Part shown: positions 1-38,857 of the stretch, in pieces
Layout: every line of letters starts with the position of its first letter
Numbering within the stretch: the stretch's first letter is position 1
Assembly (NCBI GenBank): GCA_900319375.1
Contig: ONOI01000013.1
Location: 1 to 38,857, forward strand
Length of the DNA stretch: 38,857 nucleotides
Origin: an uncultured Bacteroidales bacterium
Lineage (GTDB): Bacteria > Bacteroidota > Bacteroidia > Bacteroidales > UBA932
Direction: 5' to 3'
The notes under the pieces: generated by a model
The model's input: the letters and a program-made list of their open reading frames with translations, nothing else
Database searches by the model: none
What the model was told of the DNA's origin: nothing
Position numbers and translations under genes: made by a program

Positions 1-759
1 ATAGCGGGGCTTGTCCAGGGGAAGAAGCGGACAGGTCACTTCCAGCATTTCATACATCTTTTCCGTAGGCTCCCCTACCGCCAAGCCGCCGACGGCATAG
101 CCGCCGCGATTATCGTTATCCAGTTTCAGAGCGTGCTCCACGGCCTTTTGGCGAAGTTCGGGATAGACGCAGCCCTGGATGATCGGGAACATAACCTGGC
201 CGTAGCCATAGAGCGGCTCCGTCTCGTCGAAATGCTTGGCAAAGCGCTCCAGCCAGCCCTGGGTAAGTTTCAGGGACTTTTCGGCATAACGGCGGTCGGC
301 GTCTCCCGGGCAGCATTCGTCCAGGGCCATAATTATGTCCGCGCCGATAATCCTCTGAGTATCAACATTGTTCTCCGGAGTGAAGACGTGACGGCTTCCG
401 TCAATATGGGAGGCGAAACGGCAGCCCTCTTCGGTCAGTTTACGGATCGGGGCGAGGGAAAAAATCTGGAAGCCGCCGCTGTCCGTCAATATGGGACGGT
501 CCCAATGCTCGAAGTTGTGGAGTCCGTCGGCCTTTCTAAGGGTGTCCAGGCCTGGACGGAGATAGAGATGATAGGTGTTGCCGAGGATGATTTCAGCCTT
601 GATGTCCTGCTCTAAGTCCCTGTGATACACGCCCTTGACCGAGCCGACGGTCCCCACCGGCATAAAGATGGGAGTATGGATGTCCCCGTGGTCGGTATGG
701 ATCACCCCCGCGCGTGCGGAGGAGAGAGGATCCCGGGCGATATTATCAAACTTGAACAT
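1..759 (-). CDS. tgt: tRNA-guanine transglycosylase (queuine tRNA-ribosyltransferase), C-terminus outside window
   Basis: This enzyme exchanges guanine-34 of GUN-anticodon tRNAs for a queuine precursor. The reading frame is open from an ATG at 759 to the window edge, giving 253 of roughly 375 residues. It begins MFKFDNIARD and shows the family blocks FMPVGTVGSVK, ILGNTYHLYLRPG, TDSGGFQIFSLA (containing the active-site Asp of the DSGGFQ block), SHIDGS, FTPE, ALDECCPGD, IIQGCVYPELR and GGYAVGGLAVGEP. The catalytic nucleophile Asp and the zinc-binding Cys/His cluster would lie beyond position 1 and cannot be checked. No frameshift is visible. The start is supported by a TAACTTTG promoter box 18 nt upstream. 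The gene is divergent from the nucleoside transporter. The assignment is firm; only completeness is unknown. Confidence 0.95.
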   Translation of the reverse strand, partial: MFKFDNIARDPLSSARAGVIHTDHGDIHTPIFMPVGTVGSVKGVYHRDLEQDIKAEIILGNTYHLYLRPGLDTLRKADGLHNFEHWDRPILTDSGGFQIFSLAPIRKLTEEGCRFASHIDGSRHVFTPENNVDTQRIIGADIIMALDECCPGDADRRYAEKSLKLTQGWLERFAKHFDETEPLYGYGQVMFPIIQGCVYPELRQKAVEHALKLDNDNRGGYAVGGLAVGEPTEKMYEMLEVTCPLLPLDKPRY

Positions 760-777
760 TTTCCTTCAGGCCGGATG

Positions 778-785
778 CAAAGTTA
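778..785 (-). promoter_or_regulatory. -7 promoter box of tgt
   Basis: On the minus strand this reads TAACTTTG, an exact match to the Bacteroidota -7 consensus TAnnTTTG, 18 nt before the tgt ATG. It faces away from the MFS box at 798-805 with 12 bp between them. No clear -33 TTTG is visible. Confidence 0.6.
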
Positions 786-797
786 AGGATTTTTTTG

Positions 798-805
798 TAC
801 TTTTG
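798..805 (+). promoter_or_regulatory. -7 promoter box of the nucleoside transporter
   Basis: Reads TACTTTTG, an exact TAnnTTTG match, 35 nt before the ATG at 841. It is back to back with the tgt box. A clear -33 TTTG is not visible. Confidence 0.55.
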
Positions 806-840
806 TGTGATTTGACTAGAATAACCAAAACATCCTGAAG

Positions 841-2118
841 ATGAAAATATCTAAACTCAGCCTCCGCCTGATACTGATGAACTTCCTCCAGTATGCAGCC
901 TGGGGCGCTTACCTTACCTCCCTCGGCCGTTATCTTGGCAATGCGGGTCTCGGGCCGCAGATCAAATGGTTCTTCGCGATGCAAGGCATCGTGTCCATTT
1001 TTATGCCCACTCTTATGGGCATTGTCGCCGACCGTTACATCCAGGCGCAGAAAACCCTTTCTCTCTGCCATGGTCTCGCCGGTTTGTTTATGATCGGAGC
1101 CGGCCTGTACTGTATGAGCGCAGGAGGTAGTATTCAGTTCGCTCCGCTCTTCGTGCTCTACAGCCTCAGCGTAGCGTTCTATATGCCTACCATCGCAATC
1201 TCCAATTCAGTCGCCTACAACGCAATGGCTAAGAACGGAATGGACCCCGTAAAGGAATTCCCTCCGCTCCGCGTCTTCGGAACAGTAGGTTTCATCTGCA
1301 GTATGCTCCTTACCAACTTCCTCAAGATTGGCGGAGTCGCCCTGCAGGATTCCTACACTCAACTCTTCTCCTCCGGTATACTCTCGCTGATCCTCTGCGG
1401 CTACGCCCTTACGATGCCCTCCTGCGAGACTAACCGCGGCGAATCTCAGAGCCTTGCAGAGGCCTTTGGCCTTAAAGCATTCAGCCTCTTCAAGGACGGC
1501 CAGTTCGCAATCTTCTTCATCTTCTCGATGCTGCTCGGAGCTTCTCTCCAGATTACAAACGGCTACGCCAATACTTTCCTTGGCTCCTTCGCTGCCAACC
1601 CCGCTCTCGCCGATACCTTTGCGGTGAAGAACTCCAATGCTCTTATCGCTATCAGCCAGGCTTCGGAGACCCTTTGCATCCTTCTCATCCCGTTCTGTAT
1701 GAAGAAGCTCGGAATCAAGAAAGTGATGCTGCTCGCCATGTTCGCATGGGTCTTCCGTTTCGGCCTGTTCGGACTCGGCAATCCCGCATGGCCGGGAGTT
1801 CTCCTGTTCGTACTCAGCTGCATAGTCTACGGTGTCGCCTTTGATTTCTTCAATATCTCCGGCTCGCTGTATGTCAATGAGAATACTACCCCAGATATCC
1901 GCTCAAGCGCTCAGGGAGTCTTTATGCTCATGACCAACGGCTTGGGCGCCACAGTCGGCACCCTCGCCGCAGGTAAGGTAGTCGAGGCATGCGATGTGTT
2001 CAACACTCCCGCGAACTGGAGCAACGCCTGGTACATCTTCGCAGCTTATGCTCTGGTTGTAGCTATCCTCTTCACCATCCTCTTCAAGGACCCGACGCGG
2101 AAAGCGGGCAAAGCCTAG
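841..2118 (+). CDS. NupG/XapB-family nucleoside:H+ symporter (MFS)
   Basis: Inner-membrane transporter of 425 residues, close to the family's usual length, composed almost entirely of hydrophobic segments. It has the signature blocks of the nucleoside:H+ symporter branch of the MFS: an N-terminal LRLILMNFLQYAAWGAYL segment, GIVADRYI after helix 2, and FDFFNISGSLYVNE followed by RSSAQGVFMLMTNGLGA near the C-terminus. The likely role is proton-driven nucleoside uptake; the exact substrate cannot be read from sequence. Two purine nucleoside phosphorylases about 11 kb away and a 5'-nucleotidase further on fit a nucleoside-salvage role, but they are not in one operon. The stop codon lies 2 bp from the stop of the convergent DUF4906-like gene, leaving no room for a conventional terminator. 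Confidence 0.88.
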   Translation: MKISKLSLRLILMNFLQYAAWGAYLTSLGRYLGNAGLGPQIKWFFAMQGIVSIFMPTLMGIVADRYIQAQKTLSLCHGLAGLFMIGAGLYCMSAGGSIQFAPLFVLYSLSVAFYMPTIAISNSVAYNAMAKNGMDPVKEFPPLRVFGTVGFICSMLLTNFLKIGGVALQDSYTQLFSSGILSLILCGYALTMPSCETNRGESQSLAEAFGLKAFSLFKDGQFAIFFIFSMLLGASLQITNGYANTFLGSFAANPALADTFAVKNSNALIAISQASETLCILLIPFCMKKLGIKKVMLLAMFAWVFRFGLFGLGNPAWPGVLLFVLSCIVYGVAFDFFNISGSLYVNENTTPDIRSSAQGVFMLMTNGLGATVGTLAAGKVVEACDVFNTPANWSNAWYIFAAYALVVAILFTILFKDPTRKAGKA

Positions 2119-2120
2119 AG

Positions 2121-4940
2121 CTAGTATATATCCATCGATTCATACGCGGCCTCGATAAGATAATTTTCGAGGCCGTTGTATTTTGTACCATAATCGAAAG
2201 TACCTATATCATACTGCCTCACAAGATGATAGTAGCCCTTGATTCCGTCGCTGGACCAGCTGTGGTCTGCAAAGTACACACTGGATGAATGGTCAAGCAG
2301 CAGCTCCTGATAGGTTTGTGACCCTACCTTGAAAGAGAATCTCAATGCGGACATATATCCGCTAAGAAAAGCGGTAATTTCCTCCAAAGTTGCTCCTGTA
2401 CTTAGGCGCGGCAGCAGGATTTCATTGCTCATGTTTTCAGCGCTACCCCACATATCGTAGTCCAGCGCATCTCCAAACTCTGAAAGTAGCCTTACTCCTG
2501 AAGGAAAACACGAAACCCACATTCCCCTGTTTGCGGGAACAGTAAATTCTGTAAAAGGGGCATGCATCACCGAGACTCTGTTCCCGGATGAAAGGTTGAA
2601 ATGACAGCCTACCGGAACATACAGGATGACCTGTACGGTATAATAGCCGGTGAAAGTCCTGCCTGTGTGGGGATTTGTAACGGTTCCCGTAAGCCCGAGC
2701 ATTCCGCAGGCCGGGAAGGCAGTCTGATCCATCTGACGGAAAGTCAAGGTATTACCAGACAACGAGGCTCCCGCCGAATAGTTGTCAGACGCCCCTTCTT
2801 CTATCGCCATTACCGGAATACCGTAGTCTGAGCCGTCGGCATGGTTGATTGTCCAGGATACTCCATCCATAGCCGGTGAGCGGTAATTGCCGCCCGAGGT
2901 AAAGTCTATCAAGGCCGTCATGCTTCTCATAGGCCCCGGAGCAATTTGGTAATTATAATATGAACCAAGATATCTCTGAGATGGGAATGCGGCTATAGCA
3001 GTCACTGTCCCCGCCGAACTTACAGTATCGCCATTTGAAAGATGGAGGCTTACATTCATCGGGAAAGTCGGCGTTGAATTTCCATAAACATCTGTTCCGT
3101 AACAGTAGATAGTAGCCAGTTCGGGATAATCTTCCAACTGATCATAGTCCCTGGTCCAAAAGAGTACGTCTCTTCCGAACCTATCCGAGCTTTGTACGTC
3201 TGGAACTCCATAGAAATCAAGGAAATCGCTGTAATAATCAGCCGCGCTTTCCGTTTTATGTTTGTAGGCAAGGAGCTGAGCAGGGATTTTGAATCGGCTT
3301 ATGTCAAGATCTGTTCCGCCCGAATCTCTCATAAAAACATAGACTACGCTGTCGTAGTAGTAGTTGCTGCTGAGTATACAACGGGAACGGCCGGATTCAG
3401 TCACTGTTCCTTCTGTCACGGCCAAGACGGGGTACACTGCTTCGCGTGAATAAACACCTGCTCTGGATTTGTAGTGGGTAAACTGGAAATACATTTGGGC
3501 TCCGGCCCGAAGAGGTCTTATAAACATCTTGTGTTGGTCGTGGATAACATAGTATTCCATTCCGTTGTGTGAGTCCAGATGATACTCAATATTTTCGCTT
3601 CTCGCAGGGCCTATGGTAGTTGTCCAGTCTGCGGCCTCAACCACTACAGGCTTTGACTCGCTGGCTCCGCGAAGATCGAAGTATCCGTATTCTGCGGCGT
3701 ACTGCGGGAGGTAAAATGAAAAATCGGTATAAGGCAAGGTGCGATAATTCAAAGTCACGTCGGTAGACGAAGAGTGGAGCCCGTCCCAGGAGCGTACGGT
3801 CAGAGTCCTTGAAGGCCTCTGATCCCCATCATAGATTCCCCTTACCCATACTTCTCCATTCTCCACTTTCGCTTCCATCACAGGGCTCCCGGAATCGGAA
3901 AAGCCAGCAGTGTAGGGCATGTCCGGAGGGCTTACAGTAAGAGGTATTTTTGTCCATCCGTCCTCCTGCATCACGGTCTGAGAAGAGGAGGGAAAAGACA
4001 GGATACGTTCATCTTCGAAATTCTCCATGTCCACCTTCCAGCTGCTGCGCAGAGTTCCTGAATCGGTCAGCGAGAGAGTAATAGTTACCGAGGAATTGCG
4101 CCAGACATTGAAATCCGTACAGTTATCTGCTCCAAGCATAAGATTCAAACTGAGATCCGCAGCAGCTCCGCTGGTAGTCCAGTCCCCTTCTATATGAAGG
4201 TAGGTACATAGACCGCGCTTCGACGAAGGGATATTGTCGGGTATCTTAGCCCATGGATCATCGTTATCCGGGAGAAGAACTCCCTGACAGTTCTCAGGCA
4301 CATAAAACACGGCTGATCCGCCGGCGTTGAGCACGGCCAGGTCGGCCGCGGAGGCGTGATCGCCGTCCGCGGTCGACGATGCCGCGCTCCCAGCCGCGAA
4401 AGGCCTTATGGAAGAAGCTTGCTGCATGACCCTTACGGAAGTAATCTGATAGTCACAATTCTCAAGATTCTTATCCAGGACCAGGCTGTACCGGGCAAAG
4501 AGCCTTGTAAGGGGCATTTCAAGAGACGAAGACGCGCCGGCAGTAATTGCCACCCCGCAGCGGTTACACATTACCATCCCGGAGGGAGTCACACTTATTG
4601 TCTGAAGATCGCTTTCCCTCGATGGAGCATTGATCTCTCCGCAATTTGCCAGGGCGTAGAGGGTATAGGAGACATTTCTGATCAGTTCGAGTGACAGTTC
4701 ATCATCCTCCCCGAATGATTCCGCAGCGAGCTGCCCGTCGCGGTAAGCATAGACATTGAGAGAACTTACAGCAGACTCTGAGAGTTGCAGAGAACTCTTC
4801 GTACGCCCGCTTGCCTTAATGCAGACGCTGATCAGATCTTCCTCCGCCTGATTCCGCTCAAACTGAGCTTCCTGTTCAAGCGGCTCGCAGCCCATTGCGA
4901 ATAAAGCTGCAAGGAACGCTATCAATAGTATCTTTCTCAT
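2121..4940 (-). CDS. Large DUF4906-like lipoprotein of a type V pilus operon
   Basis: A 939-residue surface protein. It begins with a signal peptide ending in the lipobox LFAMGC (Cys at about residue 18), so it should be lipidated. The first 300 or so residues resemble FimB/Mfa2-type fimbrillin modules, with Ser/Thr-rich beta-strand sequence and NVYAYRDGQL. The remainder is long beta-rich sequence with YYNYQI, TVQVILYVP and similar patches; I recall the family as DUF4906, seen in large lipoproteins of Bacteroides fimbrial loci. Its start overlaps the stop of the upstream Mfa2-like gene as ATGA, so translation is probably coupled. By analogy with Porphyromonas Mfa and Fim operons it may be a tip or accessory adhesin, which is inference. 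By eye it looks more AT-rich than the PNP or nadE genes. Ends 2 bp from the convergent transporter. Confidence 0.72.
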   Translation of the reverse strand: MRKILLIAFLAALFAMGCEPLEQEAQFERNQAEEDLISVCIKASGRTKSSLQLSESAVSSLNVYAYRDGQLAAESFGEDDELSLELIRNVSYTLYALANCGEINAPSRESDLQTISVTPSGMVMCNRCGVAITAGASSSLEMPLTRLFARYSLVLDKNLENCDYQITSVRVMQQASSIRPFAAGSAASSTADGDHASAADLAVLNAGGSAVFYVPENCQGVLLPDNDDPWAKIPDNIPSSKRGLCTYLHIEGDWTTSGAAADLSLNLMLGADNCTDFNVWRNSSVTITLSLTDSGTLRSSWKVDMENFEDERILSFPSSSQTVMQEDGWTKIPLTVSPPDMPYTAGFSDSGSPVMEAKVENGEVWVRGIYDGDQRPSRTLTVRSWDGLHSSSTDVTLNYRTLPYTDFSFYLPQYAAEYGYFDLRGASESKPVVVEAADWTTTIGPARSENIEYHLDSHNGMEYYVIHDQHKMFIRPLRAGAQMYFQFTHYKSRAGVYSREAVYPVLAVTEGTVTESGRSRCILSSNYYYDSVVYVFMRDSGGTDLDISRFKIPAQLLAYKHKTESAADYYSDFLDFYGVPDVQSSDRFGRDVLFWTRDYDQLEDYPELATIYCYGTDVYGNSTPTFPMNVSLHLSNGDTVSSAGTVTAIAAFPSQRYLGSYYNYQIAPGPMRSMTALIDFTSGGNYRSPAMDGVSWTINHADGSDYGIPVMAIEEGASDNYSAGASLSGNTLTFRQMDQTAFPACGMLGLTGTVTNPHTGRTFTGYYTVQVILYVPVGCHFNLSSGNRVSVMHAPFTEFTVPANRGMWVSCFPSGVRLLSEFGDALDYDMWGSAENMSNEILLPRLSTGATLEEITAFLSGYMSALRFSFKVGSQTYQELLLDHSSSVYFADHSWSSDGIKGYYHLVRQYDIGTFDYGTKYNGLENYLIEAAYESMDIY

Positions 4941-5707
4941 AACTCAATTTTTCCCCAATCGCAGATCCTTACCGACACTCCTGCATCGGAATAATCCACA
5001 TTCACATACAAATCCTGCAGATCCTCGCTGGTCCAGTCGTAACCGGACGCTTTGATGTAATCTCCCAGCGCCAGTATATCTACCGGGGCGCCGTCTGCCT
5101 TAGTAAAGTCCTTGTCGTAGAATTCCAGTTCGAGGGAATCGTCTTCCTGACGAGGGAGACAAATCTTGTGATACTCGCCGATTACCGGATGTATCATCCT
5201 AGAGAAGGCTCCTCTGACCGGAGAAAGGCTGTAGCGGTCCATTCCGCAGACATTGCCCTTTACCTTCACATAGAAGGGATAGGTCGATGTTTCAGATTCA
5301 ATGATGGTCAGATAGAGCTGGGCGAACTGTTTATGAAGGGTACAGGCCACCTCAACAAGGTCTGAATACACTCCGATACTGTCTGAGTAGGCATAGATTT
5401 CATCCATCTCTTCGCCCGGCTCTATCAACACTTTATCATCTTCCAGACTGCAGGAATGCAGACCGCTCATTACATTCAGAAGGACCGCGCCTCTTTCAAT
5501 ATCGAAACTTAAGCCGGCAGTCTCCCCGTCCTTGGACATCTGCCCTTCATAGCATGAGGAGACTCCTGAGGCATATACCTGCATCAGATCTTCGTCTCCG
5601 CCCCTCGCAGTCAGGCAGACCAGTCCAGGACAGGCAGTCCTGTCTGTCTTGATCGAACACGAAACAAGGCAAAGCGCATACATACATATGAAAGGTATTA
5701 TTCTCAT
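4937..5707 (-). CDS. FimB/Mfa2-family fimbrial anchor lipoprotein
   Basis: A 256-residue protein with a short signal peptide and lipobox CLVSCS (Cys at about residue 17). In this family the protein anchors or terminates the type V pilus at the outer membrane, as Mfa2 and FimB do in Porphyromonas. The family features are the lipobox, a Cys shortly afterwards (TACPGLVCL), the repeated charged beta-sandwich pattern and a size near the usual 280-320. It starts 7 bp after the pilin stop, and its stop overlaps the next gene's start (ATGA). The order pilin, anchor, large lipoprotein is typical. The family assignment rests on context plus overall pattern, because these proteins diverge strongly. Confidence 0.72.
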   Translation of the reverse strand: MRIIPFICMYALCLVSCSIKTDRTACPGLVCLTARGGDEDLMQVYASGVSSCYEGQMSKDGETAGLSFDIERGAVLLNVMSGLHSCSLEDDKVLIEPGEEMDEIYAYSDSIGVYSDLVEVACTLHKQFAQLYLTIIESETSTYPFYVKVKGNVCGMDRYSLSPVRGAFSRMIHPVIGEYHKICLPRQEDDSLELEFYDKDFTKADGAPVDILALGDYIKASGYDWTSEDLQDLYVNVDYSDAGVSVRICDWGKIEL

Positions 5708-5714
5708 CTGTCCG

Positions 5715-6692
5715 CTACATCAGCTGTTCTGCAATGTCGTTGGTTGTCCAGCCGTTTACCGAGACGCTGAACGAGATGTCCGACGAGGTTACCGGCGTGT
5801 TGGGATTGTCGCTTCCTCCCCTCTTGATAGTAACTCCTGTTATCTCGTAGGACTTGTTGTACTGCAGGGCAGGCATATCCACCGGATAATAGTATTTCTG
5901 CGTCCCGAGAGTCGCAACTATTACCAGCCTCGTAGTTTTCGAAGCAGCCGAGTTAGGCATCACATAGAAATAATGAGGCGTTGAGTAGGAAGAGTTATTG
6001 GCGATTAAAACTCCCGGAGCATCCCTCAGGAGCGCAGTAACCTCACCCTTATCCTTTCCTTCGTTGTACCATTTGCTGGGAGAAGCATTCAGTTTGTAGT
6101 TGAAATTACCTGCCGCATTGACTACATAGATAGAGTCAACTTTGAAAGAAAGACTCTGGAGCGAAGCCGCCGTAAAGTTTCTGCTTATCTTCTTCAACAC
6201 TATTCTTGATACCATTCTTGATACAGGAATTGATACCGAACCCGTACCTGGGAGCGTTGCGCTGGTACTTCCTACCATCACAAAGGAACTGGTCGAGTTT
6301 GAGGAGAGGTCTACCATCGTACTCTCCAGAGCGGAAAGCGAAGTAACAGACGAAAGGTTCGGACCGTTGACTACAGCATATATAGTCCTGGTTCCTGCCG
6401 TACATGATACAGAAACAGAACTGGCGTTCGCTGTCCCGTAAGCGTCCAGGAAATCGCCTCTGAACACCAGTACCTGCAGGGAATTTACCTTAGCCTCATT
6501 AGCTGAGACCGTAGAAGCCTCTCCCGTGGTCTTTGTTTCAACTTCTATAGCCGCCCCGCCCAAAGTAACATTTATGTTATATCTGGGCTCATCGGGGCCT
6601 GGAGCCTCCGTAGACTCAAATTTGTTACAAGAATAGAATAGCGCCGAGGCGGCCAGCACCCATAAGAGCGCTTGCTTGATTGTAGTTTTCAT
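5715..6692 (-). CDS. FimA/Mfa1-like type V pilin precursor
   Basis: A 325-residue fimbrillin. The signal peptide ends in a lipobox-like ALFYSC (Cys about residue 22), as type V pilins are exported as lipoproteins, cleaved at the surface and polymerised by strand exchange. The mature part begins with a YNINVTLGG strand and the region VETKTTGE, where the family usually has its protease-processed segment. The middle contains VSCTAGTRTIYAVVNGP, typical of fimbrillin N-terminal domains. The end has the amphipathic strand SFSVSVNGW, which fits the C-terminal donor strand with its conserved Trp. First gene of a three-gene unit. No clear TAnnTTTG box is visible in the 37 bp before the start, so it may depend on an atypical promoter or on read-through from ssb. 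Confidence 0.78.
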   Translation of the reverse strand: MKTTIKQALLWVLAASALFYSCNKFESTEAPGPDEPRYNINVTLGGAAIEVETKTTGEASTVSANEAKVNSLQVLVFRGDFLDAYGTANASSVSVSCTAGTRTIYAVVNGPNLSSVTSLSALESTMVDLSSNSTSSFVMVGSTSATLPGTGSVSIPVSRMVSRIVLKKISRNFTAASLQSLSFKVDSIYVVNAAGNFNYKLNASPSKWYNEGKDKGEVTALLRDAPGVLIANNSSYSTPHYFYVMPNSAASKTTRLVIVATLGTQKYYYPVDMPALQYNKSYEITGVTIKRGGSDNPNTPVTSSDISFSVSVNGWTTNDIAEQLM

Positions 6693-6729
6693 AACTATCT
6701 GGAAGTTTAGTCAGGTTAATAAATTGGTT

Positions 6730-7077
6730 TTAGAATTCGTACTGGAGGGGTTCGTCGCTTACAATTACATTGACTTTCGCTGCTACCACTTCGTAAAATG
6801 TCTTCTCAATGCCGTCTGCGCCTACATACTTTTGAGTATGTAACCTTCCCAGGACATAGACCTTCGATCCGCTTTCGATCTTATCCAGATCTTTGTTTTT
6901 GTCGCTGTCCCAGGCCACGATGTTGTGCCAGGTTGTATCGATCTGGGCTACTCCTTCCCTGTCTTTATAAGCTCTGGAGGTAGCGACAGAGAACCTGGAC
7001 ATTTTAGTACCGTTTACGACCTGAGGTCTTACAGTACCTACAACTCCCCTTAATTCAATTCTGTTTAGATGTTCCAT
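6730..7077 (-). CDS. ssb: Small single-stranded DNA-binding protein
   Basis: A 115-residue OB-fold SSB that binds ssDNA during replication, repair or recombination. It starts MEHLNRIELRGVVG and carries the usual OB-fold blocks: RFSVATSRAYKD, TTWHNIVAWDS, IESGSKVYVLGRL and TFYEVVAAKV. The OB domain is complete, but the long flexible linker and DDIPF-like acidic tail of replication SSBs are missing; the protein ends EPLQYEF, keeping only a terminal Phe with nearby acids. It is therefore probably an auxiliary SSB, with a canonical one elsewhere. It lies just upstream of the pilus operon on the same strand (37 bp gap), and the 321-bp region before it is full of inverted repeats. Confidence 0.88.
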   Translation of the reverse strand: MEHLNRIELRGVVGTVRPQVVNGTKMSRFSVATSRAYKDREGVAQIDTTWHNIVAWDSDKNKDLDKIESGSKVYVLGRLHTQKYVGADGIEKTFYEVVAAKVNVIVSDEPLQYEF

Positions 7078-7111
7078 ACAGTTTTTCTTTAGTTTATAGG
7101 TTTAACATTTC

Positions 7112-7142
7112 ACTCCCTGAGGTCCGCGGCCGGCAAGGGAGT
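7112..7142 (-). repeat. Inverted repeat in the ssb leader
   Basis: ACTCCCT at 7112-7118 is perfectly complementary to AGGGAGT at 7136-7142, with a GC-rich 17-nt loop. If ssb is transcribed from the box at 7147-7154, this hairpin lies at the very 5' end of its mRNA. Confidence 0.5.
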
Positions 7143-7146
7143 ACTG

Positions 7147-7154
7147 CAAAGGTG
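7147..7154 (-). promoter_or_regulatory. Possible -7 box of ssb
   Basis: Minus strand reads CACCTTTG, one mismatch from TAnnTTTG, about 70 nt before the ssb ATG. Weak evidence; there is no clear -33 element. Confidence 0.3.
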
Positions 7155-7165
7155 AGTAGATAAAT

Positions 7166-7191
7166 CCTGTCATGGAAGCGTTTGTGACAGG
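7166..7191. repeat. 7-bp inverted repeat, 12-nt loop
   Basis: CCTGTCA (7166-7172) and TGACAGG (7185-7191) are perfect complements. It lies upstream of the proposed ssb promoter, so it could be an operator. Confidence 0.45.
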
Positions 7192-7197
7192 TTTCGG

Positions 7198-7256
7198 AAA
7201 ATAAATACGATTCTTTCGGCTTTGAACTGTTCTTTTCAGCGACGCGTATTTATTTT
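7198..7256. repeat. 12-bp perfect AT-rich inverted repeat
   Basis: AAAATAAATACG (7198-7209) and CGTATTTATTTT (7245-7256) are exact reverse complements separated by 35 bp. It is too small for an insertion sequence and lies between two divergent genes. Function unknown. Confidence 0.55.
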
Positions 7257-7398
7257 ACAATCATACCGCTCTTCCTTGGGTTTGAAAGGGACAAAAACAC
7301 AGACCGAAAAGAAATCCTTTCTGCCGAAAGAAATATTTATATGAAAATTATTTTTTAATGGTGATCGCAGTGACGGGATACTTTATAGCTTGCCCCGT

Positions 7399-7785
7399 AT
7401 GGAAAAGGAAAGACGCTGCCTTAACTGCAATTCCCCTATTTACGGCCGGCCAGACAAATTGTTCTGCAGCGACCGCTGCCGCGACAACTGGCACAATATC
7501 GAAAAAAGCCTTCTTCGGAAAAATCGCTCCGCCGTACTGGGGATACTTGAAAAGAATTACGGCATTCTGATTTCGCTGATGAAATCGGAATGCCGGAGAT
7601 GGCCCTTGGACCTTGTAGAAGGATTGGGATTTAAAAGTGATTACTTTACAAGAATAACATTCAACAAACGCGGAGGGATGGTCTGTGAGTGCTTCAATAT
7701 AAGATATAGCGTATCAAAAACTAAAATCTGGAATATTGAATTTATATCAACTCCCCTTCAAGATCGTAGAGATCTGCGCCTGTAA
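7399..7785 (+). CDS. Small zinc-ribbon protein
   Basis: A 128-residue protein starting MEKERRCLNC. The N-terminus has a CxxC-x12-CxxxC cluster (CLNC then CSDRC, about residues 7-27), a treble-clef/DUF2116-like zinc site that I recall from many small Bacteroidota proteins. The rest is a mixed alpha/beta segment (NYGILISLMKSECRRWP, YFTRITFNKRGG, CFNIRYSV) that I cannot place. Function unknown. An in-frame ATG three codons earlier at 7390 is also possible; 7399 fits homologous starts better. The 3' end overlaps the convergent rimO by 44 bp. AT-richer than its neighbours. Confidence 0.7.
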   Translation: MEKERRCLNCNSPIYGRPDKLFCSDRCRDNWHNIEKSLLRKNRSAVLGILEKNYGILISLMKSECRRWPLDLVEGLGFKSDYFTRITFNKRGGMVCECFNIRYSVSKTKIWNIEFISTPLQDRRDLRL

Positions 7786-9067
7786 TGCGGGCGGTAACAA
7801 AAGAGCCTACCAACCCCTGAAGATCGGTCCCCTCCGGAGCAGATACGATAATCTCCCCGTCTACCTCCGGGCTTTCGAACTGGCTTCTGCAGACCAGCTT
7901 CCCTCCGGGAGCGACAGAATCTACCATCACCTTCTCAAGGGAGCCTACACGGCCCTTGTTGAATGACAGTGAAATGTCTGCCTGCTGCTGCATGAGAAGA
8001 TCAAGCCTTTGCTGCTTCACCTCCTCCGGGACATCATCCTTGAAATGTGATGCTCCATAAGTCCCTTCTTCCTCGCTGTACATGAATGCGCCGAGCCTCT
8101 CAAATCCGGCTTCGCGGCAGAAAGACATCAGTTCTTCAAACTCCTTCGGTCCCTCTCCAGGATGGCCCACTATCATAGTCGTACGCAGAACTACTCCGGG
8201 GACTCGGGATCGAAGCTCGGAAATCAGATGCCTGGTCCAGGCTCCGTCTACGTGGCGTCTCATATTCGAAAGAACAATGTCCGAGATATGCTGAAGAGGA
8301 ATATCGAGATACTTGCAGACCTTAGGGTTGGAAGCCATCTGTTCCAGAACATCCTCCGGGAAATCCGCAGGATAGGAATAGTGGATGCGTATCCATTCTA
8401 TCTGAGGAATTTCGGAAAGTTTCTGTATCAATTCCGCAAGGGCGCGCCTCTTATAAAGATCGATACCGTAGTAGGTAGTATCCTGGGCTATGAGGACAAG
8501 TTCCTTAACACCGAGAGCCGCAAGGTTGGAGGCTTCCTCGAGCAAATCCTCCATCGGGACCGAGCGGTGCGCTCCACGGATGAAAGGTATGGCGCAATAC
8601 GAGCAGCGCCTGTCACATCCTTCCGCTATCTTAAGGTATGCCGTTCCCGGTCCGCACTCCGTAGGGATGCGCCTGCGACATTTTGAGTGGTCCGGAGTCA
8701 CTCCGAGCCAGCGAAGCAGCGGGTCATAGTCTCTGGCTCCGAACCAGGCATCAACCTCCGGGATAAGAGAAGGCATCTCGGACGAGTAGCGTTGACTCAG
8801 ACAGCCAAACACCACCAACTTCCCTACCGAGCCCTGCTTTTTGAGTTCTACGGCCTCCAGGATAGCGTCTATGCTCTCCTGCTTTGCGTCACCTATAAAA
8901 CCACAGGTATTGATAAGGAGACAGTCTACCGCTTCGCTTGAGCTTTCAGGTAAAACGATGAAATCTCCCCCCAATTGTGAGAGGAGATGTTCGGTGTCCA
9001 CACGGTTTTTCGAACAACCGAGTGTAACGGCCTTAAGCCTCGGCAGGTTGCTCTTCTTCTGTCTCAA
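7742..9067 (-). CDS. rimO: Ribosomal protein uS12 methylthiotransferase RimO
   Basis: Radical-SAM enzyme that methylthiolates Asp of ribosomal protein S12. At 441 residues it has the full family length. The N-terminal UPF0004 domain carries the three cluster cysteines C18 (LGCSKNRVDTE), C55 (NTCGFI) and C89 (FGCLSQRY). The radical-SAM motif is CDRRCSYC (C151, C155, C158). A TRAM domain ends the protein (ISLSFNKGRVG onward). The SKN signature and lack of a tRNA-type insert favour RimO over MiaB. It is the last gene of the nusB operon, and its ATG lies 35 nt inside the DUF5606 gene, which is needed because the first cysteine follows closely. The stop lies 44 bp inside the convergent zinc-ribbon gene. 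Confidence 0.95.
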   Translation of the reverse strand: MRQKKSNLPRLKAVTLGCSKNRVDTEHLLSQLGGDFIVLPESSSEAVDCLLINTCGFIGDAKQESIDAILEAVELKKQGSVGKLVVFGCLSQRYSSEMPSLIPEVDAWFGARDYDPLLRWLGVTPDHSKCRRRIPTECGPGTAYLKIAEGCDRRCSYCAIPFIRGAHRSVPMEDLLEEASNLAALGVKELVLIAQDTTYYGIDLYKRRALAELIQKLSEIPQIEWIRIHYSYPADFPEDVLEQMASNPKVCKYLDIPLQHISDIVLSNMRRHVDGAWTRHLISELRSRVPGVVLRTTMIVGHPGEGPKEFEELMSFCREAGFERLGAFMYSEEEGTYGASHFKDDVPEEVKQQRLDLLMQQQADISLSFNKGRVGSLEKVMVDSVAPGGKLVCRSQFESPEVDGEIIVSAPEGTDLQGLVGSFVTARITGADLYDLEGELI

Positions 9068-9452
9068 AATCTAAAGAGGCGTACTTGACAAGCTCGTTGT
9101 ACCAGTCTACGATCTTACGCATATGAGACACATAGAAACGGTCTCCGTCATAGTTGGGAACTGCCTTGGAGAACAAGGCTTTAAGCTCGGCGTCTGCTGC
9201 CTTGGAGGTAGGAGCTTCCTTGCCTTCGAGAGCCTTCTGGAGGGCGAGGAATACTTCTGAGAGCTTCAGCTCGCCTTCATCCGTAAAGATGGCGATATCT
9301 GCAAGAGTAGTTATCCTGTTTCTTGCGTCAAGAACGGTTTTCTTTCCTCCCTCAAGGGTCTCGGCGATAACACCGCCGCGGGCCTGGGCAAGGTAACGGT
9401 ACAGGCCGTGCTGTCCGGAAACCGAAAGAATCTTTGCCAGATTTGTTTTCAT
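9033..9452 (-). CDS. DUF5606-family protein
   Basis: A 139-residue protein starting MKTNLAKILSVSGQHGLYRYLAQARGG, a block I recognise from DUF5606, a Bacteroidota family of unknown function. The pattern is a small beta-rich N-terminal domain (VIAETLEGGKKTVL, ITTLADIAIFTDEGE) followed by helices and FYVSHMRKIVDWYNELVKYA, then an acidic tail EEEQPAEA. Its ATG overlaps the coaE stop as ATGA, and its 3' end overlaps rimO by 35 nt. It is therefore tightly held in the nusB-to-rimO operon, which suggests a housekeeping role but does not say which. Confidence 0.82.
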   Translation of the reverse strand: MKTNLAKILSVSGQHGLYRYLAQARGGVIAETLEGGKKTVLDARNRITTLADIAIFTDEGELKLSEVFLALQKALEGKEAPTSKAADAELKALFSKAVPNYDGDRFYVSHMRKIVDWYNELVKYASLDFETEEEQPAEA

Positions 9453-9976
9453 ATCTTAATTGTTTTTATCATTCTGTCTATCTGGTCATGCAGTTCCTGC
9501 AGACCGGAATTATTTTCAATTATGTAATCCGCCTCCTCGAGCTTCATCTCTTCCTGAGAAGCCGCTCTCTGAGCAGTTTTAGGGTTTCGTTCAAGCCTTG
9601 TTTCGAAAGGGGCGCGGACCAATACTACCTTGTCGAATACTCCCTTGAACTGAGGCTTCCCGAAAGCCACCGCCGACTCAAAGAACACTGTCTTCGCAGA
9701 TGATTCCGAGCAAAAGCCGCGGAAATCTTCCAATACCAGAGGATAAACCAGCGCCTCCAAAGCCTGACGCTTCTGCGGGTCGCTGAAAATCACCCCTATC
9801 TGTTCAAACGGGCAACCTATTGCCTGCTCAATGCGGGTCTTGAGCCCCGGAACCGAAGAGTATAAAGCTTTCGTTCTGGAATCTGAATCGTAGACCGGGT
9901 AGCCCAGCCGCGCAAGATATGCGCAGACCTCAGACTTCCCTGAGCCTATCAACCCTGTGATCAGTATCTTATTCAC
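9449..9976 (-). CDS. coaE: Dephospho-CoA kinase
   Basis: Catalyses the last step of coenzyme A synthesis, ATP-dependent 3'-phosphorylation of dephospho-CoA. The P-loop GLIGSGKS lies near the N-terminus, followed by YPVYDSDSRTKAL (the catalytic-Asp region of the family), PLVLEDF and VVLVRAPFETRLERN in the lid region. I chose the GTG at 9976 (VNKILITG), giving 175 residues, because family members start immediately before the P-loop strand; an ATG at 10000 would add eight residues inside ybbR. The start region overlaps the ybbR stop by 8 nt, and the stop overlaps the next start as ATGA. Confidence 0.9.
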   Translation of the reverse strand: MNKILITGLIGSGKSEVCAYLARLGYPVYDSDSRTKALYSSVPGLKTRIEQAIGCPFEQIGVIFSDPQKRQALEALVYPLVLEDFRGFCSESSAKTVFFESAVAFGKPQFKGVFDKVVLVRAPFETRLERNPKTAQRAASQEEMKLEEADYIIENNSGLQELHDQIDRMIKTIKI

Positions 9977-10904
9977 GGCCGGCCAAGTCCGATTCCACAC
10001 ATTCGCAGAACTCAGGATCAGCCTCCCAGGAGATAGTCATCTCGGGCAGACCTTCCGCCCTGACCATACACTTCCCTCCTATCGAGGCTACGAACTCATT
10101 GTAGTCTACGTAGAAGCTTGCCGACCCGGTAGGATTTCCGCTGATCGGGAAGATGAAACGAAACTTTACATCCACGGTAGAAGGATAAACGGAGAGCACC
10201 TTACCCTCGGGGACATTGCGCACTCCAACCCTAACCTTTTCAGTAATTCCGACATAGCGCGATACATCCAGCGAGTACGAGGCTTCCTTTGCGGAAAGAC
10301 GGGTTCCCGCCGGGACTTCCAGGCTTACTTTGCCGTGGAGACTCCTGTCTACGTCATATTTCGAAATCTGACGGGTAAGGATCTGGTCTATGCCGGAGAT
10401 TCTGGAAGGGTTTCCGTAGACAAGAACTGAGTCCGGCGTAAGTTTAATCTCGCCGGTCGCCATATGCTGCTCGCGGAAACGGAGCTGCCTTACCGCCACC
10501 ACCGGTACCTTCTTAAAGGATTCGGGCGCAAAACGTACCGTAATGTAGTCGGATGCGAGCTGAGCCTTAGTCTGAGGCCCGAATATCGACTCCGAATAAC
10601 GGACAAGATTGTTGGCGGATACAGTAAAAAAGTCTCCCTCGGTGTGGTGGAGATACTCCGGGTCGATCGTTACGTTTACCGGCCTGTTCCTGCGAAGGGC
10701 GAGCCCGAGCAGGCGGAAGCCGGACGCCGTAACGTTCGCCGTGATCTGCACACTCTCCATGGCGGCCTCGCTGCGGCCGACGATGGAGCTGTGGGCGATC
10801 ACGGGGACGCTTACCAGTCCGGTCGTCTCCCTGGAAAGGTTAACGACGAGCCAGATGGCAAGAGACGCCACCACTGCCAACACAAATGAGGTAGACCTTT
10901 TCAC
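9969..10904 (-). CDS. YbbR-like domain membrane protein
   Basis: A 311-residue protein with one N-terminal transmembrane helix (SFVLAVVASLAIWLVVNL) and an extracytoplasmic part built of repeated YbbR-like beta modules, each with patterns such as VSVPVIAHS, VPVVAVRQL and VRVGVRNVPEGKV. In Firmicutes the YbbR protein CdaR regulates the diadenylate cyclase CdaA. Here no cyclase gene is adjacent, so that role is not supported by context. It sits between yajC and coaE in one operon, 8 bp after yajC. The family assignment is good; the function is open. Confidence 0.82.
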   Translation of the reverse strand: MKRSTSFVLAVVASLAIWLVVNLSRETTGLVSVPVIAHSSIVGRSEAAMESVQITANVTASGFRLLGLALRRNRPVNVTIDPEYLHHTEGDFFTVSANNLVRYSESIFGPQTKAQLASDYITVRFAPESFKKVPVVAVRQLRFREQHMATGEIKLTPDSVLVYGNPSRISGIDQILTRQISKYDVDRSLHGKVSLEVPAGTRLSAKEASYSLDVSRYVGITEKVRVGVRNVPEGKVLSVYPSTVDVKFRFIFPISGNPTGSASFYVDYNEFVASIGGKCMVRAEGLPEMTISWEADPEFCECVESDLAGRE

Positions 10905-10912
10905 GGCTGAAT

Positions 10913-11242
10913 TTACTTCTGAGCCTGGGTATCAGAGCTGTCGCGAACGATCGAACTCTTGTCGACCCTGAGCTTGACTTCGCCGTCTACCTTCAGTAGG
11001 ATAGTCCTCTCCTCGATTTCAGCGACGGTACCGTAGATACCTCCGGCGGTAATGACCTTGTCGCCTTTCTTGAGCTCGCTGCGGAACTTCTCAAGCTCTT
11101 TCTGCTGCTTGCGCTGAGGGCGGATCATAAAGAACCACATAATAGCGAAAAGAGCGATGATCATAATCCAGAAGCTCCACTGGCTGCCGCCCTGGGCCTG
11201 GCCGGCTGCAGGTGCAGCCTGAAGTAAAGAAATAAGTGTCAT
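10913..11242 (-). CDS. yajC: Preprotein translocase subunit YajC
   Basis: A 109-residue accessory subunit of the SecDF-YajC complex in the inner membrane. It has a short Ala/Gln-rich N-terminus, one membrane helix (WIMIIALFAIMWFFMI) directly followed by the family hallmark RPQRKQQKE, then the small beta domain GDKVITAGGIYGTV and a charged tail. Length is normal. It follows nusB with an 8-bp gap and precedes ybbR by 8 bp. Confidence 0.95.
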   Translation of the reverse strand: MTLISLLQAAPAAGQAQGGSQWSFWIMIIALFAIMWFFMIRPQRKQQKELEKFRSELKKGDKVITAGGIYGTVAEIEERTILLKVDGEVKLRVDKSSIVRDSSDTQAQK

Positions 11243-11250
11243 AATTTAAA

Positions 11251-12171
11251 TTATTTTGTTTTGTTGATAAGCTTGTCCAGCAGGCCGTTTACGAAAGCCT
11301 TGCTTTCCGGGGTACTGTAGTACTTCGAGATCTCTACATATTCGTTCATGATGATCTTCGGAGCAATTGAGGGGAAAGCCGCCGATTCCGCCATTCCGGT
11401 AACGATAAGCGCGAGGTCGGTAGTACAGATACGGTTGATATCCCACTTGGGGGTAAGTTTGGCTATTTCTTCGACAGATTTCTGATAGGTAGCGACTGCC
11501 TTGCGGACTATTCCCACTACGAAATCTTTGTCGGAATCCTTTCCTTCCTGACCGGGCATCTGGCTGAGATAGAGCTCTGGGAGCGCCCAGCGCTTTCCTG
11601 CCGCAAAATCGTCCATGGTATGGCAGCAATAAGTCAGGGCATATGCGAGGTCGTCGTTCCACCAGATCGAGAGGCCTTCGAGTATCTCTTCCAGGTCTTT
11701 GTTGTCTACCAGTTCCTTCTCGAAGATGGAAACCCAAAGAGCGGCATCAGCCTTAAGGCTGCGTTCTTCTTCCGCCATATAGGCTGCGTAGTAGTCCGAA
11801 GACTTGACGGAGTCATAAAGATGCCAGAGGAAGGCGTCATACTGATCCCAGCCGAGCTTTTTCTTCTCGACTATCTTACGGAAATCGGGATCTGAGCCAA
11901 GAAGCGGAGCGATAGCGTTCTGGGCGAATTTCATATTGGGATGCTTCTCCTCTTCTGTAGGGTGGAACTTTCCCTTAAGGGCCTCGATGCGGGTTTTAGC
12001 ATGTTCTGTAAGAGCCGGCACCAGGGCGAGCATAAAGAGGTACAGGTCGCGGGTAGCCTGACAAGAGGCTTCGAGCTGAGAAAGAGCTTCAGCCTGAGTC
12101 AGTTCCGGATTTTCTGCCAGGGCGTACACCGTTTTGAACGCCTTGATACGCAAGATTCTTCTGTTTAGCAT
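11251..12171 (-). CDS. nusB: Transcription antitermination factor NusB, long Bacteroidota form
   Basis: NusB binds boxA RNA with S10 and promotes rRNA antitermination. The protein has 306 residues, about twice the E. coli length; the long form with an extra helical N-terminal half is usual in Bacteroidota. The start MLNRRILRIKAFKTVYA matches that family. The C-terminal half has the canonical NusB core: DFVVGIVRKAVATYQKS, NRICTTDLALIVTGMAE and IIMNEYVEISKYYSTPESKAFVNGLLDKL. I rejected longer upstream starts because they cross the promoter box at 12197-12204. First gene of a six-gene operon. Confidence 0.93.
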   Translation of the reverse strand: MLNRRILRIKAFKTVYALAENPELTQAEALSQLEASCQATRDLYLFMLALVPALTEHAKTRIEALKGKFHPTEEEKHPNMKFAQNAIAPLLGSDPDFRKIVEKKKLGWDQYDAFLWHLYDSVKSSDYYAAYMAEEERSLKADAALWVSIFEKELVDNKDLEEILEGLSIWWNDDLAYALTYCCHTMDDFAAGKRWALPELYLSQMPGQEGKDSDKDFVVGIVRKAVATYQKSVEEIAKLTPKWDINRICTTDLALIVTGMAESAAFPSIAPKIIMNEYVEISKYYSTPESKAFVNGLLDKLINKTK

Positions 12172-12196
12172 CCTATGGTATGTCAATAAATTCCTG

Positions 12197-12204
12197 CAAA
12201 TATA
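12197..12204 (-). promoter_or_regulatory. -7 promoter box of the nusB operon
   Basis: Minus strand TATATTTG, exact TAnnTTTG match, 25 nt before the nusB ATG. It is divergent to the PUR-like gene's box, 21 bp away. Confidence 0.6.
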
Positions 12205-12225
12205 ATCATGAATCGAAAAAAATTC

Positions 12226-12233
12226 TAATTTTG
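12226..12233 (+). promoter_or_regulatory. -7 promoter box of the PUR-like gene and PNP pair
   Basis: Reads TAATTTTG (TAnnTTTG), 29 nt before the ATG at 12263. It probably drives the PUR-like gene and both phosphorylases, which follow without gaps. Confidence 0.55.
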
Positions 12234-12262
12234 CATAAAGTAAAATAACCATTTTGATTACT

Positions 12263-12595
12263 ATGTACAAGGAAGATTACGATTCTTTCAGGGAAGAAAG
12301 AGGTTCAGATGACGTGTTTTCCAAACCCGTCAGAGCAGGAAAGCGTACGTACTTCTTCGACGTAAAGTCGACAAGGGGTCAGAAAGACTTTTACCTTACG
12401 ATTACAGAAAGCAAACGTCACAATAATCCAGACGGCAGCTTTACCTTCGACAAACACAAAATATTCCTTTATAAAGAGGACTTCGAGAAGTTCCGTGAAG
12501 GTCTGGACGACGTAATAGCTTACATCAAGGACAATTGCTTCGGCGGAGAGATTCCCGAGCGGCAGAAAGAAGAGTCCTCCGATGACAACTTTTAA
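12263..12595 (+). CDS. PUR-alpha-like DUF3276 nucleic-acid-binding protein
   Basis: A 110-residue protein, [14 protein letters not shown]. It holds one PUR-repeat pattern: [31 protein letters not shown], then [25 protein letters not shown] proteins bind purine-rich ssDNA or RNA; bacterial members such as the Borrelia protein EbfC-partner or BpuR are single-repeat homodimers. The cellular role in Bacteroidota is not established. A TTG three codons upstream is possible but less likely than the ATG. The 3' end overlaps the longest form of the next gene by 14 nt, so it is probably co-transcribed with the PNP pair. Confidence 0.82.
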
Positions 12596-13412
12596 CATGG
12601 ATACCTTGAAATCAGCCGCGTCTTACGTGGCTGATTTCATCTCCGGCCGCGAGCCGGAGCTGGGAATCGTGCTCGGAAGCGGCCTCGGTTCGCTCGCAGA
12701 CAGCATCGAAGACCCCCTCGTCCTCCCCTACTCCCAGATCCCCGGCTTCCCCGTCAGTACCGCCGTAGGCCACAAAGGAAACTTCATCGTAGGCAACCTC
12801 TCCGGAAAGTGTGTAATCGCCATGCAGGGCCGTTTCCACTTCTACGAGGGCTATCCGATGACCTCGGTCACGATGGCCGTAAGGGTAATGTACCTTCTCG
12901 GAGTCAGGACCCTCTTCGTCTCGAACGCCGCCGGCGGAATCAACCCCGAGTACCGGATCGGCGATCTGATGATAATCAATGACCACATAAGCCTGCAGCC
13001 CAACCCGCTGATCGGCCCGAATCTCGATGAGCTCGGTCCCCGTTTCCCGGACATGACCCGTCCGTACGATCCCGCCCTTATCAGGCGTGCCCGCGCAATC
13101 GCCGCCTCCCTGGGCTGGATGGTCCACGAAGGAGTCTATCTCGGCGACACCGGCCCCTCCTACGAAACCCCGGCCGAGTACAGGTTCTACCGCGCCGTAG
13201 GCGGAGATGTGGTCGGAATGAGCACTATCCCCGAGGTCATCGTCGCCCGCCACTGCGGGATGAGAGTATTCGGAATGTCCGTGGTCACAAACGAAGCCTC
13301 GGGCGATTTCGCCGAGGATTATCAGAACGACGGCGAGCACGTAGTAAAGGCCGCAGACGCTGCAGCCTCCAAACTAACCACAATATTCAAAGAACTAATC
13401 GCAACCCTATAA
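12582..13412 (+). CDS. Purine nucleoside phosphorylase, trimeric class, Asn-type
   Basis: Cleaves purine nucleosides with phosphate to the base plus ribose-1-phosphate. It has 276 residues, normal for the trimeric (PNP-I) class. Motifs visible: GIVLGSGLG phosphate loop, [36 protein letters not shown] (the Glu that contacts N1 of 6-oxopurines) and [27 protein letters not shown]. The last Asn is residue 237 (codon at 13290), matching human Asn243, which selects inosine and guanosine. Starts at 12582 or at the ATG 12597; both are in frame. The second copy follows 4 bp later. Confidence 0.93.
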
Positions 13413-13416
13413 CACT

Positions 13417-14244
13417 ATGTCTGAGATACTTACACCCTACCTAAAAGCAGTTGAATACATACGCACGAAAAGCGGCGGAGTAACCCCCGAGATCGGAGTT
13501 ATCCTCGGCAGCGGACTCGGTTCGCTCGGAGATCAGATCGAGAATCCCACGATCATCCCTTACAACGAAATCCCCGGTTTCCCCGTCAGCACTGCCATAG
13601 GCCACAAATCCCGCCTCGTCATCGGCGATCTCGGTGGAAAGAAGGTCGTAGCCATGCAGGGCCGTTTCCACTTCTACGAAGGCTATACGATGGAGCAGGT
13701 TACCTTCCCCATCAGGGTATTGAAGCTTCTCGGAATAAAGTATCTGTTTGTCTCCAATGCGGCCGGCGGCCTCAACCTCAGCTACAGGGTAGGCGATCTG
13801 ATGGTTATCAAAGATCAGATCAACATGATGCCCAACCCGCTGATCGGGCCCAATGCCGAAGAATTCGGTCCGCGCTTCCCCGACATGACTCATCCCTACG
13901 ACGTAGAGCTTCGCAGGCTCGCCCGCAAACTCGCCGGCGAGATGGGAATACACCTCCAGGAAGGCGTCTACATCGCCTGCACCGGTCCTTCGTATGAGAC
14001 CAGGGCCGAGTACAAGTTCTTCCGCACTATCGGCAGCGACGCAGTAGGAATGAGTACCGTTCCCGAGGTTATAGTAGCCCGCCACTGCGATCTGCGCGTC
14101 TTCGGAATGTCCGTTATTACCGACCTCGCCCGCGAGGACATGCCGGACGACTATGTAACGGACGGAGAAGAAATAGTAAAGGCGGCCAATCAAGCTACCA
14201 GCAAGATGACCGCCCTGTTCGAAAAGATGATCGCCGCTATTTAG
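13417..14244 (+). CDS. Purine nucleoside phosphorylase paralog, Asp-type
   Basis: A 275-residue tandem paralog of the preceding gene, with all catalytic blocks kept: [73 protein letters not shown]. The key difference is the final residue: Asp236 (codon at 14122) replaces the Asn237 of its neighbour. In human PNP, changing this Asn to Asp is known to bring adenosine acceptance, and MTA phosphorylases have Asp here. Altered base preference is therefore plausible, but it is inferred. The 3' end overlaps the convergent rny by 8 bp. Confidence 0.92.
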
Positions 14245-15775
14245 CGATAGCGACCGATCTGGTTTCTCTGATTACCGTAATCTTTACCTGGCCGGGATAA
14301 GTCATCTCGTCCTGGATGCGCTGCGCGATATCGGTGGAGAGGTGTGCTGCCTGCTCGTCGGTAATTTCGTCTGCGCCTACTATCACGCGAAGCTCGCGGC
14401 CTGCCTGGATAGCGTAGGACTTGGTAACTCCCTTGTAAGATGCGGCAAGGTCTTCCATACCCTTGAGACGCTTGATGTAGCTCTCAATAACCTCGCGGCG
14501 GGCGCCAGGGCGGGCGCCGGATATTGCATCGGCAACCAGCACGAGCGGCGAATAGATAGAGGTCATCTCCATCTCTTCGTGGTGTGAGCCGATCGCATTT
14601 ACGATCTCAGGGCGTTCCTTGTACTGCTCTGCCAGCTTGGCTCCGAGGAGAGCGTGGGGCAGTTCTTCGTCTTCAGTGCTGACCTTTCCGATATCATGGA
14701 GGAGTCCGGCCCTCTTGGCGATCTTCGGGTTGAGACCAAGCTCTGCCGCGAAGATGGAGGCGATGGAAGCGACCTCACGGGAGTGTTGGAGAAGGTTCTG
14801 CCCGTAGGAAGAACGGTATTTCATGCGTCCGATAAGGCGGACGAGTTCGAGATTCATTCCGTGGATTCCCAGGTCGATGCAGGTACGCTTTCCGGTCTCG
14901 AGGATTTCGTCTTCGAGCTGCTTGCTTACCTTTGCGACTACTTCCTCGATACGGGCGGGGTGTATGCGGCCGTCTGTAACGAGCTGGTGAAGAGCAAGGC
15001 GGGCAACTTCCCTGCGAACGGGATCAAAGCCGGAGAGAAGGATCGTATCAGGAGTATCGTCTACTACTATTTCGACTCCGGTAGCTGCCTCGAGAGCGCG
15101 GATATTACGTCCTTCGCGTCCGATGATGCGGCCCTTGACTTCGTCGTTCTCGATCGGGAAGGTAGTTACTGCATTTTCGATTGCGGTTTCGGTCGCGGTC
15201 CTCTGGATAGTATTGATAACTATTCTCTTGGCTTCCTTGGCTGCATTGAGACGGGCTTCGTCCATCGTGTCGTTGATATAAGAGAGAGCCTCGCTTCTGG
15301 CCTCGGCCTTCATATTCTCGACGAGCATTTTCTTCGCCTCTTCTGCGCTCATTCCCGCAACTGTCTCAAGCTGTTTGTTGACCTGAGCAGTAAGGGCTGC
15401 ACATTCCGCCTCTTTCTTCGAGAGCTGGTCTCTCTGGGCGTTTAGCTGGCCCTTCTGAGAGTCGAGGTCGTGTTGGCGGCGTCCGAGCTCGGACTGAAGC
15501 TGGTTCAGCTGGGTCTCTTTCGCACGGATATTGTTCTCACGGTCGCGGAGCTGATTGTTCTTCTCGCTTACCTTGTTTTCGTGTTCCTCTTTCAACTGAA
15601 GGAAATGTTCTTTTGCTTCGAGCATCTTCTTCTGCTTGAGAGACTCGGCTTCCAGAGTCGCTTTCTGGATGATGGCATCCCCGCGTCCTTTTGCGACGAT
15701 ACGGGTAATCCCTATGTAAAGTGCCAGTGCGAGAACTGCTCCCGCTACTGCTGCGATGATGATGTAAAGAATCAT
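14237..15775 (-). CDS. rny: Ribonuclease Y
   Basis: Membrane-anchored endoribonuclease that starts mRNA decay. The 512-residue protein has the full family layout: an N-terminal membrane helix ([21 protein letters not shown]), a long coiled coil rich in Lys/Glu/Gln to about residue 190, a KH domain around [21 protein letters not shown] (about 215-235), and an HD domain with the metal motif AGLLHDIGK (about residue 355) and SHHEE. It lies downstream of zapA and the 6S-like RNA on the same strand. No TAnnTTTG box is obvious in the 30 bp before the start, so it could be read through or use an atypical promoter after the terminator. Confidence 0.95.
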
Positions 15776-15805
15776 ACTGCTATATATATTGTGTTACGGT
15801 CAAAC

Positions 15806-15839
15806 AAAAAACAGTACCTGCAACTAATGCAGATACTGT
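15806..15839 (-). terminator. Intrinsic terminator after the 6S-like RNA
   Basis: On the minus strand, ACAGTATCTGCA-TTAGT-TGCAGGTACTGT forms a 12-position stem with one mismatch and a 5-nt loop (arms 15828-15839 and 15811-15822), followed by a T tract. The strongest free-standing terminator in the window. Confidence 0.85.
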
Positions 15840-15999
15840 CTTGTATAAATACCGTTAGTCCTTGGCTGAAACTTTCATAATGAAAGATTTGGGAGCCTCC
15901 CGGTTCAGGCTTCCTGCTGCGGGGCAGGCATGCTATCGACGGTGAGAACTTACCCGGTTCCGTAGAACTTGTTTGTTAGAGCAAGGAGGAACTAACGGT
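15840..15999 (-). ncRNA. ssrS: 6S-like regulatory RNA
   Basis: Between zapA and rny lies about 160 nt with no ORF that looks like a structured RNA. Minus strand: ACCGTTAGT (15999-15991) is a perfect complement of ACTAACGGT (15859-15851). Next inward, CCTTG (15986-15982) pairs with CAAGG (15864-15860), giving a long closing stem around a largely unpaired region, with an apical hairpin CCTGC/GCAGG (15928-15924 and 15917-15913). A terminator hairpin follows directly. 6S RNA has this long-range closing stem and central bubble, sequesters housekeeping RNA polymerase, and lies just downstream of zapA in many bacteria. Primary sequence does not prove it; structure and position support it. No TAnnTTTG box is seen before it, so it may be processed from the zapA transcript. 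Confidence 0.7.
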
Positions 16000-16294
16000 T
16001 TGTCTCTATTTTGTTCAGATAGGCCTTCAACTCCTTCTCGAGTTTAGCGGTTTCGTCGGTATTCTGCGCGAGGCCCTTTTTAGCCACGAGCATCGAGATC
16101 GTATTTGTCAGCGCCACGAAAACCAGTTTGTCTGCCAGAGTCTGGTCCGGATAACGTGTATCGTAATCCGTCAGCATCGAATTAATTTTTTCAGCAGCCA
16201 GTCTCATATAGTGTTCTGACTCCTGGGTGGCAACAAGGGTGTATTCCTTGCCGCCTATCTTGAGGGTGATGCTGTGTTTTGTTTGATCCGGCAT
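15992..16294 (-). CDS. zapA: Cell division protein ZapA
   Basis: A 100-residue FtsZ-ring stabiliser. It starts MPDQTKHSITLKIGGKEYTLVATQE and shows the family pattern: an N-terminal beta-alpha domain (ITLKIGGKEY, YMRLAAEKINSML), then a helix and coiled coil (DKLVFVALTNTISMLVAKK, AKLEKELKAYLNKIE). I chose the ATG at 16294, 2 nt after the coiled-coil gene's stop, over an upstream start that would overlap it. Its stop codon lies inside the 5' arm of the closing stem of the 6S-like RNA. Confidence 0.88.
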   Translation of the reverse strand: MPDQTKHSITLKIGGKEYTLVATQESEHYMRLAAEKINSMLTDYDTRYPDQTLADKLVFVALTNTISMLVAKKGLAQNTDETAKLEKELKAYLNKIETNR

Positions 16295-16296
16295 AA

Positions 16297-16566
16297 TTAA
16301 CTGGCAATCAGACGGATACACTTGTCAATCTCTTTGATGAGCTTATCTATCCTTTCTTTCGCAGCGGCTTTGTCTCCGTCTGCGGTAAAGGCGCCCGCGA
16401 GCTCGTACCGGTCTATCTGTTTTGTCAATTCAGTTATCTGCTGTTTGTACGATGCTGCCTCCGATTCCTTGACAACGAGCTTTGCGGCGAGCTCGTCACC
16501 GCGATGTTTCTCTGTCTCATACAGGGAAATCAACTGTTCGATGTCTTTTCGAAGGTCGTCAATCAT
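16297..16566 (-). CDS. Small coiled-coil protein upstream of zapA
   Basis: An 89-residue, highly charged protein almost wholly helical: MIDDLRKDIEQLISLYETEKHRGDELAAKL, then VKESEAASYKQQITELTKQIDRYEL, and AAAKERIDKLIKEIDKCIRLIAS. Heptad-like spacing of Leu and Ile indicates a coiled coil. It sits 2 nt before zapA in the same unit, so it may be a ZapB-like partner, as E. coli ZapB is an 81-residue coiled coil that binds ZapA. There is no sequence identity claim here; the role is inferred from size, structure and position. Confidence 0.75.
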   Translation of the reverse strand: MIDDLRKDIEQLISLYETEKHRGDELAAKLVVKESEAASYKQQITELTKQIDRYELAGAFTADGDKAAAKERIDKLIKEIDKCIRLIAS

Positions 16567-16572
16567 ACCCTA

Positions 16573-16580
16573 CAAATATA
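16573..16580 (-). promoter_or_regulatory. -7 promoter box of the coiled-coil/zapA unit
   Basis: Minus strand TATATTTG, an exact TAnnTTTG match. Only 6 nt separate it from the ATG at 16566, so the mRNA would be leaderless or nearly so. Confidence 0.6.
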
Positions 16581-16591
16581 GTTAATTTTCG

Positions 16592-17107
16592 CTATTTCGT
16601 AATCAATTCCACCGAATTCCTGTCGATTTGTACACAAGCAGCTCCAAGTATCGGAAGCCTGACTGCCAGGCAGTCCTTCCCTTCCACCTTAACAAGTTCT
16701 GCAACTTTCCCTTCAAGGGCTCCATGTTTTACCCTTACCAAATCTCCGGGACTGAGCGGACGGTCTATTAGAGCCACCTCGCCGCCAGCCGAAGCGACCA
16801 TCGCCATGAACGCATCCATCTGAGAGTCCGGCACTATCGCAGCCTTGTAACTTCCCGGCTTTTCGGTAAGATAGCGGGTAATATACGGGATCTCGGAGGC
16901 AGAGTTGCGGCGCTCCAGCTCGGTACACCGGACGAAGACCATATGTGGGATAAGCAAACGGTCCACGACCTTCTTCCTATCTGACCACTGCCTTACCTCT
17001 TTACGGATAGGGACAAACACCTCATAGCCCCGCGCAGAAAGAGCAGCAGCGACATTTTTATCCTGGCAGGAACGGGTATAGGCTATGTACCAGTGGAGTT
17101 CGTTCAT
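16592..17107 (-). CDS. UpxY-family NusG paralog (antiterminator)
   Basis: A 171-residue protein with a NusG N-terminal domain: HWYIAYTRSCQDKNVAAALSARGYEVFVP, followed by QWSDRKKVV and LLIPHMVFVRC, then a KOW-like C-terminal domain (LSPGDLVRVKHGALEGKVAELV). This is the UpxY type that in Bacteroides is the first gene of capsule operons and prevents early termination there. Here no capsule genes follow it, so its target is unknown. Its ATG at 17107 lies 6 nt after a TACTTTTG box; the TTG at 17116 is part of that box and was not used. Divergent from nadE. Confidence 0.85.
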   Translation of the reverse strand: MNELHWYIAYTRSCQDKNVAAALSARGYEVFVPIRKEVRQWSDRKKVVDRLLIPHMVFVRCTELERRNSASEIPYITRYLTEKPGSYKAAIVPDSQMDAFMAMVASAGGEVALIDRPLSPGDLVRVKHGALEGKVAELVKVEGKDCLAVRLPILGAACVQIDRNSVELITK

Positions 17108-17113
17108 AACATA

Positions 17114-17121
17114 CAAAAGTA
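17114..17121 (-). promoter_or_regulatory. -7 promoter box of the UpxY gene
   Basis: Minus strand TACTTTTG, exact TAnnTTTG match, 6 nt from the ATG. It faces away from the nadE box with 12 bp between. Confidence 0.6.
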
Positions 17122-17133
17122 GCCATTTTTTCT

Positions 17134-17141
17134 TAACTTTG
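17134..17141 (+). promoter_or_regulatory. -7 promoter box of nadE
   Basis: Reads TAACTTTG, exact TAnnTTTG match, 7 nt from the nadE ATG, so the transcript is probably leaderless or nearly so. Confidence 0.6.
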
Positions 17142-17148
17142 CTTTGTT

Positions 17149-18792
17149 ATGAAAGACAAGATTAGAGTAGCGGCTGTAAGCCCTAAAGTCAAGGTCGCAG
17201 ACGTCGACTGGAATGTCGGAGAGATTGTTAGGCTCTGTAAGGAAATCTGGGAGAAGGATAATCCTTCCGTCATAGTTTTCCCCGAACTGGCCGTAACCGG
17301 CTATACCTGCGGGGATCTTTTCTTCCAGAAAGTCCTTGTCGACGGCGCAAAACGCGCAGTCGAGCGGCTCTGCGCCGAAACTGCCGGCCTGCCTCAGACT
17401 CTTATAGTAGGGTGTCCTATCTCCTCCAGCGACGGTTCGCTCTTCGATGCAGCGCTGGTCATCCGCAGCGGCAAAATAGTCGGCGTGGTCCCGAAGATCG
17501 GGCTCAGCGCCCAGGAATCCCGCTGGTTCACCGAAGGCCAGAGCGGCTCCCCCGCCGAATTCGACGGTTTCAGGGTCGAAGTCGGCGACATCCCGGATTC
17601 GGCCGTGGGAACTGACGGAATCACCATCATAATCGCCGCCTCGCCCGAACTCGCCGGCAGGCAGGAAAAGCGCAAGGCTGCCCTGTCAGCGGCCTCGGGC
17701 GCGGTTGTTTACTGCTCAAACGGCTATGGAGAATCGACCGACGACCTGGTGTGGGCAGGATCATCGCTGATTTACGAAGGCGGCCGGCTGCTCGCGGAAA
17801 ACAGGCGCTTCCAGCGGCAATCGAGTTGGATAGTGGCCGAGCTGGGCGCTGGCGCCCCCGCGATCCCGTCCGAGCCCATGGACCGCTGCTCGGAGATCTT
17901 CAACATCCAGGCGACAGCCCTTATGTCGCGCCTCGAACACATCCGCTGCGACAAATGCGTGATCGGCGTTTCCGGCGGACTTGACAGTACGCTCGCGTTG
18001 CTGGTAATATGCGAGGCCTTCGACCGCCTGGGCTATGACCGCAAGAACATCTACGGTCTGACGATGCCCTGCTTCGGGACCTCGGACAGGACCCATTCGA
18101 ACGCCTGGAAGCTGATGGAGGCCCTCGGGATTACGGCCATGGAGATAAACATCGGCGCCGCGGTTTCCCAGCACTTCGCCGACATCGGCCAGGATCCGGA
18201 CAAGCACGACGTCACCTTCGAGAACGCCCAGGCCCGCGAGCGCACCCAGATCCTGATGGACCTCTCGAACAAGGTAGGCGGGATCGTCATCGGAACGGGC
18301 GACCTGTCCGAGATTTCGCTCGGCTGGTGTACCTACAACGGCGACCATATGTGCATGTACGGCGTCAATTCCGGAGTTCCTAAGACCCTCATGAGGGCCA
18401 TGGTCCGCCAGATTGCGAAAGGCCACCCTTGCGAGAGCACCCTCATCGATATCGTAGATACCCCCGTTTCCCCCGAACTCGTGCCCGGCCAGGTAACGGA
18501 AGACACCATCGGCCCGTACGAGCTCCACGACTTCTTCCTGGAGAAAGTCCTCGCCGGAGAGGCGCCGCGCTCTGTTCTTGCAGACGCGCAGGCAGCCTTC
18601 AAGGGAACTTACGACTCCCCTACGATACTGAAGTGGCTTAAGACTTTCTACCGCCGTTTCTTTACCCAGCAGTTCAAGAGGGCATGCAGCCCCTGCGGGC
18701 CGAAGGTTCTGGACATAAGCCTCTCCCCTCGCGGAGACTGGCAGATGCCTACCGACGCGAGCGTTGATCTTTGGCTTAAAGAATTGGAATAA
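17149..18792 (+). CDS. nadE: NAD+ synthetase with an apparently inactive glutaminase domain
   Basis: Forms NAD+ from deamido-NAD+ and ammonia with ATP. The C-terminal synthetase domain is intact: GVSGGLDST (about residues 273-281), FENAQARERTQILM, GTGDLSEISLGWCTYNGDHM and NSGVPKTLMRAMV, close to the long, glutamine-dependent subfamily. The N-terminal nitrilase-like domain keeps the catalytic Glu46 (VFPELAVTGY) and Lys116 (VVPKIG), but where the family has the nucleophile in an ICED-type block it reads FRVEVGDIPD, with Gly146 in place of Cys. No other cysteine lies nearby before residue 189. At 547 residues it is about 100 shorter than typical long-type enzymes, with trimmed loops in this domain. 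It is therefore probably ammonia-dependent. Its stop abuts that of the convergent 5'-nucleotidase. Confidence 0.9.
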   Translation: MKDKIRVAAVSPKVKVADVDWNVGEIVRLCKEIWEKDNPSVIVFPELAVTGYTCGDLFFQKVLVDGAKRAVERLCAETAGLPQTLIVGCPISSSDGSLFDAALVIRSGKIVGVVPKIGLSAQESRWFTEGQSGSPAEFDGFRVEVGDIPDSAVGTDGITIIIAASPELAGRQEKRKAALSAASGAVVYCSNGYGESTDDLVWAGSSLIYEGGRLLAENRRFQRQSSWIVAELGAGAPAIPSEPMDRCSEIFNIQATALMSRLEHIRCDKCVIGVSGGLDSTLALLVICEAFDRLGYDRKNIYGLTMPCFGTSDRTHSNAWKLMEALGITAMEINIGAAVSQHFADIGQDPDKHDVTFENAQARERTQILMDLSNKVGGIVIGTGDLSEISLGWCTYNGDHMCMYGVNSGVPKTLMRAMVRQIAKGHPCESTLIDIVDTPVSPELVPGQVTEDTIGPYELHDFFLEKVLAGEAPRSVLADAQAAFKGTYDSPTILKWLKTFYRRFFTQQFKRACSPCGPKVLDISLSPRGDWQMPTDASVDLWLKELE

Positions 18793-20541
18793 CTACTTCC
18801 TTCCGAACATAAGGGTCATGTCTCTGGACATGGCCTTTTTTGCTGCCTCTTCCGGGACGAACTTCCAGTCTCCCAGAAGGATGCGGTCTCCGTCCTGAAC
18901 TGCCGGAGGATTGGCAATCGTTTCGGGATCCGCTACTCCGTGGATCTGGAAATACTTGAAGATAAGGTCTCGGATTTCAGGATAGCGGGCTTCGGTACGG
19001 CCGGCAAGCTGCTCGCGGGTAAGGCCGGCGCCTTTGAAGAGAAGGTCGCCGCCGCCGGCAGCGCGGTACGAGGTCATCGCGACTGTATATTCGCGATCGG
19101 GGTCGAACGCGCTGCCGTCGGCCATCGAGCTTATCTTCACTCGCGCGCCGCAGGGTTTGGTGACATCTACCGTGTAGTTGATTCCCGATGCGCTGTCGAA
19201 GTTGTAGCTTCTCTCTACGAAGGACCAGCCTATCTGGTCGTTTCTCGGATCCGAGCGGGGAACGATATTAAGCACATTTCCTCCCGGCTTCAGGGTCTGA
19301 ATCCACTTGTCGTACGAGCGTTCGAGATAGCCCTTGATCTCGCTGCCGGTAAGGCGCAACACATACAGGGCGTTCTCGTAGGGGTAAATCGTAAACATAT
19401 CGTTGAAGATCACAGGACCCGCAGGAACTGTCTTATTGAAGGTCAGCGGGGCTGCGAACGATATGTCTGCGCCAGAGAAAGTACGGCAAACGTAGTGGAT
19501 GAAATCGATATAGAAGCAACGGCCGGCGAAAGCCTCGCGGGTAACAATAGGCGCTGTAATGGTACCGACCTCCATTGAGGTGAACTGCCTGACTTCGGCG
19601 AAGTCGTGGGCAAAGACCGCCCTCATCTTCGGATCCGCCTTTCTCTTGTCTACCCTAACGATAGAGGGGGTAATAGTCTTGTTGCCCTTGTCGTCTATCG
19701 AGATAACGGTGTGGCTGAAATTGTTTGCCTTCGAGCCGGTATTTACGAGCGCTATAGAATCGGAAGATTCCACCCTGGGATGGTGGTCGTGGGACGAGAC
19801 GACGAGGTCCACTCCACTCAGGGTGTTGAAAAGATCCAGGGCCTGAGCCTCAAGGGCCTGGCCGTCTCCCTCTCCCACTCCGCTGTGGAGGGCGACTATA
19901 GTCACATCCGGCCTTACCTTCGCTTTGATAAGGTCTACCCTCTGCTGGACGAAAGGCACCAGCGAGACGAATTCCATTCCCGACCATATCGAAGGGTCGA
20001 GCCACTCGGCCATATTCGCATTTGTATAGCCGAGCACGAGAACCTTCATTCCCGCCTTCTTGAACACCTTGTACTCGGGCCAGTAGGAAGTTCCGTCAGG
20101 CTTGATGGCGTTTCCGGCAAGGAACGGGATGCCGCGATCCGCCAGTTGTTTTGTGACGCGGTCATAGACCGGGTGTCCGGTCTCTACATCGTGGTTTCCC
20201 ACGACGATAGCGTCATACTTCATATAGTCCGCGAGCCTTACGAAAAGGTGTTCGGCAAGAGTATCGATGTAATTGAAGTAATAGGTCGCATTGTCTCCCT
20301 GAAGGCAGTCTCCGGCATCCAGAAGTAGTACGTTGCCGGGGCCGTCTGCCTTCCTGATACTGTCTACATAGTAATTGACGGCCATAAGGCTCGAGACCTG
20401 CCTGCCGCCGAAATAAGTGCTGTCGAACCAGGCGCCGTGGACGTCGTTGGTAGTGATGACGTGGAGCGTTCCCTTGGGCGGAGTACACGATACCAAGGCA
20501 AGTACGGCAGCTAAAATAAAAAAGCGGTAGGTTTGTCTCAT
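18793..20541 (-). CDS. 5'-nucleotidase/metallophosphatase lipoprotein
   Basis: A 582-residue bifunctional-nucleotidase family member. The signal peptide ends in a lipobox ALVSCT (Cys about residue 19), so it is probably surface or periplasmic. The metal-site motifs are present: TNDVHG, LDAGDCLQGD, VGNHDVETGH, LHSGVGEGD and SSHDHHPRV. The C-terminal 5_nucleotid_C domain has IYPYENALYVLRLTGSEIKGYLE. It should dephosphorylate nucleotides outside the cytoplasm, which would supply the nucleoside transporter and phosphorylases; that link is inferred. Its ATG overlaps the stop of the barrel gene (ATGA). Confidence 0.9.
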   Translation of the reverse strand: MRQTYRFFILAAVLALVSCTPPKGTLHVITTNDVHGAWFDSTYFGGRQVSSLMAVNYYVDSIRKADGPGNVLLLDAGDCLQGDNATYYFNYIDTLAEHLFVRLADYMKYDAIVVGNHDVETGHPVYDRVTKQLADRGIPFLAGNAIKPDGTSYWPEYKVFKKAGMKVLVLGYTNANMAEWLDPSIWSGMEFVSLVPFVQQRVDLIKAKVRPDVTIVALHSGVGEGDGQALEAQALDLFNTLSGVDLVVSSHDHHPRVESSDSIALVNTGSKANNFSHTVISIDDKGNKTITPSIVRVDKRKADPKMRAVFAHDFAEVRQFTSMEVGTITAPIVTREAFAGRCFYIDFIHYVCRTFSGADISFAAPLTFNKTVPAGPVIFNDMFTIYPYENALYVLRLTGSEIKGYLERSYDKWIQTLKPGGNVLNIVPRSDPRNDQIGWSFVERSYNFDSASGINYTVDVTKPCGARVKISSMADGSAFDPDREYTVAMTSYRAAGGGDLLFKGAGLTREQLAGRTEARYPEIRDLIFKYFQIHGVADPETIANPPAVQDGDRILLGDWKFVPEEAAKKAMSRDMTLMFGRK

Positions 20542-21611
20542 AATATGTCAAAAAGAAGGGAGAATCTTTGTTCGGAGCCCAGCAATCCTTCGCGGCCCCA
20601 GTGATAGCGGAGACTGAGCTTTACATCGAGTCTTCGGGTAATGCGGGGAGCCCAGTAGAGTTCGGTCAGGTCGTAGAACCCTTTGTAGAACTTCGAACCG
20701 CGGTAGAGCATATCTCCGTAAAGGTTTCCGGCTGAGTCTGTCCAGTCGTAGAACGGGAGCATATCCTCTGTATATGAAGTAACGTTACGGAAACCGAAGC
20801 TCTTCCACTGGGCCTTAGCCTCGATTTCTCCGCCGAAAGGCAGCCTGAGGTCGTCCAGAAGGCGCTCCCTCTGATAACTGCCCAGGGCGCTGAGCTTAAG
20901 GCTGAGCTCGGAGTATTCGCTTTCCGCGGCAAAATCGTATTTGATGAAGGCCTGGAGATGATGATTGTCTACCACCCCCGGGGCCTGGACGCTGCCGGCA
21001 TAGTGATAGAAACTGCCGGCCCAGCCCAGGGACAGGGCGGAGACCGCGTTCCAGCTGCCGTAGCTGAGGATCTGGAAACGCTCTTTTCTTGTATTGCCGT
21101 ACTTCCCCATCCAGTCAAGGGCAAGCTCGGTAGTAAAACCGCCTTTAGAGTAACCCAGATATGCTCCGTCCAGGTTGAAATCAGTCTCGAGAGTCTCTTC
21201 GCTCATCAGCAGTTCGCTGTATACGCCTTTTACCAGTTTTCTGGGGTAAGAGCCTACAACGGCCGTGAAGGTTTTATTCCCGTCGTTGAAATTCGACTTA
21301 AAGAAGATAGGGATATCATCTACTATATCCCTCAGGGCGCTGACTTTGGTTCCCATCTGTTTTACCAGGTCTGCCCCGAAGACCAGATTGTAGGTCAGGT
21401 TCTCACTCTGGACGAAGGTCCAGCCGAAAAGGTTGGTTACACGGACGAAGTGAATAGTTTCAGAGGGGATATATGCGTTGTGTGATCTGGCAAATTCGTG
21501 GTTATCAAACACGTAGTTCAGGCCGGAGCCCGTGAAGAACTTGCCCTGGGCGCACAGACTAAGAGTCGACAGGAAAGTCAACAAGAAAACTGTATACAGG
21601 CGCCTTTTCAT
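20538..21611 (-). CDS. Outer-membrane beta-barrel-like protein
   Basis: A 357-residue protein with a cleavable signal peptide (MKRRLYTVFLLTFLSTLSLCAQ). The mature part has alternating aromatic and polar residues typical of barrel strands, such as WTFVQSENLTYNLVFGADL, GGFTTELALDWMGKYG and RRLDVKLSLRYHWG, and ends RFSLLFDIL, a hydrophobic terminus as seen in outer-membrane proteins. I do not recognise the family. The ATG at 21611 was chosen because upstream candidates at 21617 and 21623 run into the TAAATTTG box. It is translationally coupled to the 5'-nucleotidase by a 4-nt overlap, so the two may act together in nucleotide use. Confidence 0.75.
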   Translation of the reverse strand: MKRRLYTVFLLTFLSTLSLCAQGKFFTGSGLNYVFDNHEFARSHNAYIPSETIHFVRVTNLFGWTFVQSENLTYNLVFGADLVKQMGTKVSALRDIVDDIPIFFKSNFNDGNKTFTAVVGSYPRKLVKGVYSELLMSEETLETDFNLDGAYLGYSKGGFTTELALDWMGKYGNTRKERFQILSYGSWNAVSALSLGWAGSFYHYAGSVQAPGVVDNHHLQAFIKYDFAAESEYSELSLKLSALGSYQRERLLDDLRLPFGGEIEAKAQWKSFGFRNVTSYTEDMLPFYDWTDSAGNLYGDMLYRGSKFYKGFYDLTELYWAPRITRRLDVKLSLRYHWGREGLLGSEQRFSLLFDIL

Positions 21612-21620
21612 ATTCATCCT

Positions 21621-21628
21621 CAAATTTA
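21621..21628 (-). promoter_or_regulatory. -7 promoter box of the barrel/5'-nucleotidase unit
   Basis: Minus strand TAAATTTG, exact TAnnTTTG match, 9 nt before the ATG at 21611 and 13 bp from the outward-facing ffh box. Confidence 0.55.
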
Positions 21629-21641
21629 ATCAGAATTTGTG

Positions 21642-21649
21642 TAAATTTG
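21642..21649 (+). promoter_or_regulatory. -7 promoter box of ffh
   Basis: Reads TAAATTTG, exact TAnnTTTG match, 27 nt before the ffh ATG. Confidence 0.6.
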
Positions 21650-21676
21650 CGGCTCATTCAAAAGAAAACGACGATT

Positions 21677-22996
21677 ATGTTCGAAAATCTCAGCGAAAGG
21701 CTTGAGCGCTCATTCAAGATACTCAAAGGTGAAGGCAAAATCACCGAAATCAATATTTCCGAGACCCTGAAGGAAGTCCGCAGGGCCCTCCTGGATGCCG
21801 ATGTAAGTTACAAGGTAGCCAAGGAGTTCTGCGACAACGTAAAGAAGAAGGCCATCGGCCAGAATGTCCTTACAGCTGTCAAGCCTCAGCAGATGATGGT
21901 GAAGATAGTCCACGACGAACTCGTGGAGTTCATGGGCAGCCAGGAAGCCGGCCTGAACCTTAAGGGGTCCCCTGCCGTAATCCTGATGGCGGGTCTCAAC
22001 GGTTCCGGTAAGACTACCTTCAGCGCCAAGCTCGGCCTCTTCCTCAGGAAGAAGGGCAAGAAGGTCCTTCTGGCCGCGTGCGACACCTTCCGCCCTGCCG
22101 CTATCGAGCAGCTCAAGACACTCGCCGAAGGAATCGGCCTGCCCGTCTTCGCAATCGAGGGCGAATCCGATCCCGTGAAGGTTGCCCAGGCCGCGATTGC
22201 CCAGGGACGCAGGGACGGGATGGACATCGTTATAGTCGATACTGCCGGCCGCCTCGCCGTGGATCAGGAGCTGATGGACGAGATCAGGGCCATGCACAAG
22301 GCCTGCGAGCCCAGCGAAACGCTCTTCGTCGTAGACGCCATGACAGGCCAGGACGCCGTTCTCAGCGCGACCGCCTTCAACGAAGCGATCGACTACGACG
22401 GTATCGTCCTTACGAAGCTGGACGGCGATACCCGCGGAGGCGCCGCCCTCTCGGTAAAGGCCGTCAGCGGCAAGCCGGTTAAGTTCGTGGGTACGGGCGA
22501 GAAGATGGAAGCGATCGATGTCTTCCACCCCTCCCGAATCGCGGACAGAATCCTCGGAATGGGCGATGTCGTTTCCCTCGTAGAGAAAGCCCAGGAGCAG
22601 TACGACGAAAAGCAGGCCCGCGAACTGAAGAAAAAGGTCGCTAAAGGCAAGTTCAATTTCAACGATTTCTACGATCAGATCCAGCAGGTCCGCAAGATGG
22701 GCGACATCAAGGACCTCGCAGGAATGCTGCCCGGAGTAGGCAACGCGATGAAAGATGTAGATATCGACAACGACAAGGCCTTCAAGGGGACTGAAGCCAT
22801 CATCAAGAGTATGACCCCCTATGAGCGCGAACATCCCGAGGTCCTCAACGGATCGCGCCGCCGCCGCATCGCCGCCGGTTCAGGGACTACCATCGCAGAC
22901 GTCAACCGCCTCATCAAGCAGTTCGAGGGTTCTCAGAAGATGATGAAGATGGCGATCGACGGATCGCTGCAGAATCGTCTGAAGGGTTTGAGGTAA
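21677..22996 (+). CDS. ffh: Signal recognition particle protein Ffh
   Basis: SRP54-type GTPase that brings membrane proteins to the translocon with 4.5S RNA and FtsY. It has 439 residues. The N domain starts MFENLSERLERSFKILKG. The G domain shows GLNGSGKTTFSAKLG (P-loop), DTFRPAAIEQL, DTAGRLAVD and TKLDGDTRGGAAL. The methionine-rich M domain covers the last 130 residues and carries the RRRRIAAGSG RNA-binding motif. A start ten codons upstream was rejected because the family begins at MFENLS. Its stop directly abuts the stop of the convergent phosphatase. Confidence 0.97.
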   Translation: MFENLSERLERSFKILKGEGKITEINISETLKEVRRALLDADVSYKVAKEFCDNVKKKAIGQNVLTAVKPQQMMVKIVHDELVEFMGSQEAGLNLKGSPAVILMAGLNGSGKTTFSAKLGLFLRKKGKKVLLAACDTFRPAAIEQLKTLAEGIGLPVFAIEGESDPVKVAQAAIAQGRRDGMDIVIVDTAGRLAVDQELMDEIRAMHKACEPSETLFVVDAMTGQDAVLSATAFNEAIDYDGIVLTKLDGDTRGGAALSVKAVSGKPVKFVGTGEKMEAIDVFHPSRIADRILGMGDVVSLVEKAQEQYDEKQARELKKKVAKGKFNFNDFYDQIQQVRKMGDIKDLAGMLPGVGNAMKDVDIDNDKAFKGTEAIIKSMTPYEREHPEVLNGSRRRRIAAGSGTTIADVNRLIKQFEGSQKMMKMAIDGSLQNRLKGLR

Positions 22997-23836
22997 CTAT
23001 TCCAGATACCTTTCTCTCAGTACTTGAATATCCCGGTCTGCAAGACCGATAACCTCGCGCAGGTATCCCTCCAGCGAGCCGTACTGCCTGTCTACCTCGT
23101 CAAGCGCCTTGATGAAATTCTCGGTGTTGGCTCCAAGAAAAGCCTTGACTACCCCAACCTCGTCTTCCTTGCCGCCCCAGAAACGGACGCGGCGGGAGTA
23201 CTTTTTCACATCGGCTCCGTAGACGTGGTTGGTAGCGTCGAAATCGGCAATTATAGTCTCCCGGTCGGCTCCCAGAGCGGCCAGAAGCAGGGCCGAGGCT
23301 ATTCCGGTACGGTCCTTACCCTGGGTGCAGTGATATAAGACTGCCCCGCTCTCGGCTCGAAGGACAAGGCGGAAGAACTCCGCGAACTGACTTTGACACT
23401 CAGGGCTGAAAAGGAGTATGGGGTACATGCTGCGGGCGACTGCCTTCGCCTTGTCGTTGAAGGCGGCCATCACGATTATTTTCTTGACGTCGAACTTCTT
23501 TCTACCCGTGAACTTCTTCTTCTCTTCCTCGGTAGCACTCGCGGCCGCATTGCCGCTGGCATCTATCGGAAGGCAGATATACTGCGAGCCTTCTACAGTT
23601 TTGTTGACCTTTCCAACCTTTTCCTCTTCCTTGCGGAAGTCTATAACCGTTGTTACCGGCAAGCCCGCGAGATAGCGGAGGTCGGAGCCTGTCGCCTCAG
23701 CAAGATGTGCGGAACGGATCAGACGTCCGTCCCTGACCCGGCGACCGTCTGCAGTTTTGTATCCTCCGAGGTCGCGGGCATTGACGATGCCCCTGACCGG
23801 GAGGAACTGCTGGACGAGTACCGAGGTCTTAGACAT
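22997..23836 (-). CDS. Tyrosine-protein phosphatase (MptpB/LipA-like)
   Basis: A 279-residue cytoplasmic protein (no signal peptide). The active-site loop is HCTQGKDRTG, with nucleophile Cys170 and Arg176; the HCxxGKDRTG form and the N-terminal GIVNARDLGGY are typical of the Y_phosphatase3 family, which hydrolyses phosphotyrosine and sometimes phosphoinositides. No lesion is seen. The start lies 8 nt inside the 3' end of the kinase-like gene, so the two are co-translated. Together with gdhA upstream this forms one minus-strand unit. The physiological substrate is unknown. Confidence 0.88.
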   Translation of the reverse strand: MSKTSVLVQQFLPVRGIVNARDLGGYKTADGRRVRDGRLIRSAHLAEATGSDLRYLAGLPVTTVIDFRKEEEKVGKVNKTVEGSQYICLPIDASGNAAASATEEEKKKFTGRKKFDVKKIIVMAAFNDKAKAVARSMYPILLFSPECQSQFAEFFRLVLRAESGAVLYHCTQGKDRTGIASALLLAALGADRETIIADFDATNHVYGADVKKYSRRVRFWGGKEDEVGVVKAFLGANTENFIKALDEVDRQYGSLEGYLREVIGLADRDIQVLRERYLE

Positions 23837-24686
23837 AAAACTTTTTAATGAGCCGCTTGATAATCACCCCGAAGAAGATCTGTTCGGCAAGGTTGTCTTT
23901 GTGGAACTCGTAACACAGAACCATATCCATGGCTGCGAACTTACCGGCCAGGCGGTCAAATTCGGAGTGGTCTTCCTTCCCGGTATAGGCCTTTGCGAAA
24001 GCATCCCAGAAGCGATGCAACTGATCCTCGCCCAGATGGAAGATATCATGAACCTGCCTCATCGACGCATATGTGTTGCATATCTGGAACAGGTGTCCTA
24101 TATCGAACATTGGATTTCCATAGCCGAAACGGTCGAGATCTATCCAGAAGGACCGATCTGCGCCAAGAACCAGGTTACCCATATTGAAATCGCCATGGAT
24201 GCAGGTGTCGACCTCTTCAATAGTCTCGGCAAAAGCTCTTAATATTTCGAGATTCTTTTTGCTTACGAAACGAACCTTGCCCAAAGACTTCATAAGCTGC
24301 TCCCTGCGGCTCGGGAAAAGCGACTTGTCACACGGCGTTGCGAAAAGTTCCTTGCCTCGGGCGCAGAGAAACTCCGCCATCTCCTCGATCCTGGACGGAT
24401 CGTCGTGGCAGATGCGGGAAAGGGACTTTTTGTGCAAAATCTTCTCTGTCATGGTGCCGAAAGAATCTCCAACCCGGACTATTTCCTTAGCCTCGGGTAC
24501 TGAAAGCCCCAGTTTTCTTACCGCAGTAGATACGTTGTACTCTTTCTGGGCGAATTCAAGAGTATCCAATCCTTTCTTGTTTACCTTCAGAATTACACCC
24601 GGCTCGGAAGGATTGTCAAATACCTTCCCGTTTCCGCCCTCGCCCACCTGACGCCAAGCGGAAATGTCTATTTCACGATAATTCAT
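23829..24686 (-). CDS. APH-like kinase (TIGR02172-type phosphotransferase)
   Basis: A 285-residue protein kinase-like fold. The N-terminal loop GEGGNGKVFD and ATP-binding Lys34 (VILKVNK) precede the catalytic HGDFNMGN (Asp166, Asn171) and the metal site IDLDRF (Asp183), then NPMFDIGHLF. This resembles the aminoglycoside phosphotransferase/choline kinase superfamily, in particular the family I know as TIGR02172. The substrate cannot be read: it may be a small molecule or a protein. It begins 6 nt after gdhA and overlaps the phosphatase by 8 nt. An antibiotic-resistance role is not supported. Confidence 0.8.
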   Translation of the reverse strand: MNYREIDISAWRQVGEGGNGKVFDNPSEPGVILKVNKKGLDTLEFAQKEYNVSTAVRKLGLSVPEAKEIVRVGDSFGTMTEKILHKKSLSRICHDDPSRIEEMAEFLCARGKELFATPCDKSLFPSRREQLMKSLGKVRFVSKKNLEILRAFAETIEEVDTCIHGDFNMGNLVLGADRSFWIDLDRFGYGNPMFDIGHLFQICNTYASMRQVHDIFHLGEDQLHRFWDAFAKAYTGKEDHSEFDRLAGKFAAMDMVLCYEFHKDNLAEQIFFGVIIKRLIKKFYV

Positions 24687-24692
24687 AAGCTG

Positions 24693-26048
24693 TTAAACGA
24701 GGCCTTGCTCCATCATAGCGGTCGCGACCTTCATAAAGCCGGCGACGTTTGCTCCGCGGACATAGTCGATAGTACCGTCTTCGCGGGTGCCGTACTTGAC
24801 GCAATTCGAATGGATATCTGTCATAATGCGGCGCAGATAGGAATCGACTTCCTCGGCCGTCCATTTCTGGCGCATCGAGTTCTGGCTCATCTCGAGGCCC
24901 GAGGTCGCCACTCCGCCCGCGTTCGAAGCTTTACCGGGCGAATAGAGCAGGCCGGCGCCCTGGATGATCTTGATTGCCTCCGGGGTCGAGGGCATGTTCG
25001 CTCCTTCGGCCACACACCAGCAGCCGTTGTCTACAAGGGCCTGGGCATCCGCCGCCTCGATCTCGTTCTGAGTCGCGCAGGGCAGGGCGATGTCACACTT
25101 GATCTTCCACGGACGCTCGCCGGGGAAATAGGTAGCGGTCGGGTATTTCTGGGCGTATTCGCTGATTCGGCCGCGTTTGACGTTCTTGAGGAAGAAGACG
25201 TACTCAAGCTTTTCTTCGGTAAGGCCGTCGGGATCATAGACGAAGCCGTCGCTATCCGACAGGGTCACTACCTTCGCTCCGAGCCTCATCGCTTTCTGGG
25301 CTGCGTACTGGGCCACATTTCCGGCGCCGGAGATCAGGACCGTCTGGCCCTTGAAACTCTTGCCGCGGGTGGCGAGCATCTGCTCTGCGAAATAGCAGAG
25401 GCCGTATCCGGTCGCCTCGGGCCTGATAAGGCTGCCGCCCCATGTCTGGCCCTTTCCGGTAAGGGTTCCGGTGAATTCGTCGCGCAGGCGCTTGTACTGG
25501 CCGAACATGAAGCCGATTTCGCGGCCGCCGACTCCGATATCGCCGGCAGGGACATCGGTATCCGGGCCTATATGGCGCTGGAGCTCGGTCATGAAGCTCT
25601 GGCAGAAGCGCATCACTTCAGCGTCTGACTTGCCGCGGGGGCTGAAGTCCGATCCGCCCTTCGCGCCGCCCATGGGCAGGGTGGTAAGCGCGTTTTTGAA
25701 AGTCTGTTCGAATGCGAGGAACTTCATGATGGAGAGGTTCACGCTGGCGTGGAAGCGGATACCGCCTTTGTACGGGCCGATCGCGCTGTTCATCTGGACA
25801 CGGAAGCCGCGGTTGATGCGGACTTCGCCTTCGTCGTCCATCCAGGGAACGCGAAATATGATAACGCGCTCAGGCTCCACCATCCTTTCCATGATTTTGG
25901 CGTCTAAGAAGTGGGGATAGGCTTCGAGGGTCGGGGCTACTGCTTCGAGTACCTCTCTTACTGCCTGGTGAAACTCTGATTCTCCGGGATTCTTGGCGAC
26001 GAGAGCGCCCATGAATTCACTTACGTACTTTTCGGTAAACGCTGACAT
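24693..26048 (-). CDS. gdhA: NADP-type glutamate dehydrogenase
   Basis: Interconverts 2-oxoglutarate plus ammonia and glutamate, a main entry point for ammonia in Bacteroidales. At 451 residues it has the hexameric family length. Motifs: PYKGGIRFHASV, FKNALTTLPMGGAKGG with the catalytic Lys, DVPAGDIGVGGREIG, GAGNVAQYAAQKA (nucleotide-binding Rossmann loop) and a C-terminal GGVATSGLEMSQN. First gene of a unit with the kinase and phosphatase. A TATATTTG box lies 28 nt upstream. I call it NADP-type from overall likeness; cofactor choice is not proven. Confidence 0.95.
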   Translation of the reverse strand: MSAFTEKYVSEFMGALVAKNPGESEFHQAVREVLEAVAPTLEAYPHFLDAKIMERMVEPERVIIFRVPWMDDEGEVRINRGFRVQMNSAIGPYKGGIRFHASVNLSIMKFLAFEQTFKNALTTLPMGGAKGGSDFSPRGKSDAEVMRFCQSFMTELQRHIGPDTDVPAGDIGVGGREIGFMFGQYKRLRDEFTGTLTGKGQTWGGSLIRPEATGYGLCYFAEQMLATRGKSFKGQTVLISGAGNVAQYAAQKAMRLGAKVVTLSDSDGFVYDPDGLTEEKLEYVFFLKNVKRGRISEYAQKYPTATYFPGERPWKIKCDIALPCATQNEIEAADAQALVDNGCWCVAEGANMPSTPEAIKIIQGAGLLYSPGKASNAGGVATSGLEMSQNSMRQKWTAEEVDSYLRRIMTDIHSNCVKYGTREDGTIDYVRGANVAGFMKVATAMMEQGLV

Positions 26049-26076
26049 AACTATAGGATTTCGAACAAAACAATTT

Positions 26077-26084
26077 CAAATATA
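26077..26084 (-). promoter_or_regulatory. -7 promoter box of gdhA
   Basis: Minus strand TATATTTG, exact TAnnTTTG match, 28 nt before the ATG at 26048; outward-facing with the nitroreductase box, 12 bp between. Confidence 0.6.
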
Positions 26085-26096
26085 CTTATTAATTTC

Positions 26097-26104
26097 TAAC
26101 TTTG
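26097..26104 (+). promoter_or_regulatory. -7 promoter box of the nitroreductase-like gene
   Basis: Reads TAACTTTG, exact TAnnTTTG match, only 5 nt before the ATG at 26110. A TTTC at 26074-26077 sits 19 bp upstream, one mismatch from the -33 TTTG. Confidence 0.6.
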
Positions 26105-26109
26105 AGCCC

Positions 26110-26745
26110 ATGGCAGACAATTATCTGGAGAAAAGAGCCGAAGAAATAAACAGCGGGAAAAAGAGTACCGCCGGCCCTAAACGAGCCTCCTTAGACACCC
26201 TCGTAAGGCTCAACCGCAGCGTAAGAGGATATGATCAGAGTTATGTAGTCCATCAGCGTCAGCTCGAGGCGATGGTGGCCGTAAACCCTAAGGTCGCATC
26301 GTCCGTGAACCAGCAGGCTCTGAGGTTCCACCTCATAACGAAGGGGCCCGAGGCAGACGAGGTCAACCGCCATATCAAGATGGGCCGTGCGCTGCCCGAA
26401 CTACATCTCCCGTTCCCCGGAACCGAGCCCGAAGCGTTTATCGTAGTCTGCACGACCAAGCCCGAGAATCCAGGTCTTCTTATCGACCTTGGGATTTCGG
26501 TCCAGACTATGCTCCTTAAGGCCGTGGATCTTGGGCTCAGGGGCCTGATTATTCGCAATTTCGACCATGCCGCCCTTCAGGCCGGCCTGGGTCTGCCGCT
26601 TGAGCCGATCTGTGTAGTTGCGGTAGGTAAAAGCGCCGAGAAGATAGAACTGGTGGAAATCAAAGCCGGAGAATCCATCAAGTATTATAGGAAAGACGGA
26701 GTACACTACGTACCGAAACTCCGCGTTGAAGACATAATCATCTAA
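26110..26745 (+). CDS. Nitroreductase-family protein
   Basis: A 211-residue flavoprotein-like sequence. The N-terminal LVRLNRSVRGYDQS corresponds to the R-S-x-R-x-[FY] start of nitroreductases, and the core has NQQALRFHLIT, a nucleotide-site stretch, LGISVQTMLLKAVDLGLRG and ICVVAVGKSAEK. Such proteins use FMN and NAD(P)H to reduce quinones, nitro groups or other compounds; the substrate is unknown. The ATG at 26110 was preferred over longer forms that cross the promoter box. It precedes the aminotransferase by 2 nt, so the two form an operon. Confidence 0.85.
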   Translation: MADNYLEKRAEEINSGKKSTAGPKRASLDTLVRLNRSVRGYDQSYVVHQRQLEAMVAVNPKVASSVNQQALRFHLITKGPEADEVNRHIKMGRALPELHLPFPGTEPEAFIVVCTTKPENPGLLIDLGISVQTMLLKAVDLGLRGLIIRNFDHAALQAGLGLPLEPICVVAVGKSAEKIELVEIKAGESIKYYRKDGVHYVPKLRVEDIII

Positions 26746-26747
26746 TT

Positions 26748-27947
26748 ATGCAGATCTCCCAAAGAGCGAACAACATGCCGAGTTCCCCTATCAGGAAGCT
26801 CGCAAAATACGCCGATGCCGCCAAGCGTAACGGAATCCACGTCTACCATCTCAACATCGGACAGCCTGATATCAAGACACCCGAATGTGCTCTGGACGCC
26901 GTAAGACATCTGGACCGTTCGATCCTTGAGTACAGCCCTTCTCAGGGTTACAAGGCCCTCAGGACCAAGATGGTCAGCTACTATGCCAACTACGGGATCG
27001 ACCTCAGCCCGGACGAGATCATCATTACTTCCGGAGGCTCCGAGGCGGTTATGTTCGCATACATGGCCTGTCTCAATCCCGGCGACGAGATTATCGTTAC
27101 GGATCCTTCGTATGCCAACTATATGGCATTCGCCATCAGCTGCGGCGCCGTAGTAAAATCCGTCAAGACCTCTATCGAAGACGGCTTCAAGCTTCCTCCG
27201 ATGGAGAAGTTCGAAGAACAGATTACAGAGAGGACTAAAGCTATCCTTATCTGCAACCCCAACAACCCTACGGGCTACCTGTACAGCAAGAAGGAAATGA
27301 TGCGCCTTCGCGACCTCGTGAAGAAATACAACCTTTATCTGTTCTCAGACGAAGTCTATCGCGAGTTCATCTACACAAAGGCTCCCTATATCAGCGCCTG
27401 CCACCTCGAGGGTATCGAAGAGAATGTAGTCCTGATCGATTCAGTAAGCAAGCGCTACAGCGAGTGCGGAATCAGGATCGGCGCTCTCATTACTAAGAAT
27501 AAGGCGGTCCGCGAGGCCGTTATGAAGTTCTGCCAGGCCCGTCTGAGCCCGCCTCTTGTAGGCCAGATAATCGCCGAAGCCAGCCTTTCGACTCCTCAGG
27601 AGTATATGGATGAAGTCTACGACGAATATCTCAGCAGGCGAAACTTCCTCATCAACGGGCTCAACAAGATCCCCGGAGTCTATTCTCCCACCCCTATGGG
27701 CGCCTTCTATACGATGGTCCAGCTCCCGGTAGACGACGCGGAGAAGTTCTGTATCTGGTGTCTAACCGATTTCAGCTACGAAGGACAGACCGTAATGATG
27801 GCCCCTGGTTCAGGCTTTTACACCGATCCCGAAGAAGGACGCAACCAGGTCCGTATGGCTTACGTTCTGAATAAAGAAGACCTTGGGAAAGCGCTTGTAG
27901 TACTTGCCAAGGCCCTCGAAGCTTACAACGCGAGAGAAGCGGAGTAA
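26748..27947 (+). CDS. Class I/II PLP-dependent aminotransferase
   Basis: A 399-residue fold-type I aminotransferase. Visible features: YHLNIGQPDIKTPE near the N-terminus, YSPSQGYKALR, ITSGGSEAVMFA, ICNPNNPTGYLYS, LFSDEVYREF, and the PLP lysine in DSVSKRYSECGIRIG. The C-terminal VRMAYVLNKEDL contains the substrate-carboxylate Arg region. Aspartate- or aromatic-type activity is likely, but the donor cannot be fixed. It follows the nitroreductase-like gene by 2 nt. The last 25 bp overlap the convergent lipoprotein gene. Confidence 0.9.
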   Translation: MQISQRANNMPSSPIRKLAKYADAAKRNGIHVYHLNIGQPDIKTPECALDAVRHLDRSILEYSPSQGYKALRTKMVSYYANYGIDLSPDEIIITSGGSEAVMFAYMACLNPGDEIIVTDPSYANYMAFAISCGAVVKSVKTSIEDGFKLPPMEKFEEQITERTKAILICNPNNPTGYLYSKKEMMRLRDLVKKYNLYLFSDEVYREFIYTKAPYISACHLEGIEENVVLIDSVSKRYSECGIRIGALITKNKAVREAVMKFCQARLSPPLVGQIIAEASLSTPQEYMDEVYDEYLSRRNFLINGLNKIPGVYSPTPMGAFYTMVQLPVDDAEKFCIWCLTDFSYEGQTVMMAPGSGFYTDPEEGRNQVRMAYVLNKEDLGKALVVLAKALEAYNAREAE

Positions 27948-28600
27948 CTTAGAATATCTACGTCCACTGTCTCGAGCAGAGGACTCTTAGACATATCCTG
28001 AGGATTTGTTCCCGGAACTCCCTGAGGAACATCCATCCCGAGAAGAACGAATAGCTGAGTCCAATAGACCGGTATTTCGCCCTTTTCGTTTTTCCAGTTC
28101 ATAGGTTTTTCATCGAAAAGGTATTCGCCTTCGGCTCCCAGGAAACTCTCCCTGACAAGTTCGGAGCAGTACATCGCCCCGTTGTCCGGAAGGAAACGCA
28201 TATCGTAGGGCTGGCCGCAGAATGATTTCGCCTTTTCGATCCATTCTTTTGCCAACTTGTTGTCTTTCAGCCTTTTGACTATATAAACCGGCTGCTCGCC
28301 TCCCTTGAGGGTAAACTGTCTGATGGTGCTGTCCAGAGGATGACGGTCCGTCCCATACTTAAGGGTAGCGTCGATGATGTAGGGCCCGTCGTCGGCCATC
28401 TCGATTATTGCGACGTGGATGAGGTTGAGCCCGCCGTCCCCGGTCGCGGCAGAGATTGCCCCGTCCATACTCTCTTCGCTTATCGAATAATCCTGGGGTA
28501 TCCCCATGAACACGAGATCACCGGTCTGGAGAGTATCAGGCTGCCGGGCGCAGGATAAAGCGATGAGCGCAATGCCCATCATCGTCAAAAATCGTTTCAT
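27923..28600 (-). CDS. YiiX/YebB-like NlpC/P60-superfamily lipoprotein
   Basis: A 225-residue protein with signal peptide and lipobox (ALSCAR, Cys about residue 17). The permuted papain-like core shows LQTGDLVFMG, a catalytic-type His in LIHVAIIE, and the Cys in GAMYCSELVRESF. Such proteins are thought to cleave peptides or amide and thioester bonds at the envelope. The substrate is unknown. It follows rfbB by 18 bp on the same strand, and its C-terminal tail runs 25 bp into the aminotransferase gene. Confidence 0.8.
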   Translation of the reverse strand: MKRFLTMMGIALIALSCARQPDTLQTGDLVFMGIPQDYSISEESMDGAISAATGDGGLNLIHVAIIEMADDGPYIIDATLKYGTDRHPLDSTIRQFTLKGGEQPVYIVKRLKDNKLAKEWIEKAKSFCGQPYDMRFLPDNGAMYCSELVRESFLGAEGEYLFDEKPMNWKNEKGEIPVYWTQLFVLLGMDVPQGVPGTNPQDMSKSPLLETVDVDILSYSASLAL

Positions 28601-28618
28601 AACGGGCGGGAAAAGCAG

Positions 28619-29746
28619 CTACCTCCCCTTATACATATCTTCGTAGTACTTCTGGTAGTCGCCGGAAGTTACGTTGTCCATCCACTCCTGGTTATCCAGA
28701 TACCAGCGGACGGTTTTCTCGATGCCTTCTTCGAACTGGAGGGAAGGTTCCCAGCCGAGTTCGCGCTGGAGCTTCGAGGAGTCGATAGCATAACGGAGAT
28801 CGTGTCCTGCGCGGTCAGTAACGTAGGTAATGAGGTCCATGTCGGCGCCCTCGGGACGTCCGAGCAGACGGTCAACGGTATTGATAAGGACCTTGATGAT
28901 GTCTATGTTCTTCCACTCATTGAATCCGCCGATATTGTAGGTCTCGGCTATCTTTCCTTCGTGGAAAATGACATCTATTGCGCGGGCGTGGTCAACTACA
29001 TAGAGCCAGTCGCGGACGTTTTCGCCCTTACCGTAGACGGGCAGGGGCTTACGGTGACGGATGTTGTTGATAAACAGAGGGATGAGCTTCTCCGGGAACT
29101 GATAGGGGCCGTAATTGTTCGAGCAGTTCGTCACGATAGTCGGCATACCGAAGGTGTCGTGGAACGCGCGGACAAAATGGTCTGAAGAGGCCTTGGCCGC
29201 TGAATACGGGCTGTGGGGCTGATACTTCAGGTCTTCGGTGAAGAACTTCTCACCATAAGCCAGGTGATGCTTGCCGCTTGAGGCCTTGGTAGTAAACGGA
29301 GGCTCGATACCCTCGGGGTGAGTCATCTCAAGAGCTCCGTAGACCTCGTCTGTACTGATGTGGTAGAAGCGCTTCCCTTCCCAGTTGCCGTCCCAGCAGG
29401 CTTTCGCGGCCTGAAGCAGCGACAGGGTTCCCATCACGTTTGTCTGGGCAAATGTAAACGGATCCTTGATGGAGCGGTCTACATGGGACTCGGCAGCGAG
29501 GTGGATGATGCCGTCTACATTCTCTGAACGCATCAGATTCAGGACACCCTCGAAATCGCAGATGTCCATCTTCACAAACCTGTAATTGGGCTTGTCCTCG
29601 ATATCTTTCAGGTTAGCCAGATTACCGGCATAGGTAAGTTTGTCGAGGTTGATGATTTTATAGTCCGGGTATTTAGTTACGAACAGACGGACTACATGAG
29701 AGCCGATGAAGCCGGCACCTCCGGTGATGAGTATGACTCTTTTCAT
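28619..29746 (-). CDS. rfbB: dTDP-glucose 4,6-dehydratase
   Basis: Extended SDR enzyme that makes dTDP-4-keto-6-deoxyglucose for rhamnose and other deoxysugars. It has 375 residues. The Rossmann motif GGAGFIGSHV opens the protein. The catalytic segment is STDEVYG with the YSAAKASSDH YxxxK pair, and HLAAESHVDRSI, NCSNNYGPYQFPEKLIP and DWLYVVDHARAI are typical of RfbB. It is an orphan: rfbA, rfbC and rfbD are not in the window. It starts only 8 nt after an intrinsic terminator-like hairpin at the end of yebC. Confidence 0.95.
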   Translation of the reverse strand: MKRVILITGGAGFIGSHVVRLFVTKYPDYKIINLDKLTYAGNLANLKDIEDKPNYRFVKMDICDFEGVLNLMRSENVDGIIHLAAESHVDRSIKDPFTFAQTNVMGTLSLLQAAKACWDGNWEGKRFYHISTDEVYGALEMTHPEGIEPPFTTKASSGKHHLAYGEKFFTEDLKYQPHSPYSAAKASSDHFVRAFHDTFGMPTIVTNCSNNYGPYQFPEKLIPLFINNIRHRKPLPVYGKGENVRDWLYVVDHARAIDVIFHEGKIAETYNIGGFNEWKNIDIIKVLINTVDRLLGRPEGADMDLITYVTDRAGHDLRYAIDSSKLQRELGWEPSLQFEEGIEKTVRWYLDNQEWMDNVTSGDYQKYYEDMYKGR

Positions 29747-29754
29747 AGGATATC

Positions 29755-29789
29755 AAAAAAGGAAACCGGCCTATTCCTCAGCCGGTTTC
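29755..29789 (-). terminator. Terminator-like hairpin overlapping the end of yebC
   Basis: Minus strand GAAACCGGC (29789-29781), a 10-nt loop and GCCGGTTTC (29770-29762) form a perfect 9-bp stem, followed by C and a T6 tract (29760-29755). The stop codon of yebC lies in the loop. rfbB begins 8 nt further on. Confidence 0.75.
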
Positions 29790-30523
29790 ATTGTGGTGTA
29801 AACGTTGGTGACGTCTTCATCGTCTTCCAACAGGCCCGTAAGTTTGTCGAGGGTCGCGCGCTGCTCGGGGGTAACTTCCTTCAGATCTACGTTAGGGATC
29901 TGTTCGAAGCCTCCGGAGATAAGCTCGAAGCCGTTCTCCTCGATGTACTTCTGGATTGAACCATAGGCGGTAGGCTCGCCGTAGATGCAGATGACCTTTG
30001 TCTCGTTGTCATCCTTATCTACCTCGACCTGCTCGAAGAGTTCCTCGACTCCGAAGTCGATGAGCTCGAGCTCGAGTTCTTCCAGATCGATACCTTCTTT
30101 TTCCTTGACACGGAAGGTACACTTCCTGTCAAACATGAAAGATACGCTGCCGTTTGTACCAAGGGAACCGCCGCATTTGTTGAAGTAGCTGCGGACATTG
30201 GCGACAGTACGGGTGTTGTTGTCCGTTGCTGTCTCTACCAGATAGGCGATGCCGAAAGGACCGAAGCCTTCGTAGACGACCTCCTTGAAGTCTCCCTGCT
30301 TGCTTTCGGTAGCTTTCTTGATAGCGCGCTCGATGTTCTCCTTAGGCATCTGCTCTGAACGAGCCTCGGCCATAAGGGCACGGAGACGCGGGTTACCGGT
30401 AACATCCGGACCGCCTTGCTTTACGGCGATGGTGATTTCCTTTCCGAGTTTTGTGAAGGTACGGGCCATATGACCCCACCTTTTCAGCTTACGTTCCTTA
30501 CGGAATTCAAACGCTCTTCCCAT
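29771..30523 (-). CDS. yebC: YebC/PmpR-family transcription or translation factor
   Basis: A 250-residue member of the YebC/TACO1 family, now linked both to DNA binding and to helping ribosomes past stalling sequences. The hallmark N-terminal part MGRAFEFRKERKLKRWGHMARTFTKLGKEI matches family members, followed by NPRLRALMAEARSEQMPKENIERAIKKA, VVYEGFGPFG and a GGSLGTNGSVSFMF block. Length is normal. It is preceded by the TPR gene with a 9-bp gap and ends in a terminator-like hairpin. Confidence 0.93.
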   Translation of the reverse strand: MGRAFEFRKERKLKRWGHMARTFTKLGKEITIAVKQGGPDVTGNPRLRALMAEARSEQMPKENIERAIKKATESKQGDFKEVVYEGFGPFGIAYLVETATDNNTRTVANVRSYFNKCGGSLGTNGSVSFMFDRKCTFRVKEKEGIDLEELELELIDFGVEELFEQVEVDKDDNETKVICIYGEPTAYGSIQKYIEENGFELISGGFEQIPNVDLKEVTPEQRATLDKLTGLLEDDEDVTNVYTTMKPAEE

Positions 30524-30532
30524 AGTCAGGAT

Positions 30533-31204
30533 TTATTTTGCGAGGTTGATATACTTGTCGATCTCATATCCCTCGATGCTCTGGGGATAATTCTCCTTTA
30601 CGGTCTCGAAGGTCTTGAGGGCCTTGTCGTTTTCTCCGAGCTGGAGGTAGACCTGGCCGGCCTTTACGAGGTATGCTGCTGCGAACATGTTGTCTGCTTT
30701 TGCGGCGGCTTTCTCGTAGAGCTTGACTGCCTTTGCGTAATCCTCGAGAGCTACATAGCAGTCTCCCTGAAGGGCGAGGCCGCGGGCGGCGAGGATGGGC
30801 TCTTTACCGTTGTACTTCTTGAGATTCTCGAGAGCGTCTTCCCAGTTGCCGAGCTGAGCATTGCAGATACCTGCATAGAGATAAACTGCCTTTCCGGCCT
30901 TTGCGCCGTATTCGTCGATAATCTGGGCAAATCCAAGGACGTTTCCGTCTCCGTTCAGAGCAAGCTCGAATTCTCCCTGCTGGAAGCTGAGCTCTGCGGG
31001 GAAAGCAGCCTCCTGAGCCTCCTTGGCCTGAGGGGCATAGATAAACTTGCTGTAACCGAGGATAGCGAGACCTACTACGAGGATGCAGATGATCACTCCC
31101 CAGATAGTCTTTTTGTTTTCGTTGTAAAACTGTTCAGCACCGGAGATAGTTGCGGCCATCTCCTCGTTCTGGAGTTTCTCTTCTTTCTTGATTTTAGTTG
31201 CCAT
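30533..31204 (-). CDS. Membrane-anchored TPR protein
   Basis: A 223-residue protein with a short cytoplasmic N-terminus, one membrane helix (TIWGVIICILVVGLAILGYSKF, about residues 33-54), and at least three TPR-like helical pairs, for example GKAVYLYAGICNAQLGNWEDALENLKKY, LALQGDCYVALEDYAKAVKLYEKA and AYLVKAGQVYLQLGENDKALKTFE. Layout recalls YfgM/BamD-type scaffolds, but I do not claim orthology. First gene of the yebC unit, with a promoter 33 nt upstream. Confidence 0.85.
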   Translation of the reverse strand: MATKIKKEEKLQNEEMAATISGAEQFYNENKKTIWGVIICILVVGLAILGYSKFIYAPQAKEAQEAAFPAELSFQQGEFELALNGDGNVLGFAQIIDEYGAKAGKAVYLYAGICNAQLGNWEDALENLKKYNGKEPILAARGLALQGDCYVALEDYAKAVKLYEKAAAKADNMFAAAYLVKAGQVYLQLGENDKALKTFETVKENYPQSIEGYEIDKYINLAK

Positions 31205-31237
31205 ATTGAAGTTGATTAATTTTCGTTATTGAGCCGA

Positions 31238-31269
31238 CAAAAATACGGATTTCTATGAAATTTTGCAAT
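31238..31269 (-). promoter_or_regulatory. Promoter of the TPR/yebC unit
   Basis: Minus strand ATTG (31269-31266), a 20-bp spacer and TATTTTTG (31245-31238) match the Bacteroidota -33/-7 layout. The -33 element touches that of the opposite promoter. Confidence 0.6.
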
Positions 31270-31292
31270 AAGGACACAATTTGGTATATTTG
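31262..31292 (+). promoter_or_regulatory. Promoter of the tricorn-like protease unit
   Basis: TTTG (31262-31265), a 19-bp spacer and TATATTTG (31285-31292): full agreement with the Bacteroides consensus TTTG-N19-21-TAnnTTTG. The best promoter match in the window, 28 nt from the ATG. Confidence 0.75.
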
Positions 31293-31320
31293 TAGGTTAG
31301 GAAATAAAATCGAACTAGAT

Positions 31321-34300
31321 ATGAAACGCGTACTTACCTTCATCGCGGCCGCTTTTCTTTGCGTCTCGCTTTTCTCTCAGGAGAATCCCCTCTGGCTCCG
31401 AAAGAGCGCCATCTCCCCCGACGGAAAACTGATTGCCTTCTCCTATCAGGGAGACATCTTTACCGTCTCATCTTCCGGCGGAGAAGCCAGACAGATTACG
31501 GCAAACGCCGCTTATGACTCCGATCCTTTATGGACCCCGGACGGAAAGCAGATAGTATTCAGTTCGGTCCGCGAACTCTCAAAGGATATTTGGGTGGTTT
31601 CCGCGCAGGGCGGCCCGGCGACCCGCCTTACGACCTATTCCGGCTCCGAAACCCCGCTTACCGTAACCGCAGACGGACTGGTTTATTTCCTGGCCGACAT
31701 CCAGGCAGATCCCTCATTTGACGGATTCCCCGGAGATCCCCAGGTCTACACGGTAAGTCTCAAGGACAAGAAGATCAGCCTGGTAAGTTCCATCACCATG
31801 TCTGCTCTGTCCGTAAATTCAGACGGAACATTCATCTACGAAGATTATAAAGGTTACGAAGATCCCCTCCGCAAACACCACACATCTTCAGTTACCCGCG
31901 ACATCTGGAAATACCTTCCTAAAAAGAACCAGTTCCAGAAACTGACCTCTTTCGAAGGCGAAGACCGCAACCCGGTCTTCACAAAAGACGGAAGGGAGTT
32001 TTATTTCCTCAGCGAAAAGGGCGGCAACTTCAATGTCTGGCACGCTATCCTAAACGCCCCCGAAGCGCTGAATCAGGTAACCAACCTCCCCACTCACCCG
32101 GTCAGGAACCTCTCCATCTCTGATAACGGAATCCTCGCCTTCTCCTACAACGGAGAACTCTACACCTGCATCCCTGGCGAGCAGCCTCTCAAGGTTGGAA
32201 TCACCATCCGTAAAGACAGCAACGAGCGCGAGAAGATCCTCAGGAACATCTCCGACGGCGCGAGGGAGCTCGCAGTCAGCCCGAACGGCAAGGAAATCGC
32301 AATCGTGGCCCATGGCGACGTCTACGTCATCGCCCCCGAACAGAAAACGACCCGCCGAATCACCAACACCCCTGAGCAGGAGCGCGGAATCAGCTTCGGC
32401 GAGGAAGGAAAATCGCTCTACTATGCCGCCGAGCGCGACGGAGAGTGGGCTATCTGGAAGACAGAACTGGTCCGTAAGGAAGACAAATACTTCACCTTCA
32501 GCTACGAAACAAAAGAAACCCGTTTCACCAAAAAGGGTCAGACCTGTTTCCAGCCTCAGGTATCCCCTGACGGCAAATGGGTAGCCTTCCTGCGCGACAG
32601 GACCGAGCTCGTAATAAAGAGCACCAGCGGCAGCAAAGAAAAATCGCTGCTCAAAGACGCCAACTACTCCTACCAGGACGGCGATCAGGAATTCGAATGG
32701 AGTCCCGACAGCCGTTCTATCCTGGTCCAGTATCAGGCAAACGGCGGCTGGCACTCAGTCGATGTAGCACTTGTCGACATTGAGAGCGGAAAGGTAACCG
32801 ATCTTACCAACAGCGGATACAACGACAGCTTCTTCCGCTGGACTCTGGGCGGAAAGGCAATGACCTGGATGACAGACAAATACGGTTTCAGGAGCCACGG
32901 AAGCTGGGGCTCGGAAGACGACATCTACATCATGTTCTTCGACCCCAAGGCTCAGGCTGAATTCATCCGCTCGAAGGAAGAAGAAAGCATAGCCAAACTC
33001 CTTACCCCGGAACCGAAGAAAGACGCCAAGAACAACAAGAAGAGCAAGAAAGAGGAAAAGAAAGACAGCTCGAAAGTGGATAAAAAGCCCATCGAACTCA
33101 ACCTTGAGAACCTTGAGGACAAATCTATCCGCCTCACTCCTTTCTCCGGAAACTACGGCGACTATTATCTTACCGAAGACGGAAACAAACTGTATTTCGT
33201 ACGCCGTGGAGACAAGGGCCGCGACCTTTGCTGCATAGACATCAAGGAGCGCGAAATCAAGGTCGTAAGACCCGGAGCCGGCGGCGGTCTCTTCCCTTCC
33301 AGGGATGGCAAGACTGTCTATATCCTCGGACGCGGAATCAGCAAGCTCAACACTACGAGCGACAAGATCGAGCCCGTTGTCTTCAGCAGCGAGTACGATT
33401 ACCAGCCCGCAGCAGAGCGCAGCTACATCTTCAACCACACCTGGAAACAGGTTGGCGAAAAGTTCTACGACAAATATATCCACGGACTCGACTGGGCTTC
33501 GATGAAGACCAACTACGAGAAGTTCCTCCCTTATATTTCGAACAACTTCGACTTCCAGGACCTCCTGAGCGAGATGCTCGGAGAGCTTAACGGCTCACAC
33601 ACCGGCGCACGCTATCGTCCCGGTTCGGCCCTCAACACTGGCCACCTCGGAGTCATTTTCGGAACCCCCAAGAAAGGCAAGGGTCTTCTTATCACCGAAG
33701 TTCTGCCCGGCAGCGTTCTGACTCTGGCAGATCCTGAAATCAAGGCCGGAGACATCATCCTCGCTATCGACGGAAAGGAAATAGAGGAAGGAACTCAGTG
33801 GTTCGACGCTCTGCTGGGTAAAGCAGGAGACAGGATCCTCGTAAGAGTAAAGAAAGAGAAGGCAAAGGAGCCCGTGGACATCTTCGTCACCCCTACCAGA
33901 TCTGATGCCAGCGCCCTCTATCTCAGGTGGGTACGCCAGAGAGAAGAGATGGTCGAGAAACTTTCCGGAGGCCGTATCGGCTATGTCCATGTCCAAGGAA
34001 TGAACTCGCCCAGCTTCCGCGAGGTTTACTCAAAAGCCCTCGGCAAATACAGGAACTGCGAGGCCCTTATCGTCGACACCCGCCACAACGGCGGCGGCTG
34101 GCTCCACGACGACCTCGCTACCTTCCTCTCAGGAAAAGCATACCTGGAATTCCGCCCGCGCGGACAATACATCGGAACCGAGCCTTTCAACAAATGGACT
34201 AAGCCCAGCTGTGTCCTGATGGGAGAAGACAACTACTCAGACGCCTGCGGCTTCCCTTATGTCTATAAGACCCTCGGTCTTGGAAAGCTTATCGGCGCTC

Positions 34301-34542
34301 CCGTGCCCGGAACCATGACCGCGGTGTGGTGGGAGACCCAGATTGATCCTACCCTTATCTTCGGTATCCCTCAGGTAACAAGCTGGGGTCTTGCTGAGGA
34401 CAGGCCGCTCGAGAACCTCCAGATTGAGCCGGACATCCTTGTCTACAATACTCCCGAAAGTATGGTCAAGGGCCAGGATCTTCAGCTCGAAGCCGCTGTT
34501 GCGGAAATGCTCTCTCAGATAGATGGAAACAAGAAAAAGTAA
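31321..34542 (+). CDS. Secreted tricorn-like S41 protease
   Basis: A 1073-residue exported peptidase. The ATG at 31321 gives a signal peptide (MKRVLTFIAAAFLCVSLFSQ). Two beta-propellers with PD40/WD40-like repeats follow (KSAISPDGKLIAFSYQGDIF, PLWTPDGKQIVFSS, VSPDGKWVAFLRDR), then a Lys/Glu/Ser-rich linker at about residues 560-590, a PDZ domain (LITEVLPGSVL to DIILAIDGKEI), and an S41 core with ELNGSHTGARY (Ser-His pair of tricorn), VDTRHNGGGWLHDD and MGEDNYSDACGFPY carrying the nucleophile Ser. It probably degrades peptides in the periplasm. The next gene starts 20 nt before its stop. Confidence 0.93.
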   Translation: MKRVLTFIAAAFLCVSLFSQENPLWLRKSAISPDGKLIAFSYQGDIFTVSSSGGEARQITANAAYDSDPLWTPDGKQIVFSSVRELSKDIWVVSAQGGPATRLTTYSGSETPLTVTADGLVYFLADIQADPSFDGFPGDPQVYTVSLKDKKISLVSSITMSALSVNSDGTFIYEDYKGYEDPLRKHHTSSVTRDIWKYLPKKNQFQKLTSFEGEDRNPVFTKDGREFYFLSEKGGNFNVWHAILNAPEALNQVTNLPTHPVRNLSISDNGILAFSYNGELYTCIPGEQPLKVGITIRKDSNEREKILRNISDGARELAVSPNGKEIAIVAHGDVYVIAPEQKTTRRITNTPEQERGISFGEEGKSLYYAAERDGEWAIWKTELVRKEDKYFTFSYETKETRFTKKGQTCFQPQVSPDGKWVAFLRDRTELVIKSTSGSKEKSLLKDANYSYQDGDQEFEWSPDSRSILVQYQANGGWHSVDVALVDIESGKVTDLTNSGYNDSFFRWTLGGKAMTWMTDKYGFRSHGSWGSEDDIYIMFFDPKAQAEFIRSKEEESIAKLLTPEPKKDAKNNKKSKKEEKKDSSKVDKKPIELNLENLEDKSIRLTPFSGNYGDYYLTEDGNKLYFVRRGDKGRDLCCIDIKEREIKVVRPGAGGGLFPSRDGKTVYILGRGISKLNTTSDKIEPVVFSSEYDYQPAAERSYIFNHTWKQVGEKFYDKYIHGLDWASMKTNYEKFLPYISNNFDFQDLLSEMLGELNGSHTGARYRPGSALNTGHLGVIFGTPKKGKGLLITEVLPGSVLTLADPEIKAGDIILAIDGKEIEEGTQWFDALLGKAGDRILVRVKKEKAKEPVDIFVTPTRSDASALYLRWVRQREEMVEKLSGGRIGYVHVQGMNSPSFREVYSKALGKYRNCEALIVDTRHNGGGWLHDDLATFLSGKAYLEFRPRGQYIGTEPFNKWTKPSCVLMGEDNYSDACGFPYVYKTLGLGKLIGAPVPGTMTAVWWETQIDPTLIFGIPQVTSWGLAEDRPLENLQIEPDILVYNTPESMVKGQDLQLEAAVAEMLSQIDGNKKK

Positions 34543-35245
34543 ACTGGTAATCATACCTACCTACAACGAGATCGAAAACGTCGAGAAAATAATCCGCGCC
34601 GTTTTCGCTCTCGAAGGAGGTTATCATATCCTCATCATAGACGATGGCTCTCCTGACGGAACTGCAAAAGCCGTCCAGAAGATCAGCAAGGAATTCCCCG
34701 ACCGCCTGTTCCTTATCGAACGCGCGGGAAAACAGGGGCTCGGAACCGCCTACATCACCGGTTTCAAATGGGCCCTGGGAAAAGGCTACGACTACATCTT
34801 CGAGATGGATGCCGACTTCTCCCACGATCCCAACGATCTTCCCCGCCTCCTTGCCGCCTGCGGCAGGGGTAAGGCTGACTTTGCCATCGGCTCCCGCTAT
34901 GCAGACGGAGTAAGCGTAGTAAACTGGCCTATCGGCCGCATCATCATGTCCTATTACGCATCGGTCTACACCCGTACCGTTCTTGGGACTAAGATAAAGG
35001 ACAGTACCGCCGGATTCCTTTGCTACTCCAGAAAAGTGCTCGAAGGGATCGATCTGGACGCAGTCAAAATGAAGGGCTACGGCTTCCAGATCGAGATGAA
35101 ATATACCGCAGTCAAGAAAGGCTTCAAGGTCGCAGAAGTCCCTGTAATTTTCGTCAACCGTAAGGCCGGTACCTCCAAAATGTCCGGCAGTATCTTCGGC
35201 GAAGCGTTCTGGGGCGTCATAGGACTCAGATTCCGTAAATTCTGA
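34523..35245 (+). CDS. Polyprenol-phosphate mannosyltransferase (DPM1-like GT2)
   Basis: A 240-residue GT2 enzyme that loads a sugar, usually mannose, from GDP-mannose onto a lipid-phosphate carrier. Motifs: VIIPTYNEIENV, ILIIDDGSPDGTAKAV, GLGTAYITGFKWAL, MDADFSHDPNDLP and a late GYGFQIEMKYTAVKKGFKVAEVP. It has no C-terminal membrane helices, as in the short DPM1 form. It overlaps the protease gene by 20 nt and joins tex through TGATG, where stop and start share an A. Confidence 0.9.
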   Translation: METRKSKLVIIPTYNEIENVEKIIRAVFALEGGYHILIIDDGSPDGTAKAVQKISKEFPDRLFLIERAGKQGLGTAYITGFKWALGKGYDYIFEMDADFSHDPNDLPRLLAACGRGKADFAIGSRYADGVSVVNWPIGRIIMSYYASVYTRTVLGTKIKDSTAGFLCYSRKVLEGIDLDAVKMKGYGFQIEMKYTAVKKGFKVAEVPVIFVNRKAGTSKMSGSIFGEAFWGVIGLRFRKF

Positions 35246-37389
35246 TGAAAAAACACTATCTAAGCTTCATCGCTGACCGCCTGCAGTGTAAGGATTGGCA
35301 GATAGAAAACTGCGCCCTTATGTTCGAAGACGGCAATACCATCCCCTTCATCAGCCGTTACCGCAAGGAAAAGACCGGCGGGATGGACGACGCCCAGGTC
35401 GCGGAGGTCAAACACTGGGTAGACGTCTTTACGGAGATGGAAACCCGTAAACAGACCGTAGTAGCCGCGATAGAAGCGGCCGGAGCCCTTACCGACGAAC
35501 TGCGAAAGACTATCGAAAAATGTGTTTCCGGAACCGAGCTCGAAGACATCTACCTCCCCTACCGTCCCAAACGCAGGACCAGGGCCACGGTAGCCAAAGA
35601 GCTCGGACTCGAGCCGCTCGCAGACACTATGTGGGACCTGCGGACTACAGATCCGGTCGCGAGTGCGAAACCCTATGTCAAAGACAAGGTGGCCAGCGTC
35701 GAAGGCGCCCTTGCCGGCGCACGCGACATTATCGCGGAACGCCTCAGCGAGACGGCCTCGATACGCGAAGGGCTGCGCTCTGTCTACCGCAACCGCAGGA
35801 TAGTCTCTTCCGTTACCAAAGGGGCTAAGGACAATCCCGAAGCCGACAAATATCGAAGCTATTTCAATTTCACGATGCCGCTTTCGCGCATCCCCGCCCA
35901 TAACCTGCTTGCGATGCTTCGCGCCGAGAACGAGGGATTCCTCAGCATCTCGGTCGACGCCGACCCTCAGCGCTGCGCGGAGCAGGTGTATTCCGGTTTT
36001 TGCCGGGACCACGGCAGGCCTTCACCTGCGCTCGCAGCGCAGATCAGGGAGGCGTCGGAAGACTCGATGGAGCGTCTGTTGGGCCCTTCGATCACCAACG
36101 GGGTGATCAAGGAGGCCAAGCAGAAAGCGGACATCGAGTCCATCGGCGTTTTCGGCGAGAACCTGCGCCAGCTCCTGCTCGGCGCACCGGTCGGCCAGAA
36201 AAGGACCATGGCCATAGACCCGGGCTTCCGAAACGGCTGCAAGATCGCCGTGCTCGACGAGCATGGAGCCCTGCTCTACCACACGATTATATTCCCGCAT
36301 CCCCCTCAGAGCGAGAAGGTTAAGGCCCTTATCGCCGTCCAGGAGATGCTCGAAAAATACCGGATCGAGGCCGTCGCGATCGGAAACGGAACGGCCAGCC
36401 GTGAGACCGAAGAATTCATGAAAAGGGTCTCCCTGCCCGAGGGGTGTAAGGTCTGGACCGTCAGCGAAGACGGCGCCAGCATCTACAGCGCCTCGGAGGT
36501 AGCCCGCAAGGAATTCCCGGACGAGGACGTAACCGTTCGCGGTGCGGTAAGCATCGGCCGCAGGCTGATGGACCCGCTGGCCGAGCTGGTGAAAATAGAT
36601 CCGAAGAACCTGGGAATCGGACAGTATCAACACGATGTGGACCAGAGTCTTCTGAAGGAGAAGCTGGACAACACGGTCGAGTCCTGTGTAAACGCGGTAG
36701 GAGTCAACCTGAATACTGCCTCCCCTTACCTGCTGGCCTATGTAGCCGGAATAGGTCCGTCGCTGGCGGAAAATATAGTGGCCTACAGGACAGCAAACGG
36801 CGGATTCAAGAGTCGCGCCGAGCTGCTGAAGGTGCCGCGCCTGGGCTCGAAGGCCTTCGAGCAGTGCGCGGGCTTCCTTCGCGTCCGGGGCGCTTCGAAC
36901 CCGCTCGATGCCAGCGCAGTTCACCCCGAATCGTACGGAATAGTAGACAAGATGGCCCGCGATCTGGGCGTCACTACCGGCGATCTTATCGGAAACGCCG
37001 AATTGCTCGGAAAGATCCAGCCCGAGGCCTATGTCACTGCAGACAAGGGCCTTCCTACAATCACCGACATCCTCAAGGAGCTCGCGAAACCGGGGCTCGA
37101 TCCGCGCGAACAGGCCTCCGAATTCAGTTTCGCCGACGATGTCCACGACCTGACGGACCTCAAGATCGGGATGGAACTGCCCGGAATAGTGACGAACATC
37201 ACCAACTTCGGCGCATTCGTAGATATCGGCCTCCACGAAAACGGCCTTATCCATGTAAGCCAGATGGGAGCCCGCGGTCAGGTAGACCCGACTAAGGTAG
37301 TAAAGCTCCACCAGCATGTACTGGTTACTGTTGTATCCGTCGACCTCGACAGGAAACGCATCGGCCTAAGATTGAATAAAAAGTGCTAA
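35245..37389 (+). CDS. tex: Tex-family RNA-binding transcription accessory protein
   Basis: A 714-residue nucleic-acid-binding protein. Domains in order: Tex helical N-terminus (FISRYRKEKTGGMDDAQV, LEDIYLPYRPKRRTRA), YqgF-like RNase H fold (GQKRTMAIDPGFRNGCKIAVLD, AIGNGTASRETEEF), HhH modules (SCVNAVGVNLNTASPYLLAYVAGIG, LLKVPRLGSKAFEQCAGFLR) and a C-terminal S1 domain (LPGIVTNITNFGAFVDIGLHENGLIHVSQM). Full length. It is the third gene of the protease unit. Its stop codon is part of the -7 box of the next gene. Confidence 0.95.
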   Translation: MKKHYLSFIADRLQCKDWQIENCALMFEDGNTIPFISRYRKEKTGGMDDAQVAEVKHWVDVFTEMETRKQTVVAAIEAAGALTDELRKTIEKCVSGTELEDIYLPYRPKRRTRATVAKELGLEPLADTMWDLRTTDPVASAKPYVKDKVASVEGALAGARDIIAERLSETASIREGLRSVYRNRRIVSSVTKGAKDNPEADKYRSYFNFTMPLSRIPAHNLLAMLRAENEGFLSISVDADPQRCAEQVYSGFCRDHGRPSPALAAQIREASEDSMERLLGPSITNGVIKEAKQKADIESIGVFGENLRQLLLGAPVGQKRTMAIDPGFRNGCKIAVLDEHGALLYHTIIFPHPPQSEKVKALIAVQEMLEKYRIEAVAIGNGTASRETEEFMKRVSLPEGCKVWTVSEDGASIYSASEVARKEFPDEDVTVRGAVSIGRRLMDPLAELVKIDPKNLGIGQYQHDVDQSLLKEKLDNTVESCVNAVGVNLNTASPYLLAYVAGIGPSLAENIVAYRTANGGFKSRAELLKVPRLGSKAFEQCAGFLRVRGASNPLDASAVHPESYGIVDKMARDLGVTTGDLIGNAELLGKIQPEAYVTADKGLPTITDILKELAKPGLDPREQASEFSFADDVHDLTDLKIGMELPGIVTNITNFGAFVDIGLHENGLIHVSQMGARGQVDPTKVVKLHQHVLVTVVSVDLDRKRIGLRLNKKC

Positions 37390-37394
37390 CTTTG
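37387..37394 (+). promoter_or_regulatory. -7 promoter box of the beta-galactosidase gene
   Basis: TAACTTTG, an exact TAnnTTTG match whose first three bases are the tex stop codon. It lies 17 nt before the ATG at 37412. No good -33 at 19-21 bp. Confidence 0.5.
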
Positions 37395-37411
37395 ACGCAA
37401 ATCACATAATA

Positions 37412-38857
<1,446 letters not shown>

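Follow-up and report, generated by a model that had tools for sequence, protein, structure and literature searches.

The minus strand of a 38,857-nt stretch of DNA from an uncultured Bacteroidales bacterium of the UBA932 lineage (contig ONOI01000013.1, assembly GCA_900319375.1), called here over its full length the window, very likely encodes the 6S RNA of this lineage at positions 16000-15850, in a divergent and so far unrecognised form. In other bacteria 6S RNA is a small RNA that binds and restrains RNA polymerase. An earlier note had proposed such an RNA at this place, and the proposal is now supported by covariation, by RNA models and by linkage to zapA, all of these being computational. 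Computation establishes the structure of the RNA, its conservation, its homology to the 6S families of Rfam, its gene order and the promoter pattern around it; the sequence of the RNA has diverged beyond what the standard Rfam models recognise. Taken together, the data make it highly probable that this is a single 6S RNA of the lineage, co-transcribed with zapA and the gene in the zapB position, released by RNases and bound by polymerase.

The locus

In minus-strand order, zapA comes after the zapB-position gene and is followed by the RNA, a terminator and rny. The features are as follows:

16573..16580, minus strand: TATATTTG, which matches TAnnTTTG, the likely promoter of zapB-zapA-6S (motif count in the genus)
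16297..16566, minus strand: small gene in the zapB position, kept in relatives, coiled coil by eye
15992..16285, minus strand: zapA as scanned with Pfam (ZapA 51.5 bits, E 1.3e-13), with the ORF open from 16321
15850..16000, minus strand: RNA core, 151 nt (77.9 bits with model R3, built without the window)
15991..15999, minus strand: 5′ arm of the closing stem, overlapping the last zapA codons and the stop; covariation
15957..15968, minus strand: GUUC-UACG-GAAC hairpin on the 5′ side of the central bubble (fold)
15900..15942, minus strand: apical arm, corresponding to Rfam 6S positions 75-117 (RF00013 23.3 bits, cut-off 46.4)
15872..15886, minus strand: CUUUC..GAAAG hairpin on the 3′ side of the central bubble (fold)
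15851..15859, minus strand: 3′ arm of the closing stem, pairing with 15999-15991; covariation
15806..15839, minus strand: intrinsic terminator, hairpin 15839-15811 and U-run to 15806
14237..15775, minus strand: rny, RNase Y (Pfam RNase_Y_N, KH_1 and HD)

The small gene at 16297..16566 has no match in Pfam. The earlier note had drawn the RNA from 15806 to 15999; its position holds, with a core of 15850-16000, while the 15806 end takes in the downstream terminator. Two further observations concern the surroundings. A NusG-family gene (16592-17116, minus strand; Pfam NusG, 54.9 bits) comes to its end shortly before the zapB-zapA-6S promoter, and two similar adjacent ORFs on the plus strand (12582-13412 and 13417-14244), presumably tandem purine nucleoside phosphorylase paralogues, converge on rny.

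Fold of the RNA

The perfect 9-bp closing stem described in the earlier note is present with all nine Watson-Crick pairs (15999-15991 with 15859-15851), and the intrinsic terminator, too, was correctly recognised. The second, 5-bp helix that was said to extend the stem is only partly right: in the minimum-energy fold the 9 bp are followed by a bulge and a further 3 bp. When the 158-nt stretch is shuffled 1000 times by dinucleotides, an equally long perfect helix with a span of at least 110 nt arises in 5 cases; the 9-bp helix alone is not overwhelming, but the whole fold is. The RNA (15850-16000) has a folding energy of -50.5 kcal/mol (z -4.1), a value equalled in 0 of 200 shuffles, and together with the terminator (15806-16003) it reaches -71.4 kcal/mol (z -6.6). 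The minimum-energy fold branches the apical part; the alignments favour one long arm instead.

This rod, made of a closing stem, a large central bubble and an apical arm, is kept across 35 sequences of the window's genus and 18 from outgroups. As judged by eye, local hairpins recur at the same places in both bubble strands of many relatives, and the 5′ strand retains an A-rich AAACAACA/AAACUCAACA motif. The apical arm retains GGC..GGCC and GGA..CC. Two extra apical hairpins are seen by eye in the outgroups and in part of the genus and are missing from the branch of the window, which may be why the apical part of this branch resembles RF00013.

Conservation and covariation in relatives

The comparison covers 61 genomes, 37 from the window's genus and 24 outgroups from the same order. 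DNA BLAST of the RNA gives clear matches in the nearest relatives only, many weaker rows being short and probably due to chance, so the gene neighbourhood was used to find the RNA. Relatives were located by RNase Y in the 61 genomes, and by zapA in seven same-genus genomes in which the neighbourhood was broken or missing. The RNA lies 3′ of zapA in 35 of the 37 genus genomes; in the other two (G024 and G035, 58% and 72% complete) neither zapA nor rny was found. Pfam identifies the ORF before the RNA as ZapA in 34 of these 35 loci. The sole miss, probably G003, comes from the reading frame taken, and zapA was found there by tblastn. Where rny lies about 10 kb off (G023 and G027) or on another contig (G004, G011 and G031), the RNA is still behind zapA, the contigs of G004 and G031 stopping just past it.

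Among the 24 outgroups, 18 carry the RNA in the gap before rny, and Pfam recognises the preceding ORF as ZapA in all 17 scanned, G044 having no ORF to scan. By eye, the zapA-rny gap of the other six (G038, G046, G054, G056, G058 and G060) holds no such RNA, and these were left out of the outgroup alignment of 18 sequences; five of them (all except G046) carry the RNA elsewhere in the genome. The genus alignment holds 35 sequences, without G024 and G035. Alignment ends were set by script plus hand.

Covariation of the closing stem, which the earlier note had named as a check, was examined in the 35 relatives: 6 of 8 consensus pairs show two-sided changes, and 97.9% of cells are paired. Over the whole genus alignment, 94.8% of cells are paired, and 16 of 23 pairs change on both sides. 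The covariation score is 0.386, vs 0.163 (sd 0.010) in shuffles, none of 500 being as high; with partner columns slid it is at most 0.116, the structure coming from the same alignment, which makes this control partly favourable by construction. In the outgroups 23 of 33 pairs are two-sided, with a score of 0.397 vs 0.193 in shuffles, again with a structure taken from the same alignment.

RNA models and Rfam families

Because circularity had to be avoided, model R3 was built without the window and its nearest relatives. It consists of 31 genus sequences and leaves out the window, G009, and G006 and G031, the two relatives with the closest DNA match; it keeps G022, which is nearer the window than G009 by DNA match. 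Applied to the window, R3 returns exactly 15850-16000 with 77.9 bits (E 9.1e-20), the next best match there scoring 6.8 bits; the check by RNA models that the earlier note had suggested came out in favour of 6S. Model R2 has a single match at E≤1 across the whole genome of the window, i.e., one copy. As expected of 6S RNA, a single gene of about 150-200 nt with a defined 3′ end is predicted from the sequence (a 151-nt core, one copy). Model R1, made from the outgroups only, gives a non-significant 5.6 bits on the window RNA, and at E≤0.1 it reaches 12 of the 37 genus genomes and misses 25.

At the gathering threshold, Rfam finds nothing in the window. Against RF00013 the window RNA scores 23.3 bits in a match of 43 positions (cut-off 46.4; E 0.0059 for a search of 311 nt), and this is the only RF00013 match in its own genome. 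RF01693 and RF01685 give no match to the window sequence up to E 10. A hit to a different RNA family, which the earlier note had named as a reason to abandon its proposal, did not occur: besides weak chance matches, only 6S-type families were matched, namely RF00013 (6S), RF01685 (6S-Flavo) and, in relatives, also RF01693 (Bacteroidales-1). The matches discarded from the window at E≤10 (MIR5200, snoZ152, mir-7637, snoZ169 and PyrR207) are far under their cut-offs, that of MIR5200 covering the terminator hairpin.

Across the 61 genomes, RF00013 has five matches at E≤1, the window's own included, all on the zapA-linked RNA, and its cut-off of 46.4 is reached in none of the genomes. RF01685 has 13 matches at E≤1, all on the zapA-linked RNA, all full length and all under the cut-off of 85 bits (best E 3.3e-5, best in the genus 0.0043, best relative 42.9 bits). 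With RF01693, all 24 matches at E<0.05 fall on the zapA-linked RNA or on a relocated copy; at E 0.1-1, 6 of 15 are on one or the other and 9 elsewhere, as expected of chance. At E<0.05 this model marks the zapA-linked locus in 16 of the 37 genus genomes, the best reaching 54.6 bits (E 3.6e-8; cut-off 60), and finds no match at E≤1 in the genome of the window or in G006. No zapA-linked copy passes a cut-off in Rfam. The five sequences over the RF01693 cut-off are the relocated copies (G038, G054, G056, G058 and G060), which are Rfam Bacteroidales-1; five named records from Bacteroides, Barnesiella and Dysgonomonas also match this family. Its Rfam title reads "6S-Bacteroidales RNA suggested," the 6S status being only "suggested." Excerpts of PMC7366714 give dRNA-seq evidence for a 6S RNA and its pRNA in B. 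thetaiotaomicron, and we infer that this RNA is RF01693.

The homology is seen by profile in both directions, R2 and R3 finding RF01693 loci and RF01693 finding loci of the genus, though not the window itself. The genus model matches RF01693 loci over their full length in five genomes (E 8.6e-11 to 1.8e-5), and R3, tried on 11 RF01693-type loci, matches every one (E 4e-9 to 3e-4), ten of these being confirmed with RF01693 and one (L124) by DNA pattern only. At least 118 stretches were found; among those listed, five were run against Rfam and six against R3. Since the window sequence alone passes no cut-off, the link between its RNA and the 6S-type families of Rfam runs through the relatives.

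In a sample of 60 genomes from the class, R1 finds 23. RF01685 finds one, with a match that follows a ZapA gene, so this model is no useful yardstick for the class. The 25 class loci inspected comprise 24 from R1 and one from RF01685. There is an upstream ORF in 20 of these 25, and 15 of the 20 are ZapA, the others being transposase-like or without identification. Of 13 class-wide loci tried with R3, only five give a match (E≤1).

RNA ends, promoter pattern and proposed synthesis

Directly after the closing stem there is a run of at least four T in 30 of 35 genus sequences and in all 18 from outgroups. The window RNA lacks such a run and has instead the separate terminator at 15806-15839. A second hairpin with a T-run is found in 22 of 30 genus gaps and in 0 of 18 outgroup gaps. 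The long gap between the RNA and rny at L041 (G022) consists largely of short repeats such as CCCGGAACCCAGACCGGGAGAGCA and ACAACCGAA-like ones. At the 5′ end, zapA with its stop reaches 2-22 nt into the RNA in 24 of 35 genus genomes (with G003 taken in the frame matched by tblastn), and in the other 11 it ends 2-9 nt before the RNA. In the outgroups zapA always ends before the RNA, by 5-68 nt (17 of 18 measured).

According to excerpts of PMC7366714, TAnnTTTG is the -7 promoter element of Bacteroidetes, present at 81% of primary start sites in B. thetaiotaomicron and not at all of them. Within 100 nt upstream of the RNA, it is found in 0 of 35 genus sequences (0.2 expected) and in 2 of 18 outgroups (1.4 expected). 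All five relocated copies (L106-L110, from five families of the same order) have it in that range (0.5 expected), at 24-48 nt upstream. In the 80 nt before the zapB-position gene, it occurs in 31 of 33 genus genomes (2.8 expected) and in 11 of 12 outgroups (1.2 expected). Judged by this one consensus motif, the zapA-linked RNA shows no promoter of its own. As TAnnTTTG is lacking at the RNA but present before the zapB-position gene, the RNA is probably cut from the zapB-zapA transcript, and it is most simply seen as a 3′-end product of that message. The motif is likewise scarce between the RNA and rny (1 of 30 genus gaps and 0 of 17 outgroup gaps, the gap of the window being 15776-15850), so rny may depend on read-through past the 6S terminator.

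The expression, processing, polymerase binding and pRNA-driven release that follow are predictions from sequence. The zapB-position gene, zapA and the RNA would be transcribed together from the TAnnTTTG promoter at 16580-16573, transcription stopping at the closing stem of the RNA or, more likely in the window's genome, at the terminator hairpin 15839-15811. RNases would then release the 6S core, whose closing stem starts inside the last codons of zapA. The rod with its open central bubble would mimic an open promoter and bind the housekeeping sigma-ABfr RNA polymerase, holding it in non-growing cells until a short pRNA is copied from the bubble and the polymerase is let go.

A boxA-like motif and a proposed history of the locus

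Within 100 nt before the closing stem, 15 of 18 outgroups carry GTTCTTT, mostly as GTTCTTTGAAA or GTTCTTTAAAA (L063-L086; 0.16 expected). The motif is also found in 16 of 25 class-wide loci (L236-L255; 0.34 expected), and in 12 of the 15 among them whose upstream ORF is a confirmed ZapA. It is found upstream of the RNA in 0 of 35 genus sequences and 0 of 5 relocated copies; the window's genus lacks both the boxA-like motif and most of the spacer between zapA and the RNA. Excerpts of PMC7862264 give boxA as GTTCTTTAAAA, state that it is frequent in front of long non-coding RNAs, 16S for example, and describe its binding by the Nus complex, which raises processivity, perhaps by blocking Rho. GTTCTTT lies within 200 nt in two of three readable 16S leaders, a 16S sequence being present in only 4 of 13 genomes. 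The motif before 6S is read here as a putative boxA. The open-access literature yielded no report that brings together boxA, 6S RNA and antitermination.

A history for the whole class can be proposed, although we lean slightly against its holding in every part: the 6S RNA of Bacteroidia would ancestrally be the tail of zapB-zapA-6S-rny, a cell-division operon, with boxA, the boxA being lost in the window's genus and the RNA relocated with a promoter in Bacteroides. In such a history 6S would be made without a promoter of its own, and an rRNA-type boxA would allow a Nus antitermination complex to bring polymerase safely through the untranslated RNA. In the window's genus, boxA would have been dropped by shifting the closing stem onto or next to the zapA stop codon, so that translation of zapA may now guard 6S folding and compete with it. 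Bacteroides and its relatives would have moved 6S out and given it its own promoter. The neighbouring RNase Y may mature 6S.

Alternative explanations

The position of the RNA between zapA and rny, in front of a gap that is free of TAnnTTTG in 29 of 30 genus genomes and 17 of 17 outgroups, could also suggest a cis-acting leader or attenuator of rny, whose structure and terminator would set the read-through of polymerase into that gene. This is unlikely, since the RNA stays with zapA where rny is 10 kb off or on another contig (the five genomes named above), and since five same-order genomes have it at another locus with a promoter-like element of its own. Moreover, some of the genomes with relocated copies keep, by eye, a terminator-like hairpin in front of rny in the absence of the RNA.

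The RNA might otherwise be a structured, zapA-linked RNA that resembles 6S and has another partner or function, given that its 6S biochemistry is predicted only and that the Rfam models miss the window at threshold. We hold this to be very unlikely: three 6S-type models of Rfam place their best matches among relatives on the RNA or its relocated copy, RF00013 and R2 give no other candidate in the window's own genome, and the zapBA-ssrS order is that of beta/gamma-proteobacteria (PMC7641849, excerpts). Least credible, to the point of being nearly negligible, is the idea that the region is only the terminator of zapA and its long stem a product of chance. The helix length found in 5 of 1000 shuffles would allow it; it is contradicted by covariation, both across the 35 sequences of the genus and across the 18 from outgroups, by the match of the held-out model R3 (E 9e-20) and by the conserved motifs of the bubble. 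A 6S RNA of the lineage is therefore the preferred reading.

Significance and comparison with known systems

No Rfam 6S-type cut-off is reached in 56 of the 61 genomes, yet 53 of those carry the zapA-linked RNA, which fills the gap. The zapB-zapA-6S order of beta/gamma-proteobacteria is extended to another phylum, through Bacteroidia, and the open-access literature yielded no report of 6S RNA with zapA in Bacteroidales; the single paper there that mentions 6S RNA, Bacteroides and zapA deals with Alcanivorax. The locus also suggests how a regulatory RNA that lacks a promoter of its own might be made from the mRNA of a cell-division gene, most relatives outside the genus adding a boxA-like element; if true, the class-wide history would tie the supply of 6S to the expression of a Z-ring gene.

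The closest known family is Bacteroidales-1 (RF01693), which shares common descent with the window-type RNA and, by eye, the GGCnGGCC...GGAnnAC motifs. The two differ in place, as its five relocated loci lie outside the zapA-rny gap with TAnnTTTG upstream in 5 of 5, whereas the window RNA sits behind zapA; and, by eye, two small apical hairpins of Bacteroidales-1 are missing from the window form. 6S-Flavo (RF01685) matches the RNA of relatives over its full length, always below 85 bits, and leaves the window unmatched. With 6S/SsrS (RF00013; E. coli ssrS), the window RNA shares the closing stem, the central bubble and an apical arm with GGAAGCC. E. coli ssrS has its own promoters, whereas the window RNA shows none. 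That the earlier note was right to recall 6S RNA as following zapA in gammaproteobacteria is confirmed for beta/gamma-proteobacteria by excerpts of PMC7641849, in which ssrS comes directly after zapB-zapA, as the window RNA does. The gene that follows 6S/SsrS is ygfA or EVE, while the window RNA is followed by rny.
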